A DNA stretch of 57,673 bases from Lachnospiraceae bacterium. GTDB lineage: Bacteria > Bacillota > Clostridia > Lachnospirales > Lachnospiraceae. This document shows, in pieces, positions 1 through 57,673 of the stretch. How positions within the stretch are numbered: the first letter of the stretch is position 1; each line of letters begins with the position of its first letter. The stretch lies in the NCBI GenBank assembly GCA_017539565.1, contig JAFYCS010000104.1, positions 1-57,673 of the forward strand. Reading direction: 5' to 3'. The notes below the pieces were generated by a model. The model made no database searches and was not told where the DNA came from. It was given only the letters and a program-made list of their open reading frames with translations. A program made the translations under genes and the position numbers.

Positions 1-138
1 AGGCAGAGTTTCATCGTTGCCGTTCAGCGTGACGGCAGGATGACGATACCCAAGGGCGACCTTAAGTTAAAGGCAGGTGACCGCCTGGTGATCTACACGC
101 GGCAGTATGTGCCGGATGCGCGAAAAGGAGTGATATGA
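1..138 (+). CDS. C-terminal end of a TrkA-C (RCK_C) domain protein, truncated by the window edge
   Basis: The first 45 codons read in frame from base 1 to a TGA at 136-138. The peptide has the pattern of a TrkA-C/RCK_C domain end (IVAVQRDGRMTIPKGD, then LKAGDRLVIYT), the small ligand-binding domain that closes potassium-uptake and some anion-transport regulatory subunits in the cytoplasm. Only this tail is visible, so the parent protein (TrkA/KtrA-like, a cation/proton antiporter or a ClC-type channel) cannot be named. It overlaps the next start by four bases (ATGA), so the two genes are probably co-translated. Confidence 0.6.
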   Translation, partial: RQSFIVAVQRDGRMTIPKGDLKLKAGDRLVIYTRQYVPDARKGVI

Positions 139-314
139 TGAAGGGCAGTTGTGAGCAGTGCATGTATTACGAATACGATGAGGAGTTCGATGAATACGGC
201 TGCATTATGGAGCTTGACGAGGACGACGCATATCACGTGCTGAGCCGCGGCGCAAGTGAGTGCCCGTATTTCAAGGCGGGGGATGAGTATCAGGTGGTGA
301 AACATCAGATGTGA
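135..314 (+). CDS. Small Cys-containing acidic protein, DUF6472-like
   Basis: 59 residues starting at the ATG of an ATGA overlap with the upstream gene, with AAGGAG just ahead at 125-130. The protein has a CxxC near the start (SCEQCMYY), a third Cys in DEYGCIMELDEDD and a fourth in ECPYFKAGDEY, so four cysteines could hold a metal. The acidic tyrosine-rich pattern matches my memory of the small DUF6472 family found in Lachnospiraceae; function is unknown. The overlap suggests it belongs with the TrkA-C gene. Confidence 0.65.
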   Translation: MMKGSCEQCMYYEYDEEFDEYGCIMELDEDDAYHVLSRGASECPYFKAGDEYQVVKHQM

Positions 315-400
315 TCCTAAGGAGGGGCCCGGCGCAGCCGGAAAGATGCCTTAGGATATTCGCAAGGGGGGACCCACGAACGTGGGGAGATTCCTTGCGA
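314..400 (+). promoter_or_regulatory. Two tandem, sequence-related stem-loops upstream of galE
   Basis: Stem-loop 1 (314-357): outer 9-bp stem ATCCTAAGG/CCTTAGGAT, internal loop, inner stem CCGGC/GCCGG (329-333, 337-341). Stem-loop 2 (360-400): outer 8-bp stem TCGCAAGG/CCTTGCGA, inner stem CCCAC/GTGGG. Both internal loops carry a G-run on the 5' side and AGAT on the 3' side, although the stems differ in sequence, which is how a conserved RNA fold looks. No T-run follows, so these are not plain terminators. They lie 57 bases ahead of galE. I do not recognise the class. Confidence 0.45.
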
Positions 401-456
401 TGTACAGGCAGAGAATATGTGAATGAAGGATCTTATAAATAAGAGAGGAGAACAAT

Positions 457-1473
457 ATGTCAATCTTAGTAACCGGAGGAAGCGGATTTATCGGAAGCCA
501 TACCGTGGTGGAACTGCAGGAGGCGGGCTACGACGTCGTAGTCATTGATAATCTGGCCAATTCAACAGAGAAATCTTTAAAGCGTGTAGAGGAGATAACG
601 GGCAAGCCCGTGAAGTTCTACAAGCTGGACATAAGGGACAGGGATGGCCTCGAAGATCTCTTTAATAAGGAAAGTATCGACAGCTGCATCCATTTCGCAG
701 GCTTAAAGGCCGTTGGCGAATCCACGGAGAAGCCCTGGGAATACTACGAAAACAATATAAGCGGCACCCTTATCCTGGTGGACGTGATGAGAAAGCACGG
801 TGTGAAGAACATGATCTTCTCATCGTCATCCACGGTCTACGGTGATCCCGACAGCGTGCCTGTCACCGAGGATACTCCGAAGAAGTGGTGCACCAACCCC
901 TACGGCTCCACGAAGTCCATGCAGGAGACCATCTTTACCGATATCCAGAAAGCGGATCCCGAGTGGAACATCGTGCTGCTGCGCTATTTCAATCCCATCG
1001 GCGCGCATCCTTCGGGAAAGATCGGTGAGGATCCCAACGGCATTCCGCTGAACCTCCTGCCCTATATCACACAGGTGGCAGTGGGCAAGCGCCCCTATCT
1101 TAATGTATACGGCGACGATTATCCCACGCCGGACGGCACGGGTGTGCGTGACTACATTCATGTGGTAGACCTGGCGAAGGGGCACGTTAAGGCACTGGAG
1201 CGCATCAGGGACAAGTGCGGGCTGGCAGTCTACAACCTGGGTACCGGCAAGGGTTACAGCGTGCTGGAGATCGTAAAGAACTTTGAGGAGGCTTCAGGCG
1301 TAGAGATACCTTATAAGATCTGCCCCCGCCGCCCCGGCGATATTGCGGAGAATTACTCCGATCCTTCCAAGGCATTCCGCGAGATGGGCTGGAAGGCAGA
1401 GCGCGGTATCAGGGAAATGTGTGCGGATAGCTGGAACTGGCAGAAGAACAACCCCAACGGTTACAACGGCTGA
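457..1473 (+). CDS. galE: UDP-glucose 4-epimerase
   Basis: 338 residues, the usual GalE length. It interconverts UDP-glucose and UDP-galactose with bound NAD in the cytoplasm (Leloir pathway and supply of UDP-galactose to polysaccharides). The Rossmann motif GGSGFIG is at residues 7-13, the SSSST segment with the catalytic Ser/Thr near 122-126, and the YxxxK pair at Tyr149/Lys153. The C-terminal sugar-binding part (LGTGKGYSVLE, RRPGDIAENYSDP) is intact. The start has a good ribosome site (GAGAGGAG, 443-450). It stands alone, followed by a terminator and preceded by paired RNA stem-loops that may control it. Confidence 0.95.
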   Translation: MSILVTGGSGFIGSHTVVELQEAGYDVVVIDNLANSTEKSLKRVEEITGKPVKFYKLDIRDRDGLEDLFNKESIDSCIHFAGLKAVGESTEKPWEYYENNISGTLILVDVMRKHGVKNMIFSSSSTVYGDPDSVPVTEDTPKKWCTNPYGSTKSMQETIFTDIQKADPEWNIVLLRYFNPIGAHPSGKIGEDPNGIPLNLLPYITQVAVGKRPYLNVYGDDYPTPDGTGVRDYIHVVDLAKGHVKALERIRDKCGLAVYNLGTGKGYSVLEIVKNFEEASGVEIPYKICPRRPGDIAENYSDPSKAFREMGWKAERGIREMCADSWNWQKNNPNGYNG

Positions 1474-1507
1474 CGGACTTAAACGACACAAGATATAGTA
1501 ATAATGC

Positions 1508-1544
1508 GGGCTGCGGGCATCGGTGATCCTGCAGCCCTTTATTT
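1508..1544 (+). terminator. Rho-independent terminator after galE
   Basis: Stem GGGCTGC (1508-1514) with GCAGCCC (1531-1537), followed by TTTATTTT. It closes the galE transcript. Confidence 0.75.
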
Positions 1545-1714
1545 TACCCGCTTTTTCAAGGGGATGTGGAACGTAGAAAAAATAAACACAAAATATAGAA
1601 AAAAAGACTACCATTTTCAGAAAAATAGTGTATAATAAAACGCGTGGGTCATGTCGTGGGCAGGACACCATATGTTGATATTAGACCGGGCTTCATAATG
1701 AGGGAGTTAGTTTT

Positions 1715-2299
1715 GTGAGAAACAGGGGATATCGTTTCATTATCCGCGATCTGGGATTCGGACAGGGCTACATGGCTCTATGTGTAAATTCTACCTGGAT
1801 AAATGAACTTTTAAAGGAAAACGGGGTGGATCCCCGTGATTTCCGCCGGCTTTCCTGGGAGGACCTGTGGGAGATACAGAGCAGTGACAGGGCACGCTCC
1901 ATCATGGAAGAACTCAGGCCGTGCAACTTCTGGCAGATGTGTGATGCAGTGACCATGCTACATGCGAAATACGGCATACGCGGCCGCGTATACCGCGAGA
2001 GGTGGTTTAAGCGCTACCCGCTGCTGGTTGTGGAAGATGTATATGAGCTTTTATTGGAGGAAGGCTTCTCCAATAAAGAAGCATTAGAGATAACGGAGTT
2101 CTTTGAGGATCAGAACGGCAGCAGTGACAAACGTGAGCTGCGGGATTTTCTGGAACTCTACGATGTGCCGGAAGCTTTGAGCGAGGCCCTGCTGTGCTGC
2201 AGGAGGTTACCGCGCCGTGAGCAAATGATCAAGGAAGTGCTCCGCCACATATCCCGCGCGAACGCGCTGGTGCTGGAGCGTAGCAGGGAACTTGATTAG
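1715..2299 (+). CDS. Uncharacterised 194-aa helical protein, perhaps a PolC-like fragment
   Basis: GTG start chosen because AGGGAG (1701-1706) lies eight bases upstream. A TATAAT at 1631-1636 could be its -10 box. The protein is charged and helical with no signal peptide or membrane segment, so cytoplasmic. I do not recognise it with confidence. The order of motifs (FWQMCDAVTMLHAKYG near 69-84, VVEDVYELLLEEGF near 105-118, FLELYDVPEAL near 144-154, then CCRRLPRREQMIKEV) recalls the helical region of PolC-type DNA polymerase III alpha (SGLSHGT, DDIMIYL, HDVP, KAHAAAYV segments), but catalytic residues are absent. That link is inference only. It is a single-gene unit between two terminators. 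Confidence 0.55.
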   Translation: MRNRGYRFIIRDLGFGQGYMALCVNSTWINELLKENGVDPRDFRRLSWEDLWEIQSSDRARSIMEELRPCNFWQMCDAVTMLHAKYGIRGRVYRERWFKRYPLLVVEDVYELLLEEGFSNKEALEITEFFEDQNGSSDKRELRDFLELYDVPEALSEALLCCRRLPRREQMIKEVLRHISRANALVLERSRELD

Positions 2300-2303
2300 G
2301 GAG

Positions 2304-2346
2304 GATATAAAAGGGGACACCAATGCGGTGTCCTTTTTTATATCCC
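2304..2346. terminator. Bidirectional terminator
   Basis: Stem GGACACC (2315-2321) with GGTGTCC (2327-2333) flanked by A-rich and T-rich runs that extend the pairing (ATATAAAA / TTTTTTATAT). It ends the 1715 gene and, read from the other strand, could also stop transcripts coming from degV. Confidence 0.8.
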
Positions 2347-2355
2347 CCCTTTTTT

Positions 2356-2428
2356 GGTGCCAGGCACTTTGTACATGACAGCCAAGGTGCCAGGCACTTT
2401 GTACTTTAATGCACAAGTGCCTGGCACT
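2356..2428 (+). repeat. GTGCCAGGCAC-family repeat: two tandem units plus a partial inverted unit
   Basis: Forward units begin at 2356 and 2386 (period 30), each starting GGTGCCAGGCACTTTGTAC. An inverted partial unit (AGTGCCTGGCACT, 2416-2428) follows without spacer. The cluster lies between the 1715 gene terminator and the end of degV. Confidence 0.9.
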
Positions 2429-2463
2429 CCAGCTCACACTATCACAAATTTTAAGGAAGATAT

Positions 2464-3405
2464 CTATGCTAAACGAACGTCTGCTACGGGCTCCATGCGG
2501 TTATCACCCATAAAAAATATGGCGATGGTTCCGGGGCCGACGTGGGAGCCGGTACACAGGTCATAGTAACGTACGATTACGTCCATGACCGGCAGCTCTT
2601 TTTTGAACCTGGTGGCGATGTATTCCGCCTCCATGGGGGCGTCGCAGTGTGCGATGCCGATGATCTGTGTTGCAGGATTGACGATTCGGGACTTGGTCAT
2701 GTCCACAAGGTAGTCCAGCGCGCGTCTGCGGCTGCGGACTTTGTCATGGATGACGATCTTGCCTTCGTCGTTAGCCTTTAAGATAGGCTTGATGGAAAGG
2801 AGGTTGCCGATGAATGCTTCCGTAGCGGAGATGCGTCCCCCTTTCTTCAGATATTTAAGGTCGCCTACGGTGAAGACGTGGTTCATCTTAAGCTTCTTTC
2901 TTTCATAAAACTTTGCAGCCTCGTCAAGGGTTGCGCCCATCGCACGCAGACGCGAAAGCTTCAGGACCAGCAGACCTTCGCCCAGGGAAGCGGAGAGTGA
3001 ATCTACGCAGACGATGCGTCTGCCTTCATATTCTTCCATAAGATCTGTGGCGGCGATGCGTGCCGCCTGGATCGTGCCGCTGAGGCCGCTCGACATGCAA
3101 ACGAAGAGTATGTCGCGGCCTTCCTGTAATACGGGCTCGAAGAATTCCATAAAGCGTGCGGAGTTGATCAATGTGGTCCGGGTATCAGCGCCATCGCGCA
3201 TCGCTTCGTAGAAATCATGCCCTGCATCTGCTTCATCCCTCGACGGATCGTAGCAGGGGAATTCCTTTCCGTCCACCATGCTTATATAACTTATCATTTT
3301 TATGCGGTATTTATCCAGCAGGTCCTGGGTTAGGTTGCTGGCAGAATCCGTCATTATCTCATACGACATATCCTGTGCTCCGAATTCTATTATCTTATTA
3401 TTCAT
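2464..3405 (-). CDS. degV: DegV family fatty-acid-binding protein (FakB-like)
   Basis: About 313 residues, typical for DegV/FakB proteins, which bind a fatty acid and present it to FakA kinase for phospholipid synthesis. Recognisable segments are the N-terminal TDSASNL, the SSGLSGT loop near residue 106, GDLKYLKKGGRIS near 181, and the C-terminal TGSHVGPGTIAIFF. Two starts are possible: ATG at 3405 (GGGG seven bases ahead) and ATG at 3369 (CGGAG ahead), the latter matching the family's usual beginning MSYEIMTDS. No fakA gene is visible here. A well-formed promoter with a palindrome in its spacer lies upstream (3437-3465). Confidence 0.9.
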   Translation of the reverse strand: MNNKIIEFGAQDMSYEIMTDSASNLTQDLLDKYRIKMISYISMVDGKEFPCYDPSRDEADAGHDFYEAMRDGADTRTTLINSARFMEFFEPVLQEGRDILFVCMSSGLSGTIQAARIAATDLMEEYEGRRIVCVDSLSASLGEGLLVLKLSRLRAMGATLDEAAKFYERKKLKMNHVFTVGDLKYLKKGGRISATEAFIGNLLSIKPILKANDEGKIVIHDKVRSRRRALDYLVDMTKSRIVNPATQIIGIAHCDAPMEAEYIATRFKKELPVMDVIVRYYDLCTGSHVGPGTIAIFFMGDNRMEPVADVRLA

Positions 3406-3436
3406 TGTAGTTATCCCCCACTGCGATACGCATACA

Positions 3437-3465
3437 ATATAACATAGTATTCAATACTACGTCAA
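3437..3465 (-). promoter_or_regulatory. degV promoter with a palindromic operator in the spacer
   Basis: Minus-strand -35 TTGACG (3465-3460), 17-bp spacer, -10 TTATAT (3442-3437). The spacer is largely a perfect 15-bp palindrome, TAGTATTCAATACTA (3445-3459), with TAGTA half-sites five bases apart, as in the FapR consensus for fatty-acid regulons. FapR binding is inference. Confidence 0.6.
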
Positions 3466-3497
3466 GTGGTGCAAATGTGATTTTTGCGTGATTTTTT

Positions 3498-3568
3498 GGT
3501 GTCAGGCACTTTGTACAAAGCGCACAGGTGCCAGGTACTTTATACTTAAGTACAAAGTGCCTGGCACC
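3498..3568 (+). repeat. GTGCCAGGCAC-family repeat: one tandem unit plus a shortened palindrome
   Basis: Forward unit at 3498 (GGTGTCAGGCAC variant), second forward arm at 3527, inverted arm GTACAAAGTGCCTGGCACC at 3550-3568. The last two form a 42-bp palindrome, shorter than the 63-bp type. It lies between divergent degV and the 3655 gene. Confidence 0.9.
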
Positions 3569-3589
3569 AACCATTGTGGCCCCCCATGG

Positions 3590-3618
3590 TTGACATCCCC
3601 CACCATAATGCTATTATA
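3590..3618 (+). promoter_or_regulatory. Sigma-A promoter of the 3655 gene
   Basis: TTGACA (3590-3595), then TATTAT (3612-3617, spacer 16) or ATTATA (3613-3618, spacer 17). It begins 21 bp after the repeat cluster and about 40 bp before the ribosome site GGAGGGG. Confidence 0.65.
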
Positions 3619-3654
3619 TATAGAAATATACTACTCACATGGAGGGGAGAATAA

Positions 3655-4584
3655 ATGTCAACAAAACCTACATTGGTATTACTTGCAGCCGGAATGGGCA
3701 GCCGTTACGGCGGACTTAAGCAGATCGATCCCATAGATGACCAGGGACACAAGATCATCGATTTTTCAATCTATGATGCACTGCGTGCAGGCTTCGGCAA
3801 GGTAGTGTTCATTATCAAAAAAGCAATGCTGGAGGACTTTAAGGAGTGCATCGGCAATGCAGTGGCAAAAAAGACTGAAGTAGAGTATGTCTTCCAGGAG
3901 CAGGATGCGATCCCGGACTGGGTGAAGATCCCCGAAGGCCGTGTTAAGCCCTGGGGTACCGCGCACGCGATCCTCTGCTGCAAGGATGTGGTGAAGGAGC
4001 CCTTCGCAGTCATCAATTCCGACGATTACTACGGCGTCAGCGCATATACCACGCTGGTAAACTTCCTCAAGACCCCCGTAGCATCTGCAGACGGTCTTAT
4101 GCCTTTCTGCATGGTGGGCTATCAGTTAAAGAATACCCTGACTGAGCACGGCAGCGTGGCCAGAGGCTGTTGCCGCATGGACGATAACGAATACCTCACT
4201 CACATCGAGGAGCTGACCAAGATAGAGAAGACTGCCACCGGTGCACGCTACACCCAGGACGACGGCGCCAGCTGGACCGACATAGACATCAATACGCTGG
4301 TTTCCATGAACATGTGGGGCCTGCAGCCCGAGATATTCGGCGAGCTTGAGAAATCCATGGACCGTTTCTTTAAGGAAGAGATGGAGAAGAACCCGCTCAA
4401 GAGCGAGTGCTTTATCCCCATTGAGGTTGGCCGCATGGTCAACGAGAAAAAGGCCTCCGTTAAGGTCCTGTCTTCCGAAGATAAGTGGTTCGGTGTTACA
4501 TATAAGGAAGACAAGCCTTTCGTAATGGAGTCCATTCAGAAATTAAAGGAGCAGGGAGTTTATCCTGAAAAACTCTGGGATTAA
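3655..4584 (+). CDS. Sugar-phosphate nucleotidyltransferase
   Basis: 309 residues with the GT-A-type nucleotide-binding start LLAAGMGSRYGGLKQ (residues 9-23) and a metal-binding aspartate pair in the FAVINSDDYYG segment. The family (NTP_transferase, PF00483-like) joins a sugar-1-phosphate to a nucleoside triphosphate to make an activated sugar; the exact sugar cannot be told from sequence. It has no left-handed beta-helix domain of the GlgC type. The start has a strong ribosome site (GGAGGGG). It is a single-gene unit with its own promoter. Cytoplasmic. Confidence 0.8.
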   Translation: MSTKPTLVLLAAGMGSRYGGLKQIDPIDDQGHKIIDFSIYDALRAGFGKVVFIIKKAMLEDFKECIGNAVAKKTEVEYVFQEQDAIPDWVKIPEGRVKPWGTAHAILCCKDVVKEPFAVINSDDYYGVSAYTTLVNFLKTPVASADGLMPFCMVGYQLKNTLTEHGSVARGCCRMDDNEYLTHIEELTKIEKTATGARYTQDDGASWTDIDINTLVSMNMWGLQPEIFGELEKSMDRFFKEEMEKNPLKSECFIPIEVGRMVNEKKASVKVLSSEDKWFGVTYKEDKPFVMESIQKLKEQGVYPEKLWD

Positions 4585-4593
4585 CGGTGTACT

Positions 4594-4623
4594 TGTGCAC
4601 TTAAGTACAAAGTGCCTGGCACC
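4594..4623 (-). repeat. GTGCCAGGCAC-family repeat, single inverted unit abutting the queT stop
   Basis: One 30-nt unit in inverted orientation ending GTGCCTGGCACC at 4623. The very next base (4624) is the last base of the queT stop codon on the minus strand. Confidence 0.9.
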
Positions 4624-5136
4624 TTAGGCGGCGAAGAGCCGTTTGGAGTGCGGGCGTAAAGCCATATAGAGCAGTAGGCCCAGGATGCCGGCGGAGATGA
4701 CTTCGCCGATGCCTACGGTGAGCATAAGGAAGGGGATACCTTCGGTAGCGCCGTAGACCAGGGCCAGTACCCACGGTATTATAAGTGTATTTGAGAGGAT
4801 GGGCGGCAGCGGTGCCGTCCATTCTTTTACGCTTCGGTTCTTTACATAGCGGCCGATAAGGTATGTGCCGGCAGCACCGATAAGCGTAGCCAGACTGCCG
4901 AATACAACGTCCCAGGGGGCGCAGCCCGTCAGTATGTTGGCAAGTATGCAGCCCACGGTAAGCCCGGGAACTGCGGCATTTGTGAACAGCGGAAGAATGG
5001 TAAGAGCTTCCGACAGACGCACCTGGATCACTCCGCTGGCCATTCCGGCCAGGTTGGCTATCCAGGTGAGCACTACGTAAAGGGCAGCTATGATAGCCGC
5101 CTCTACCAGATAAGTAGTACGTTTCTTTTCTTTCAT
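4624..5136 (-). CDS. queT: Queuosine precursor transporter QueT
   Basis: 170-residue membrane protein with about five to six hydrophobic segments. It is the substrate-binding (S) component of an ECF-type importer for a queuosine precursor such as preQ1; the shared EcfA/EcfT parts are not in the window. The family motif VRLSEALTILP (around residues 39-49) is clear. The gene follows prs with a 60-bp gap that holds a likely preQ1-I riboswitch and the AAGGAG ribosome site. Its stop touches a dispersed repeat unit. Confidence 0.85.
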   Translation of the reverse strand: MKEKKRTTYLVEAAIIAALYVVLTWIANLAGMASGVIQVRLSEALTILPLFTNAAVPGLTVGCILANILTGCAPWDVVFGSLATLIGAAGTYLIGRYVKNRSVKEWTAPLPPILSNTLIIPWVLALVYGATEGIPFLMLTVGIGEVISAGILGLLLYMALRPHSKRLFAA

Positions 5137-5142
5137 TTTTTT

Positions 5143-5184
5143 CTCCTTAGTTTTGTTTAATGTGAGGATGGTTTCGAACTCACA
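5143..5184 (-). promoter_or_regulatory. Probable preQ1-I riboswitch controlling queT translation
   Basis: On the minus strand: stem TGTGAG (5184-5179) with CTCACA (5166-5161), loop beginning TTC and containing ACC, then an A-rich tail AAACAAAACTAAGGAG that runs into the ribosome site. Size, TTC loop, A-rich tail and CTAAGG end fit the preQ1-I class, and the gene behind it transports a queuosine precursor. Sequestration of AGGAG on ligand binding would repress translation. Confidence 0.7.
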
Positions 5185-5196
5185 GGGGATTTTGTT

Positions 5197-6393
5197 TCAG
5201 GCTTCCCCGGCCTGCTCCTTTTTATACCTTGTCAGCAGGTTCTGGATCCTCTCACTGGGATCTAACAGATCGCTGATAGAAGTATCGTGATTAAGTGTAT
5301 CGATGATATACGCGATGTATTTGCTCAGGTCGCAGCTGATGTACCATTCGCGCTTAAGCAGCTCGGGTGACTGGTAGATCAGGTTGGTGGTGAGCAGGCG
5401 GTCGATCAGGCCTGCCTCATACGCCTTGTCAAATGCCTCCAGTCCGCCGGAGAAGAGTCCGAAGGTGGAGAAGCAGAAGATGCGCGCAGCCTTTCTCTTT
5501 TTAAGTTCGCGTGCAACCTCCAGCATGCTCTCGCCGGAAGCTATCATATCATCGATGATGATCATGTCCTTGCCTTCCACATCCTGGCCCAGGAACTCAT
5601 GTGCCACGATGGGGTTGCGGCCGTTAACTACTTTTGAGTAATCGCGGCGCTTGTAGAACATACCTACATCCAGGCCCATGACGTTGGCCATGTAGATCGC
5701 ACGGCTCATCGCGCCTTCATCGGGGCTGATGACCATCATGTGCTGTGAATCTATCTGCAGATCCTTTACGTTGCGGCACAGAGCCTTTACGAACTGATAT
5801 GCCGGCTGCACGGTCTCAAAACCGCTCAAAGGAATAGCATTCTGTACGCGGGGGTCGTGAGCATCAAAGGTGATGATGTTCTCAACGCCCATGCTCACCA
5901 GCTCCTGAAGAGCGATAGCGCAGTCAAGTGATTCACGCGCGCTGCGCTTATGCTGGCGGCTCTCATAAAGGAAGGGCATGATGACGGTGATACGTCTTGC
6001 CTTTCCACCCAGGGCAGCGATGACACGCTTTAAGTCCTGGTAGTGGTCGTCGGGAGACATGCTCGCCGTACGGCCGAAGTGTGAGTAGGTCATGCTGTAG
6101 TTGCAGACATCTACCATTATATAGAGGTCATGGCCGCGGACCGATTCCAACATGATCGCCTTGGCCTCACCGGAACCGAAACGCGGAACCTCCGCTTTCA
6201 GTATGTAGCTGTCCCGCTTGTATCCGGTAAACGCCAGAGTATCCGCATGCTCATTTTCACGCTCCGTACGCCATTTTACCAGATAGTAGTCCACCTTTTC
6301 GCCCAGCTCGCGGCAGCTCTCCAGGGGTATGATACCCAGAGTTCCCACGGGGATGGTATCCAGGTTGCGTAGCTCATCTTTGATCGGTGACAT
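5197..6393 (-). CDS. prs: Ribose-phosphate pyrophosphokinase, long form
   Basis: 398 residues, longer than the roughly 315 of standard Prs, as in a Clostridia subgroup. It makes PRPP from ribose 5-phosphate and ATP for nucleotide, His and Trp synthesis. The PRPP-binding loop IIIDDMIASGESM (about residues 276-288) is present, as is an ITVIMPFLYESRQHKR segment matching the ATP-binding flexible-loop region of Prs. It starts 18 bases after the dnaC-like gene with GAGAGG ahead and is part of the minus-strand run murC-dnaD-dnaC-prs-queT. Confidence 0.9.
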   Translation of the reverse strand: MSPIKDELRNLDTIPVGTLGIIPLESCRELGEKVDYYLVKWRTERENEHADTLAFTGYKRDSYILKAEVPRFGSGEAKAIMLESVRGHDLYIMVDVCNYSMTYSHFGRTASMSPDDHYQDLKRVIAALGGKARRITVIMPFLYESRQHKRSARESLDCAIALQELVSMGVENIITFDAHDPRVQNAIPLSGFETVQPAYQFVKALCRNVKDLQIDSQHMMVISPDEGAMSRAIYMANVMGLDVGMFYKRRDYSKVVNGRNPIVAHEFLGQDVEGKDMIIIDDMIASGESMLEVARELKKRKAARIFCFSTFGLFSGGLEAFDKAYEAGLIDRLLTTNLIYQSPELLKREWYISCDLSKYIAYIIDTLNHDTSISDLLDPSERIQNLLTRYKKEQAGEA

Positions 6394-6411
6394 GTAAAGA
6401 ACCTCTCTTTC

Positions 6412-7407
6412 CTAATTTGCCTTATTGTTATATTCCCGTTCTATCTTTTTTTGTATCCTTATATCCCGGCCCGTCAGATGACAGATAAGGCTGTTATCTG
6501 CCAGACGCGAGAATATGCGGTCTGAATAGGTGCGCCTGATGGTATCCAGATCCAGGTTTGTTGATATGATCACCGGATTGGCACGCAGGGCGCGCTCGTT
6601 TAAAATAGTGAAGAGCTGGGTACGGGTGAACTCGTTCACCATTTCAGTCCCCAGATCATCGATTAGCAGAAGCTCACTGCCGTATATACGTTCATACAGG
6701 CTGTTCAGCTCGTCCTTCTCCTTATCATAGAAATGCGTCGATATGGATTGGAACAACTGCTGCGCACTAAAATATATTATTGAGCGGCCGCTGTCAAGCA
6801 ATTCTTTTGCAACACAGCAGGAAAGGAATGACTTTCCCGTGCCGACAGTACCGTAAAATATGAGGTTGCGGCAATCCGTACCAAATTCCGAAATAAATTT
6901 CCGGCAGGTCTTTACCGCCTCCGTAAAACGCCTTAAATCCTCATCCTGATAGTAATCATAGGAGAGGAGTGAGAAGTTGTTCCGCTCCAGAAGCTCGCGT
7001 ATCCGCGAAGCATCGTAGAGGGGCTCAAGCTCCAATTGCTTAAAACAGCTGCATTTCTCACCGTCAATAAAACCGGTGTCGCGGCATTTGGGGCAGCTGT
7101 AGATTGGATCCAGATAATCCCTGGCATAACCGTTTGCCTCAAGAAGCTTCTTCTTTTCCATTCGCATGTCAAGGATGTCTGAATGTAGCTTATCCATATA
7201 GGCCCTGCGTTCAGTCTCATCGGGCATGCGTATAAGGGCGCGGCTGCATTCCATGGATATATCTGCGATCTTATCCTCCAACGCCTTGTATGCCGGGAGC
7301 TTTTCGTAGACCTCTTCACGGCGCTGTGTGAGCAGGCGGTCGTTGTAGAGCCTCCGCTCATCGTATATGCGCTTTATCTTTTCATATTCGCTGTTTGTCA
7401 GTGCCAT
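6412..7407 (-). CDS. DnaC/DnaI-like helicase-loader ATPase
   Basis: 331 residues. N-terminal coiled region, a zinc-binding stretch (CPKCRDTGF ... CSC, about residues 99-120), then an AAA+ domain with Walker A FYGTVGTGKSF (about 184-194) and Walker B LLLIDDLGTE (about 251-260). This matches DnaC/DnaI proteins that load the replicative helicase. It begins eight bases after the dnaD stop with no strong ribosome site of its own, so it is probably translationally coupled to dnaD, its expected primosome partner. Confidence 0.9.
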   Translation of the reverse strand: MALTNSEYEKIKRIYDERRLYNDRLLTQRREEVYEKLPAYKALEDKIADISMECSRALIRMPDETERRAYMDKLHSDILDMRMEKKKLLEANGYARDYLDPIYSCPKCRDTGFIDGEKCSCFKQLELEPLYDASRIRELLERNNFSLLSYDYYQDEDLRRFTEAVKTCRKFISEFGTDCRNLIFYGTVGTGKSFLSCCVAKELLDSGRSIIYFSAQQLFQSISTHFYDKEKDELNSLYERIYGSELLLIDDLGTEMVNEFTRTQLFTILNERALRANPVIISTNLDLDTIRRTYSDRIFSRLADNSLICHLTGRDIRIQKKIEREYNNKAN

Positions 7408-7415
7408 TGCTTAAC

Positions 7416-8486
7416 TCAATCGTTGTTGACCAGGATGCTGCTCAAATGGTCAAAGTCGTAATCCTGCTGCTCTATATTGCAAAAGGTGCCGCTGCCGGAA
7501 GGGGCGGGGCTTAAGCAGGACGATGCGGGACGTGATGCAAAGTTCTTATTAAAACGTGCATTACGGAAATTCTCATCCGCAGTGCGCACCTGGTCCATAT
7601 TGCGTATGCCCTTTTCATTCCAGGAGCTTAAGATGCCCTCGGCATAAGCGGGGCGGTTGGTATCGACGGCTGCTACAGCACGGTTGCATGCCTCTTCGAT
7701 CATATCCATATCAAAGCCGTAGGTGCACAGCCACCTGTTTATGAGCAGCAGCTCCATGGGAGCGGGCTTGCCGCTGCGGCCAAGCAGATACATGATGTTA
7801 GCTACTTTCGCGTCAAACTCCGCCGGGGATTCCATGGCAGAGCTGCGCTTTTCTTTATTTAAGAAAGACTTGGCGTCATCTGCGGTATGGATGCCGCGCT
7901 CCGCCCAGTAGCGGGCTGTATCTTTCATATAATTTATATTGTCTTCACCCTGCTCGATGCTGTATTGCATCAGGTAGTCGATGAGAGCGGGCTCCATTTT
8001 CAGTGCATCATACATATACAGAAGGCCGCTCATCTGATCGGTGCCGACGGGGCGGCCGGTATATTGCTGCAGAGCAGTGATAAGCCAGGAGGTCTCAGGA
8101 GATTTCTTGAACGCCCTGAGTATATCGATGGTGTAATTTACGGTGCCGGGCACTTTGTACTTCACGTCACAGGTGCCGGGCACTTTGTACAAAGGCGCAC
8201 AGTTTTCGCGGGAGGCCCCCATTGCCGTGGCGGTACCGACTGACAGTACCCCCTTCTTCTCCCAATAGTTTAGAGCACGCTCTACGTCCTTTTCCGTATA
8301 ATTAAAATAATCCGCCAGTTCGGACACAGAGGTATCACAGCCTGTGCCTTCCTTGCGCAGGAGATAGAGGTACAGCTTGATCTGTACGTCATTAGCGTCT
8401 TTCATGTAGTTATCTATGAAATCATTAGAGAGCAGAGTGATATTGCTGCTTCCGCCCATATTAAGCCTGATCGTGCTGGTGTCCAT
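7416..8486 (-). CDS. DnaD-domain replication initiation protein carrying an in-frame repeat insertion
   Basis: 356 residues: an N-terminal winged-helix part (about 1-85, KLYLYLLRKEG ... LNYWEKKGVLSV) and a C-terminal DnaB_2/DnaD domain (about 130-245, with YMKDTARYWAERGI). These proteins recruit the helicase loader at origins; the next gene is that loader. Residues about 95-114 are encoded by two tandem copies of the dispersed repeat (8142-8201), giving KVPGT twice at ten-residue spacing. The 60-bp insertion keeps the frame and falls in the linker between domains, so function is probably kept. Start: ATG with AAGAGA ahead. Confidence 0.85.
   Translation of the reverse strand: MDTSTIRLNMGGSSNITLLSNDFIDNYMKDANDVQIKLYLYLLRKEGTGCDTSVSELADYFNYTEKDVERALNYWEKKGVLSVGTATAMGASRENCAPLYKVPGTCDVKYKVPGTVNYTIDILRAFKKSPETSWLITALQQYTGRPVGTDQMSGLLYMYDALKMEPALIDYLMQYSIEQGEDNINYMKDTARYWAERGIHTADDAKSFLNKEKRSSAMESPAEFDAKVANIMYLLGRSGKPAPMELLLINRWLCTYGFDMDMIEEACNRAVAAVDTNRPAYAEGILSSWNEKGIRNMDQVRTADENFRNARFNKNFASRPASSCLSPAPSGSGTFCNIEQQDYDFDHLSSILVNND
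8142..8201 (+). repeat. GTGCCAGGCAC-family repeat, two tandem units inside dnaD
   Basis: Units at 8142-8171 and 8172-8201, each starting GGTGCCGGGCACTTTGTAC on the plus strand. On the coding (minus) strand they are read as twenty codons without a stop. Confidence 0.95.
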
Positions 8487-8556
8487 GTTTATTCTCTTTT
8501 CTTAAAGGGATTGCATAGGAAAGTATAGCACGAAAGGCGTGAAAATCAATAGATGA

Positions 8557-8612
8557 CTGTCCACAAGCCCATGTACAATGGGGCTTTCGGGGCTTGTGGA
8601 TTATGTGGATAA
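8557..8612. promoter_or_regulatory. DnaA-box-like cluster in an inverted repeat between dnaD and murC
   Basis: TGTGGATAA at 8604-8612 is a perfect DnaA box (TTATCCACA on the other strand). TGTGGATTA at 8595-8603 abuts it with one mismatch, and a weaker box, CTGTCCACA, lies at 8557-8565. CCACAAGCCC (8561-8570) and GGGCTTGTGG (8590-8599) form a perfect 10-bp inverted repeat. The site lies directly upstream of the dnaD-dnaC genes, so DnaA could control them. Confidence 0.5.
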
Positions 8613-8679
8613 GGTGTGGGCAAAAGCGATTTTTTGCTCCACGGGCGGGAAAGTTATAACCATAATTTTGTTCACAAAT

Positions 8680-10056
8680 TTATTTTCCCAGAAGCTTCTC
8701 GCCGATGCGGTAAACGTCGCCGGCACCCATGGTGAGGATCATATCACCGCTCTCGCAATTAAGCAGAAGATAGGTCTCCGCGTCGTCAAAATACTTAAAA
8801 TACTGAGCTTTTACGCCCTTTTCGAGTAAGAGCTTTAAAAGATCCTCTGAGGAGATGCCGATGGTGTTCTTCTCACGGGCTGCATAGATGTCTAAGAGCA
8901 GCACCTCATCCGCAGCGGAAAGGGCATCGGCGAATTCATGCAGAAATGCTTTGGTTCGGGTATAGGTATGAGGCTGGAAGACCAGGAAGAGCTTCTTATG
9001 AGGATAGTTCTTGGCGGCCGCCAGGGTGGTTGCTATCTCGGTGGGGTGGTGCGCGTAATCATCCATTATGGTGATTCCGTGCAGATCGCCTTTTTTCTCA
9101 AAGCGGCGGTCAGTACCGGTGAAAGCCGCCAGAGCTTCAAGCATAACGGCACGGTCAACACCCAGCCGCTCGCAGAGCGCTATGGCCGCCAGGGAATTAT
9201 ATACATTATGAATACCCACGACGCCCAGGGTTACTTCGAACTTATCGTCACCGTGGCAGCAGGTATAGCGTCCGCGGCCAAGCTCGTCGAAGGTTACGTC
9301 TGCGGGATAGTAGTCGCAGTCCGGGGAAGGACCGTACTTCACTACGGGGCACTTTACGCCGGCGGTCAGGGCCGGGATATCATCGATAGTGCCGTTGATT
9401 ATCAGGCAGCCGTCATCCGGCAGAAGCTCCATAAACTTCTTAAATGAAGCGCGGATGTCCTCTATATCTTTAAAGAAATCCAGGTGGTCTTCTTCTATAT
9501 TCAATATGATCTCCATGCGGGGGAAGAAGGAGAGGAAGCTGTTGGTGTATTCGCAGGCTTCTGCCACGAAGTACTCCCCGCCGCCTATGCGCAGGTTGCC
9601 GCCGATGCTCTTGAGCATCCCGCCCACAGTAACGGTGGGATCCAGCGATGCATGCATCAGTATCTCCGATACCATGGAGCTGGTGGTGGTCTTGCCGTGT
9701 GTGCCAGCTATATTGATGGGCATTTTGTAATTTTTCATAAGCTGGCCCAGCAGCTGCGCACGGGAGAGCTCCGGTATGCCCCTGCGGCGGACTTCACAGA
9801 TTTCAGGATTGTCGTCGGAGATGGCCGCAGTGTAAACTGCCAGATCGATACTGTCATTTATATTTTCCGCCACCTGGCCGATGGCGATCTGCGCGCCAAG
9901 GGATCGCAGCTCGTCGATAAGTTCGGACTCTTTCATGTCGGAGCCGCTGACGGTGAAACCTTCGCTCATCAGTATGCGGGCCAGGCCGCTCATGCTTATC
10001 CCGCCTATGCCAAGGAAATGCACGTGTACGGGGGTGGTGAAATCTATATTATACAT
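8680..10056 (-). CDS. murC: UDP-N-acetylmuramate--L-alanine ligase
   Basis: 458 residues, full length. It adds L-alanine to UDP-MurNAc, the first peptide step of peptidoglycan synthesis, using ATP in the cytoplasm. The N-terminal Rossmann part has HFLGIGGISMSGLA (13-26), the ATP loop AGTHGKTTTSSM is at 117-128, and the C-terminal Mur ligase domain contains DDYAHHPTEI. GGAGG ten bases before the ATG supports the start. It heads a minus-strand run towards dnaD, but a 190-bp gap with DnaA boxes separates them. Confidence 0.95.
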   Translation of the reverse strand: MYNIDFTTPVHVHFLGIGGISMSGLARILMSEGFTVSGSDMKESELIDELRSLGAQIAIGQVAENINDSIDLAVYTAAISDDNPEICEVRRRGIPELSRAQLLGQLMKNYKMPINIAGTHGKTTTSSMVSEILMHASLDPTVTVGGMLKSIGGNLRIGGGEYFVAEACEYTNSFLSFFPRMEIILNIEEDHLDFFKDIEDIRASFKKFMELLPDDGCLIINGTIDDIPALTAGVKCPVVKYGPSPDCDYYPADVTFDELGRGRYTCCHGDDKFEVTLGVVGIHNVYNSLAAIALCERLGVDRAVMLEALAAFTGTDRRFEKKGDLHGITIMDDYAHHPTEIATTLAAAKNYPHKKLFLVFQPHTYTRTKAFLHEFADALSAADEVLLLDIYAAREKNTIGISSEDLLKLLLEKGVKAQYFKYFDDAETYLLLNCESGDMILTMGAGDVYRIGEKLLGK

Positions 10057-10110
10057 AGGTATGTTCCTCCGGTTGGGTTATGCAGACATTATACCACATT
10101 ATGTCAACCC

Positions 10111-10140
10111 TGTGCGTTCTTGTACAAAGTGCCTGGCACC
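10111..10140 (-). repeat. GTGCCAGGCAC-family repeat, single inverted unit
   Basis: One 30-nt unit ending GTACAAAGTGCCTGGCACC (10122-10140), in the divergent gap between murC and glgC. Confidence 0.9.
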
Positions 10141-10200
10141 AAAGGGACCTCCATTTATTAAAAATTCCTATAAATTCCCATTCCCATAGATAAAATTTTG

Positions 10201-10209
10201 TGCTATAAT
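10201..10209 (+). promoter_or_regulatory. Extended -10 element of the glgC promoter
   Basis: TGCTATAAT, a TG-N-TATAAT extended -10 box. A weak -35 (TTCCCA, 10181-10186) sits 17 bp upstream. Transcription would start about 45 bases before the glgC ATG. Confidence 0.6.
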
Positions 10210-10260
10210 ACCTATCAGGGTTACAAATATACAAAAAATACAAGCATAGAGGTGATTTTT

Positions 10261-11529
10261 ATGGTAAAAAAAGAAATGATAGCCATGCTGTTGGCCGGAG
10301 GCCAGGGCAGCAGGTTGGGAGTGCTGACCAGAAAAGTCGCAAAGCCCGCAGTTTCTTTCGGCGGAAAATACCGTATCATCGATTTCCCCTTGAGTAACTG
10401 TATTGATTCCGGCGTGGATACGGTGGGTGTGCTGACACAGTATCAGCCGCTGCGCCTCAATACCCACATCGGCATAGGCATTCCCTGGGATCTGGACAGG
10501 AATGTGGGTGGCGTCACGGTACTGCCTCCTTATGAAAAGAGTACCAACAGCGAATGGTACACCGGTACGGCCAACGCCATCTACCAGAACCTGGATTACA
10601 TGGAGAGTTTCAATCCCGATTACGTGCTGATCCTTTCCGGTGACCATATCTACAAGATGGATTACGAGGTCATGCTGGACTTTCACAAAGCCAACGGAGC
10701 AGAGGTTACACTGGCCGTTATGCCGGTGCCCATCGAGGAAGCGAAGCGCTTCGGTATCGTCATCACCGACGAGAACCGCAAGATCGTGGACTTTGAGGAG
10801 AAGCCGGAGAAGCCCCGCAGCAACCTGGCAAGCATGGGTATCTACATCTTCAATTGGAAGACCCTTAAGGAAGCCCTGATCGCAAAGGCTGATCAGCCCG
10901 CGCTCGACTTCGGCAAGCACGTGATCCCGTACTGCCATCAGAACCAGTCACCGATCTATGCATATGAATATAACGGTTACTGGAAGGACGTAGGAACGCT
11001 CCATTCATATTGGGAAGCCAATATGGAGCTTATCGATATCGTACCGGAGTTTAATCTCTACGAGGAATATTGGAAGATATACACCAAGTCCGATACCCTC
11101 ACTCCGCAGTACATCTCTTCCGACGGCGTGGTGGAGCGCAGCCTTATAGGTGAGGGCGCCACTGTATGCGGCGAGGTATATTCTTCTATCATCGGCTGCA
11201 ACGTCGAGATAGGAAAGGGCACGGTGATCCGTGACTCCATCATCATGAATGACACTGTGATCGGCGAGAACTGCGAGATCAACAAGACTATCATCGCAGA
11301 GAACGCGATCATCAAGGACGGTGTAAAGACCGGCATCGGCGAAGAGGTGGAGAACGAAAAGGATCCCAGGATCTATAACCACGGCCTGGTGTGCATAGGC
11401 GAGCATACCGAGGTCCCCGCAGGCGTGACCATAGGAAAGAATACCGTTATCTTCGGCAAGACCACTGTCGAAGATTATCCGGATAAGACCCTTGCAGGCG
11501 GTAAATCTCTGATAAAGGAGGGCAACTGA
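10261..11529 (+). CDS. glgC: Glucose-1-phosphate adenylyltransferase, catalytic subunit
   Basis: 422 residues from the ATG at 10261, chosen because GAGGTG lies just upstream and the family begins near [14 protein letters not shown]; a longer reading from 10198 adds an unrelated leader. It makes ADP-glucose from glucose 1-phosphate and ATP, the committed step of glycogen synthesis. [10 protein letters not shown] (11-20) is the nucleotide site, [20 protein letters not shown] the activator and substrate region, and a left-handed beta-helix of hexapeptide repeats forms the C-terminus. It is one base from glgD, with which it forms the Firmicute GlgCD enzyme. Confidence 0.95.
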
Positions 11530-11530
11530 T

Positions 11531-12655
11531 ATGAGAGCAATGGGAATAATCCTTGCCGGCGGCGGTATGAAGAACAGCAGGATGGGCGAACTGGCCAGCC
11601 GCCGTGCAGTAGCGGCGATGCCCGTGGCAGGCAGCTATAGGAGCATCGATTTCGCACTCAGCAACATGACCAATTCGCATATACAGAAGGTGGCGGTCCT
11701 GACCCAGGACAATGCAAGGAGTCTTAATGAGCATCTGAGCTCCTCCAAGTGGTGGGATTTCGGCCGCAAGCAGGGCGGAATGTACGTATTTACGCCTACC
11801 CGTACCATGGAAAACAGCGACTGGTACAGGGGCACCGCGGACTCCATAGCGCAGAACCTGGAGTTCATCAAAGACAGCCACGAGCCCTACGTAGTAATAG
11901 CTTCCGGCGACTGTGTTTACAAGATGGACTACAACAAAGTCCTAGAATATCATATTGACAAAAAGGCAGATATTACGGTAGTATGTAAGGAAGTGGGCAA
12001 TAGTGTGAACGTTGAGCGCTTTGGCTGTGTGAAGACTGACATGGACGGACGTATCACGGAGTTCGAAGAGAAGCCTGTAAAGGCCAGCTCGAACACTATT
12101 TCATGTGGCATTTATATCATCAGACGCCGTCAGCTGGTGGAGATGATAGAAAAGGCAGCCCAGGAGAACCGCTATGATTTTGTTAACGACATCCTCATTC
12201 GTTACAAGGACATAAAGCGGATCTATGCATACAAGATGACGGATTATTGGAAAAACATATCCACGATAAAGGACTACTTTGATACAAACATGGATTTCCT
12301 TAATCCCGATATCCGTAAGTACTTTTTCAAAACATATCCGGATATCTACTCAAAGATAGATGATCTGCCTCCTGCTAAGTATAACGTGGGGGTGAGTGTG
12401 AAAAACAGCTTGGTTGCGAGCGGTAGCATCATCAACGGCACCGTGGAGGATTCCGTCATTTTCAAGAAGGTATTTGTGGGGAACAACTGTACGATCAAAA
12501 ATTCCATAATTTTAAACGATGTCTATATCGGCGACAATACTTACATTGAGAACTGCATCGTGGAAGCCCGCGGAACAATACGCGCCAATTCTTCGCATAA
12601 GGGAGAGGACGGGATAAAGATCGTAGTGGAAAAAAATGAAAGGTATGTGATCTGA
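11531..12655 (+). CDS. glgD: GlgD, regulatory or non-canonical subunit of ADP-glucose pyrophosphorylase
   Basis: 374 residues, homologous to GlgC but with the nucleotide loop changed (LAGGGMKNSRMGELASRR instead of the canonical GGQGSRL pattern), as is usual for GlgD, which modulates GlgC rather than catalysing on its own. The fold continues with SIDFALSNM, VIASGDCVYKMDY and a C-terminal hexapeptide helix. AAAGGAGG lies in the end of glgC, so the pair is co-translated. Cytoplasmic. Confidence 0.95.
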   Translation: MRAMGIILAGGGMKNSRMGELASRRAVAAMPVAGSYRSIDFALSNMTNSHIQKVAVLTQDNARSLNEHLSSSKWWDFGRKQGGMYVFTPTRTMENSDWYRGTADSIAQNLEFIKDSHEPYVVIASGDCVYKMDYNKVLEYHIDKKADITVVCKEVGNSVNVERFGCVKTDMDGRITEFEEKPVKASSNTISCGIYIIRRRQLVEMIEKAAQENRYDFVNDILIRYKDIKRIYAYKMTDYWKNISTIKDYFDTNMDFLNPDIRKYFFKTYPDIYSKIDDLPPAKYNVGVSVKNSLVASGSIINGTVEDSVIFKKVFVGNNCTIKNSIILNDVYIGDNTYIENCIVEARGTIRANSSHKGEDGIKIVVEKNERYVI

Positions 12656-12719
12656 CAGTCGAATCTAAACCAGGGTCAGCCATTGGGGGGCCGGCCTTAA
12701 GGAAAGGAGATTTGGAAAC

Positions 12720-12980
12720 ATGACCATCACAGACGTACGAGTCCGTAAAGTGGACAAGGAAGGCAAGCTGAAGGCTGTTGTTTCCGTCACGATTGAAGAC
12801 TGCTTTGTGATACACGACATCAAGGTAATCGAGGGCGATCACGGTCTGTTTATTGCCATGCCAAGCAGAAAGGCACAGGATGGGACTTATAAGGACATAG
12901 CCCATCCCATCAATTCTCAGACCAGAGATGAGCTGCAGCAAAGGATACTCAGGGCGTACGAGGAAATGCCTCAGGAGTGA
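12720..12980 (+). CDS. spoVG: SpoVG family RNA/DNA-binding regulator
   Basis: 86 residues with the SpoVG signature ([21 protein letters not shown] near residues 42-51, [15 protein letters not shown] near 59-73). SpoVG proteins bind nucleic acid and affect septation, sporulation and virulence genes in Firmicutes. GGAAAGGAG precedes the start. It lies 64 bp after glgD and is followed by a strong terminator, so it ends that transcript. Confidence 0.95.
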
Positions 12981-12997
12981 TCCGGGAAAGAAACTTA

Positions 12998-13036
12998 AAG
13001 GACCTGTCAAAGAGGGGGTGACAGGTCCTTTTTTGT
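12998..13036 (+). terminator. Rho-independent terminator after spoVG
   Basis: Twelve-bp perfect stem AAGGACCTGTCA (12998-13009) / TGACAGGTCCTT (13019-13030) followed by TTTTT. Confidence 0.9.
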
Positions 13037-13480
13037 GCTTGCATTATGTATACCCCTGTGCTATCATTACGGCTGAATGGGTATATTATGCCTGTTTATA
13101 CCATGTGCATCCCGGATAATACCGGTGTGGCACGTACCCCCCAACCCTTCGGAAATATCAGGCGGCATGCATTTCCGCAACATGATGAAGGACATGCTCC
13201 GCTTTTACGAATGCGTGACAGCAGACTAGCCATCCCACAGGGGATGTAATATGCACAGTCGTTATAGCAGGACATGTGACGGTGTTATAATGGTGACTGC
13301 TTCAGGCCCTGACTGCGGTACTTTTTGTCCGGTGCGATAGCAGCGGAAAGATCCGGCTTAAAGGTGCCGGGCGTTGATGATAATGAGATGCCCGGGAAGA
13401 AGAGCAGATAAGGCGTTATTACGGCGGTTATGGGGAAGAGATTACGGTAAGAAGGGGAAGAAGAAAGGGAGCAACAGTGT
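13037..13480 (+). other. 444-bp gene-free stretch, possible long leader of the glycosylphosphotransferase gene
   Basis: No convincing gene. Two candidate promoters are visible: TTGCAT (13039-13044) with TATCAT (13062-13067), spacer 17, and a TATAAT at 13286-13291 with a poor -35. A small hairpin CATCCC/GGGATG sits at 13231-13246. A fragment GGTGCCGGGC near 13363-13372 may be a decayed dispersed repeat. If the first promoter is used the leader is about 400 nt. No known riboswitch class was recognised. Confidence 0.4.
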
Positions 13481-15037
13481 ATGTACCGAAAGAGCTCTCA
13501 AGGCTGGCTTAAGCATCTGGACTTCATCATCCTGGATGAGGTGGCGCTTCAGCTGGCTTTTATCATAGCTTTTATCATACGCCATGACTGGGGTAATCCA
13601 TACCTGGCCAGACCCTATCTGAATCTGGCTATAGCTTTTGCTGTAACAGACTTCCTGGCATCCGCACTTTTTAACACCATGCACGGCGTGATACGCCGCG
13701 GTTTTTATGTTGAGGCAGCCTCCACTTTCAAGCAGGTAGTGCTGGTACTGGCAGGCATGTCCATATATATGTTCAGCTCGCAGAGCGGTGAGGTATACAG
13801 CCGTGTTACGGTGTATCTTACGGCTCTTTTTCATTTCTTTATAGGCTATACCATACGTATCTGCTGGAAGCCGGTTGCCCGCAATATGGGCCGCGGCAAG
13901 GATATCAGTAACATGATACTGGTGGCGGAAGAGGCCAAGGCTATAGAGGTGATAAAGAGGGCTAAGGAGGCCGGGGAGCATATATACAACGGTCTGGTAC
14001 TTACGGACCGCAATGCCGTGGGTGAAGAAATAGAGGGCATAAGAGTGGTGGCTGATCTGGATAATGCAGCGGACTACATCTGCCGTGAATGGGTGGATGA
14101 GGTGTTCATCTATCCTACACAGCTGACGGATATAGATATGCAGGATGATGCCGGTGTACCCCGCAGTGTTGAGGGGTTTATAGCTGATGACTTTGAGACT
14201 TTCAGCCGCAAGGACTATAAGGAAGGGAAGCTCACCGATCACGGCGGCACGGGGTTGTCACTGTTTATAGAGCAGTGCAGGCAGATGGCCATAACCATGC
14301 ATATACGCCTGCCTATAGCCAATATAGGCGAGCAGAGTTTTATAGAGCGCGTAGGCGGAATAAGGGTGCTCACTACAGCGTATAACTACGCATCCCCGAT
14401 GCAGCTTACCATGAAGCGCATACTGGATGTGATAGGTGGTCTGACAGGCTGTATACTGACACTTTTTGTTATGCTGATACTGGGGCCGGCGATAAAGAAG
14501 GAATCACCGGGGCCGCTGCTGTTCAAACAGGTGAGGATAGGAAAGAACGGCAAGCGCTTTACCTGTTATAAGATACGCTCCATGTACCTGGATGCAGAGG
14601 AGCGTAAGAAGGAACTGATGGAACAGAACCGCGTTGCAGACGGCATGATGTTCAAGATGGACTTCGACCCCCGCATAATCGGTAATAAGATAGTTGATGG
14701 CAAGCAGGTGACGGGTATAGGGGAGTTTATCCGCAGCCACAGCCTGGATGAGTTTCCCCAGTTTTTTAACGTACTTATGGGCCAGATGAGTCTTGTGGGT
14801 ACACGTCCTCCAACGGTGGATGAGTGGGAGAAGTATAAATACCATCATCGTGCCAGACTGGCTGTTAAACCCGGCATTACAGGTATGTGGCAGGTGAGCG
14901 GCCGCAGCAGCATCACCGATTTTGAAGAGGTGGTAAGGCTGGATACAGAGTATATTCAGAACTGGAGCATTGGACTGGATATAAGGATACTCATTAAGAC
15001 TATAGGTGTGGTGCTTAAAAAGGATGGTGCGATGTAG
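13481..15037 (+). CDS. Polyprenyl glycosylphosphotransferase starting exopolysaccharide synthesis (WbaP/WcaJ type)
   Basis: 518 residues. The N-terminal third has about four to five membrane segments (to roughly residue 125), a nucleotide-sugar-like middle domain follows, and the C-terminal bacterial sugar transferase domain (about 305-518) shows KRILDVIGG, PGPLLFKQVRIGKNGK, RSHSLDEFPQF, GTRPPTVDEWEKY and KPGITGMWQVSGRSSI. It transfers a sugar phosphate from a UDP-sugar to undecaprenyl phosphate in the membrane, the first step of a surface polysaccharide. GGGAG precedes the start. It stands alone; the GDP-mannose genes at 24-29 kb may feed the same polymer. Confidence 0.9.
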   Translation: MYRKSSQGWLKHLDFIILDEVALQLAFIIAFIIRHDWGNPYLARPYLNLAIAFAVTDFLASALFNTMHGVIRRGFYVEAASTFKQVVLVLAGMSIYMFSSQSGEVYSRVTVYLTALFHFFIGYTIRICWKPVARNMGRGKDISNMILVAEEAKAIEVIKRAKEAGEHIYNGLVLTDRNAVGEEIEGIRVVADLDNAADYICREWVDEVFIYPTQLTDIDMQDDAGVPRSVEGFIADDFETFSRKDYKEGKLTDHGGTGLSLFIEQCRQMAITMHIRLPIANIGEQSFIERVGGIRVLTTAYNYASPMQLTMKRILDVIGGLTGCILTLFVMLILGPAIKKESPGPLLFKQVRIGKNGKRFTCYKIRSMYLDAEERKKELMEQNRVADGMMFKMDFDPRIIGNKIVDGKQVTGIGEFIRSHSLDEFPQFFNVLMGQMSLVGTRPPTVDEWEKYKYHHRARLAVKPGITGMWQVSGRSSITDFEEVVRLDTEYIQNWSIGLDIRILIKTIGVVLKKDGAM

Positions 15038-15048
15038 GAAGCTCCTTT

Positions 15049-15111
15049 GGTGCCAGGCACTTTGTACAAGAGCGCACAAAATGTGCGCTCTTGTACAAAG
15101 TGCCTGGCACC
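15049..15111 (+). repeat. GTGCCAGGCAC-family 63-bp perfect palindrome
   Basis: Two 30-nt units in inverted orientation around AAA, with arms identical over all 30 bases. It starts 11 bp after the stop of the glycosylphosphotransferase gene. Confidence 0.95.
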
Positions 15112-15126
15112 CTTAATAGTATTTGT

Positions 15127-15134
15127 GATATAAT
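15127..15134 (+). promoter_or_regulatory. -10 element of the 15142 gene
   Basis: TATAAT at 15129-15134; GA precedes it and a TG lies just upstream (TGTGATATAAT). No good -35 exists apart from bases in the end of the palindrome (TGGCAC, 15105-15110, spacer 18). Confidence 0.4.
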
Positions 15135-15141
15135 CTCAAGT

Positions 15142-15591
15142 ATGAGTATATTATCATTTGTAAAACCGAGGATTAATACAGGAATGCTGCGGTCATTCAT
15201 CTTCAGTCCGGGATACTGCGATATGCGCGGAGCTCTCCACAGAGAAGAATTAAGCATGAATGAAAAAGGAGAGTGGATAATAACATGCGTCGACCGTGAA
15301 GATTGCAATGATCCGCTTACCCGAACGGTCTATCCCGTATCGATTGAAGCGTTTGAGCGCTTTGAAACCTTTATAAAAGAGAACAATATTGCTGACCTTT
15401 CAAAGAGAAAGCAGAGCATTGAATTTGCAACCGATTACTCCCCCTGGTACTACAATATAACCTTCGATTTGTCTTCACCCGGCGGCTCAGCATGTGAAAA
15501 CATTGAAATCTCAGAATTCCGGATGTATACAGATCAGGACCGTGAACTGCTTAAGGAGCTTAAACAACAGTTTAAAGCACTTAAGGAATGA
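15142..15591 (+). CDS. Hypothetical protein
   Basis: About 149 residues from the ATG at 15142; the start is unsure because no clear ribosome site precedes it, and ATGs at 15184 or 15256 are alternatives. A reading from 15091 would begin inside the palindrome and is rejected. The protein is soluble, with no signal peptide or membrane segment, many acidic and aromatic residues (DREDCNDP, DYSPWYYNITFDLSS) and a Lys-rich helical end. I do not recognise a family. It is squeezed between two 63-bp palindromes. Confidence 0.6.
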   Translation: MSILSFVKPRINTGMLRSFIFSPGYCDMRGALHREELSMNEKGEWIITCVDREDCNDPLTRTVYPVSIEAFERFETFIKENNIADLSKRKQSIEFATDYSPWYYNITFDLSSPGGSACENIEISEFRMYTDQDRELLKELKQQFKALKE

Positions 15592-15598
15592 GAATATG

Positions 15599-15661
15599 GG
15601 TGCCAGGCACTTTGTACAAGAACGCACAAAATGTGCACTCTTGTACAAAGTGCCTGGCACC
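15599..15661 (+). repeat. GTGCCAGGCAC-family 63-bp near-perfect palindrome
   Basis: Two inverted 30-nt units around AAA with two mismatches between arms (AACGCACA against TGTGCACT). It starts seven bp after the stop of the 15142 gene. Confidence 0.95.
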
Positions 15662-15689
15662 TATCACAATAATCGGAGATCAGTAGCAA

Positions 15690-16523
15690 TTGCCTATGAA
15701 AACGCAAAATCACCGTACACATAAGATACTTGATAAGCATCCTGTATTCGGGAGCATTTTGGCAACAGGGATATTTGTTGCGCTTTTCTTTATTATCATG
15801 TCGCTTTCAGATGCTGTATTTGAGACTTTTCTGCCGGAAGATCTTTGCAGCGGACCGGCTATTCTGACAGCGTTTATCGTCACGAATCTGCTTTTTATGT
15901 GGTGGTTCAGAGGCGAGACCAGGGGCCTGTGCATTGGCGGGGATATCAGAGGCGCGGCCGTTGTAGCGGCTCTTTATGTTGCGTACTGGATCATATCGGT
16001 CGCACTGGGTATCATCATCTCCGGTGACAGATATGGCCTTCCGAAACTTGCTGATATCAATAATGCCGTGGGAGCGGGCTTTATGGAGGAGATGATGATC
16101 AGGGGATTTATCCTGATGCTGCTTTTCAGAAAGAAGCGTACGCCACGCATGATCATCATATCGATGATAGTGACTTCTGTGATATTTGCGCTGCTTCACG
16201 CGACCAATCTGCTTATGGGAGCAGACCCCGGAGCGACTGTTATGCAGGTAGCAAGCAGCGCGGCTACCGGATTTTGCTTCGCTATGCTTTATGGCTGTTC
16301 AGGGAATATCCTTCCGGCAGCGGTGATGCACACCCTGCATGATATTATCGCTTTTTCTGAGCTTGATGCCACCGAAGGCGGCGTGATGGTAGCAGGCGTC
16401 GACGCCGGTTCCTGGGTCAACCTGCTTCTGTGCTATATCTTAGCACTGATCTGCTTTTTCTATCTGAAAAGAGAAGATGTAATGAAGCGGACTATTGATA
16501 TATGGAATAAAAAGTGGAGCTGA
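15690..16523 (+). CDS. CPBP family intramembrane metalloprotease
   Basis: 277 residues with about seven to eight hydrophobic segments. CPBP (Abi/CAAX-type) proteases carry EExxxR and two His motifs within the membrane: here GFMEEMMIRG (about residues 131-140), FALLHATN and VMHTLHD. Roles in the family range from prenyl-protein and pheromone processing to bacteriocin immunity; substrate unknown here. The TTG at 15690 lies 11 bases after CGGAG and is preferred over the ATG two codons on. It is convergent with the radical SAM gene, 14 bp away. Confidence 0.85.
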   Translation: MPMKTQNHRTHKILDKHPVFGSILATGIFVALFFIIMSLSDAVFETFLPEDLCSGPAILTAFIVTNLLFMWWFRGETRGLCIGGDIRGAAVVAALYVAYWIISVALGIIISGDRYGLPKLADINNAVGAGFMEEMMIRGFILMLLFRKKRTPRMIIISMIVTSVIFALLHATNLLMGADPGATVMQVASSAATGFCFAMLYGCSGNILPAAVMHTLHDIIAFSELDATEGGVMVAGVDAGSWVNLLLCYILALICFFYLKREDVMKRTIDIWNKKWS

Positions 16524-16537
16524 TTTTTGGCACCAAC

Positions 16538-17488
16538 CTATACATAGCAGTTCACGTCCCGCGCATCCAGCCGGCCGGTCTGCGCGTAAGTCACGCAGCG
16601 GGCGCCGCCGGCACATTTATAGAAATGCGGACACTGCACGCAATCCCTGGGGAATACGGGCTCTGCCAGCTTCTTCATTATCTCGTTTGACTTAAGCCAC
16701 GTCTTTAGATCGCTGACATCCGCGATGTTTCCTATCACAAACGGCAGCCGCCGGCATGCCATCATATCGCCATTTGCAAGGATGATGAGCAACCTCTTTC
16801 CGGCGCTGCATTCATAGCTGCAGCTGCCCTCCGGGATCCACTGGAGCGCCCGGCTGTTGCTGATAAAGGGATGGCGTCTGGCCAGACCGGCCGCCGCCTT
16901 AGATATTTCCTTGAATTGCGAAGTGGTTACATACTGTTCCGGATCGTCTGTGACCACCCGGTCCCACCAGAGTTTATCGACTTTATGGCGCGCGCAGACC
17001 GCGGCCACTTTCTTAAATTCCTTATAATTCCCCTGCATCACGGTGAAGGACACCAGCACCCGCACGCCCTGTTTTTTCAGGCAGTCTATGCCGCGTAGCG
17101 CCCTTTTGAAGTTGCCTTCACCGCGTATGGCGTCGTGCACTTTTTCGGATCCGTCCAGGCTCACCTGCACGAAAACGGGTTTGAGCTTCGCAATCGCTTC
17201 TGCGCACGCATCATCGATCAGCGTCCCGTTTGTCAGTATTCCCAGGCGGATCCCGCGTCTGCGTATATCCGCGGCTATCTTAAAGAAGTCCGGATGGAGC
17301 AGCGGTTCGCCGCCTGTCAGGTTGATCTGTCCCTCAAAGCCTTCCGCGCGGATGTACTCATCGTACTTGTCAAGCGTTTCTGCCATTTCCGCATAGGGCA
17401 TCACGCAGCTGTAGTCCTCTTGGTAACAGTGGCGGCACTTAAGGTTGCACGCGTGCGTGATATGCCATTGCAGGTAATGCCGCAGCAT
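16538..17488 (-). CDS. Radical SAM/SPASM domain protein, possible peptide maturase
   Basis: 316 residues from the ATG at 17488, two bases after the stop of the upstream gene; GGAGG lies in that gene's end. The radical SAM cluster motif is Cys14, Cys18, Cys21 (ACNLKCRHCY), followed by LTGGEPLLHPDF (SAM-binding GGEP) and LGILTNGTLI. The C-terminal SPASM-type region has many cysteines (SCSYEC, ACRRLP, CVQCPHFYKCAGGARC, NCYV), able to hold auxiliary Fe-S clusters. Such enzymes modify ribosomal peptides or protein tails. Its only operon partner is a secreted/membrane protein ending in SSC repeats, which is the obvious candidate substrate (inference). Confidence 0.85.
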   Translation of the reverse strand: MLRHYLQWHITHACNLKCRHCYQEDYSCVMPYAEMAETLDKYDEYIRAEGFEGQINLTGGEPLLHPDFFKIAADIRRRGIRLGILTNGTLIDDACAEAIAKLKPVFVQVSLDGSEKVHDAIRGEGNFKRALRGIDCLKKQGVRVLVSFTVMQGNYKEFKKVAAVCARHKVDKLWWDRVVTDDPEQYVTTSQFKEISKAAAGLARRHPFISNSRALQWIPEGSCSYECSAGKRLLIILANGDMMACRRLPFVIGNIADVSDLKTWLKSNEIMKKLAEPVFPRDCVQCPHFYKCAGGARCVTYAQTGRLDARDVNCYV

Positions 17489-17490
17489 AC

Positions 17491-19080
17491 TCAGTCGGCA
17501 CCTCCGCCGCCGCAGCTGGAGCATGACGAACAGCTGGAGCATGAGGATCCGCCCGACGATGAGGAGGAAGATGACTGTGCTGCATGGTACGCATCGCAGG
17601 ACTTTAAGGCAGTGCTGTCGATGGGATAGAAGAAGTATGCCAGCCGGTCGTTTGCATCATAGTTGTCACCGTCGTCACCATCATCCGCTTCGGTAATATT
17701 GTAGATGACGCGGCCGGTGGACATGATCATGAACACTTCGTAGTGCGACAGCCTTCCCGCCAGCATCCGGTTGGCGCTGATGGGATCCTGGGCGTATTTG
17801 GCCGCGATCAGGCAGGTGGTCCAGTCCTTCTTGTACTGCTTTAATTCCTTGCCCTGGAGCTTTCCGGAGACGGCCGTATTAAAGAGCGAGTTCAGCGTAG
17901 TGCAGAAGCCGCCGAACATATCAAAGCGTACCTGGATCGTATCCGTCAGCGTTGTTTTGGAGAAGCTGCCGGGCGTATCCGCCGCATACTGCGCAAGAAA
18001 CATGACCATGCTCCTGTCTGCCTCATTGACGCAGCGGTCATTGAATATCGCGAAATGATCGTTGTCCGGTGCAACTTCGATCACGCCCCTGCATATCATG
18101 TCTGAAAAATAAGTGATGAAGAGCTTGGAATAGTGGATAGTGCTGGCACCGTAAGCAAATTCGAAGGGATCCAGCACGCCGGTCCATCCGGCGATGATGT
18201 TGTGTATATAATTCGGATCGTTTTGGACCGCTGCCTTGATGCGTTTGTCCCTGACGATCCCCCAGACGATCAGCACAACGAGAGCTATGGGGCACAGTAT
18301 GACTATAATGATCGGGATGATCAGTAAGCCCAGGCCGCCGCCGCTGCCTTCTTCTTCGTTGGCGTTAGTGAGGTCGTCGGCGGTGATAGGCACTGCGTTT
18401 GAAAACTCTACACCGTCGATCCTTACCTTTACCTTATACATGCCGCTGCAGGATGAAGCGCTGATATTTGTCACATTGCCGCCGCCGCTTACTTCATCAT
18501 AATGCGAAGCGTAGCGCAGATCGTTTACTGCGCCCTCCGGTGTCGTCACCGTCAGATTAACTTTTTTAACGGTCTGCGGGAAGTTGGCGCCGATCAGCCT
18601 GAAAGTGAACAGATAATAAGCGTCATCCACACACTTGACCGCCTCTTTGATGCGGTAGCCGATCTCGTAGGTGCGGGTCACGTTCTGGCTGGATTTGTAG
18701 CAGTCAACCTGGGCACCCATCGATGACTTCTCAAGATGAAAGGTATAATCCGGCCTGCCTTCCGTATCGTCCGTATATGTGCAGTCAGTGCCGTCGATGC
18801 GCACGTATACGCTGTCCGTATACAGATTCACTGTGTCTTCATTCCCGGCATTCATTACGATATCTTTATAAAACCTGGTAAAAGACCCGCTCTCAAAGCA
18901 TATCGTCCATTTTTCCACGATATCCGCGGTACCGTCGCTGTTTACATTCACCGTAAACTCCGCCGCCTGCACGCTGTAACTTGACGCATGCGCCTTGATC
19001 GGCTGCATCACGCCCGTAAGTATGAACATCAGAAGGAATGTCCATGCCAGCAGCTGCTTCATCTTTCTCATATTTTTCAT
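17491..19080 (-). CDS. DUF2207-like membrane protein with a Ser/Cys/Gly-rich tail
   Basis: 529 residues. Signal peptide to about Ala32 (LLMFILTGVMQPIKAHA), an extracytoplasmic DUF2207-like domain (about 36-245, SVQAAEFTVNVNSDGTADIVEKW type start), a Gly-rich joint, one transmembrane segment (about 260-285) and a cytoplasmic part to about 500. The end is unusual: seven Ser, GG, then four SSC triplets with Cys at 514, 517, 520 and 523, GGGG and AD. Other DUF2207 proteins often end in Gly/Ser-rich tails; regular Cys is not usual as far as I know. The downstream radical SAM gene begins two bases after the stop. The promoter at 19119-19148 and GGAGGGGG site support the start. Confidence 0.8.
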   Translation of the reverse strand: MKNMRKMKQLLAWTFLLMFILTGVMQPIKAHASSYSVQAAEFTVNVNSDGTADIVEKWTICFESGSFTRFYKDIVMNAGNEDTVNLYTDSVYVRIDGTDCTYTDDTEGRPDYTFHLEKSSMGAQVDCYKSSQNVTRTYEIGYRIKEAVKCVDDAYYLFTFRLIGANFPQTVKKVNLTVTTPEGAVNDLRYASHYDEVSGGGNVTNISASSCSGMYKVKVRIDGVEFSNAVPITADDLTNANEEEGSGGGLGLLIIPIIIVILCPIALVVLIVWGIVRDKRIKAAVQNDPNYIHNIIAGWTGVLDPFEFAYGASTIHYSKLFITYFSDMICRGVIEVAPDNDHFAIFNDRCVNEADRSMVMFLAQYAADTPGSFSKTTLTDTIQVRFDMFGGFCTTLNSLFNTAVSGKLQGKELKQYKKDWTTCLIAAKYAQDPISANRMLAGRLSHYEVFMIMSTGRVIYNITEADDGDDGDNYDANDRLAYFFYPIDSTALKSCDAYHAAQSSSSSSSGGSSCSSCSSCSSCGGGGAD

Positions 19081-19118
19081 GTTTTCTCCCCCTCCAATGT
19101 AAAAACATCGATGACTAT

Positions 19119-19148
19119 ACTATACCATTATTGCGGCGTCTATGTAAA
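19119..19148 (-). promoter_or_regulatory. Promoter of the DUF2207-radical SAM operon
   Basis: Minus strand: -35 TTTACA (19148-19143), spacer 18, -10 TATAGT (19124-19119). Confidence 0.5.
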
Positions 19149-19152
19149 CCTT

Positions 19153-19245
19153 GGTGCCAGGCACTTTGTACTTTGACGCACAGGTGCCAGGTACTTTGTA
19201 CAAAAGCGCACAAAATGTGATGTCTTGTACAAAGTGCCTGGCACC
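19153..19245 (+). repeat. GTGCCAGGCAC-family repeat: one tandem unit plus a 63-bp palindrome
   Basis: Unit at 19153-19182 followed directly by an inverted pair at 19183-19245 (arms GTACAAAAGCGCACA and TGTGATGTCTTGTAC around AAA). It separates the divergent promoters of the DUF2207 operon and the diguanylate cyclase. Confidence 0.95.
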
Positions 19246-19252
19246 CTCCTTA

Positions 19253-19281
19253 TTGAACATAATCCTATCTTCGATTATAAT
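19253..19281 (+). promoter_or_regulatory. Promoter of the diguanylate cyclase gene
   Basis: TTGAAC (19253-19258), 17-bp spacer, TATAAT (19276-19281). It begins seven bp after the palindrome. Confidence 0.75.
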
Positions 19282-19323
19282 ATACGGTATGGTCTATAGA
19301 AAACCGGAGTTATGGTATAGAAA

Positions 19324-20427
19324 ATGAAACTGTTTAAAACCCTCCAGACATCGATCAAAGAAAGCAAAACATTAGAGGACAGGTTCTTCACCGTTGTGGT
19401 GTTGGTGGGACTTGCAATCGTCACGGTCTCCGAGATCGTGACATACGTGGAAGATATCACCTACATTGCCAACCTTGGCACTGCGATTGGCGGTGTCATG
19501 CTCCTTCTGGTAATGTACGAGGCCTACATCCGCAAAAAGATGGAAACCGCACGCATCATGCTGTGTTACACATTTAACTGCTTTGTTATTCCTGTCACGT
19601 TCTTTACCTGCGGCGGGATCGACTCCGGCATGCCGCTCTACATGCTTGCCGGCATATTCACCGTGATCCCCATCCTGAAAGGCAGGCACAGGCTCATCTG
19701 CATGATCATTTCTTTCATTGTGGATATGCTCTGTCTGGCGACGGCGTATTATCTGACCGTCAACGAAGACATCTTAGGCGACCTTAAGCAGAAACTCCTG
19801 CCCGGCTTATCGCTGGGCTCGCGCTACATCGATGTCGCCAGTTCGATCATCCTTATTGGCCTGTATGTCATGATCACCACCGCGTTGGTCATGGACGCCT
19901 ATCAGAAGGAGCGCGCCAGCAGGGAGGAGCTCTTAGTCAAGCTCGACGACCTCTCAAAGCGCGACGAACTCACCGGCCTCTACAATAGAAGAGAGCTCTT
20001 CCGTTTCCTGGAAGAGATGCCCGCCGGCGACGGCCGGTATTATCTCTGCATGACCGACATCGACCACTTCAAAAACGTCAACGACACCTACGGGCATGTC
20101 TTCGGCGACCTTGTCCTGCGCACCCTTGCCGGCATCATGGCCGAAGAAGTCCGCACCCAGGAAGGCGAACTGGCCGCGCGTTACGGCGGCGAGGAATTCC
20201 TGATCGTGGTCAAAGCCGCATCCAAGCCGGAGGCTTTGGAGCGGGTCGACCGCATCCGCAAGCGTTTTGTCAGCAAAAAATGGGAGGCAGACGCCGCACT
20301 TGTTACTTCCTTCAGCGGAGGTCTCGTCCGCTGTTCTGACTGTCAGTCCTACGCCGACGCCATCAGCCGCGCCGACAAACTTCTCTACACCGCAAAAGAA
20401 TCCGGCCGTAACCGCCTCTGCTCGTAA
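19324..20427 (+). CDS. Membrane-bound diguanylate cyclase (GGDEF domain)
   Basis: 367 residues. The first 195 or so hold about six membrane segments; a short coiled linker (YQKERASREELLVKLDDLSKRDELT) leads to a GGDEF domain (about 205-367) with active-site RYGGEEFLIV and DIDHFKNVNDTYGHVFGD. It should make cyclic di-GMP from GTP in response to a membrane signal. No RxxD inhibitory site is evident before GGEEF. The upstream region shows a promoter, but the ATG has no strong ribosome site. It is a single-gene unit with repeats on both sides; c-di-GMP may tie in with the exopolysaccharide genes nearby (inference). Confidence 0.9.
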   Translation: MKLFKTLQTSIKESKTLEDRFFTVVVLVGLAIVTVSEIVTYVEDITYIANLGTAIGGVMLLLVMYEAYIRKKMETARIMLCYTFNCFVIPVTFFTCGGIDSGMPLYMLAGIFTVIPILKGRHRLICMIISFIVDMLCLATAYYLTVNEDILGDLKQKLLPGLSLGSRYIDVASSIILIGLYVMITTALVMDAYQKERASREELLVKLDDLSKRDELTGLYNRRELFRFLEEMPAGDGRYYLCMTDIDHFKNVNDTYGHVFGDLVLRTLAGIMAEEVRTQEGELAARYGGEEFLIVVKAASKPEALERVDRIRKRFVSKKWEADAALVTSFSGGLVRCSDCQSYADAISRADKLLYTAKESGRNRLCS

Positions 20428-20432
20428 AATCT

Positions 20433-20462
20433 GGTGCCAGGCACTTTGTACAAGAGTGCACA
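20433..20462 (+). repeat. GTGCCAGGCAC-family repeat, single unit
   Basis: One forward 30-nt unit beginning five bp after the stop of the diguanylate cyclase gene. Confidence 0.9.
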
Positions 20463-20515
20463 TTCCACCTCTCAACGCCCCTTTTCTACATGGATTTTCC
20501 CGGTTTCGTAAAATA

Positions 20516-20591
20516 TTTATCGAAAAACATTAAAAAGTAGTTGACAGACGATAAGATCTGCAGTAATATGCATTTATCGATAAACATTAAA
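20516..20591 (+). promoter_or_regulatory. Promoter flanked by two copies of a 19-bp operator-like repeat
   Basis: TTGACA (20541-20546), 17-bp spacer, TAATAT (20564-20569). TTTATCGATAAACATTAAA lies at 20573-20591, over the start site, and an 18/19 match lies at 20516-20534, upstream of -35. The core TTTATCGATAAA is palindromic. The operon's last gene is a YozG-type repressor, a likely ligand. Confidence 0.7.
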
Positions 20592-20627
20592 TATTTAATC
20601 TTAACTAGAAAGGCAAGGTATAAAGAA

Positions 20628-21239
20628 ATGGAAATAGCAGTACAGAAACTCATCAACAGCGCAGTGCAGATAGTATTATTCACACTGATCCCCTTCATCT
20701 GGTGGCTCATCACCGCAAGGAAAGAAACCGGGTTCTTCAAGTGGATCGGCTTAAAAGGCATAAAAAGTGCTAAGGAAAACAAGACCCTGTTCTGGGTCAT
20801 CGGCATCCTGATCTGCTTCACGGGATTATCAGCATACATGCTCTACAGCATGCGCGGCATCGAGATGGCAACATCCGAGTTCTCCGGCCTTGGTGCAGCA
20901 GCGATCCCCGCAGTCCTGATCTACGCGATACTCAACACTTCGCTCCCCGAGGAGATAGTGTTCAGGGGCTTCCTTTTAAAGAGGATCTCCGCGAAGTTCG
21001 GCTTCCACGCCGGAAACATCGTACAGGCAGTCATCTTCGGCATCATGCACGGCGTAATGTTCTTCTCATACACCGGTGTCGTAAAGGCAATCGTGATCAC
21101 GCTTTTTACCGGAGTGATCGGATGGCTCATGGGCTTCGTTAACGAAAAGAAAGCAGAGGGTTCCCTGATCCCGAGCTGGTGCATCCATGCGGTTGCAAAC
21201 ATCTTCTCAGGACTCTGCGCGGCATTCATGATATTTTAA
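20628..21239 (+). CDS. CPBP family intramembrane metalloprotease (second copy)
   Basis: 203 residues from the ATG at 20628, chosen because AAGGCAAGG precedes it and it lies downstream of the promoter; an in-frame start at 20541 overlaps the -35 box. About six membrane segments. Family residues: SLPEEIVFRG (EExxxR), FGIMHGVM and CIHAVAN. First gene of a three-gene operon with a DUF2975 membrane protein (12-bp gap) and a YozG-like repressor, so it may act on, or be regulated with, that membrane protein. Confidence 0.85.
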   Translation: MEIAVQKLINSAVQIVLFTLIPFIWWLITARKETGFFKWIGLKGIKSAKENKTLFWVIGILICFTGLSAYMLYSMRGIEMATSEFSGLGAAAIPAVLIYAILNTSLPEEIVFRGFLLKRISAKFGFHAGNIVQAVIFGIMHGVMFFSYTGVVKAIVITLFTGVIGWLMGFVNEKKAEGSLIPSWCIHAVANIFSGLCAAFMIF

Positions 21240-21251
21240 AGGAGGCGTATT

Positions 21252-21953
21252 ATGAATAAGGAAAAAGCACTTAAAAGCATCAACAGTATCGGTAAAGCCG
21301 GAACGGTGATCAGCACTGTCATGCAGATACTGCTGATAGTCGGAATCGTGGCGGTCATCGTCGCGGGCATCGCGGTCATGAGTATACCTGAGGATTCGTT
21401 CGAATTCCGCATCGAGTCGGGCGGCTCCATAGAATTCGACGCAAATGCCCTGCCGGAGAGCGCCATAAAGATCTTACCGTACGACGCCCGCAACTCTGCC
21501 GTAAATGTGGACTTCAGCTTTAACGGCATCAACTACAGGGCTGTGGACACAGAAGTGGACGGCGATCACGTGACAACTCTGCTGGAGGGAAAGACCAATG
21601 TGATCAACCATTCCGGCCTTGCGATAGTATTAATAGCTGCCGGTGTCATACTCCTGATGACGATGGTCGTAATGATCTTTATCAAGAAACTCTGCACGTC
21701 CATCAGGGATTGCAGCACCCCCTTTGAGCAGGGCGTGATCACCGGTTTGGAGCGCTGCGCCTGGGTGCTGATCCCCTGGGTGATAGTAAGCGGCATCGCT
21801 AAAAATGTGATCGAATCGGTCCTCAGCGGCTCCCGAAACATGATGTTCAGCATAAGCCTTTCAACAGTTCTTGTAATAGTGCTTATCTTCGGCCTGAGCT
21901 ACATCTTCAAATACGGTGCAGAGCTTCAGACCGAATCAGACGAAACACTGTAA
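21252..21953 (+). CDS. DUF2975 family membrane protein
   Basis: 233 residues, four predicted membrane segments (about 20-40, 120-142, 165-190, 200-222) with an extracytoplasmic loop (about 45-115) between the first two. The end FKYGAELQTESDETL is typical of DUF2975. Such genes are regularly paired with a small YozG/Cro-CI repressor, as here; molecular function is unknown. GGAGG precedes the ATG. Confidence 0.85.
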   Translation: MNKEKALKSINSIGKAGTVISTVMQILLIVGIVAVIVAGIAVMSIPEDSFEFRIESGGSIEFDANALPESAIKILPYDARNSAVNVDFSFNGINYRAVDTEVDGDHVTTLLEGKTNVINHSGLAIVLIAAGVILLMTMVVMIFIKKLCTSIRDCSTPFEQGVITGLERCAWVLIPWVIVSGIAKNVIESVLSGSRNMMFSISLSTVLVIVLIFGLSYIFKYGAELQTESDETL

Positions 21954-21965
21954 GGAGGGCGCACC

Positions 21966-22175
21966 ATGGGAAAAATAATACTACGACTGGATCGCGTTAT
22001 GGCCGACCGCAAGATGAGCTTAAACGAGCTTTCCAAAAAAGTCGGCGTCAGCAACGTCAACCTCTCAAAAATAAAGACCGGCAAGATAAGCGCAGTCCGT
22101 TTCTCCACCCTTGAGGCCATCTGCGAAGCTCTTGACTGCCAGCCCGGAGACATTCTTGAGTATGACAAAAATTGA
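21966..22175 (+). CDS. YozG-like XRE family transcriptional regulator
   Basis: 69 residues made almost wholly of a Cro/CI helix-turn-helix (LNELSKKVGVSNVNLSKIKTG, then LEAICEALDCQPGDILEY). It follows DUF2975 by 12 bp with AAGGAGGG ahead. It probably represses its own operon through the two ATCGAT-containing sites at 20516-20591 (inference from the general pairing). Confidence 0.9.
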   Translation: MGKIILRLDRVMADRKMSLNELSKKVGVSNVNLSKIKTGKISAVRFSTLEAICEALDCQPGDILEYDKN

Positions 22176-22183
22176 TGAAGTTT

Positions 22184-22246
22184 GGTGCCAGGCACTTTGT
22201 ACAAGAACGCACAAAATGTGCGTTCTTGTACAAAGTGCCTGGCACC
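22184..22246 (+). repeat. GTGCCAGGCAC-family 63-bp perfect palindrome
   Basis: Inverted 30-nt units around AAA, arms identical. It starts eight bp after the YozG-like gene and ends 13 bp before the -35 of the XRE-RAYT operon. Confidence 0.95.
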
Positions 22247-22259
22247 GATCAATTTACCC

Positions 22260-22323
22260 TTGACATATTTTTACATGGGGTATATGATTCATATAGTTGG
22301 ATACAATTTAAGAAAACTGTATC
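22260..22323 (+). promoter_or_regulatory. Promoter of the XRE-RAYT operon with a downstream inverted repeat
   Basis: TTGACA (22260-22265), 17-bp spacer, TATGAT (22283-22288). GATACA (22300-22305) and TGTATC (22318-22323) form an inverted repeat just after the expected start, a possible operator for the XRE protein it transcribes. Confidence 0.65.
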
Positions 22324-22363
22324 AGATAATAATGTATATAAAAGGGGGCGTTTTATAGTAATC

Positions 22364-22729
22364 ATGACAGTTAGCGAAAGGGTATTCGAAAGAATAAGAC
22401 AACTTAATATGACACAGAAGGAATTTGCTGAGAAAACCGGCATATTACAGAGTACTATCAGCGAATGGAAGAAGAACAAGACAAATCCTTCCTCGGATAA
22501 GATCATGACCATATGCAGGGCGTTGGACGTAACTCCGGAATGGTTACTTTCCGGCATCGATCCCGCAGCCGGCAGGAATCGTGGCGCTGATTATTATATA
22601 ATCAATACAGATACTGATACGGGCATGCTTGTAGAATGTTTCAATAAGCTGGAAAAAGAACAGCGTGACAGGGTACTTGGTTATGCAGAAGCTTTCGCTG
22701 CAATGAGGGAGGGCAAAGACAAGAAATGA
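22364..22729 (+). CDS. XRE family regulator upstream of the RAYT transposase
   Basis: 121 residues from the ATG at 22364. A longer reading from 22172 passes through the palindrome and is not credible. A Cro/CI helix-turn-helix occupies about residues 5-65 (MTQKEFAEKTGILQSTISEW, VTPEWLLSG); a short helical tail follows (NKLEKEQRDRVLGYAEAF). GGGGG lies 15 bases ahead. The transposase gene starts 13 bases after its stop with its own GGAG, so the two are co-transcribed; this protein may control transposase expression. Confidence 0.85.
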   Translation: MTVSERVFERIRQLNMTQKEFAEKTGILQSTISEWKKNKTNPSSDKIMTICRALDVTPEWLLSGIDPAAGRNRGADYYIINTDTDTGMLVECFNKLEKEQRDRVLGYAEAFAAMREGKDKK

Positions 22730-22742
22730 AGGAGATGATCAT

Positions 22743-23363
22743 TTGCCACGAAAGAACAGAATATGGTATCCGGGGGCTATTTATCATGTAATGAGCAGAG
22801 GCAACAGACGTGTGAAGATCTTCGACGATCGCACAGATTATCTGCGTTTCCTGGTATGCATTCGCAAAACAAAGGAAGAATTCCCATTTAAAATCCACAG
22901 TCTCTGTCTGATGACAAACCATTTTCACATGTCTGTTGAGACAGAGATTGTAAACGTAAGCATAATAATGCAAAAGATCCTGAGCAGATATGCCAAGGCA
23001 TACAACCACAGACATAATTTCTGCGGACATCTTTTTGAACATCGTTATACCGCGCAAGTCATCGAGGACGAGCGCTACTTTCTTGAAGTCAGCCGTTACA
23101 TTCATCTGAATCCTGTCAAAGCACATATTGTGGATGATCCATTCGATTACGAATACAGCAGTTATCGCTGGTTTGTACATGACACGCCCTTTTCCGGCGG
23201 CAACAAGGTTGCTATGCTCATAGAAGAATTGGTCGAAACCGGTCGCGTCCTGTGCTCCTTCGATGGTGACACCCGGGACCAGTACCGCATTTTCGTAAAT
23301 GGGATTGACGACCATGAAGATCACGAACTTCTTATCCAAAAGGATATGTGCGACTATGAATAG
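22743..23363 (+). CDS. REP-associated tyrosine transposase (RAYT, Y1_Tnp family)
   Basis: 206 residues, TTG start with GGAG eight bases ahead. The Y1 transposase signature is clear: YHVMSRGNRR near residue 14, the metal-binding HUH triad HFH at 60-62 (LCLMTNHFHM), and SRYAKAYNHRHNFCGHLFEHRY (about 81-102), where the catalytic Tyr is expected (Y83 or Y87), then the RAYT hallmark YIHLNPVKAHIV (119-130). RAYTs cut and move single-stranded hairpin repeats. Unlike IS200 it has no terminal ends of its own; copies of the GTGCCAGGCAC repeat lie on both sides (22184 and 23375) and through the surrounding 20 kb, the likely substrate. Confidence 0.9.
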   Translation: MPRKNRIWYPGAIYHVMSRGNRRVKIFDDRTDYLRFLVCIRKTKEEFPFKIHSLCLMTNHFHMSVETEIVNVSIIMQKILSRYAKAYNHRHNFCGHLFEHRYTAQVIEDERYFLEVSRYIHLNPVKAHIVDDPFDYEYSSYRWFVHDTPFSGGNKVAMLIEELVETGRVLCSFDGDTRDQYRIFVNGIDDHEDHELLIQKDMCDYE

Positions 23364-23374
23364 GGTGTCGCTAT

Positions 23375-23404
23375 GGTGCCGGGCACTTTGTACAAGAAAG
23401 CCCA
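23375..23404 (+). repeat. GTGCCAGGCAC-family repeat, single unit
   Basis: Forward unit with the GGTGCCGGGCAC variant, 11 bp after the RAYT stop; its second half is more diverged. Confidence 0.85.
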
Positions 23405-23431
23405 AATAATACAGAAGGGAGTGTGAAATAA

Positions 23432-23671
23432 ATGCAACGAAATATAGATGTTATGCGCACTGGCATACAGTTAAAGAGGCTGATAAGTGGGGCGGGCTAC
23501 ACTGTAGCAGAGGTTCGGGATTATCTGGGCCTCATGTATCCGCAGGTTATCTATCGCTGGTATAAAGGGAAGACGTTGCCTGATATCGAACATTTTCTGG
23601 GACTGGGCAAATTGCTGAACCGGCATATTGATGAGTTGATAGTTTTGAAAGAAGTCTCAAAAGAAGCGTGA
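23432..23671 (+). CDS. Small XRE-like helix-turn-helix protein
   Basis: 79 residues with a helix-turn-helix of the Cro/CI type (TGIQLKRLISGAGYTVAEVRDYLG, then PQVIYRWYKGKTLPDIEHFLGLGKLL). GAAGGGAG precedes the ATG. It lies 68 bp beyond the RAYT gene and between two repeat copies; whether it regulates the transposase is unknown. Confidence 0.8.
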   Translation: MQRNIDVMRTGIQLKRLISGAGYTVAEVRDYLGLMYPQVIYRWYKGKTLPDIEHFLGLGKLLNRHIDELIVLKEVSKEA

Positions 23672-23682
23672 TCGTTATTATT

Positions 23683-23745
23683 GGTGCCGGGCACTTTGTA
23701 CAAGACATCACATTTTGTGCACTAAAGTATAAAGTGCCTGGCACC
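23683..23745 (+). repeat. GTGCCAGGCAC-family 63-bp asymmetric palindrome
   Basis: Inverted units around TTT whose inner parts differ (GTACAAGACATCACA against TGTGCACTAAAGTAT). It overlaps the 3' end of vanZ and supplies its stop codon. Confidence 0.95.
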
Positions 23746-24160
23746 CAATACCGATGATGGCACCGGCGGAGTCGATGCAGACGTCGGTGAAGGTGCAGGC
23801 ACGTTCCGGGACGAAGGCCTGGTGAATCTCGTCGGTGACGGCGTATAAGGTGGCGATAATCCATGCGATGATAATGCGTTTGAAGAGTGGCAGTCCGGCC
23901 TGTTTGTCTGTGTTGATGCTGTTTATATCAAGTGCGGCTAAAAAACCAAGGATCAGATATTCTGTGAAATGCGCTCCTTTGCGGACGATTATAGTCAGTA
24001 TAGCCCGGTCAGCCCTTGTCAGGCGGTATAGGATATCGACGATGACACCGCTTTCCGCGCCGGAAATCGGTCCCGGCAGAGCTGATTGCACAAAGATGAA
24101 TATCATAAATAAAACAGTTATTATGATAAGTATTCTGGATTTTTTTGTTGATCTTTTCAT
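23708..24160 (-). CDS. VanZ family membrane protein with a repeat-derived C-terminus
   Basis: 150 residues. VanZ-like features: first membrane segment with FVQSALPG, RKGAHFTEYLILGFLA (about 61-76), ATLYAVTDEIHQAFVPERACTFTDVCIDSAGAIIG (about 101-136). The family normally continues into a last hydrophobic helix after SAGAIIG, but here the sequence switches at GIG into the dispersed repeat (CQALYTLVHKM then TGA within the repeat). The protein is therefore probably truncated by a repeat insertion, and may or may not work. VanZ gives low-level teicoplanin resistance in enterococci; in most genomes its role is unknown. Confidence 0.8.
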   Translation of the reverse strand: MKRSTKKSRILIIITVLFMIFIFVQSALPGPISGAESGVIVDILYRLTRADRAILTIIVRKGAHFTEYLILGFLAALDINSINTDKQAGLPLFKRIIIAWIIATLYAVTDEIHQAFVPERACTFTDVCIDSAGAIIGIGCQALYTLVHKM

Positions 24161-24207
24161 GATGATAAAACAATCTCCCCGCTGTTTTCAGTACACATTT
24201 TAACACA

Positions 24208-24270
24208 GGTGCCAGGCACTTTGTACAAAACATCACATTTTGTGCGCTAAAGTACAAAGTGCCTGGCACC
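24208..24270 (+). repeat. GTGCCAGGCAC-family 63-bp asymmetric palindrome
   Basis: Inverted units around TTT (inner arms AAAACATCACA and TGTGCGCTAAA), between the divergent vanZ and CapD-like genes. Confidence 0.95.
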
Positions 24271-24282
24271 GGGGGGCAGAGA

Positions 24283-24312
24283 TTGACGCGCCAACACAAT
24301 CGGGTGTATCAT
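24283..24312 (+). promoter_or_regulatory. Promoter of the CapD-like/GDP-mannose operon
   Basis: TTGACG (24283-24288), 18-bp spacer, TATCAT (24307-24312), 12 bp after the palindrome. Confidence 0.6.
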
Positions 24313-24343
24313 ATATAAGTTAAAGATATCCGGAGGAATAGCA

Positions 24344-25546
24344 ATGGACAATATCCTGGAACTCATCGGCCGCACCCGCCCTTTATTTAAAGAAGACATA
24401 GAGCGCAACGCGGCTTTTCTTGATGAAACGGTAAAAAAGTCACGCTTCCTTGTTATAGGAGGAGCCGGCACAATTGGGTCGGCTATCTGCCGTGAGCTTT
24501 TTGCACGCGATCCAAAGGTTCTGCACGTGGTAGACATCAGCGAGAACAACATGGTCGAGCTGGTTCGTGACCTGCGTTCTTCCGTCGGATATACCACAGG
24601 CGAGTTTGCCACCTTTGCCATTGACTGCGGCAGCAGTATCTTTGATGCGTTTATACGTGCACAGAAGCAGCGCGTTGGTGGCTATGATTATGTATTTAAC
24701 ACATCCGCACTCAAGCATGTGCGTTCTGAAAAAGATCCCTTCACGCTGATGCGTATGGTGGACACCAATATATTTAACACCATCAGCACGATTCACGCCT
24801 CAGCAGAAATGGGAGCTAAGAAATATTTCTGTGTCTCCACCGACAAGGCCGCCAACCCGGTTAATATGATGGGTGCGTCCAAACGCATCATGGAGATGTA
24901 CTTAAATAAATTAAGCGAAGAACTTCCGGTATCCACCGCGCGTTTCGCAAACGTCGCGTTTTCTGACGGAAGTCTGCTATACGGTTTCGGTCGTCGCATC
25001 GATAAAGAGCAGCCGTTGGCCGCCCCCGACGACGTCCGACGCTACTTCGTCACGCCTAAGGAAGCAGGCGAGCTCTGCCTTATGTCCTGCCTGACCGGTG
25101 AAAACCGTGACATATATTTCCCGCGTCTTGACGAGGAGCTTAATCTGATCACTTTCTCCGGTATCGCCGAGCGCTACCTGCGCCATCTGGGATACGAGCC
25201 TGTGCAGTGTGCTACAGAGCAGGAAGCGCGTGAGAGTGTAAAGCGCCTCAAGGCTAAACGACAGTACCCTGTGTATTTTTTTCACAGCGATACTACCGGA
25301 GAGAAGGACTTTGAGGAATTCTATATGGAAGGCGAGCAGCTTGACCTTGAGCGATTCGCAAACATTGGCATAATAAAGAAAAACGCCGACTATGACCCCG
25401 GAAAACTTGAATATTTCACGCGCTCCATCGCGGAATTCAAGGCAGCCGGCAACTGGACGCGGACCGATTTGATCAATCTATTTAATGAGATGATACCTCA
25501 GTTTGCGCACAAGGAAACCGGAAAATTTCTGGACGGAAGGATGTAA
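24344..25546 (+). CDS. CapD-like nucleotide-sugar dehydratase/epimerase (polysaccharide biosynthesis)
   Basis: 400 residues, extended short-chain dehydrogenase of the Polysacc_synt_2 family. Rossmann motif GGAGTIGSAI (about 39-48), then FNTSALKHV and STDKAANPVNMMGASKR (about 166-182), which carries the family's M-x3-K in place of Y-x3-K. Relatives convert UDP-GlcNAc to 4-keto-6-deoxy sugars for capsule or glycan. It lacks the membrane domain of long CapD proteins, so it is cytoplasmic. CGGAGGA precedes the ATG. First gene of an operon with a lipoprotein and the two GDP-mannose genes, with a palindrome in the next gap. Confidence 0.85.
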   Translation: MDNILELIGRTRPLFKEDIERNAAFLDETVKKSRFLVIGGAGTIGSAICRELFARDPKVLHVVDISENNMVELVRDLRSSVGYTTGEFATFAIDCGSSIFDAFIRAQKQRVGGYDYVFNTSALKHVRSEKDPFTLMRMVDTNIFNTISTIHASAEMGAKKYFCVSTDKAANPVNMMGASKRIMEMYLNKLSEELPVSTARFANVAFSDGSLLYGFGRRIDKEQPLAAPDDVRRYFVTPKEAGELCLMSCLTGENRDIYFPRLDEELNLITFSGIAERYLRHLGYEPVQCATEQEARESVKRLKAKRQYPVYFFHSDTTGEKDFEEFYMEGEQLDLERFANIGIIKKNADYDPGKLEYFTRSIAEFKAAGNWTRTDLINLFNEMIPQFAHKETGKFLDGRM

Positions 25547-25558
25547 CGGTTTCATAAC

Positions 25559-25621
25559 GGTGCCAGGCACTTTGTACAAGACGTCACATTTTGTGCACTA
25601 AAGTACAAAGTGCCTGGCACC
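25559..25621 (+). repeat. GTGCCAGGCAC-family 63-bp asymmetric palindrome
   Basis: Inverted units around TTT (inner arms AAGACGTCACA and TGTGCACTAAA), 12 bp after the CapD-like stop and directly before the AAGGAGGAG ribosome site of the lipoprotein gene. Confidence 0.95.
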
Positions 25622-25633
25622 AAGGAGGAGATT

Positions 25634-26923
25634 ATGAAAAAAAGGATATTACACATGGCAGCCGCACTTACGATAGCGGCAGCGGCTTTGACCGCATGCA
25701 CAGAAGCTAAGGAACCGGATCGCGGCTTTTATGAAGAAGAAGCAGAACCTACGAAGACGCCTGATATGCCTACAGAACCGGAGACTACGGTGACACCGGT
25801 GCGTCCCTCGGAAAATAATGTCACGGTCAGCAGCGTAAAGGAACTGGTGGAAGCCGTCAGGCCCGGCGTTTTTATATATGTCGAGCCCGGTACCTACAAC
25901 ATTTCTGATTTTCTGGCAGCCGCCTGGGCAGCCGAGGGTGATGACTGGAATGTCAACCATGAGTATGTCGAGATACGCCAGGTATACGACGGCTTCGAGC
26001 TGGTGATAAAGAACGTCGAGAACCTTACGATAGAAGGAACGGACAGTGACCGCGCGGCCACACATTTCCAGACGGATCCGCGATACGCGGCAGTACTTGC
26101 ATTCGAAAACTGCACCTACGTCAACCTGTCAACCATAACCATGGGGCACACGAACACCGGCAACTGTTACGGCAGTGTTATCGATTTCAGGGGCTGTGAA
26201 GCCATCGCTGTCGGCAACGCTGACCTCTACGGCTGCGGCGTTATCGGCCTTAACCTGGAATACTGCACCAACTACCTTTTCTGCAATAATGTCACCATAC
26301 GCGAATGCTATAGCGGACCGCTGGGCAATGAGGGCAGCAGCGGCGTCTGGCAGTTTGACAATTGTTCGTTGGTTGATTCAACCTCTTCATGTTTATTTGA
26401 TATAGACGGTCTGGATATAACTTTCAACAACTGCAAGTTCGGCGACAGGGAAACGGAGAACTTTATGTTCAGTGACAGGATCACCGCGAACAACTGCGAG
26501 TGGGGCAACGTGGAGATCTATCCCGACTACCCGGAGTCTGATCCCGCAGATTATATTCCCGCCACATTCACTACGGACGGCTTAAGCGTAACGCCTTTTG
26601 ACAAGAGCATGCTGACGTATCCATACTGGGCGGGCTTCGAGGTGACCGATGAAAAAACCGGCGCCACCGCAGAGACTGATATCTGGGCATACTTTTTCAG
26701 CGACGGCACTGGCTTTATCTATGAGGACGGCTACGAAAGAGGATTTGACTGGTATATGGACAGCCAGTACGGTGCGACCATGACATTTGACGACGGTACC
26801 GAAGCCGGAGCCATCATCTACGCCGATAAGAATGCGAAGGAAAGCACAACCTGGCTGCAGATTTATATGGACGGCCACGGAACATGGTTTGCGCCCTTAT
26901 ATCCTACTGATGTGGAGGAATAA
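25634..26923 (+). CDS. Lipoprotein with a right-handed beta-helix-like domain
   Basis: 429 residues from the ATG at 25634, just after AAGGAGGAG; an earlier start at 25610 lies in the repeat. A signal peptide ends in the lipobox LTAC (Cys22), followed by an acidic Pro/Thr linker. Residues about 55-310 show beta-helix features: SVKELVEAVRPGVFIYVEPGTYNIS, then repeated N/C-containing turns such as IEGTDSD, FENCTYVNLS, YGCGVIGL, FNNCKFGD, as in NosD, pectate lyase-like or C5-epimerase folds. The last 110 residues form another aromatic beta-rich domain. It should sit outside the membrane and bind or modify the glycan built by neighbours; enzymatic residues are not identifiable. Confidence 0.75.
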   Translation: MKKRILHMAAALTIAAAALTACTEAKEPDRGFYEEEAEPTKTPDMPTEPETTVTPVRPSENNVTVSSVKELVEAVRPGVFIYVEPGTYNISDFLAAAWAAEGDDWNVNHEYVEIRQVYDGFELVIKNVENLTIEGTDSDRAATHFQTDPRYAAVLAFENCTYVNLSTITMGHTNTGNCYGSVIDFRGCEAIAVGNADLYGCGVIGLNLEYCTNYLFCNNVTIRECYSGPLGNEGSSGVWQFDNCSLVDSTSSCLFDIDGLDITFNNCKFGDRETENFMFSDRITANNCEWGNVEIYPDYPESDPADYIPATFTTDGLSVTPFDKSMLTYPYWAGFEVTDEKTGATAETDIWAYFFSDGTGFIYEDGYERGFDWYMDSQYGATMTFDDGTEAGAIIYADKNAKESTTWLQIYMDGHGTWFAPLYPTDVEE

Positions 26924-28228
26924 ATGAACATAATCTTACTATCCGGCGGATCCGGAACGCGTCTTTGGCCGCTTTCCAACGACGTCCGCTCCAAACAGTT
27001 TATAAAAATATTCAAAAAGGAAGACGGCAGTTACGAGTCAATGGTGCAGCGCATCTATGGCCAGATCAGAGCTGTGGATCCCGACGCGTCGGTGACCATT
27101 GCGACATCCAAATCGCAGGTCTCTGCGATCCACAACCAGCTGGGAACGGAAGTGGGCATTTCCGTCGAACCCTGCAGACGTGATACTTTCGCGGCCATCG
27201 CCCTTGCAACGGCTTATCTGCACGATATCCGCGGCATAAGCGAAGACGAAGCAGTGGTAGTCTGCCCCGTCGATCCTTATGTTGAACTCTCATATTTTGA
27301 ATGCGTTAACGAGCTGTACAAAGCGGCACAGAGAGGTGAAAAAAATCTGTATCTGATGGGTATCGAGCCCAGTTATCCCTCGGAGAAATACGGTTACATC
27401 AGACCGGAGGAAAACGGATACACATACACCGAAAAACCTGCGAAGGAGAAAGCGGAAGAGTATATAAAGCACGGCGCGCTGTGGAATGCCGGAGTTTTCG
27501 CATACAAGCTCTCATACGTACTTAAGAAGAGCCGCGAACTGCTTGGCACCTCTGATTATGCGACGCTTTTTGGCGATTATGAAAAACTTGAAAAGATATC
27601 TTTCGACTACGCCGTGGTTGAGACAGAGCCTTCCATAGATGTGATCCGCTATGCAGGTGAGTGGCTCGATCTGGGGACCTGGAATACCTTATCCGGTGCG
27701 ATGACAGAGCCCATTGTAGGCAGCGGTAAGGTGGATGACTCCTGTGAGAACGTCCACATCATCAACGAACTGGGCATCCCTGTACTGGGGCTGGGCCTTA
27801 AGGACATGGTGATCTCCGCCAGCCCGCAGGGCATACTGGTCTCCGACAGGGAAGCAAGCTCACGCATCAAACCGATGGTAGATGCGATGGACCAGCAGAT
27901 CATGTTCGCGGAAAAATCCTGGGGAAAGTACCGTGTGCTGGATGTGGAAGAGGGTTCACTTACTGTTAAGGTCGTGCTCAATCCCGACCAGATGATGAAC
28001 TATCATTCCCATGAGCACCGCGACGAGGTCTGGACCGTCATCGCCGGCTACGGCCGCACAGTTGTTGACGGCATGGAGCAGCCCGTCAAGACCGGTGATG
28101 TGATCACCATGGCCGCCGGCTGTAAGCATACCGTTATCGCAGGCCCTGCGGGATTGCAGATGATCGAAGTTCAGCTGGGCGACGAGATATCCGTCTCCGA
28201 TAAAAAGAAATACGAATGGACACCATGA
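26924..28228 (+). CDS. manC: Mannose-1-phosphate guanylyltransferase with a cupin domain
   Basis: 434 residues. N-terminal nucleotidyltransferase domain: LLSGGSGTRLWPLSNDVRSKQF (GGSGTRLWP, residues 8-16), VEPCRRDTFAAIALA, VVCPVDPYV. The C-terminal cupin (about 340-434, NYHSHEHRDEVWTVIAGYG, GDVITMAAGCKHTV) is the usual mannose-6-phosphate isomerase type II tail. It makes GDP-mannose from mannose 1-phosphate and GTP for glycan synthesis. The ATG touches the stop of the lipoprotein gene; GTGGAGGAA is in that gene's end. It overlaps manA by four bases. Confidence 0.9.
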   Translation: MNIILLSGGSGTRLWPLSNDVRSKQFIKIFKKEDGSYESMVQRIYGQIRAVDPDASVTIATSKSQVSAIHNQLGTEVGISVEPCRRDTFAAIALATAYLHDIRGISEDEAVVVCPVDPYVELSYFECVNELYKAAQRGEKNLYLMGIEPSYPSEKYGYIRPEENGYTYTEKPAKEKAEEYIKHGALWNAGVFAYKLSYVLKKSRELLGTSDYATLFGDYEKLEKISFDYAVVETEPSIDVIRYAGEWLDLGTWNTLSGAMTEPIVGSGKVDDSCENVHIINELGIPVLGLGLKDMVISASPQGILVSDREASSRIKPMVDAMDQQIMFAEKSWGKYRVLDVEEGSLTVKVVLNPDQMMNYHSHEHRDEVWTVIAGYGRTVVDGMEQPVKTGDVITMAAGCKHTVIAGPAGLQMIEVQLGDEISVSDKKKYEWTP

Positions 28229-29202
28229 ACAATATACCTTATATATTAACTCCCGCCGCAAAAGACTATCTTTGGGGCGGATCAAGATTAAATGATGATT
28301 TCAACTTAGGCATCGACGCGGATCCTTTTGCCGAAGCCTGGGTTTGTTCAACGCACCCTGACGGTGAGACTTTTGTTCCCACCTGCGGTTGTACTTTAAG
28401 AGAGCTGATAAAACAACATCCGGAATATCTGGGGACCCACGCATCCGGCGTCAACGGCGGCGAACTCCCCATACTGATTAAACTCATCGACGCTAAAAAG
28501 GACTTGAGCGTTCAGGTACATCCCGATGATGACTACGCTCTGAAATATGAGAATTCCCTGGGAAAGACGGAGATGTGGTATGTGCTGGATGCTAAGCCCG
28601 GCACCGAGCTGATCTATGGTTTCAATCTCGATGTAACGAAGGAACAGGTGCGGCGCTCTGTGTTGGACGGAAGCATAGAATCTTTGTTGAACCGCGCACC
28701 GGTTAAGAAAAATGACCTCTTTCTTATCGAAGCCGGAACCGTGCATGCTATCGGCGCCGGCTGTCTTATTGCAGAGATACAGGAGAGCAGCAACCTGACC
28801 TACCGTCTCTATGACTATAACCGCACCGATAAATACGGCAACAAGCGTGAACTGCATATCGATAAAGCGCTGGAAGTGGCGAACCTGAATTCTTCTTCCG
28901 ATCCCCGCCAGCCTATGCGTGTACTGCGCTACAGCAGCGGATACGCAAGTGAGTTGCTGACACGCTGCAAGTATTTTCAGGTGGAGCGTGTTCTTTTGAA
29001 TACCGAAGTAAGGCGTGACCTGGTTCCGTTCAGTACCGGTAGCAACAGTTTCCATGCGCTGCTGTGCATAGACGGCTGCGGCTCAGTCAGCGGCGATGGC
29101 GTGTTCATCAATTTCTTCAAGGGGGATTGTATCTTCGTTCCCGCCGACAGCGTGGAACTCAGACTGCACGGAAAAGCGCAGTTGTTGAATGTAAGCTGTT
29201 GA
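28225..29202 (+). CDS. manA: Mannose-6-phosphate isomerase, class I
   Basis: 325 residues from the ATG in the ATGA overlap with manC; an ATG at 28216 three codons earlier is also open. Zinc-site motifs QVHPDDDYA (about 93-101) and EAGTVHAIGAG (about 171-181) are intact, as is YRLYDYNR. It links fructose 6-phosphate to mannose 6-phosphate, feeding manC in the same operon. The step between, phosphomannomutase, is not in the window. Cytoplasmic. Confidence 0.9.
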   Translation: MNNIPYILTPAAKDYLWGGSRLNDDFNLGIDADPFAEAWVCSTHPDGETFVPTCGCTLRELIKQHPEYLGTHASGVNGGELPILIKLIDAKKDLSVQVHPDDDYALKYENSLGKTEMWYVLDAKPGTELIYGFNLDVTKEQVRRSVLDGSIESLLNRAPVKKNDLFLIEAGTVHAIGAGCLIAEIQESSNLTYRLYDYNRTDKYGNKRELHIDKALEVANLNSSSDPRQPMRVLRYSSGYASELLTRCKYFQVERVLLNTEVRRDLVPFSTGSNSFHALLCIDGCGSVSGDGVFINFFKGDCIFVPADSVELRLHGKAQLLNVSC

Positions 29203-29227
29203 GGACAAAAGGATCGTCCACGCGTCC

Positions 29228-29683
29228 TCATTCATTTTTTAAATAATGCATCCTGTTATTTTTCTTTTTTATTCTTCTCTTTTCACCGGTTACGGGATCC
29301 GTCTCCTCCGGCTTTAATGCCTCAGCCAGCCTGCCGATGATGTTTTCCTGACAGTCATTGCAGTAGCGGCCCTTTTCGATCACGCAGCCGCAGCCATGGC
29401 ATTTTACAATATTCTCAAAAGGATCGTAGAGCGTGCCTTCACGTTCAAACTCCTCTAAAGTCTCACGGTCGACGCCTGTCATCTTTTCAAGTATGGGTAT
29501 GGACGCCATGCCGTTTTCGTCTATATATTTACGGACCTTTCCGTAATCGCTGTAGATCGTTTTGTTGCACCGGCGGCATTCAAAAGCGCCCGCACCGAGA
29601 TAATAGAGTTTCCCATAGCATTCATCGCAGCAGTGGGGAAACTTCGCGGTCATCTTAGGTTTTTCGTCTTTTTTACCGGCCAT
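29228..29683 (-). CDS. Zinc-ribbon protein resembling YvyF / TIGR03826
   Basis: 151 residues with four cysteine pairs: CCDEC, ECRRC, CHGCGC and CNDC. Between them is a helical segment with VRKYIDENGMASIPILEKMTGVDRETLEEFEREGTL, which resembles a winged-helix of the MerR-like kind and matches the flagellar-operon protein YvyF (TIGR03826). The tail is basic. In motile Firmicutes that protein sits with flgM, but no flagellar gene is here. Function unknown. A good ribosome site AAAGGAG lies upstream on the minus strand. Confidence 0.7.
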   Translation of the reverse strand: MAGKKDEKPKMTAKFPHCCDECYGKLYYLGAGAFECRRCNKTIYSDYGKVRKYIDENGMASIPILEKMTGVDRETLEEFEREGTLYDPFENIVKCHGCGCVIEKGRYCNDCQENIIGRLAEALKPEETDPVTGEKRRIKKKNNRMHYLKNE

Positions 29684-29745
29684 AGGGGACTCCTTTCATA
29701 TCTATATTATATCATAAATAAGTGGCCGGAACAATGAAAAACATC

Positions 29746-29774
29746 TGGACAAGCATCCTTTAGCAAGCGATAAT
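29746..29774 (+). promoter_or_regulatory. Promoter of the GH43-dus pair
   Basis: TGGACA (29746-29751), 17-bp spacer, GATAAT (29769-29774). An imperfect inverted repeat TATACCC/GGGTTATA follows at 29775-29793 and may be an operator. Confidence 0.55.
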
Positions 29775-29819
29775 ATACCCCATAGGGTTATACCCCAACA
29801 CAATCCAAGGAGGATCAAA

Positions 29820-30743
29820 ATGGACGAAAAAAATTTCCACTCTAACCCGATCGCAAAAGATATTTATACTGCCGATCCCGCGCCCATGGTGTACGGCGAC
29901 ACGCTGTATCTCTACACCACCCACGACGAGGACGAGCTGATAAACAACTTCTATACCATGTTTGACTGGCGCTGCTATTCTACTAAAGACATGGTAAACT
30001 GGACCGACCACGGAAAGATCTTTTCGCTTGATGACATCGAATGGGCTGACGACCGCGCATGGGCTCCCCAGGCCATAGAGCACAAAGGAAAGTTCTACCT
30101 TTATTGCCCTGTGCACAAAAAGGACGGTGGCATGGCAATTGCAGTGGGTATTTCGGACTCACCCACCGGTCCCTTCAGGGATCTGGGACACCCCCTTGTA
30201 GATGAGGGCGACTGGAACGACATCGATCCTACGGTGTATCGTGACGACGATGGCAAGACCTATCTGTACTTCGGTAATCCCGAACTTCGTTACGTTATAT
30301 TGAACGACGACATGGTTTCCTATGATGAGGGCATAGGTGTTCAGAAGATTCCCATGACAGTTGAATCCTTCGGAAAGGGCAGCCACAACACCGGTACCAC
30401 CTACGGCGAAGGTCCCTGGTTCTACAAGCGTAACGGACTCTACTACATGGTATTTGCAGGCTTTGCTGAGGGTGAGCGCCGCAACGAGCACTTTGGCTAC
30501 TCAACATCGGATTCGCCTACAGGTCCCTGGAAATACAGAGGCGTCCTTATGGAGGAGGGACCCTGCTTTACGAATCATCCGGGCATTTGCGATTTCAAGG
30601 GGCATTCATATCTTTTCTACCACACGGACGAACTGCCCGGCGGCAGCCTTTTCCACCGCAGCGTGTGCGTAGCTGAGTTTAAGTATAATGATGATGGTAC
30701 CATTGACACCATATCTAAGTGTGAAGGTGTCAGCAGGATATAA
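29820..30743 (+). CDS. Glycoside hydrolase family 43 (arabinofuranosidase/xylosidase type)
   Basis: 307 residues without signal peptide, so an intracellular enzyme acting on imported oligosaccharides. The five-bladed propeller catalytic trio is visible: Asp19 (TADPAPM) as base, Asp136 (DIDPTV) as pKa modulator and Glu197 (GEGPWFYKR) as acid. Substrate (arabinan, xylan or galactan) cannot be told, but the nearby uronate operon points to plant cell-wall use. CCAAGGAGG precedes the ATG. Six bases separate it from dus. Confidence 0.85.
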   Translation: MDEKNFHSNPIAKDIYTADPAPMVYGDTLYLYTTHDEDELINNFYTMFDWRCYSTKDMVNWTDHGKIFSLDDIEWADDRAWAPQAIEHKGKFYLYCPVHKKDGGMAIAVGISDSPTGPFRDLGHPLVDEGDWNDIDPTVYRDDDGKTYLYFGNPELRYVILNDDMVSYDEGIGVQKIPMTVESFGKGSHNTGTTYGEGPWFYKRNGLYYMVFAGFAEGERRNEHFGYSTSDSPTGPWKYRGVLMEEGPCFTNHPGICDFKGHSYLFYHTDELPGGSLFHRSVCVAEFKYNDDGTIDTISKCEGVSRI

Positions 30744-30749
30744 AACGCG

Positions 30750-31712
30750 GTGAAGATCTACTTAGCACCCATGGAGGGGATAACGAATTTCATATTCAGG
30801 AGAGTTTATCTCAGACATTTCAGGGGTATAGATACAAGCTATACCCCTTTTATCGTGGCCAATCAGACCTTCAGCTTTAAGACCGGGGAAAAGCGCGAAG
30901 TGATGCCCTTTACGGACAACACCGTGCCGCAGATACTGTCCAATAATCCGGACTCATTTGTGTGGGCTGCAAAGTATATGAAAGAGCTGGGGTATACGGA
31001 AGTAAACTTAAACCTGGGCTGTCCTTCGCCAACCGTCAGCGGCAGAGGCAGGGGAGCGGGGATGCTTAAGGATCTTGAAAAGCTTGACGCATTCCTTGAT
31101 AAAGTCTTTTCTGCGGAAGGCCTTCCTTCTGTTTCGGTAAAGACACGGGTTGGAGTAGAGGATCCCGCGGAAGTAAATGCAATTACGGAGATTTATAAAA
31201 AATATCCTTTTGATAAGATCATCGTCCACCCCAGGCTGCTTAAAGACCTGTATAAGGGCAGCGTGCGTAAAGACTGTTTTCGGGTTTTCTATGAAAACTT
31301 TGAGTCCGATAAACTGGTCTTTAACGGTGACATTAATACCGCACAGGATGCAATGAAAATAGCGGAGGAGTTTCCGGGCATAGACGGCATAATGACAGGC
31401 AGGGGACTGCTGGCGGATCCGCTGTTGCCGGAAAAGATCAAGGCGGCCGTGTCAGATGATACGATATCTGAAGATGTACTTCAGACATCCGTTTCGAAAG
31501 ATGCTTCCGCACGCATCCTCGCTTTCCTTGACGATCTCTGGGATGAATATGCCGCATATCTTTCCGGCGATGCTGACGTTTTATCCAAAATGAAGGAGTT
31601 GTGGAGCTACCTCTACCGTTCCTTCGACGACGGCGAAAGTATCTTAAAAGCTGTACGTAAAGCCCGAACCAGGCAGGATTACATAATTGGTGCCAGGCAC
31701 TTTGTACTTTAG
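30750..31712 (+). CDS. dus: tRNA-dihydrouridine synthase with a repeat-encoded C-terminal end
   Basis: 320 residues, GTG start, giving MKIYLAPMEGITN, the usual beginning. It reduces uridine in tRNA D-loops with FMN and NADPH. The catalytic Cys lies in NLNLGCPSPTVSGRGRGAGML (about residues 84-104) and the FMN-binding KTRVG and IVHPR segments follow. The last residues GARHFVL and the TAG stop come from the dispersed repeat beginning at 31689, so the native end was replaced. Because the domain is complete, activity is probably kept. Confidence 0.85.
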   Translation: MKIYLAPMEGITNFIFRRVYLRHFRGIDTSYTPFIVANQTFSFKTGEKREVMPFTDNTVPQILSNNPDSFVWAAKYMKELGYTEVNLNLGCPSPTVSGRGRGAGMLKDLEKLDAFLDKVFSAEGLPSVSVKTRVGVEDPAEVNAITEIYKKYPFDKIIVHPRLLKDLYKGSVRKDCFRVFYENFESDKLVFNGDINTAQDAMKIAEEFPGIDGIMTGRGLLADPLLPEKIKAAVSDDTISEDVLQTSVSKDASARILAFLDDLWDEYAAYLSGDADVLSKMKELWSYLYRSFDDGESILKAVRKARTRQDYIIGARHFVL

Positions 31713-31751
31713 TGCACAAAATGTGTTGTTTTGTACAAAGTGTTTGGCACC
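31689..31751 (+). repeat. GTGCCAGGCAC-family 63-bp asymmetric palindrome serving as dus stop and terminator
   Basis: Inverted units around AAA (inner arms TTTAGTGCACA and TGTGTTGTTTT). It is followed by TTTTTC (31752-31757), so the long hairpin plus T-run should end transcription. Confidence 0.95.
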
Positions 31752-31757
31752 TTTTTC

Positions 31758-31786
31758 TTGACAAATGCTCTGTAAGCACTTACACT
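31758..31786 (+). promoter_or_regulatory. Promoter and LacI-type operator of the uronate operon
   Basis: TTGACA (31758-31763), 17-bp spacer, TACACT (31781-31786). TGTAAGCACTTACA (31771-31784) is a palindrome (TGTAAG/CTTACA) covering the spacer and -10, like a LacI/GalR family or cre operator. The operon carries its own LacI-type regulator. Confidence 0.7.
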
Positions 31787-31819
31787 ACAATTCGAATACA
31801 ATGTTAAGGGGGGCATATT

Positions 31820-32917
31820 ATGGAATTAAATTTACGTGACAGCAAAGACTGTAAATACGACGCAGTCTCTTTGGGAGAGATAATGCTGCGCTTAGATCCC
31901 GGCGAGGGCCGCATTCGCACCGCACGGGAATTCAAGGCCTGGGAAGGCGGCGGTGAATATAATGTCATCCGCGGCCTGCATAAATGCTTTGGTTTAAATA
32001 CCGCCGTTATCACAGCATTTGCGGATAACGAAGTGGGCAGACTCATGAAAGACCTGATCGAGCAGGGGGGTGTGGATACTTCCCTTATCTATTGGAAAAA
32101 GACCGACGGCATCGGACGCATCTGCCGCAACGGCCTTAATTTTACAGAAAGAGGTTTCGGCATCCGCGGTGCAGTGGGCTGCTCCGACCGTGCAAACACG
32201 GCCATTTCACAGTGTACACCCGCAGATTTCGATTTCGAATATATCTTCGGTGAGCTGGGAGTCAGATGGCTCCACACCGGCGGCATCTACGCCGCATTAT
32301 CCGAGCAGTCCTGTGAGACAGTCATTGCAGCTTGCAAGGCAGCCAAGAAATACGGCACCGTCGTATCTTACGATCTTAACTACCGCCCTTCCATGTGGAG
32401 CGCCATCGGCGGCCAGGCGAAGGCTCAGGAAGTAAATAAGGAAGTGGCTAAGTACGTTGACGTCATGATCGGCAATGAGGAAGACTTTACCGCCTGCCTT
32501 GGCTTTAAGATCGAAGGCAACGACGAAAACCTTAAGGAACTGAACATCGAAGGTTACAAGAAGATGATAGGCGAGGCAGCAAAGACCTACCCTAACTTCA
32601 AAGCTGTAGCCACCACACTGCGCACCGTCCGCAGCGCCACCGTTAACGACTGGAAGGCGCTTTGCTGGGCAGATGGTGAGATATTCATGTCAAAGGAATA
32701 CAACGGACTGGAGATACTTGACCGTGTGGGCGGCGGTGACTCCTTTGCATCCGGACTTGTATACGGACTTATGACGACGCAGGATGCGCAGCAGGCTGTA
32801 AATTACGGTGCTGCACACGGTGCGCTTGCAATGACCACTCCCGGCGATACTTCCATGGCAAGTAAGGAAGAAGTGGAAGCAATCATGGGCGGCGCCGGAG
32901 CACGCGTAAAGAGATAA
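31820..32917 (+). CDS. kdgK: 2-dehydro-3-deoxygluconate kinase (PfkB family)
   Basis: 365 residues. PfkB/ribokinase fold with the N-terminal LGEIMLRLDPGEG and EGGGEYNV, and the C-terminal signature DRVGGGDSFASGLVYGL (about residues 305-321) containing the catalytic Asp. It phosphorylates KDG formed from glucuronate or galacturonate; the next gene splits the product. The assignment to KDG rather than another sugar rests on the neighbours. AAGGGGGG precedes the ATG. Confidence 0.85.
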   Translation: MELNLRDSKDCKYDAVSLGEIMLRLDPGEGRIRTAREFKAWEGGGEYNVIRGLHKCFGLNTAVITAFADNEVGRLMKDLIEQGGVDTSLIYWKKTDGIGRICRNGLNFTERGFGIRGAVGCSDRANTAISQCTPADFDFEYIFGELGVRWLHTGGIYAALSEQSCETVIAACKAAKKYGTVVSYDLNYRPSMWSAIGGQAKAQEVNKEVAKYVDVMIGNEEDFTACLGFKIEGNDENLKELNIEGYKKMIGEAAKTYPNFKAVATTLRTVRSATVNDWKALCWADGEIFMSKEYNGLEILDRVGGGDSFASGLVYGLMTTQDAQQAVNYGAAHGALAMTTPGDTSMASKEEVEAIMGGAGARVKR

Positions 32918-32935
32918 TTTTGGAGGAATAGAAAA

Positions 32936-33586
32936 ATGTCAGCAAGATCAGATGAAATATTCAGTAAGTTCGAGGAGATCGGTATCATCCCCGTTGTGGT
33001 GCTTAACGACGAAAAGGATGCCGAACCCCTTGGACGTGCGTTAATGGAAGGCGGACTCCCCGCAGCAGAGGTAACATTCCGTACTGCGGCAGCAGAGGGC
33101 TCCATCCGCATCATGGCGGAGAAGTTTCCGGATATGCTGGTGGGAGCAGGCACCGTGCTCACTACAGAGCAGGTGGACCGCGCAGTGGCAGCGGGGGCAA
33201 AATTCATTGTATCTCCCGGTCTTGACGAGGAAGTCGTCAAGTACTGCCTTGAAAAGGACATCCCCGTGTGTCCCGGAACACAGACTGCAAGCGAGATGAT
33301 GAAGGCCTTAAAACTGGGACTTACGCGCGTTAAGTTTTTCCCTGCTGAAAATGCAGGCGGCCTTAAGATGATAAAGGCCATAGGTGCAGCACTTACCGCA
33401 CTTAAGTTCATGCCTACCGGCGGCATCAGCGCCGATAATGTGGGAGAGTATCTTAAGTCGGATAAGATATTCTGCTGTGGCGGATCATGGATGGTTAAGG
33501 GCGATATGATAAAAGCCGGTGAGTTCGATACCATCAGGGCTAAAGTTGCTGAAGCGGCTCAGATCGTAAAGGAGCTGCGCGCTTGA
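32936..33586 (+). CDS. eda: KDPG/KHG aldolase
   Basis: 216 residues. It cleaves KDPG to pyruvate and glyceraldehyde 3-phosphate, ending the uronate branch. Family motifs: GLPAAEVTFRT (about 39-49), VGAGTVLT (about 71-78), the Schiff-base Lys in VKFFPAENAGG (about 132-142) and MPTGGIS. GGAGGAA precedes the ATG, 18 bases after kdgK. Confidence 0.95.
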   Translation: MSARSDEIFSKFEEIGIIPVVVLNDEKDAEPLGRALMEGGLPAAEVTFRTAAAEGSIRIMAEKFPDMLVGAGTVLTTEQVDRAVAAGAKFIVSPGLDEEVVKYCLEKDIPVCPGTQTASEMMKALKLGLTRVKFFPAENAGGLKMIKAIGAALTALKFMPTGGISADNVGEYLKSDKIFCCGGSWMVKGDMIKAGEFDTIRAKVAEAAQIVKELRA

Positions 33587-34596
33587 AAAAAGATCCCCTG
33601 AACATATATGACATCGCAAAGATGTCCGGCGTTTCCATAGCCACCGTATCACGTGTCGTGAACGGTTCCGAAAAAGTATCGGCTGCTACCAGGGCTAAGG
33701 TAATGGCCGTAATAGAAGAAGTGGGCTATACCCCCAACGTGTTCGCACAGGGGCTGGGACTTAAGACCATGCATACCGTAGGTATCATGGTGCCCACCAT
33801 AGTTGATTATTACATGGCCACCGCCGTGTCATTTCTGGAAAAACAGTTTAAGGAGCACCGTTACGACTGCATTTTAGGCTGCAGCGGATTCGAAGCGGAA
33901 GGCAAACATGCCATGACAGAGATGCTGCTGACAAAGCACATCGATGCCCTGGTCTATGTCGGCTCTACTTATGCCGGCGACGGCCGTGACCTCGGCACCA
34001 CGGATTATCTGCGTGAGGCTGCCGCGAAGGTGCCCATCTTTATCGTTAACGGGTCCATCGAAGGCGACAATATCTACGCCACTGTCTGCGAAGACGAGCA
34101 GGCGGTATACGAAGCTGCGGCCATGCTGATAGAGCACGGCAGGAAGGATATCATCTTCCTTACAGATTCCCGCAGCTACAGTTCCAACAATAAAAAGAAC
34201 GGCTATCTGCGCGCACTTAAGGATGCCGGCATGAACGGCAGCGACGGCGTCATCCATCTGGAGAACGACATCCATACCGTAAGGGATACGCTGCTGTCAC
34301 TGGGCCGCAAGGTTGACGGCATCATAGCAGCCAATGATAAGATTGCGGTAGGTGCAGTCAAGTTCGCAGCTGCCCGCGGCCTGCGCGTTCCCGATGATAT
34401 CGAGATAATCGGCTACAACAATTCGCAGCTGGCAGTATCCAGCACACCGGAACTCAGCAGTATCGATAACTATACCGAGCAGATCTGCTGCGACACCGTG
34501 GAGCGTCTGATGAAACTTTTAGACGGCGATGAAGAGAAGCCGGAGAAGGTTAAGATATTCCCCTGTACACTGATAAAGAGGGAAACTACAGAATAA
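33583..34596 (+). CDS. kdgR: LacI family transcriptional regulator of uronate use
   Basis: 337 residues. TTG start overlapping the eda stop (TTGA) with AAAGGAG ahead. N-terminal LacI helix-turn-helix NIYDIAKMSGVSIATVSRVVNGSEKVS (about residues 6-32), then a periplasmic-binding-like effector domain. Its place inside the kdgK-eda-uxaC operon and a matching palindrome at the operon promoter suggest a KdgR-like autoregulator answering to KDG or a uronate; the name follows this context, not orthology proof. Confidence 0.85.
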   Translation: MKKDPLNIYDIAKMSGVSIATVSRVVNGSEKVSAATRAKVMAVIEEVGYTPNVFAQGLGLKTMHTVGIMVPTIVDYYMATAVSFLEKQFKEHRYDCILGCSGFEAEGKHAMTEMLLTKHIDALVYVGSTYAGDGRDLGTTDYLREAAAKVPIFIVNGSIEGDNIYATVCEDEQAVYEAAAMLIEHGRKDIIFLTDSRSYSSNNKKNGYLRALKDAGMNGSDGVIHLENDIHTVRDTLLSLGRKVDGIIAANDKIAVGAVKFAAARGLRVPDDIEIIGYNNSQLAVSSTPELSSIDNYTEQICCDTVERLMKLLDGDEEKPEKVKIFPCTLIKRETTE

Positions 34597-34678
34597 GCAT
34601 TTTCCGCATGCCCGGCAAAAAAATCACGGATAAGCACTTTCTGCAGAGGACTAAATGATAAGCACCATCCGCATGCCC
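34593..34678 (+). repeat. Three imperfect copies of a short direct repeat between kdgR and uxaC
   Basis: ATAAGCATTTTCCGCATGCC at 34593, ATAAGCACTTTCTGCA at 34630 and ATAAGCACCATCCGCATGCC at 34658. Copies 1 and 3 are almost the same, copy 2 is partial. They fill most of the 139-bp gap and may be regulator sites or a duplication. Confidence 0.6.
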
Positions 34679-34735
34679 TGACATGAAAAACACAGCGCAT
34701 GCACATACGACATATATATTTCGGAGGAAACAAAA

Positions 34736-36166
34736 TTGAGACAGTTCATGGACCGCGATTTCATGTTATATAACGACACCGCAAAGCATTTATTTCATGA
34801 TTATGCGGAGGCATTGCCCATAATAGATTATCACTGCCACTTATCACCGCAGGAGATATATGAGGACCGACGCTACGAAAACATCGCACAGATCTGGCTT
34901 GGGGGAAAAAATCCCGAAGGCGGATATTCCGGCGACCATTATAAGTGGCGTCTTATGCGTTCCAACGGTGTATCAGAAGATAAGGTTACCGGTGACGCAG
35001 AGCCTTTCGAAAAGTTTTTGGAGTTCGCCAAAGCACTTGAGATGGCTATCGGAAATCCAATGTATCACTGGTCAAATCTGGAACTGCGCAAGTACTTCGG
35101 CATCACCGATCCCCTGACTCCGGACAATGCAAAAGAGATCTGGGATAAGACTTCGGAAATGCTTAAGAACGATCCCGGTCTTTCAGTCCGCGGACTTATC
35201 AGAAAGTCAAATGTTAAGTTCATCGGCACCACCGATGATCCCATAGATACTCTTGAGTGGCACGAGAAGCTTGCCAAGGAAGAGAGCGGCTTCATGGTAT
35301 GCCCGTCCTTCCGCCCCGATAAGGCGGTCAACATCAATAAGGACGGCTTTACGGATTACATTAAAAAGCTGGCAGAGAGCGTGGGTAAGGACAGCTTAAA
35401 CTCCGCGCAGGAAGTGTGCGAGGCCCTGGCACAGCGTCTGGATCACTTTGTTGCACACGGCTGCAAGGCTTCCGATCATGGCCTGGATTACGTGATGTTC
35501 AGAAAGGGCAGCGACGAAGAAGCCGACAATGCCTTTAAGAAAGCCATGAAGGGCGAAAAAGTAAGCAAAGAAGAAGCAGAGATCTATCAGACAAAGATCC
35601 TTACTTTCCTTGCGAAGAAATATCATAAAGAAAACGTCGTTATGGAGATCCATTTCTCATGCCTGCGTAACGGTAACGAGCGCATGTTTAAGACCATCGG
35701 CGCCGACACCGGCTACGACATGATCGCAAAGAGCAGCTGCTTTGAGGAACTGACAGCGTTCTTCTCCGAGCTGGATAAGACTGAAGAACTCCCCAAGACC
35801 ATTGTGTTCTCACTGGATCATAATGACTTTAACCAGCTGGCTACCTGCATCGGATCCTTCCAGTCGGATGAGGTGCCCGGAAAGATGCAGCTCGGTGCGG
35901 CCTGGTGGTTCCTTGATTCACGGGACGGCATGGAAGAGCAGATGCGCTCCCTGGGAAGTCTGGGGCTTTTGGGTAACTTCGTGGGCATGCTCACGGATTC
36001 ACGTTCCTTCTTGTCCTACACAAGACATGATTATTTCAGAAGGATCGCCTGCAATCTGATAGGTAAATGGGTTGAAGACGGAGAGTATCCGGCTAATGAA
36101 AACAGCCTTAAAAAGATAGTCGAAGGGATCTCGTATAACAATGCGAAAAGATACTTCGGGATCTGA
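34736..36166 (+). CDS. uxaC: Glucuronate isomerase
   Basis: 476 residues, TTG start with TCGGAGGA ahead; the beginning MRQFMDRDFMLYND fits the family. UxaC turns D-glucuronate into fructuronate and D-galacturonate into tagaturonate. Amidohydrolase-type features: DYHCHLSPQEI (about 31-41, metal-binding HxH) and RDGMEEQMRSLGSLGLLGNFVGMLTDSRSF near 400-430. Later steps (uxuA/uxuB or uxaA/uxaB) are not in the window. Confidence 0.95.
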   Translation: MRQFMDRDFMLYNDTAKHLFHDYAEALPIIDYHCHLSPQEIYEDRRYENIAQIWLGGKNPEGGYSGDHYKWRLMRSNGVSEDKVTGDAEPFEKFLEFAKALEMAIGNPMYHWSNLELRKYFGITDPLTPDNAKEIWDKTSEMLKNDPGLSVRGLIRKSNVKFIGTTDDPIDTLEWHEKLAKEESGFMVCPSFRPDKAVNINKDGFTDYIKKLAESVGKDSLNSAQEVCEALAQRLDHFVAHGCKASDHGLDYVMFRKGSDEEADNAFKKAMKGEKVSKEEAEIYQTKILTFLAKKYHKENVVMEIHFSCLRNGNERMFKTIGADTGYDMIAKSSCFEELTAFFSELDKTEELPKTIVFSLDHNDFNQLATCIGSFQSDEVPGKMQLGAAWWFLDSRDGMEEQMRSLGSLGLLGNFVGMLTDSRSFLSYTRHDYFRRIACNLIGKWVEDGEYPANENSLKKIVEGISYNNAKRYFGI

Positions 36167-37064
36167 GAATATAACTTCGGTAGCGGCCCTGCTGGCCGCT
36201 GCTTTTTTCTGGGGGACCACTTTTGTGGCGCAGAACCTGGGAGCGGGGAATGTAGGGACTTTCACCTTCCTGGCGCTGCGCAGTATTTTGGGTACCGTCA
36301 TAGTATCGGGCATCATCGCGATCAGAAAGACCATATTATCCAAAGAAAAGGAGAGCGAAGAAACCAAGAAACAGTCCTTCAGCTCTGTGCTTGTGGCAGG
36401 TATATGCTGCGGCATATGCCTTTTTCTCGGCAGCGCGCTGCAGCAGTATGGCATAGAGCTCTACGTGCAGGATAACGATACCGCGGGTACCGCCAAGGCC
36501 AGCTTTATCACATCCATGTATGTGGTAATGGTCCCTGTATTATCGGTATTCTTTAAGAAGAAGCCCGGTATAAAAGTCTGGATTGCGGCCCTTATCTGCG
36601 TCGCCGGCCTCTATCTTTTGTGCCTGAGCGGCGGTATGAGGTTTACCCGCGGCGACATCTTCGAGCTGCTCTGTGCACTGGGCTTTTCATTACAGATAAT
36701 GGTGGTGGGACATTTCTCCGAAAGGGTAAGCTCACTCATGCTTTCGGCAATGGAGTTTGCGGCAACGGCAGTGATAGCTACGGTATGCATGTTTATTTTT
36801 GAAAAGCCGGATATGGCGTCTGTTGGCGCGGCGATGCCCGCCATACTCTATGCGGCGGTCTTTTCAAACTCCATAGCATATACCTGCCAGATCTATGGGC
36901 AGAAGCGTGTAAAGCCCGCTGTTGCTTCGCTGATCATGTGTCTTGAGAGTGTTTTCGGTGTTCTTTCCGGATGGCTGATACTGCATGAAAATCTGAGTCT
37001 CAGGCAGGTCGGCGGTTGCATGCTGATATTTGCAGCTCTGCTATTGACAAGCAAAGAGACATAG
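36141..37064 (+). CDS. EamA/DMT family transporter
   Basis: 307 residues, ten hydrophobic segments in two EamA halves (AAAFFWGTTFVAQNLG at the start, AVFSNSIAYTCQIYGQKRVKPAVASLI in the second half). Family members export metabolites or amino acids; substrate unknown. It overlaps the end of uxaC by 26 bases, so it is probably translated from the same message. A tRNA promoter lies in its last codons. Confidence 0.85.
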   Translation: MRKDTSGSENITSVAALLAAAFFWGTTFVAQNLGAGNVGTFTFLALRSILGTVIVSGIIAIRKTILSKEKESEETKKQSFSSVLVAGICCGICLFLGSALQQYGIELYVQDNDTAGTAKASFITSMYVVMVPVLSVFFKKKPGIKVWIAALICVAGLYLLCLSGGMRFTRGDIFELLCALGFSLQIMVVGHFSERVSSLMLSAMEFAATAVIATVCMFIFEKPDMASVGAAMPAILYAAVFSNSIAYTCQIYGQKRVKPAVASLIMCLESVFGVLSGWLILHENLSLRQVGGCMLIFAALLLTSKET

Positions 37065-37072
37065 GGTATAAT
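37044..37072 (+). promoter_or_regulatory. Consensus promoter of tRNA-Cys
   Basis: TTGACA (37044-37049), exactly 17 bp, TATAAT (37067-37072): a full sigma-A consensus, with the -35 inside the last codons of the EamA gene. Confidence 0.85.
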
Positions 37073-37090
37073 CTCTCTTCGGTGACTAAT

Positions 37091-37161
37091 GGTGCCATAG
37101 CCAAGTGGTAAGGCGTGGGACTGCAACTCCCTGATCGGCGGTTCAAATCCGTCTGGCACCT
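37091..37161 (+). tRNA. tRNA-Cys (GCA)
   Basis: 71-nt cloverleaf: acceptor GGTGCCA (37091-37097) with TGGCACC (37154-37160), discriminator T; anticodon arm GGGACTGCAACTCCC with anticodon GCA; T-arm with GTTCAAATC. CCA is not encoded. Confidence 0.93.
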
Positions 37162-37167
37162 CGAAGG

Positions 37168-37196
37168 AAAGACCGCAGAATTCTGTGGTCTTTTTG
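37168..37196 (+). terminator. Terminator after tRNA-Cys
   Basis: AAAGACCGCAG / CTGTGGTCTTT stem with AATT loop followed by a T-run. Confidence 0.85.
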
Positions 37197-37215
37197 TTTG
37201 TTTGGAGGGTAGACT

Positions 37216-38187
37216 ATGAAGTGGCTTAGATTCATGATAACAACCAACACCGAGGCGGAAGACATACTTGTAAGCGATATGTATGACATCGGCCTGGAGG
37301 GCGCGCAGATAGAGGATAAACTCCCCCTGACTCCCTTAGAGAAGGAGAAGATGTTCGTGGACATCCCGCCTGTTGTTGGAGAGGATGATGGCGTGGCATA
37401 CTTAAGCTTCTTCGTGGAGGCACCGGAGGATGAGGCTGCAAAGGAAGCCCTTAAGAATGAGACCGTAGAGAAGATAAAAGCGCAGCTTGAAGAGAGTGCG
37501 CAGTTCATGGATATAGGAAGCGGTGACGTTAACGTATCCGAGACCGAGGACCTTGACTGGATCAACAACTGGAAACAGTATTTCCATAGCTTTAAGATCG
37601 ACGACCTGCTGGTTATCCCCTCCTGGGAAGAAGAGGAAGCCGAAGGGCACGAAGGCATGATCCTGCGCATCGACCCCGGTACGGCTTTCGGTACCGGCAT
37701 GCACGAGACCACACAGCTGTGCATCAGACAGCTTAAAAATTATGTAACCAAAGACACGCAGCTTCTTGACGTTGGTACCGGCAGCGGCATACTTTCCATA
37801 CTTTCCATAATGTTCGGCGCAAAGCGCGCGTTGGGAACGGACCTTGATCCCTGCGCGATAGAGGCGGTTGCGGACAATCTTAAGAAGAACAATATTGATG
37901 AGAGCAAGTTCAGGCTCATCATCGGTAATATAATCGACGATCCCGCAGTGGAGGAAGAGGCAGGCTATGAGTATGACATAGCGGTCGCAAATATCCTGGC
38001 TGAAGTGCTGATCCCTTTAATGCCTGTGCTCTACAGGCATGTAAAACAGGACGGAGTGGTCATAACCAGCGGTATCATCGACGGCAGGGAGAATGCCGTT
38101 GCGGATGCGATGAAGGCAGCCGGCTTTGAAGTGACCGGCATTTTTGAGCAGGGCGAATGGCGCTGCGTGACCGGAAGGAAGTCATGA
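37216..38187 (+). CDS. prmA: Ribosomal protein L11 methyltransferase
   Basis: 323 residues. It trimethylates ribosomal protein L11 using SAM. The N-terminal substrate domain (MKWLRFMITTNTEAEDILVSDMYD) is followed by the methyltransferase domain with IDPGTAFGTGMHETTQLC (about 154-171) and LLDVGTGSGILSI (about 182-194). TTGGAGGGT precedes the ATG. It overlaps rsmE by four bases, the usual pairing. Confidence 0.95.
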   Translation: MKWLRFMITTNTEAEDILVSDMYDIGLEGAQIEDKLPLTPLEKEKMFVDIPPVVGEDDGVAYLSFFVEAPEDEAAKEALKNETVEKIKAQLEESAQFMDIGSGDVNVSETEDLDWINNWKQYFHSFKIDDLLVIPSWEEEEAEGHEGMILRIDPGTAFGTGMHETTQLCIRQLKNYVTKDTQLLDVGTGSGILSILSIMFGAKRALGTDLDPCAIEAVADNLKKNNIDESKFRLIIGNIIDDPAVEEEAGYEYDIAVANILAEVLIPLMPVLYRHVKQDGVVITSGIIDGRENAVADAMKAAGFEVTGIFEQGEWRCVTGRKS

Positions 38188-38945
38188 ACCATTTCTTTAC
38201 CGACCCGGCCCTTATACAGGGCATGGACATCTACATACAGGGCGAAGATGTAAAGCACATAAAAAACGTGCTGCGCATGAAGCCGGGGGAAGAGATCTCA
38301 GTAAGCAACGGCATTGACGATAAGGAATACCGCTGCGAGATCGCGGAGATAAATGACAGCGAAGTTCGCTGCCGCCTGCGCTTTATAAAGGAAGACGGTG
38401 TGGAACTGCCCCTTAAGATCACGCTCTTTCAGGGACTGCCCAAGGCGGACAAGATGGAGCTCATCATCCAGAAGGCAGTGGAACTGGGGGCGGCAAGCAT
38501 CATCCCCGTTGCCTGCAAGCGCTGCGTGGTGCAGCTGGATGATAAGAAATACGCAAAGAAGCAGGAACGCTGGCAGGAGATAGCACTGGCTGCAGCCAAG
38601 CAGAGCAAACGGGCCCTTATCCCCGAAGTGGGAGAGCAGTTAAGCTTTAAGCAGGCTGTGGAAGTCGCAAAGGACATGGAATGCAGATGTATTCCTTATG
38701 AGCTTGCAGAAGGCATGGAAGCGACAAAGAGCTTTCTTGATAAGGTGGCAAAGGCCCCGGCAGGTTCCCGGGCGGCCATTTTCATCGGACCGGAAGGCGG
38801 CTTCGCGGAAGAAGAGATAGAGCAGGCAAAGAGCGCCGGCATAGAACCCATATCACTGGGACGCAGGATACTGCGCACCGAGACCGCCGGCATGGCACTG
38901 CTCTCAATGATCATGCTGGAAACAGAAAGATCTGCCGGCACCTGA
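38184..38945 (+). CDS. rsmE: 16S rRNA m3U1498 methyltransferase
   Basis: 253 residues from the ATG in the ATGA overlap (GGAAGGAAG ahead); a start at 38157 would run through the prmA end without support. SPOUT-class enzyme: N-terminal PUA-like part (HIKNVLRMKPGEEISVSNG) and C-terminal knot with IFIGPEGGFAEEEIEQA (about 199-215) and SLGRRILRTETA (about 223-234). It methylates U1498 in the decoding centre. Confidence 0.95.
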   Translation: MNHFFTDPALIQGMDIYIQGEDVKHIKNVLRMKPGEEISVSNGIDDKEYRCEIAEINDSEVRCRLRFIKEDGVELPLKITLFQGLPKADKMELIIQKAVELGAASIIPVACKRCVVQLDDKKYAKKQERWQEIALAAAKQSKRALIPEVGEQLSFKQAVEVAKDMECRCIPYELAEGMEATKSFLDKVAKAPAGSRAAIFIGPEGGFAEEEIEQAKSAGIEPISLGRRILRTETAGMALLSMIMLETERSAGT

Positions 38946-38957
38946 GCGAAGGATCTT
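38941..38957 (+). repeat. Copy of a second short repeat family (CCTGAGCGAAGGATCTT)
   Basis: CCTGAGCGAAGGATCTT overlapping the rsmE stop codon, similar to the longer copy at 50186-50212 minus an internal GCGAA. Confidence 0.5.
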
Positions 38958-38974
38958 TTGAAAGGACAATGACT

Positions 38975-40147
38975 ATGATCTACATGGACAACTCCGCCAC
39001 AACACGCTGCTTCCCCGAAGTGGCGCAGATGATGGCAGACATAATGTGTAACGACTACGGCAACCCTTCCAGTGCTCATCATATGGGGGTGGCTGCAGAG
39101 GAGCATATAAGCAGGGCTAAGGAGATCCTGTCACAGATATTAAGGTGCAGGAATGAAGAGATCTTCTTTACATCCGGCGGCACCGAAAGCGATAATCTGG
39201 CAATAATGGGGGCGGCCCGTGCGAATAAAAGGAGCGGTAAGCACATCATCACCACGGTGGTGGAGCATCCGGCGGTACTGCGTACCATGGAGCAGCTCCA
39301 GGAAGAAGGCTTCGATATCACCTATCTCCCCGTGGATAAATACGGCTGCGTCAGCGTTGAGGATGTGGACAAAGCAGTATCGGATGAGACCATTCTGGTA
39401 TCGATCATGCATACCAATAACGAGGTTGGGGCACTCCAGCCAGTAGCTGCTGTCGGTGAGCTCTTAAAGCGTAAATACCCTAAGGTCCTCTTCCATGTAG
39501 ACGCGGTGCAGGGCTTCGGCAAAGCCAGGATCTACCCGAAGGAAGCGGGCATAGATATGCTGAGCGTCAGCGGCCATAAGATACACGGCCCCAAGGGCGT
39601 GGGACTTTTATACATCGCAGCTAAGACAAAGATAAACCCCATCATTTTCGGCGGCGGGCAGCAGAACGGCCTCCGCTCCGGTACGGAGAATGTGGCAGGC
39701 ATAGCCGGCTTAGCACTTGCGGCAAAAAGACTCTATGATGAGCTTGAAGCTGAGAATGATAGGCTATATAATATAAAGGCAGGTTTTATAAAGGCTCTTT
39801 CGGAGCTTGAGGATGTTAAGATAAACGGCATACCCGGTGACGATTTTGAAGCGGGTATCAGAAAGAGTGCGCCCCATATCGTGAGTGCCTCATTTACCGG
39901 TGTAAGGGCAGAAGTATTGCTCCACGCATTGGAGGAAAAAGATATATATGTTTCCGCGGGAAGCGCCTGCGCAACACATAAGCCGGAGCCTTCGCGTACG
40001 CTTCAGGCCATGGGACTTAAGCGGGAACAGCTGGAAGGAACGCTCAGATTTTCATTTTCGAAGTTTACGGATGACAGCGAGCCTGAGCAGGTGATCAATG
40101 TATTAAAGGAACTCCTGCCCGAGCTCAGAAAGTTTACGAGAAGATAA
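38975..40147 (+). CDS. Cysteine desulfurase, probably the sulfur donor for ThiI
   Basis: 390 residues from the ATG at 38975, preferred over 38969 because AAAGGA is then well spaced and the family starts MIYMDNSATT. PLP enzyme: HVDAVQGFGK (about 171-180), PLP-lysine in SVSGHKIHGPKGVG (about 190-203), and the reactive Cys in VSAGSACATHKP near 330. It passes sulfur as a persulfide. Related NifZ-type desulfurases are usually next to thiI; here thiI lies 2.9 kb on, after two signalling genes. No iscU/sufU is nearby, so a tRNA-thiolation role is likelier than Fe-S assembly. Confidence 0.88.
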   Translation: MIYMDNSATTRCFPEVAQMMADIMCNDYGNPSSAHHMGVAAEEHISRAKEILSQILRCRNEEIFFTSGGTESDNLAIMGAARANKRSGKHIITTVVEHPAVLRTMEQLQEEGFDITYLPVDKYGCVSVEDVDKAVSDETILVSIMHTNNEVGALQPVAAVGELLKRKYPKVLFHVDAVQGFGKARIYPKEAGIDMLSVSGHKIHGPKGVGLLYIAAKTKINPIIFGGGQQNGLRSGTENVAGIAGLALAAKRLYDELEAENDRLYNIKAGFIKALSELEDVKINGIPGDDFEAGIRKSAPHIVSASFTGVRAEVLLHALEEKDIYVSAGSACATHKPEPSRTLQAMGLKREQLEGTLRFSFSKFTDDSEPEQVINVLKELLPELRKFTRR

Positions 40148-42277
40148 ATGCTGCCTTTTAGAACAAATATCACGATATTCATAGTCGAGTTCCTGTGCTC
40201 CGTTTTGCTGCAGGCCTTCTACACCGTTTCGGAATACGGTGTTGAGAGAGCGTGTCTGGTGGGTCTGGGACTCGTTCCCGTTTTTCTGGTATTCATACTT
40301 TCTTACAGGATCAATAACGAAGGCGTCGTGGTGCGCTGCCTTGCGGGAGCGGGTATTGCTTCCCAGTATTACATGGCATATGCATCACAGACCCAGGGTA
40401 TGCTGGTGTTCATGTTCCTTGCGACTGCCACCACTATCGCACTTTTCTTAAATCAGAGATATCTTACCGAATATTTCTGTGCAACGCTGCTGGTGCTGAT
40501 CCTTATCGGTGTTTTCCGTCCGGATGAGATTCTCTCCTTCATCGATATGAGCCAGTATGTGACCTACATCACCATGTACGCTTTCGCCGGCGTGGCTCTG
40601 GTATTCATCAGCTACAGTGTGGCGAATTACAAGCGTGAGATGGATGAACAGTATGAAGTGGCGCAGGAAGCTCTGGAAGCCAAGAGTAACTTCCTGGCAA
40701 ACATGAGCCATGAGATACGTACACCTATGAACGCTATCTACGGTATGGCGGAGATACTTGAGGGCAGGGGGACCGCAGGCCTGGATAAAGAATACATCGC
40801 GGTCATCAAACGTTCGTCGGAAAACCTTCTTTCCATAATCAACGAGATACTGGATTTCTCCAAGGTCGATTCCGGTAAGATGGAGATAATCGAAGATTCA
40901 TATGATTTCAACGAGATGCTGCAGGACGTGGTGTCCATCATCGAATTCCGTATGAAGGACAAACACTTAAAGCTGCTGCTCAACATCGATCCGAATACAC
41001 CCAGCAAACTGATAGGAGATGAGACCAGGGTAAGGCAGATACTCATAAACCTGTTGAACAACGCAGTTAAATTCACTCATCAGGGAAGCGTTACCCTGGA
41101 TATCGTATGGCGTGATGAGAGCGATCTGTACAACATGGACATGGGGCGCATGACCATCTACGTCAGGGATACGGGTATCGGTATCTCACAGGAAAACATA
41201 AAGAAACTGTTCACCGCCTTCGGCCAGATCGATACGAAGAAGAACAGGAACGTTGAAGGTACCGGTCTGGGACTGGCGATCTCCAAGAGTCTTGCTGAAG
41301 CCATGGGAGGCAGCATAAGTGTTGACTCCGTTGTGGGAAGGGGATCCGTGTTCACCGTAGTACTGCCCCAGAGATTTGCAGATGCTACACCCAGCCGTTT
41401 CCATGCAAACAAGCTGCAGAGTGCATACCAGCATGACAGGTTTACCGCAGACTTCATAGCGCCCAAGGCTAAGGTGCTCATCGTTGACGATAACAAGGTC
41501 AATCTGCAGGTTGCCCAGGAACTGATGAAGATCTTCGGTATCAACGCATCCACCGCAGAGAGCGGCCAGGAAGCCATCGACAGGGTTTCCAAACAGCTCA
41601 TCAGTTATGACGTCATCTTCATGGATCACATGATGCCTTACCTGGACGGTGTGGAAGCCACCAAGCAGATAAGGAATATGAAGAGCGATTATGCGCGCAG
41701 TGTTCCGATCGTTGCACTGACCGCCAACGCTATAAAGGGCGTGGAGCAGCAGTTCATGGCAGTTGGCATGAACGATTACATTCCCAAGCCCATCAAGATC
41801 GAACAGCTGGCTGCGGTATTAAAGAAATGGATACCGCCCCAGAAGCAATTTCCTGCAGGCACGCCTCTTGAAGAAGTGGAGCGCAGGGAGATGAACGTAC
41901 GCTGGAACGACCTTACCAAGGAAGAGAAGCTCAAGCGCCTTGACGGTATCGATACAACCAGCGGTATAAATAACTGTGCAGGCAACGTGGATGCGTACTT
42001 CGAACTGTTGAAGACCTATGCATCCTCCAACCTGATCAACCTGCTGCAGGGCTTTTACGATAAAGAGGATCTGCCAAACTATACGGTCATAGCTCATTCC
42101 ATCAAGGGGGCCAGCCAGTCGGTAGGTGCCCTGGACGTTGCGGAGAAGGCTTATGCGCTGGAGAGAGCGGGCAAGCGCGGGGATATCAATTTCATCTGGG
42201 ATAACCATGATGATCTGGTTGAAGAATACAGAAACATACTGGAAATGCTCAAAAAGTATCTTCTGCGCCGTAGTTGA
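40148..42277 (+). CDS. Membrane hybrid sensor histidine kinase with receiver and Hpt domains
   Basis: 709 residues. About five to six membrane segments (1-165), HisKA with NFLANMSHEIRTPMNAI (phospho-His near residue 190), HATPase with NLLNNAVKFTH, DTGIGIS and GTGLGLAIS, a receiver domain with VLIVDDNKVN and phospho-Asp in IFMDHMMP (about 495), and a C-terminal Hpt domain with AHSIKGASQSVGA (about 640-652). A complete internal phosphorelay. The ATG touches the desulfurase stop, so it may be co-transcribed. Signal and output partner unknown; the following LytTR regulator is a candidate. Confidence 0.9.
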   Translation: MLPFRTNITIFIVEFLCSVLLQAFYTVSEYGVERACLVGLGLVPVFLVFILSYRINNEGVVVRCLAGAGIASQYYMAYASQTQGMLVFMFLATATTIALFLNQRYLTEYFCATLLVLILIGVFRPDEILSFIDMSQYVTYITMYAFAGVALVFISYSVANYKREMDEQYEVAQEALEAKSNFLANMSHEIRTPMNAIYGMAEILEGRGTAGLDKEYIAVIKRSSENLLSIINEILDFSKVDSGKMEIIEDSYDFNEMLQDVVSIIEFRMKDKHLKLLLNIDPNTPSKLIGDETRVRQILINLLNNAVKFTHQGSVTLDIVWRDESDLYNMDMGRMTIYVRDTGIGISQENIKKLFTAFGQIDTKKNRNVEGTGLGLAISKSLAEAMGGSISVDSVVGRGSVFTVVLPQRFADATPSRFHANKLQSAYQHDRFTADFIAPKAKVLIVDDNKVNLQVAQELMKIFGINASTAESGQEAIDRVSKQLISYDVIFMDHMMPYLDGVEATKQIRNMKSDYARSVPIVALTANAIKGVEQQFMAVGMNDYIPKPIKIEQLAAVLKKWIPPQKQFPAGTPLEEVERREMNVRWNDLTKEEKLKRLDGIDTTSGINNCAGNVDAYFELLKTYASSNLINLLQGFYDKEDLPNYTVIAHSIKGASQSVGALDVAEKAYALERAGKRGDINFIWDNHDDLVEEYRNILEMLKKYLLRRS

Positions 42278-42344
42278 AAAAACTGTTGCGCATGTGATAT
42301 AATACCAAATAACATGTGATGTGATTTTCTTTACCACATGTTAT
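42274..42344 (+). promoter_or_regulatory. Promoter and leader hairpin of the LytTR regulator gene
   Basis: TTGAAA (42274-42279), 18-bp spacer, TATAAT (42298-42303). Then ATAACATGTG (42309-42318) and CACATGTTAT (42335-42344), a perfect 10-bp inverted repeat around the start of transcription; either an operator or a leader hairpin. Confidence 0.6.
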
Positions 42345-42371
42345 TCTGAACTAATCTTTTGGGGGTGAAAG

Positions 42372-43079
42372 ATGTTCAAAGTAGCAATCTGTGATGATGA
42401 AGCGACGGCCCTTCAGCTTAATACGCTGTTGACGGAAAGTGTCTTAAAGGAAGAAGGTGTACCTTACGAGATCACGACCTTTGACGACATTCAGGCAATG
42501 ACGGATGCTCTGGTGCGTCCGGGCCAGCCGTATGATCTGCTTATCTCAGACATACTTGCGAGTGGTATTAACGGCATCGAGGCGGCAGAACGCCTTCGCA
42601 GCATAGGAGAGAAACTGGATATAATATTCATCTCATCCACTGCAGAGTATGCTATAGAGGGTTACAAAGTACAGGCACTGCGTTATCTGAAGAAGCCGGT
42701 TGATATAGAGCAGTTAAGGGAAGCCATTATGATAAGCTACCGTAAGACTGCCCAGAAAGACGGACTGTCGCTGACCTGCGACGGAAAGCTCTACAACATC
42801 CGTTACGAAGAGATCATATACGCAGAGAGCCAGGCAAGAGATGTAGAACTCACATTGAAAGACAGGCGTCTGGTAACGCATATGAAGATATCCGACTTTG
42901 AAAAATTACTGCCGGATCAGTTCTTCCGCTGCCACAGATCTTATATAGTCAACCTGCTGGAGGTAGAGAACATAGAGCGCTATCAGGCGACTATGAAGAA
43001 CCAGGATTATATTCCTATCAGCCAGCAGCTCTATACAGAGATGAAAAACAGGATGTTCCAGAGCCAGACCAAGAGGTAG
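42372..43079 (+). CDS. LytTR family response regulator
   Basis: 235 residues. Receiver domain with VAICDDE (4-10), phospho-Asp in LLISDILASGINGI (about 57-70) and ALRYLKKPVDIEQ, then a LytTR DNA-binding domain (about 130-235, with FRCHRSYIVNLLEVENIERY). Such regulators (AgrA/LytR type) control surface, quorum or bacteriocin genes. Its usual partner, a HPK10-type kinase, is absent; a hybrid kinase lies upstream. TTGGGGGTG precedes the ATG. It has its own promoter. Confidence 0.9.
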   Translation: MFKVAICDDEATALQLNTLLTESVLKEEGVPYEITTFDDIQAMTDALVRPGQPYDLLISDILASGINGIEAAERLRSIGEKLDIIFISSTAEYAIEGYKVQALRYLKKPVDIEQLREAIMISYRKTAQKDGLSLTCDGKLYNIRYEEIIYAESQARDVELTLKDRRLVTHMKISDFEKLLPDQFFRCHRSYIVNLLEVENIERYQATMKNQDYIPISQQLYTEMKNRMFQSQTKR

Positions 43080-43082
43080 GAA

Positions 43083-44261
43083 ATGTTTCAGGCTTTTTTG
43101 ATAAAGTACGCGGAGATCGCGATAAAGGGGAAAAACCGCCCCCTCTTCGAAGATGCCCTTGTTAAGCAGATACGCCGGGCACTTAAGAAGGTGGACGGTT
43201 CTTTTCATGTTTATAAGACCCAGGGGCGCATTAATGTAGAGGCGCAGGAGGGCTATGACTATAACGGCGCAGTGGAGGCCATGACAAAGGTGTTCGGCAT
43301 CAATGCCGTGTGTCCCACACTGGTGCTGGAAGATGAAGGCTTTGAAGACCTTAAGGAAAAGGTGGTTGCATATATGGGCGAGACCTATCCGGATAAGGAG
43401 ATGAGCTTTAAGGTTCATGCACGCAGGGCCAGGAAGAATTACCCGGTGGAGTCCATGGATATCAACGCAAGGATGGGAGAAGCTATCCTTGCGGCTTATC
43501 CTTCGATGCATGTAGATGTTAAGAACCCCGATGTGATGCTGAATATCGAGATACGTGAGAAGATCTATGTTTATTCGGTAAGCATATCCGGTGCGGGCGG
43601 CATGCCCAGCGGGACCGGAGGAAGGGCGATGCTGTTGCTTTCCGGTGGTATCGACAGTCCTGTGGCCGGCTATATGATAGCAAAGCGTGGCGTCAGCCTC
43701 AATGCGGTGTATTTCCACGCACCGCCCTATACCAGTGAGAGAGCGCGCAAGAAGGTCGAAGACCTGGCTGCCATCGTGGGAGATTACGCAGGTGAGATAT
43801 ACCTGCACGTAGTCAACTTTACCGAGATCCAGAAATACATTTATGAGAAGTGCCCGCATGACGAGCTGACGATCATCATGCGCCGCTATATGATGCGTAT
43901 CGCAGAGCGTATCGCCCTTGAGGCGGAGTGCCTGGCTCTCGTGACCGGCGAGTCCATCGGACAGGTTGCGTCCCAGACAATGCAGAGTCTTATGACTACC
44001 AACGAGGTCTGCGAGCAGCTGCCGGTGTTCAGGCCGCTGATAGGTTTTGATAAGCAGGAGATAGTAGAGATCTCCAAGAAGATAAACGCTTATGAGACTT
44101 CAATACTGCCCTTTGAGGACTGCTGTACCATATGGGTGGCAAAGCACCCTGTGACCAAGCCTTCACCGAAGGTCATCCGCAGACATGAGGAGTTTCTGAA
44201 GGAACAGATAGACGAAATGGTAGAGCGGGCTATAAGCGAACGTGACGTGGTAAAGATCTGA
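43083..44261 (+). CDS. thiI: tRNA 4-thiouridine synthetase ThiI
   Basis: 392 residues: N-terminal ferredoxin-like and THUMP domains (about 1-165), then a PP-loop ATPase with LLLSGGIDSPVAGYM (about 180-194) and a Cys in EDCCTIWVAKHP near residue 345. It adenylates U8 of tRNA and inserts sulfur. The rhodanese domain of proteobacterial ThiI is missing, as usual in Firmicutes, where a dedicated cysteine desulfurase donates sulfur. The start lies three bases after the LytTR stop with AGGTAGGAA ahead. Confidence 0.93.
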   Translation: MFQAFLIKYAEIAIKGKNRPLFEDALVKQIRRALKKVDGSFHVYKTQGRINVEAQEGYDYNGAVEAMTKVFGINAVCPTLVLEDEGFEDLKEKVVAYMGETYPDKEMSFKVHARRARKNYPVESMDINARMGEAILAAYPSMHVDVKNPDVMLNIEIREKIYVYSVSISGAGGMPSGTGGRAMLLLSGGIDSPVAGYMIAKRGVSLNAVYFHAPPYTSERARKKVEDLAAIVGDYAGEIYLHVVNFTEIQKYIYEKCPHDELTIIMRRYMMRIAERIALEAECLALVTGESIGQVASQTMQSLMTTNEVCEQLPVFRPLIGFDKQEIVEISKKINAYETSILPFEDCCTIWVAKHPVTKPSPKVIRRHEEFLKEQIDEMVERAISERDVVKI

Positions 44262-44287
44262 TTGCCTGCTGACCGGAAATGAGCATA

Positions 44288-44325
44288 AAAATGGCGCCCA
44301 TGCCTGGGCGCCTTGAAATTTTATT
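44288..44325. terminator. Bidirectional terminator between thiI and the HPr-like gene
   Basis: GGCGCCCA (44293-44300) with TGGGCGCC (44305-44312), T-rich on the plus side and ATTTTTATG when read on the minus strand. It serves both convergent genes. Confidence 0.8.
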
Positions 44326-44340
44326 TTATTATCCGGTGGC

Positions 44341-44577
44341 TTAAGCCAGATAAGGCTGAAGCGCCTTCATTATCTCGGCTGCCTCGGACTCATCGTTCAC
44401 ATGGATGTCAAGCTCGATAGGTTTGGAAATGTCGAGACTGAAAATACCCATGATGGACTTTGCGTCGATGACATATCTGCCGGAGATCAGGTCAAAATCG
44501 CAATCAAAACGGCCGATCTCATTAACGAAGGCTTTAACCTTATCAATGGAATCGATCAGTATCTGTGTGTTCTTCAT
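44341..44577 (-). CDS. HPr-like protein lacking the phospho-histidine
   Basis: 78 residues from the ATG at 44577, preferred over a GTG at 44586 that sits only a few bases after AAAGGAG. HPr fold is indicated by DAKSIMGIFSLDIS (about 38-51), the region of the regulatory Ser46 (here Ser41). The normal His15 motif HARPA is missing; the matching place reads DSIDKVKAFV. So it cannot carry PTS phosphate on His, as in Crh, which acts through phospho-Ser with CcpA. Regulation, not transport, is likely. Confidence 0.75.
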   Translation of the reverse strand: MKNTQILIDSIDKVKAFVNEIGRFDCDFDLISGRYVIDAKSIMGIFSLDISKPIELDIHVNDESEAAEIMKALQPYLA

Positions 44578-44646
44578 ATACGTCACTTGCTCCTTTCGTA
44601 GTAAGAATTAATTTAATATTAGAGCAAATGGAGAAATAAGTCAATA

Positions 44647-45969
44647 ATGAAAAAGCGTGTGTCCTTTCACAATCTGGGATGCAAAGTAAACGCATATGAG
44701 ACCGATGTTATGGCTGCACTCTTTGAAGATGCGGGCTATGAGACCGTGCCCTTTGAAGAGCCGGCTGACGTGGTTGTGATCAATACCTGTACGGTCACCA
44801 ACATAGCGGACCGCAAGAGCCGCCAGATGCTGCACCGCGCAAAGAAACTCAACCCTTCCGCGATCGTCGTTGCTGCCGGCTGCTATGTTACAGCCGACGC
44901 CGAAAGGGCGCTGAAGGACGAGGGTATCGATATCTGCATCGGAAATCCCGATAAGCCCCGCATTGTAGAGATGGTGGCGGAGTATATGGGGGAGCAGAAG
45001 CCGGCAGGGAACAGCGGACCTGAGTGCTTCCGGCTTACCAGGCTTGCGGAGCGGACCCGTGCGTACATAAAGATACAGGACGGTTGCAACCAGTTCTGCA
45101 GCTACTGCATAATCCCCTTTGCCAGGGGCAGGACGGTAAGCCGCAGTAAGGAGGAAATCCTTTCGGAGATAAGGGGACTTACGGCAAAAGGAGTAAAGGA
45201 GTTCGTTATCACAGGCATACATGTCAGCTCCTACGGATACGATATAAAGTATCCGGATGCAGGGCCAAAGGCTGACTGCTTTGCTCCGGAGATACTGCTG
45301 GATCTGCTTAAGAGCATAGATGAAACTGAGGGGGTGGAGCGCATACGTTTAAGCTCACTGGAACCCCGCATTATCACAAAGGAGTTCGCACAGGGGCTTA
45401 AAGAGATAAAGGGCCTGTGCCCTCACTTCCATCTTTCATTGCAGAGCGGCAGCGACAGTGTATTAAAGCGCATGAACAGGCATTATGATACAGGAGTTTA
45501 TGAGAACTGCGTAGCTATACTCAGGGATACTTTTGACGATCCCGCCATTACCACGGATGTGATAGTTGGTTTCCCCGGAGAGACGGAAGAAGAGTTTGAG
45601 CAGAGCCTTAAGTTTGCGGAGAAGATAGGATTCTACCAGATGCATATCTTTAAGTATTCGAAGCGTAAGGGAACTGTGGCGGCGGGAATGCCGGGTCAGC
45701 TGACCGAGGCACAGAAGGCGGAGCGTTCCGACCGCATGGAAGAGATCGAACGTAAGATGACGGAGGCTTATATAAGCCGGCATGAAGGTACTGAGGCAGA
45801 GGTCCTCTTTGAGGAGGAAGCCGTGATCGACGGGCAGAATATGTTAACCGGATATACCCGTGAATATGTCAGGGTAGCGGTAAAGACAGACGTTCCGGCG
45901 GGGGGCATCTACCGTATCAGGCTCAGACGAGGGCCGGAGGCCGGAATTCTTTCGGGTGTTGAATTATAG
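44647..45969 (+). CDS. mtaB: tRNA t6A37 methylthiotransferase MtaB
   Basis: 440 residues. Three-part methylthiotransferase: N-terminal domain with Cys in NLGCKVNAYET, NTCTVTN and AAGCYVT binding one Fe-S cluster; radical SAM core with QDGCNQFCSYCIIPFARG (about 141-158); C-terminal TRAM-like domain. It makes ms2t6A in tRNAs reading ANN codons. The KVNAYE form and order fit the MtaB subgroup rather than MiaB. Divergent from the HPr-like gene. GGAG lies upstream of the ATG. Confidence 0.92.
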   Translation: MKKRVSFHNLGCKVNAYETDVMAALFEDAGYETVPFEEPADVVVINTCTVTNIADRKSRQMLHRAKKLNPSAIVVAAGCYVTADAERALKDEGIDICIGNPDKPRIVEMVAEYMGEQKPAGNSGPECFRLTRLAERTRAYIKIQDGCNQFCSYCIIPFARGRTVSRSKEEILSEIRGLTAKGVKEFVITGIHVSSYGYDIKYPDAGPKADCFAPEILLDLLKSIDETEGVERIRLSSLEPRIITKEFAQGLKEIKGLCPHFHLSLQSGSDSVLKRMNRHYDTGVYENCVAILRDTFDDPAITTDVIVGFPGETEEEFEQSLKFAEKIGFYQMHIFKYSKRKGTVAAGMPGQLTEAQKAERSDRMEEIERKMTEAYISRHEGTEAEVLFEEEAVIDGQNMLTGYTREYVRVAVKTDVPAGGIYRIRLRRGPEAGILSGVEL

Positions 45970-45987
45970 AGTGCTTTGGGGTATAAT
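45959..45987 (+). promoter_or_regulatory. Promoter of the ireB-ruvX-rnj operon
   Basis: TTGAAT (45959-45964), 17-bp spacer, TATAAT (45982-45987). The -35 overlaps the end of mtaB. Confidence 0.75.
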
Positions 45988-46019
45988 TAGCCCATAATCT
46001 TATGCAATAAGGAGTGTTT

Positions 46020-46298
46020 ATGAGCGAAAACGTAAGTAACACACAATTTTTTAAGGTGGAAGTGGAGCAGGTCGACAGTGTAAAGACTATTTTGGAAGAA
46101 GTCTATAATGCTCTGTCGGAGAAAGGCTACAATCCCGTTAACCAGATCGTAGGTTACATAATGAGCGGGGATCCCACCTACATTACCAGCTACAAAAACG
46201 CCCGCAGCATAATAATGAAAGCCGAAAGGGATGAGCTGGTCGAGGAACTGTTGACAGAGTATATCCGCAGTAACAACTGGCCCGGTGCAAGAGAATGA
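46020..46298 (+). CDS. ireB: IreB family regulatory phosphoprotein
   Basis: 92 residues from the ATG at 46020 (GGAG five to six bases ahead; a GTG at 46014 is inside the ribosome site). Family hallmark: [27 protein letters not shown]. In enterococci it is a substrate of the Ser/Thr kinase IreK and affects cephalosporin tolerance. It overlaps ruvX by four bases. The order ireB-ruvX-DUF1292 is the classic yrzL-yrrK-yrzB block of Firmicutes. Confidence 0.93.
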
Positions 46299-46723
46299 AC
46301 AAACGCATAATGGGACTGGACTACGGTGATAAGACCGTGGGCGTGGCCATAAGCGATCCGCTCGGCATAACCGCCCAGGGACGGGAGATAGTCCGCCGTG
46401 AACGCCCCGACAAACTCCGCAAGACCTGTGCCCGTATCGAAGAGCTGATACAGGAATACGAGGTGGAGAAGATCGTACTGGGACTGCCTAAGAATATGGA
46501 CGGCAGCGAAGGCATCCGTGTGGAGAAGACGAAGGCGTTTAAAGAGATGCTGGAGCGCCGCACGGGACTTGAAGTGATACTGTGGGATGAGCGCCTTACC
46601 ACGGTTGCCGCCGATCGATACATGGATGAGGCAGGCATAAAGGGCGATAAGCGAAAGGAAATAGTGGATGAGATTGCAGCAGTGTTCATACTGCAGGGAT
46701 ATCTCGACTCGATAGGTAATTGA
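46295..46723 (+). CDS. ruvX: Holliday junction resolvase-like protein RuvX/YqgF
   Basis: 142 residues, ATGA overlap with ireB. RNase H-like fold: [19 protein letters not shown] (about 5-23), [13 protein letters not shown] and LWDERLTT (about 95-102), and [14 protein letters not shown] at the end, carrying the expected acidic residues. Linked to pre-16S rRNA 5' end processing as well as to recombination. Confidence 0.93.
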
Positions 46724-46980
46724 TTTTGGATAAGATTAAAATTGAAATAGAAGACGGACAGACAGCGGAATTCTTCGTTCTGGAGGAGACAACGGTAGGC
46801 GGAATCGATTACTTCCTGGTCACGGAAGAAGAGGAAGGTGACGGCGACGCCATGATACTCAAGGATCTTTCAAAAAAGGACGATACTGAAGCTGTCTTTG
46901 AATTTGTAGAAGACGACACAGAGCTTAAGGCTGTAGGCGCCATATTTGCCGGCCTTATGGAGAATACTGATCTTGTATAG
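46720..46980 (+). CDS. DUF1292 family protein (YrzB-like)
   Basis: About 84-86 residues. Start is either TTG at 46720 (overlapping the ruvX stop) or TTG at 46726, which is better spaced from AGG. Small, very acidic and beta-rich ([27 protein letters not shown]). Function unknown; its place between ruvX and rnj is conserved in Firmicutes. Confidence 0.88.
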
Positions 46981-46998
46981 ATCGCAGGGGTTACGGAT

Positions 46999-48675
46999 TT
47001 GAAGAAAACAGTAGCAAGTGATGCTCTGCCACTTAAGATAATACCTCTTGGCGGACTTGAGCAGATTGGAATGAACATCACCGCCTTTGAATACGGCGAC
47101 AGTATCATGGTGGTGGACTGCGGATTGGGTTTTCCCGAAGATGATATGTATGGTGTGGATCTGGTGATCCCCGATGTTACGTATCTTGAGGAGAACATAG
47201 ACAGGGTAAAGGGGTTCATAATCACCCACGGGCATGAGGATCATATAGGTGCCCTGCCCTATATCCTAAAGAAGATAAATGTGCCTGTATACGGCACCAG
47301 GCTTACGCTGGGTATCATAGAGCATAAGCTTGAGGAACACGGTATGCTGGAAACCACCACAAGAAAGGTGGTAAGCTTCGGCCAGACCATTACGCTGGGC
47401 GAGTTCCATGTGGAGTTCATAAGGACCAACCACAGTATATCCGATGCCGCGGCACTTGCCATATATACACCCCAGGGCATACTGGTGCACACGGGGGATT
47501 TCAAGGTGGATTATACACCGATATACGGTGACGCCATTGACCTGCAGCGCTTCGGCGAGCTTGGAAAGAAAGGCGTACTGCTGCTCATGTGTGATTCTAC
47601 CAATGCCGAGCGTCCCGGATTTACACCGTCGGAGAGTACGGTGGGACAGACCTTCAACAATATCTTCGAAGCCAACAGGAACAAGCGCATCATAGTCGCC
47701 ACCTTCGCTTCGAACGTGGACAGGGTCCAGCAGATAATAAATACCGCATACCGCTACGGCCGCAAGTGTGTCATCGAAGGCCGAAGCATGGTGAACATCA
47801 TAAATACCGCTATCGAGCTGGAGTATATAAGTATTCCGGAGAACACTCTGATAGAGCTGGATGAGCTTAAGAACTACAATGATGAGCAGACGGTGATCAT
47901 CACCACCGGAAGCCAGGGGGAGCGTCTTGCGGCTCTGTCACGCATGGCAGGCGGGACGCACAAGAAGATAGTGCTGGGGCCCAGAGATGCGGTGGTATTC
48001 TCATCACATCCCATACCGGGTAATGAGAAGGCGGTTACCAAGATAGTTAACGAGATCTTCCATAAGGGCGCGGATGTTGTATTCCAGGATGCGCATGTAT
48101 CCGGACACGCCTGCCAGGAAGAGATAAAACTGATATATGCACTCACCAGGCCGAAGTTTGCACTGCCCGTGCACGGTGAATACAAGCACCTGAAAGCACA
48201 GGCAAAGATAGCGGCGCAGATGGGCGTGGAGAAGGAAAATATCTTCATAATCCAGAGCGGTGATGTGATAAAGATCCAGGACGGAAAGATGGAACGCGAC
48301 GGACAGGTGCAGTCCGGAATGGTATTCGTTGACGGCCTGGGCGTAGGTGATGTGGGTAACGTGGTGCTCCGCGACAGACAGCGCCTTGCGGCAGACGGCA
48401 TCATGCTGATCACCTTTGCCATGGATGCGGAGAACCGTGTTGTATCAGAGCTTGAGATAGTGACCCGCGGCTTTGTGTATGTGAAGGAAGCGGATGAGCT
48501 TCTGGAAGACATACATATGATAGTTGACGATACTATCGTGGAGCATTTTGAAAAAGACAATCCCGGCGGACGCACGAAGCTTAAGAACAGTATCAAGGAT
48601 GTCGTGGGTGAATATGTATGGAAAAAGACCATGCGCAGGCCCATGGTACTTCCGGTGATACTGGATGTTGAGTAG
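46999..48675 (+). CDS. rnj: Ribonuclease J
   Basis: 558 residues, TTG start with AGGGG ahead. Metallo-beta-lactamase/beta-CASP nuclease: ITHGHEDHIGALP (about 74-86) is the zinc motif, TGDFKVDYTP and CDSTNAERPG follow, and PVHGEYKHL lies in the C-terminal half. It has endo- and 5'-exonuclease activity and dominates mRNA decay and rRNA maturation in Firmicutes. Cytoplasmic. YlbF follows, a part of the complex that affects RNase Y. Confidence 0.95.
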   Translation: MKKTVASDALPLKIIPLGGLEQIGMNITAFEYGDSIMVVDCGLGFPEDDMYGVDLVIPDVTYLEENIDRVKGFIITHGHEDHIGALPYILKKINVPVYGTRLTLGIIEHKLEEHGMLETTTRKVVSFGQTITLGEFHVEFIRTNHSISDAAALAIYTPQGILVHTGDFKVDYTPIYGDAIDLQRFGELGKKGVLLLMCDSTNAERPGFTPSESTVGQTFNNIFEANRNKRIIVATFASNVDRVQQIINTAYRYGRKCVIEGRSMVNIINTAIELEYISIPENTLIELDELKNYNDEQTVIITTGSQGERLAALSRMAGGTHKKIVLGPRDAVVFSSHPIPGNEKAVTKIVNEIFHKGADVVFQDAHVSGHACQEEIKLIYALTRPKFALPVHGEYKHLKAQAKIAAQMGVEKENIFIIQSGDVIKIQDGKMERDGQVQSGMVFVDGLGVGDVGNVVLRDRQRLAADGIMLITFAMDAENRVVSELEIVTRGFVYVKEADELLEDIHMIVDDTIVEHFEKDNPGGRTKLKNSIKDVVGEYVWKKTMRRPMVLPVILDVE

Positions 48676-48686
48676 GGGGAGCAGAA

Positions 48687-49013
48687 ATGACTGATATAGA
48701 CAACGAGCTTTTCACACTTATCGAAGCTGTAAAAGAATCAGGTACTTATAAAGAGTACGACCGTTGTCGCAAGGTCTTAAAGAGCGATCCGGAACTTAAG
48801 GCAAGGGTTGATAAGTACCGCGAGGAAAATTACCGTCTGCAGATGATGGAAGATGACGGTACACTGCAGGACAAGATAGAGAGCTTCGCACATGCAAATA
48901 TGGAGCTGTCCGAGCAGCCTAAGGTAAGAGCCTTTCTGGATGCGGAACTGGCACTGTGCAGGATGCTTCAGGAGATAACACAGAGAGTTATAAAAGCAAT
49001 AGATTTTGATTGA
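48687..49013 (+). CDS. YlbF family regulator
   Basis: 108 residues, all helical, of the Com_YlbF family (ESGTYKEYDRCRKVLKSDPELKARVDKYREEN). In B. subtilis YlbF, YmcA and YaaT form a complex that modulates RNase Y and development. Here it follows rnj by 11 bases with AGGGGGAG ahead, linking it to RNA turnover. Confidence 0.88.
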   Translation: MTDIDNELFTLIEAVKESGTYKEYDRCRKVLKSDPELKARVDKYREENYRLQMMEDDGTLQDKIESFAHANMELSEQPKVRAFLDAELALCRMLQEITQRVIKAIDFD

Positions 49014-49028
49014 TAAGAGGTTGGTAAC

Positions 49029-49526
49029 ATGAGTCCGCGTAAAGTAGCCTGGGCTATCGTAAAAACAATATTCGGGGTGGTGATAGCAGCAGTCATTATG
49101 ATGCTGGTATACCGCTTTGCGCTTGAAGCTCATGACTTCGGCTACAGGATATTTGCCGAGGAGCCTGTCAGTCCCGAGCCCGGACTAACCATGTCGGTGG
49201 CCATAGTGGAAGGCAAGTCCACCATGGAGATCGGCAAGATACTTAAGGAGAAGGGGCTCATACGTGATGCCTATCTCTTCTATCTGCAGGAGTTTTTCTC
49301 ATCCTATCATAAGCAGCTGCAGCCCGGTATCTATGAGCTTAACACAGCCATGACACCGGAGCAGATGATGGCGGTGATGGCGGCCAGTTCCGGCAGCAGT
49401 GATGATGAGGAGGAAGAAGAGATCATAAAAAGTGAAACTTCTTCCGATATGAACGAAGCCACCGGTGATGCGGCCGGCAGTGAAGAAGGCGGCGGAGAGT
49501 CCGAGACGGAAGAAGGGACAGAATGA
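49029..49526 (+). CDS. Short MltG/YceG-like membrane protein without the catalytic domain
   Basis: 165 residues. One membrane segment (about 8-30), then the LysM-like N-terminal region of MltG (SVAIVEGKSTMEIGKILKEKGLIRDAYLF, QPGIYELNTAMTPEQMMAVM). Full MltG continues with a transglycosylase domain with a catalytic Glu; here it is replaced by a Ser/Glu/Gly-rich acidic tail. It stands where yrrL (mltG) lies in the B. subtilis block. It probably binds glycan or regulates rather than cuts. Confidence 0.8.
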   Translation: MSPRKVAWAIVKTIFGVVIAAVIMMLVYRFALEAHDFGYRIFAEEPVSPEPGLTMSVAIVEGKSTMEIGKILKEKGLIRDAYLFYLQEFFSSYHKQLQPGIYELNTAMTPEQMMAVMAASSGSSDDEEEEEIIKSETSSDMNEATGDAAGSEEGGGESETEEGTE

Positions 49527-50161
49527 CGCGTGCAGACCGTACATCGTCCTTTATAGAGTCACTGCAGCCGGCTCTTCCGGACTGGCTGGCAGATATAGAA
49601 AGCAGAGCGGTTAATGATGATGTGCCTATCATCAGGAAAGAGACAGCCGCTCTTCTTACTTTTTTGGTAAAGACCCGAAAACCTGCCCGTATACTGGAGG
49701 TGGGGAGTGCCACGGGCTATTCCGCACTGTTAATGTGGAACGCCTCGGGCGGTACGGTGCATATAGACACCATAGAAAAATATGAAAAGCGCATACCTGT
49801 CGCCGAAGAAAACTTTAAGAAAAACGCAGGCGATATGATAAGTCTGTATCCAGGTGATGCGGCTGAGGTATTGCCTCAGCTTACGCAGGAATATGATATG
49901 GTATTTATGGATGCCGCAAAGGGGCAGTACTTAAGCTTCCTGCCCGAGGTATTGCGGCTTTTAAAGTCCGGGGGTATCATGATCACGGATAACGTGCTGC
50001 AGGAAGGGGATGTGATGGAATCACGCTATGCCGTATGCAGAAGAGACAGGACGATCCACAGCCGTATGCGTGATTACCTCTACGAGCTGACTCACAGCGA
50101 AGCATTGGAGAGCGTGATATTAAGCGGCGCCGACGGGATGGTATTAAGTTATAAAAAGTAA
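49523..50161 (+). CDS. trmR: O-methyltransferase, probably tRNA 5-hydroxyuridine methyltransferase TrmR
   Basis: 212 residues, ATGA overlap with the MltG-like gene. Class I SAM methyltransferase of the O-MT_3 family: RILEVGSATGYSALLM (about 57-72), MVFMDAAKGQYLSF (about 128-141), ITDNVLQEG. The neighbour downstream is a U32 protein of the kind that makes 5-hydroxyuridine at tRNA position 34, and the same order (yrrM-yrrN/O) occurs in B. subtilis, which supports TrmR over catechol methyltransferases. Confidence 0.85.
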   Translation: MTRADRTSSFIESLQPALPDWLADIESRAVNDDVPIIRKETAALLTFLVKTRKPARILEVGSATGYSALLMWNASGGTVHIDTIEKYEKRIPVAEENFKKNAGDMISLYPGDAAEVLPQLTQEYDMVFMDAAKGQYLSFLPEVLRLLKSGGIMITDNVLQEGDVMESRYAVCRRDRTIHSRMRDYLYELTHSEALESVILSGADGMVLSYKK

Positions 50162-50185
50162 TAAACTCGACACAGTTGTGACTCT

Positions 50186-50212
50186 GTCATCCTGAGCGAA
50201 GCGAAGGATCTT
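50186..50212 (+). repeat. Second short repeat family (CCTGAGCGAAGCGAAGGAT)
   Basis: A 27-nt element around CCTGAGCGAAGCGAAGGATCTT in the 74-bp gap before the U32 gene, with ATCCT/AGGAT ends able to pair. A shorter copy lies at 38941. The same string is, from memory, common in intergenic DNA of many bacteria. Confidence 0.6.
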
Positions 50213-50235
50213 GAAAGAGTAAATAAGGAAATAAC

Positions 50236-51483
50236 ATGACCTCATTTAAACGACCGGAACTACTGCTCCCCGCAGGCAGCCTTGAAGTCTTAAAGGTTGC
50301 GGTTGATTACGGGGCAGATGCAGTTTATATAGGAGGCGACGTCTTCAGCCTGCGTGCGAAGGCGAAGAATTTTACTCGCGAGGAGATGGCGGAAGGTATT
50401 TCCTATGCCCATTCCCACGGTGTTAAGGTACATGTTACCGCAAATATTCTAGCACATGAATACGATCTGGAAGAAGCGCGTGAATATTTTAAGGAGCTTT
50501 CCAAACTGGGACCCGATGCCCTGATCATTTCCGATCCGGGAATGTTCATGCTGGCAAAGGAGCATTGCCCTGATGCGGAGATCCATGTATCAACCCAGGC
50601 AAATAATACCAACAGCGGCAGCTTTAACTTCTGGTATGCGCAGGGAGCAAAACGTGTAGTCTGTGCAAGGGAATTAAGCTTAAGCGAGATCGCATCGATA
50701 AAAAAGAATATTCCTGAAGATATGGAAGTGGAGTGCTTCATACATGGTGCGATGTGCATATCATATTCCGGAAGATGTTTATTATCCGCATATTTCACGG
50801 GACGCGATGCCAACCGCGGTGCCTGTACCCATCCCTGCAGATGGAAGTATTACATTACCGAGGAGACCAGGCCCGGAGAGTACATTCCCGTTGAGGAAAA
50901 TGAGCGCGGTACCTATATCTTTAATTCCCGGGACCTGTGTATGATCGACCATATCCCGGAGCTGATGGAGGCCGGCATCGACAGCTACAAGATAGAAGGC
51001 CGCATGAAGACGGCACTCTACATCGCCATGGTGGGCCGCACTTACCGCAAGGCCATAGACTGGTACATGCAGGGTGAGGATGTATATAAAGAGCATCTTG
51101 GCTGGCTGAAGAACGAGATCTTAAAGTGCACCTACAGGCAGTACACCACAGGGTTTTACTTTGGCAAGCCCCGTGAAGACGCACAGATCTACGACAGCAA
51201 TACCTATGTTACCGGTTACAGATATCTGGGGATCGCCGGACATAAAGACGAAAAAGGTGTACACATCATACAGAAAAACAAATTCTGTGTGGGTGATGAG
51301 ATAGAGATAATGAAACCTGATGGCCGGGATATCACGGTCAGGGTGGAAGGCATTACGGATATTGAGGGCAATAAAATGGACAGTTGTCCGCATGCTGCCC
51401 AGGATATATGGCTTAAGCTTTCCGAAGATCCTGCGGAAGGCGATATTTTAAGAGTACGTACAGAAGGCTACGAAGGAGGCTGA
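50236..51483 (+). CDS. U32 peptidase family protein, tRNA 5-hydroxyuridine synthesis (TrhP/RlhA type)
   Basis: 415 residues. U32 signature: [28 protein letters not shown] at the start, [12 protein letters not shown], then [36 protein letters not shown] (about 174-209), a Cys-rich motif proposed to bind an Fe-S cluster. Called peptidase by history; family members hydroxylate U34 of tRNA or C2501 of 23S rRNA using prephenate. The trmR neighbour supports the tRNA role. AAGGAA precedes the ATG; glnN starts one base after the stop. Confidence 0.88.
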
Positions 51484-51484
51484 A

Positions 51485-53593
51485 ATGAGCGATATTAATG
51501 TTGAAGAACTGTTTGGGACTAACGTCTTTACCCTTGGCAAGATGAGGGAGAGGCTTCCCAAGAATGTATTTAAGGAAGTGCAGAAGGTAATGGAAGAGGG
51601 CGGTGAACTCTCGAAGGCTTCTGCAGATGTTGTGGCAAAGGCCATGAAAGACTGGGCTGTGGAGAACGGTGCAACGCACTTTACACACTGGTTCCAGCCG
51701 CTTACCGGCATCACTGCGGAGAAGCATGATTCCTTTATCACACATCCCGATGAAGAGGGCAGGACACTGCTTGAGTTCTCCGGTAAGGAGCTCATAAAAG
51801 GTGAGCCCGATGCATCATCATTTCCTTCAGGCGGCCTTAGAGCCACGTTTGAAGCAAGGGGCTATACAGCATGGGACATCACTTCCCCCGCATTCTTAAA
51901 GGAAGATGCTACGGGAACCATACTCTGCATACCTACCGCATTCTGTTCATATACAGGTGAGGCGCTGGATAAGAAGACGCCCCTGCTCAGGTCTGAGGAA
52001 GCTGTAAGTACCCAGGCCCTCAGGATATTAAGGCTTTTCGGAAACAATACGGCAAAGAAGGTCATACCATCCGTTGGTATCGAGCAGGAGTATTTCATCA
52101 TCGACCGTGAGAAGTATCTTAAGAGGGAAGACCTGATATTCTCCGGACGCACGCTCTTCGGTGCACCAGCACCCAAGGGCCAGGAGATGGACGATCACTA
52201 CTTCGGTGCTATAAGAGAGCGTATCGGAGCATACATGAAGGATCTGAACAACGAGCTGTGGAAGCTGGGGGTACCTGCAAAGACACAGCATAACGAGGTG
52301 GCTCCGGCACAGCACGAGCTGGCGCCCATATATGAGACAGGTAACGTTGCAGTCGATCACAACCAGCTGGTAATGGAGACCATGAAGAAGGTTGCCGGCC
52401 GCCACGGACTTATGTGCCTGCTCCATGAGAAGCCTTTTGCCGGCGTAAACGGATCGGGTAAGCATGACAACTGGTCACTGGTATCCGATGACGGCATCAA
52501 TATGCTGGATCCCGGACTTACACCTAATGCAAACATCCAGTTCCTGCTGGTACTGGCTTGTATAATCAAAGCTGTTGACACTCATGCTGCACTGCTCCGC
52601 CAGTCCGCAGCAGATGTAGGTAACGATCACCGTCTGGGAGCTAATGAGGCTCCTCCGGCTATCATATCCGTATTCCTGGGTGATCAGCTGGAAGACGTGG
52701 TAAGACAGCTGGTATCCACCGGTGAGGCTAAGAAGAGCAAGAAGACAGGCAAGCTCATGACAGGCGTATCCACACTGCCCGATCTGGAGCGTGATGCTAC
52801 AGACCGTAACCGTACTTCGCCCTTTGCATTTACCGGTAACAAGTTTGAGTTCCGTATGGTAGGAAGCGCCGATTCGGTCGCAGGTCCCAACACCACGCTT
52901 AACGCCATCGTTGCCGAAGCATTCTGCGAAGCTGCGGATGAGCTGGAGAAGGCAGAGGATTTCGAGCTGGCTGTACACGATATGATAAAGGAATACTTCA
53001 CGGATCATCAGCGCATCATCTTTAACGGCGACGGTTATTCCGACGAATGGATAAAGGAAGCTGAGCGCCGCGGTCTGCCCAATATCACATCGATGGTAGG
53101 TTCTGTGGAAGCACTTTTGGATCCCGATGCTGTAAGGATGTTTGAGAAGTTTAAGATATTTACAAAGGCAGAGCTGGCTTCCAGGGCAGAGATACTCTAT
53201 GAGACATATTCAAAGTCAATAAACATCGAGGCCCATACAATGATGGATATGATGGGCAAGCAGATAATGCCTGCAGCTATGCGTTACGCAGGAATGCTTG
53301 CAAAGGATGCCAGGGAAGTTAAAGAAGCGGGAGCAGATGCCTCTGTACTTACCGGCAGCTTAAAGAAAGGCACCGCGCTGATCACTGAGATGCAGGCTGC
53401 AAATGAAAAGCTTAAGGAAGATACCCTGAAGGCTGCAGGCATCGCCGATAACAAAGAGCAGGCGGTATTCTACCGTGATGTGGTATGCGCTGACATGGCT
53501 GCGCTGCGTGCTCCTGCAGATGCCCTGGAGATGATGGTGGACAGATCAGTCTGGCCTTTCCCTACTTACGGCGATCTGTTATTTGAAGTTTAA
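51485..53593 (+). CDS. glnN: Glutamine synthetase type III
   Basis: 702 residues, the length of GSIII (about 700) rather than GSI (about 450). Key segments: [19 protein letters not shown] (about 59-77), GIEQEYFI (about 198-205), the ammonia/glutamate region [17 protein letters not shown] (about 268-284), [20 protein letters not shown] (about 440-459). It makes glutamine from glutamate, ammonia and ATP. GAAGGAGG precedes the ATG. No GlnB/nitrogen-regulator gene is adjacent. The AT-rich segment after it carries a tRNA promoter. Confidence 0.95.
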
Positions 53594-53614
53594 CATATAA
53601 ATTAAAAAAAGTAC

Positions 53615-53643
53615 TTGCACTTTGTCTTTGTATGTGGTATATT
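53615..53643 (+). promoter_or_regulatory. Promoter of tRNA-Gln
   Basis: TTGCAC (53615-53620), 17-bp spacer, TATATT (53638-53643). Confidence 0.7.
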
Positions 53644-53675
53644 ATCATCTGCGAGTGCAAAATACCCGCAGATAT

Positions 53676-53748
53676 AGCGCTATCGCCAAACGGTAAGGCA
53701 ACGGACTCTGACTCCGTCATTGTCTAGGTTCGAATCCTAGTAGCGCTG
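53676..53748 (+). tRNA. tRNA-Gln (CTG)
   Basis: 73 nt: acceptor AGCGCTA (53676-53682) with TAGCGCT (53741-53747), discriminator G; anticodon arm ACGGACTCTGACTCCGT with anticodon CTG; T-arm CTAGG-TTCGAAT-CCTAG. It marks the left side of the foreign-looking end of the window. Confidence 0.92.
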
Positions 53749-53751
53749 CGA

Positions 53752-53782
53752 AAGGAACTGAGAGATCGGTTCCTTTTTTTGT
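53752..53782 (+). terminator. Terminator after tRNA-Gln
   Basis: AAGGAAC ... GGTTCCTT stem followed by seven T. Confidence 0.85.
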
Positions 53783-54387
53783 GCTGAAAGCCTTTATTTT
53801 CAGGCTTTTCAGGCTATTGACCTAAATCCTTTGGTGCTTATATCATTTCTCTTTGTGCGAACGTATTTTCTGTTTGTTACGTTTTTTTACGGTTATTTCC
53901 GACCTCTATTAGTATATAAATTAGTATATAGATTTCAACCCGGTTAACAGGCCGATAGCTTCATCTTTGTTATATATCAAACCATTTCAATCGAAGTCTG
54001 TACTAAAAATCACCTCCTATTCGCATGATGTCTTAAAGAATACCATAATAAAAATCTTCTGACAAATCCTTCTATAATTCTATTTTTATAAAAAAATTAC
54101 TATTCATATACGAAACCTCAAATTTCGTATACCTGTACAAATATAATGCCATAACATAATGCAATACGCACAAATAATGGGGCGATTTTGTGCTCTTTTT
54201 TTATTTTTTACAGGGACAATAAGGATAAAAAAGTATTAAATACGGATCAAATCGACCTGATCAGACTCAAATAGAACACTTCTGACATTAAAACTTTTTT
54301 TTATTTTTCATATCAAACATAAGCACATCCATATCCCGTGAGGGGATGGCTGTTCAAGAAAAAAATAGAAAAGGGAGGGAGAGAACA
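53783..54387. other. 605-bp AT-rich stretch without a convincing gene
   Basis: An imperfect hairpin CTGAAAGCCT/AGGCTTTTCAG lies at 53784-53812, and a 10-bp direct repeat TTAGTATATA at 53909-53918 and 53921-53930. On the minus strand an AGGAGG-type site near 54010 is followed only by a short open frame interrupted by TGA, perhaps a decayed gene. The visible drop in G+C and the tRNA on its left suggest acquired DNA. No integrase and no duplicate of the tRNA end was found. Confidence 0.4.
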
Positions 54388-57294
54388 ATGGCAGGAGAGG
54401 TTAAATTTCCGCAGAAAAAACATATGGATCTGCCGGACCGTCTGGCTGACTGTGAGCGGTATTTTAAAAAGATGTTCCCTTTGGGGCTTTTAGGCGGCAA
54501 AGGACAGTCCATGCGTAAGTATAACGGCAAGATGGGAAAACGCTGCATGCTTACGGAAAAACAGCTTATAGGTGAAGAGAATATATCATTTTCTCATTAT
54601 AAGAATGTGAACTATCATGAGTTTATCATGAAAGATAATCTGGATGAATACAGTACCATTCATATGTTAAAACCGGACGCCATAAACAGACGGAAAACAT
54701 CGTTTGACTATATTGGAGGTATTCCGCTGGATATAGATGTGCATATGGAAGGTATTGACACTGAGATCATCGTTTCTGAGACGATAGAAAAGCTCATGGC
54801 TGCAATTGATAGAGGGCTGATCCCGAAGCCGACGATCATTATCCATACCGGGAGAGGTATTGCTGTCCATTATCGCTATCGGGTACCTGTATCAGCATCA
54901 GAATGGGGCGTTCACCACAGGCTTTGGGCGAAGATCTGCATGAAAATCATTGAGATCTGCGGTACCGATATCTGTGAGATAGATAAGAGTGTGGGCGACT
55001 TTTCAAGGGTGATGAGAATCCCCGGAACCTATAACCGTAAGGGGAGGGATTTCTGCTATATCATCCAGGAAGGTCCCTATTATGAGATGGATGAGCTTGC
55101 GACAGCTTTTGGTATCGATCTGTCTTCTATAAGGGATGAGATAGCCGCAGAGGAGCAGGCAATTAAGGAGAAAAAAGAGCGTCACCATAGCATGCATGCA
55201 GAGGCATCTGAAAAGGGGGTGTGTGAGAAAAGGCTGACTAAGGAGGCATTGATCCACTTTACTCCCGGTGAGATACCGGCTACCGATGATACTGACAGGT
55301 GGATCAAGAGCAGGTATGTGGAGATCATAGAGCGTCTGATGGCTATAAGAGATGATTGGACCGGGACAAGGGAACTGTGCTGTCATCTCTATTACAACTT
55401 TTGCTGTTTTCTTTACCCGCTGGATACGGCAGAGGATATGGTCTGGAAGCTCTATGAAGAGTTGTCAGTAAGAGGAAAAGCAGATGATTTCTGCGAAGCC
55501 GAAGTGGAGAACATTATAGATCAGATATATGCGGATGATGGTGGCATTGATCTGTATAACTACAGGCGTATGGAGACTTTTGTTGAGAAACTTCAGATTA
55601 CAGAAGATGAAATGGAGAGGCTTCATATCGGAGGAAGTATTGAAGCTAAAGCTGAAGCATTGCATGCCCAGCAGAATAATGAAATCAGGGATGCAAAGAG
55701 ACAGATGATCATACAGCTTGTTCAGGAGGGTGTTAAGCCCTATGAGAAGATATCAGAGACGGTAAATAAGAGGCTCAAGATTAAGGGAACTGTCTGGGAG
55801 TGTAATAGTGATTATGTAAGGCGTTATGCGCCCTATGCCAAGAAAAAAGATAAATATCTTGTTGACAAAAAAGCTAAGACTGCTTATGTCCGGAAGGGCA
55901 AAAAAAGTGCGCAACATTTCTTAACTAAAAGTGAGAAGTGTGAGAGGGGGGGAGTAGGTAGGGTTTGCTCTTTAAAAGATCAGCTGTCTTTCGGGGATAT
56001 CACATCTGACTATATAGCTAAAGAAGCATCTGCTAATGGAATGCTGCCTTATTTCCCGAAAGAGAATGCTATTCCTGTATCCCCCCTCTCTGTTGATGAT
56101 GCCTACAGGGAATACAAGTCGGGAAGGAATATGACTGTTCTGGGTAAAAGTGGTACAGGTAAGAGTACTCTCATATCTAAGATCAGAATGGATTGTACAG
56201 AGAAGGGTCGTAAGATAGCGTTATGTGCTCCTTTTGGTATAGCTTCAGGGAATATTTCTGGATTTACTATAGCATCACAGTTTCATATGGAAAGGAAGGT
56301 ATATCCAAAAGATTGTAAGGTAGGAATGCAGATAGCATCAACCATTCGATTTGCAGATGTATTGATCATAGATGAGATAGGGACATTAAGGGCTGATCAG
56401 GGATTATACATTATCAAGACCATAAAGAGTATAGAAGAATTTCAGAATAGAAAGATCCAGGTTATCTGGATGGGAGACTTCTTACAGTTGTCTCCAGTCT
56501 GTACAAAAGAAGAGAGAAGACTGTTGCAGGAATATGGCTATAAGTCAGAATGGCTCTTTGATCTTCCTGAGTGGAAGGAAGTAATGGGAACTAAAATTAC
56601 TCTTACCAAGTCATATCGTCAGAAGGATGATACAGAAGCAGAAAGGCTGATGGATTGCATTATGGTAAATCATGATCCGGTAGCTACAGTCAGGGAATTT
56701 AATTCTATGGTATCTCATGGTAGATATGACGGAGCAATATATCTTGTACCATACAGAGCTCAGGTTGATCTTATAAATGAAAACCACGCTAAAGAGTTTA
56801 AGCGCCGTAAGCCTTATAAGGTCATTGATCAGAATGAAGTGAAGACTATTGAGCTTGCTAAGGGTATGAGAGTGATGACAACAAGAAACAGTAAGACTTT
56901 TAAGAATGGAAGTCTGGGCACAATAGAGAGATTGAATAAAAAGAGCATCAGCGTTCGTTTGGATGATGGTAGTCTGATACAGGTTACTCCGGACAGAAAC
57001 GGTGCTTATCCGATCACTTATGGCTGGGCTATCACCGTTCATAAATCCCAAGGTCTTAGTTTTGACCATATCAACCTTGCCAGGGGGTTCTTTGCTGATG
57101 CGCAGCTTTATGTAGCAATCTCCAGATGCAGGATGCTTAAGGGCATTCATCTGGTGGATGGTGATATTACTGTCGATGATATCAAGATCTGCCAGAAAGC
57201 ATACGACTTCCAGTATGGTGATCTGGTAAGAGAGATGGAAGTGCAGGCGGAGCCGGAAGAAGAAAAAGAGAGTGAGGAGGAAATGGATAGATGA
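54388..57294 (+). CDS. Archaeo-eukaryotic-type primase fused to a Pif1/RecD-like SF1 helicase
   Basis: 968 residues from the ATG at 54388, chosen for the site AAGGGAGGGAG; an ATG at 54346 lies one base after GAGGGG, too close. N-terminal primase: DxD pair at Asp115/Asp117 (IPLDIDVHM), HTGRGIAVHYRY (about 153-164) as the second motif, EIDKSVGDFSRVMRIPGTYNRKG (about 198-220) with the third acidic residue. A helical linker spans about 260-560. C-terminal helicase: Walker A GKSGTGKST (586-594), Walker B LIIDEIGT (659-666), MGDFLQLSPV, SYRQKDD, and VHKSQGLSFD near the end, followed by an acidic tail. It should prime and unwind DNA for replication of a mobile element. Base composition is AT-richer than the housekeeping genes. 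Confidence 0.85.
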   Translation: MAGEVKFPQKKHMDLPDRLADCERYFKKMFPLGLLGGKGQSMRKYNGKMGKRCMLTEKQLIGEENISFSHYKNVNYHEFIMKDNLDEYSTIHMLKPDAINRRKTSFDYIGGIPLDIDVHMEGIDTEIIVSETIEKLMAAIDRGLIPKPTIIIHTGRGIAVHYRYRVPVSASEWGVHHRLWAKICMKIIEICGTDICEIDKSVGDFSRVMRIPGTYNRKGRDFCYIIQEGPYYEMDELATAFGIDLSSIRDEIAAEEQAIKEKKERHHSMHAEASEKGVCEKRLTKEALIHFTPGEIPATDDTDRWIKSRYVEIIERLMAIRDDWTGTRELCCHLYYNFCCFLYPLDTAEDMVWKLYEELSVRGKADDFCEAEVENIIDQIYADDGGIDLYNYRRMETFVEKLQITEDEMERLHIGGSIEAKAEALHAQQNNEIRDAKRQMIIQLVQEGVKPYEKISETVNKRLKIKGTVWECNSDYVRRYAPYAKKKDKYLVDKKAKTAYVRKGKKSAQHFLTKSEKCERGGVGRVCSLKDQLSFGDITSDYIAKEASANGMLPYFPKENAIPVSPLSVDDAYREYKSGRNMTVLGKSGTGKSTLISKIRMDCTEKGRKIALCAPFGIASGNISGFTIASQFHMERKVYPKDCKVGMQIASTIRFADVLIIDEIGTLRADQGLYIIKTIKSIEEFQNRKIQVIWMGDFLQLSPVCTKEERRLLQEYGYKSEWLFDLPEWKEVMGTKITLTKSYRQKDDTEAERLMDCIMVNHDPVATVREFNSMVSHGRYDGAIYLVPYRAQVDLINENHAKEFKRRKPYKVIDQNEVKTIELAKGMRVMTTRNSKTFKNGSLGTIERLNKKSISVRLDDGSLIQVTPDRNGAYPITYGWAITVHKSQGLSFDHINLARGFFADAQLYVAISRCRMLKGIHLVDGDITVDDIKICQKAYDFQYGDLVREMEVQAEPEEEKESEEEMDR

Positions 57295-57419
57295 TGACAG
57301 AAATGTATTTAAGATGGATACTTCATCTGGAGTCTCTTCATATGATCCTAAACAGCCGCTATACGCCATGTACGGGTATTGCCCATGCCCAGGATAAGGG
57401 CCGTTCTGAGACCTTATAA
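57291..57419 (+). CDS. Small hypothetical protein overlapping the primase-helicase stop
   Basis: 42 codons beginning at an ATGATG that overlaps the preceding TGA, with GAGGAGG ten bases upstream. The peptide (MMTEMYLRWILHLESLHMIL then a polar tail) has no recognised family. The overlap and ribosome site make translation plausible, nothing more. Confidence 0.35.
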   Translation: MMTEMYLRWILHLESLHMILNSRYTPCTGIAHAQDKGRSETL

Positions 57420-57478
57420 GCCCTGTTGATGACTATCGCCTGAACGCTCTACGGGTGGTCTCTCTTTCTTTGATATGG

Positions 57479-57484
57479 TATAAT
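57479..57484 (+). promoter_or_regulatory. -10 box of the GNAT gene
   Basis: TATAAT preceded by TGG (TGGTATAAT, almost an extended -10). No good -35 seen. Confidence 0.4.
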
Positions 57485-57526
57485 CTTAAATATAGTTTGA
57501 TATTACAACAATAACGGAGGATAAAT

Positions 57527-57673
57527 ATGAGGGTTGAAACAGAAAGACTGATAATTACGGAGTTTGATATAGATATGGCGCAGGCTGTACATGAGAATTC
57601 GCTTGATGAAGATAACAGGCGGTTTGTACCGGATGAGGTTTTTGAGACTGTAGAAGATGCGAAAGAAACCATA
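57527..57673 (+). CDS. GNAT family N-acetyltransferase, N-terminal part cut by the window edge
   Basis: 49 codons run to the last base. GGAGG lies six bases before the ATG. The start MRVETERLIITEFDIDMAQA is the common opening of RimJ/RimL-type GNAT acetyltransferases, followed by HENSLDEDNRRFVPDEVFET. The acetyl-CoA motif lies beyond the window, so substrate cannot be judged. Confidence 0.75.
   Translation, partial: MRVETERLIITEFDIDMAQAVHENSLDEDNRRFVPDEVFETVEDAKETI

Follow-up and report, generated by a model that had tools for sequence, protein, structure and literature searches.

The window considered here (57,673 nucleotides of a Lachnospiraceae bacterium, contig JAFYCS010000104.1) carries a gene pair on its minus strand, where all coordinates given below also lie: one gene encodes a DUF2207 membrane protein whose C-terminal tail is rich in Cys, the other a radical SAM/SPASM enzyme. 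The membrane protein (P0001; 17491..19080, -) is 529 aa long and is the presumed substrate. The enzyme gene (16538..17488, -; 316 aa, identified with Pfam and NCBIfam) has its ATG two bases past the DUF2207 stop codon, as the first-pass annotation of this DNA had described.

P0001 begins with a hydrophobic helix or signal peptide region (residues 2-24; 19009..19077), recognized from hydropathy and from an AlphaFold model, followed by a DUF2207 N-terminal domain (residues 38-198; 18487..18969; PF09972, E 8.3e-15, 55.9 bits against a cut-off of 24.4) that is predicted to lie outside the membrane. A membrane helix (residues 254-272; 18265..18321) is followed by a net charge of +3 over the next 15 residues. 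Hydropathy places the two hydrophobic segments at residues 7-25 (weak, 1.62) and 254-272, and the model (11 sequences; mean pLDDT 69.6, moderate confidence) shows helices at residues 2-24 and 256-287 on either side of a beta-rich part (36-232); the region that follows is mostly helical, and at the end of the protein, over residues 497-529, pLDDT falls below 50. This end contains the Cys tail (residues 503-529; 17494..17574), which reads SSSSSSSGGSSCSSCSSCSSCGGGGAD, that is Ser7-GG-(SSC)4-GGGG-AD, with Cys at 514, 517, 520 and 523, and is predicted to be disordered and cytoplasmic. The signal peptide region, outer domain, single membrane helix and Cys-bearing end proposed earlier thus agree with the Pfam match, the model and the hydropathy, with the cytoplasmic side as a prediction. 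Pfam DUF2207_C (PF20990) was unmatched in P0001 and at loci L009, L012 and L013, and the clade of the window has no recognizable copy of that domain; P0001 likewise had no NCBIfam match at E 0.01.

For P0001, the positive charge that follows the membrane helix suggests that the tail is on the cytoplasmic side. Among 24 partner proteins from related loci, many others had four hydrophobic segments with the same charge pattern, with some segments weak, extra or undetected, and at one locus with a TIGR04222 partner (L058) simple hydropathy gave an ambiguous side for the tail. The available text of a 2025 study places the tails of TIGR04222 proteins in the periplasm (PMC12452194). According to PMC10457818, the C-terminal part of the S. 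mutans DUF2207 protein SMU.243 is large, lies inside the cell and includes a Gly/Ser stretch; P0001 has the same domain and, by prediction, the same topology. Set beside the tails of the control proteins described below, the Cys tail looks like an ordinary Gly/Ser tail with Cys inserted at regular places. A criterion for Cys/Gly/Ser tails selected one of the 115 window ORFs of at least 100 aa, whereas the 499 ORFs of the 74 control loci and the 129 of the nine loci L060-L068 gave none.

The enzyme matches Pfam Radical_SAM at 95.6 bits and scores 21.2 against Pfam SPASM, just below the cut-off of 21.5. Its radical SAM cluster motif CxxxCxxC (Cys 14, 18 and 21; 17426..17449) is present in 53/53 aligned sequences, and its SPASM-type motifs comprise Cys 227, 245, 283, 286, 292, 298 and 314 (16547..16810). 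The canonical SPASM seven-Cys motif is CX9-15GX4C ... CX2CX5CX3C ... C. The first half of this motif occurs in 51/53 aligned enzymes and CX2CX5CX3C in 0/53; the variant CX2CX5CX5C plus a further C is found in 52/53, the remaining sequence being cut short. The CxxxCxxC cluster first noticed in the sequence is present, and the Cys-rich end noticed with it has SPASM-type motifs in variant form. Arg246, directly after the GX4C Cys, is invariant (53/53), and no Cys beyond the ten motif residues is conserved among the aligned sequences. Only nine of the 316 residues precede the radical SAM domain, which starts at residue 10, and this leaves no room for an N-terminal RRE; and structural alignment of the enzyme model with CteB starts only at CteB residue 92. 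The best structural match of the model is anSME, with anSME, CteB, ChlB, SkfB and SuiB all within about two Z units of one another; judged from the model, these structural neighbours leave the chemistry of the enzyme undecided. In NCBIfam, TIGR04340 is the second-best model (140.1 bits, cut-off 400), TIGR03942 (anSME) gives 75.4 bits (cut-off 349.45), and no model for SCIFF, one of the parallels named at first pass, is among the best 25 of the 84 families matched.

As a BLAST query against 200 genomes of the host's family, P0001 matched only itself, and the enzyme was taken as the query instead. Four of 397 genomes of the family, including that of the window, had a match to the enzyme at E 1e-40 or better, and each of the other three has a Cys-tailed protein directly upstream of the enzyme. 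A scan of the GTDB species genomes (84,980 in the collection), seeded with two short enzyme peptide patterns from the four-sequence alignment, yielded 61 loci; it misses orthologues lacking both patterns, and the tail had no role in selection. We treated 52 of the loci (L009-L059 and L069; 35-78% identity to the window enzyme) as orthologues, a set that includes the three family relatives (L010, L025 and L034) and the near-duplicates L049/L052, L055/L056 and L024/L027. They come from Lachnospiraceae, Oscillospiraceae, Erysipelotrichaceae, Bacilli and others, including one Spirochaetes MAG.

A Cys/Ser/Gly-tailed protein lies beside the enzyme in 52/52 orthologue loci, so that the pairing proposed from the window alone is real and conserved. 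The partner is nearly always a DUF2207 protein: Pfam, run on 50 of the 52 partners (those of L026 and L039, which are cut, were omitted), found 45 with DUF2207, 45 with DUF2207_C and one with TPM. The TPM protein (L011) carries the tail on the second gene downstream of the enzyme, and at L058 the tail belongs to a TIGR04222 protein directly upstream (124 bits against a cut-off of 43, among the partners run against NCBIfam). The L058 partner also matches DUF2207_C weakly (27.9 bits, cut-off 33), a sub-threshold match that hints at a relationship between the TIGR04222 and DUF2207 families. At L012 and L013 the gene order is reversed and the partner lies 3' of the enzyme. Nine loci with more distant radical SAM enzymes (L060-L068; at most 30% identity) have no Cys-tailed neighbour. 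What the 52 orthologue loci have in common is the tail and not the partner domain.

The commonest tail among the orthologue partners is GGGCSSCGGGCSSCGGGGSW, while the window clade together with L012 and L013 has (SSC)n-GGGGAD or a near variant. The tails of the large clade end in SW (GGGGSW), the same ending as in 38/74 Cys-free controls. The last two tail Cys are kept in 45/45 counted tails although both Cys codons are in use, which indicates selection on the protein; the count covers 45 of 52 tails, with L011, L058, L024, L049 and L056 excluded by name and two more not picked up.

For comparison, we assembled 75 control DUF2207 proteins. A sample of 120 genomes of the family had DUF2207 in 15, including that of the window, and the 14 other proteins end in Gly/Ser tails, e.g. 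GGGSSGGGSGGGGGGSW. The other 61 controls came from an order of Bacilli, drawn from among the listed DUF2207 matches in 193 genomes (151 positive); seven were picked as paralogues, from five genomes that also carry a Cys-tailed pair, and the rest were spread down the list, skipping places with known Cys tails. Unlike P0001, none of the 75 has a Cys within its Gly/Ser tail or, with the enzyme profile at E 1e-5, a match among ORFs of at least 150 aa in the fetched stretches. Two controls have one Cys in the last 45 residues, ahead of the tail, and 74 of the 75 were counted as complete. Fisher's test on 52/0 versus 0/75 gives 7e-37, a value overstated by the shared descent of the loci. By the same descent, 52/52 does not amount to 52 independent events.

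A reciprocal scan used a DNA pattern for CSSCGGGG. In 394 family genomes it gave 10 matches, namely four loci of the enzyme, one Cys-tailed TPM protein whose gene is immediately followed by that of a TIGR04340 enzyme, and five small Cys-rich or chance ORFs; in the 193 genomes of the Bacilli order it gave nine, seven genuine tails and two chance ORFs. The small Cys/Gly proteins bearing the pattern (MSDLAATN..., G192, G046 and G222) and the short chance ORFs G194, G214, G452 and G560 were set aside after reading. In the seven Bacilli tails the enzyme motif begins about 50 bases past the start of the matched pattern. Overall, 12 of the 19 matches are genuine tails and all 12 directly adjoin a radical SAM gene. 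In one of the 12, that of the TPM protein, the gene belongs to a different family, TIGR04340. The enzyme profile at E 1e-60 gave eight matches in the same 193 genomes, the same seven loci and G541. In G541 just the C-terminal portion of the enzyme is left, covering profile positions 187-324 of 325 and interrupted by one stop, and the sequence next to it showed no tail gene. Cys tails lacking the enzyme were named at the outset as a refuting result; none of the 75 controls has Cys in its tail, and none of the 12 genuine scanned tails lacks an adjacent radical SAM gene. Orthologues beside unrelated substrates, named likewise, amounted to 0/52, in that the two differing partner domains, TPM and TIGR04222, bear the same kind of tail; against the pairing stands the G541 fragment, in one of 193 genomes.

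A FastTree phylogeny of 119 DUF2207 proteins, from which the last 50 residues had been removed, excluded L058 and L011 (other domains), L024, L049 and L056 (near-duplicates), and L017, L026 and L039 (cut at contig ends). The Cys-tailed proteins form two clades separated by Cys-free proteins; two changes are needed, and the starred branches force both. The larger clade holds 40 of the 45 Cys-tailed DUF2207 rows, and long branches meet near the window clade, whose exact position is unsure. In the enzyme tree the two enzymes with other partners sit on long branches: the one linked to TPM joins the window clade at support 99, and the one linked to TIGR04222 joins the large other clade at support 96. 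The enzyme thus tracks the tail and not the partner domain, although each of these two partner types comes from a single locus.

The neighbourhood was counted in 49 loci using ORFs of at least 90 aa, leaving out L024, L049 and L056. The frequent groups are the enzyme (48/49, that of L013 being displaced by a longer overlapping ORF), the partner (41, plus four in a second cluster, with those of L011, L026, L039 and L058 outside both) and LemA (18). An ABC/FtsX transporter-type gene is present in six loci, and subsequent groups reach five and four loci, including sortase (four) and macro domain (four) with one member scanned per cluster. No regular precursor peptide, peptidase, exporter or immunity gene was found in the 49 loci. 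No small precursor gene of at least 90 aa recurs, and the seven smaller Cys-bearing intergenic ORFs, in six of the 49 loci, are mutually unrelated. With none of these genes regularly present, a resident protein that carries a modification is favoured over a released peptide, and the six ABC/FtsX loci leave room for doubt as to export in some cases.

Taken together, the pair anatomy, the association of the enzyme with Cys tails and the conservation of that association are observed, and the tail is very probably the substrate of the enzyme. We consider it likely, from the sequences compared here, that the two genes work together to modify a membrane protein's tail, which then stays in place, and that they probably do so through thioether crosslinks. 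In such a system, the DUF2207 domain would face outward from the membrane in which the protein is inserted, and the rest of the C-terminal part, with its flexible Ser/Gly/Cys tail, would lie in the cytoplasm, where the closely coupled radical SAM/SPASM enzyme, without an RRE extension, would act on the tail Cys. Most likely, the Cys sulfur would be joined to a carbon of a neighbouring Ser or Gly, so that bridges would stiffen what had been a flexible tail. Because genes for a peptidase or an exporter do not regularly accompany the pair, the tail would remain attached to the protein. The thioether product is guessed by analogy, as is the notion that the modified tail might tune a DUF2207 envelope module, often linked to LemA. 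The first-pass interpretation is, on the whole, partly supported.

Several other explanations can be set against this one. The enzyme might modify the tail by chemistry other than thioether formation, converting Cys or Ser to formylglycine, epimerizing residues or making another crosslink, which we regard as possible though distinctly the weaker prospect. The best structural match, anSME, modifies Cys or Ser in a protein and makes formylglycine, not thioethers, which weighs against the thioether reading. However, in anSME the GX4C Cys is immediately followed in the alignment by an Asp, which acts as general base, whereas all 53 enzymes here have Arg at that position, and the SPASM spacing CX5C also differs. 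No sulfatase was matched among the neighbours scanned. Epimerases, according to the available text of PMC8326336, need a critical Cys, and the enzyme has no conserved Cys outside its ten motif residues to serve as one. It is improbable that the tail instead binds a metal or an iron-sulfur cluster, or acts in redox, with the radical SAM protein merely co-transcribed or directed at another substrate. CxxC repeats are common metal ligands and modification of the tail is itself a prediction, but wherever the partner domain (three kinds) or the gene order (two) differs, Cys in the tail still goes with the enzyme, and no other regular neighbour offers the enzyme a substrate.

A conventional RiPP pathway, in which the tail would be a core peptide cut off and exported and the membrane protein a giant leader, seems very improbable. 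In its favour, a Ser/Gly/Cys core with a modifying enzyme resembles a RiPP, the window has two genes for CAAX-type (Rce1-like) proteases flanking the pair, and there are the six loci with ABC/FtsX-type genes. On the other hand, protease, exporter and immunity genes are not regular in the 49 loci (the ABC cluster reaches six and the sortase cluster four), and Cys-free controls have the same type of ending as the GGGGSW of the large clade, which speaks against a peptide-specific core. Least probable, and already disfavoured, is a functionally meaningless association in which one ancestral pair spread by descent and transfer. Most loci do belong to one clade, yet the association spans two DUF2207 clades as well as TPM and TIGR04222 partners, the gene order is reversed at L012 and L013, and the Cys are kept while their codons vary.

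The closest printed parallel to tail modification by a dedicated enzyme is the MNIO-TIGR04222 pairing, in which TIGR04222 membrane proteins with Ser/Gly/Cys tails were proposed in 2025 as MNIO substrates (PMC12452194, on whose available text our view of the TIGR04222 landscape rests). In both systems the gene for a Cys-modifying RiPP-type enzyme adjoins that of a membrane protein whose C-terminus is a low-complexity tail of Ser, Gly and Cys, and TIGR04222 is the partner at L058; unlike that system, the enzyme here is a radical SAM/SPASM protein and the partner a DUF2207 protein with a predicted cytoplasmic tail. DUF2207 and TPM do not appear in the main text of that study, and MNIO (PF05114) had no match in the genome of the window. 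According to its available text, a third of TIGR04222 genomes lack an MNIO, as does a sizeable proportion of Cys-bearing TIGR04222 loci, such that Cys tails may exist without a partner enzyme.

TIGR04340, associated with ACGX-repeat peptides, is a curated relative of the enzyme, and the member of this family in G109 lies directly behind a Cys-tailed TPM protein. The window enzyme stays well short of the 400 bits required. Of the 14 places seen with TIGR04340 above cut-off, L113 among them, 13 have an ORF for a small ACGX-repeat peptide in the fetched stretch, G109 being the one without, and no window ORF of at least 30 aa has two ACG within 40 residues. The sactipeptide and ranthipeptide maturases SkfB and CteB carry an N-terminal RRE (available text of PMC8326336) and act on short leader-bearing precursors, neither of which is seen here, where the partner is a 529-aa membrane protein. 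Literature searches for DUF2207 with radical SAM and for ACGX with radical SAM, with most subscription journals outside their reach, found no paper. At first pass no described system of this exact kind was known; the MNIO-TIGR04222 pairing is a near parallel in print, and TIGR04340 a curated relative.

More generally, we lean slightly toward the hypothesis that Gly/Ser tails of DUF2207, TPM and TIGR04222 membrane proteins have gained Cys more than once and come under the action of Cys-modifying enzymes of RiPP type (this radical SAM family, TIGR04340 and, in the published proposal, MNIOs), with the RiPP-like tails staying attached as working parts. In RiPP pathways, the usual products of radical SAM/SPASM maturases are small peptides released by cleavage and then exported. 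A system in which such an enzyme acts on the tail of a resident membrane protein would extend this chemistry to the function of membrane proteins and would provide a biochemical handle on the widespread and poorly understood DUF2207/LemA proteins, for which the Cys-free paralogues in pair-carrying genomes are ready-made controls. The pair is carried by some gut and rumen bacteria, and two of the records, Pseudobutyrivibrio sp. YE44 (L025) and OR37 (L029), are not marked as MAGs.

The association of a radical SAM/SPASM enzyme with a Cys-tailed membrane protein extends to TIGR04340, the family of the ACGX system and a relative of the window enzyme. In genome G109 (loci L078 and L080), a TPM-domain membrane protein with the tail SSCSSCSSSSCSSCSSGGSSCSSCGGGGGHSF is encoded immediately upstream of a radical SAM gene of this family, and a small gene that we take to be ferredoxin-like comes after the enzyme gene. 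This arrangement is a separate instance of the same pairing, involving another enzyme subfamily. At the loci of other TIGR04340 enzymes over the cut-off (L113, L131-L141, and L144), each fetched stretch contains a small ORF for an ACGX-repeat peptide, and several also have downstream genes that are presumably nitroreductase-like and ferredoxin-type.

A TPM protein also carries the Cys tail at orthologue locus L011 (6004-8596), where a 573-aa protein with zinc-ribbon matches intervenes between it and the enzyme. At L212 (G541:C19), the enzyme is present as a C-terminal fragment, with the radical SAM half missing and no tail gene seen in the adjoining sequence; this fragment is either a degenerate copy or a product of misassembly.

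As for the wider surroundings, an ABC/FtsX transporter-type gene occurs within ~5 kb of the pair at six of 49 orthologue loci (L032, L033, L046, L050, L053, and L054), an assignment checked against Pfam at L046 among the six. The window pair is flanked on either side by a plus-strand gene for an Rce1-like (CAAX-type) membrane protease (15690-16523 and 20541-21239); such genes are absent from the scanned neighbour clusters of at least four loci.

The window also holds a short palindrome, GTGCCWGGCAC, with 55 matches at up to one mismatch against 1.0 expected, most sites being counted twice because both strands were counted. The sites, which frequently form intergenic pairs, are scattered with many gaps over 2357-31700, and amid them lies a Y1 transposase-like gene (PF01797; 22743-23363, plus strand). 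The sites and this gene look like REP elements with their transposase.

Small proteins with the N-terminal motif MSDLAATNCG, hydrophobic patches, and Cys/Gly-rich ends were observed in three genomes (L070, L074, and L076), two of the proteins being 83 aa long.
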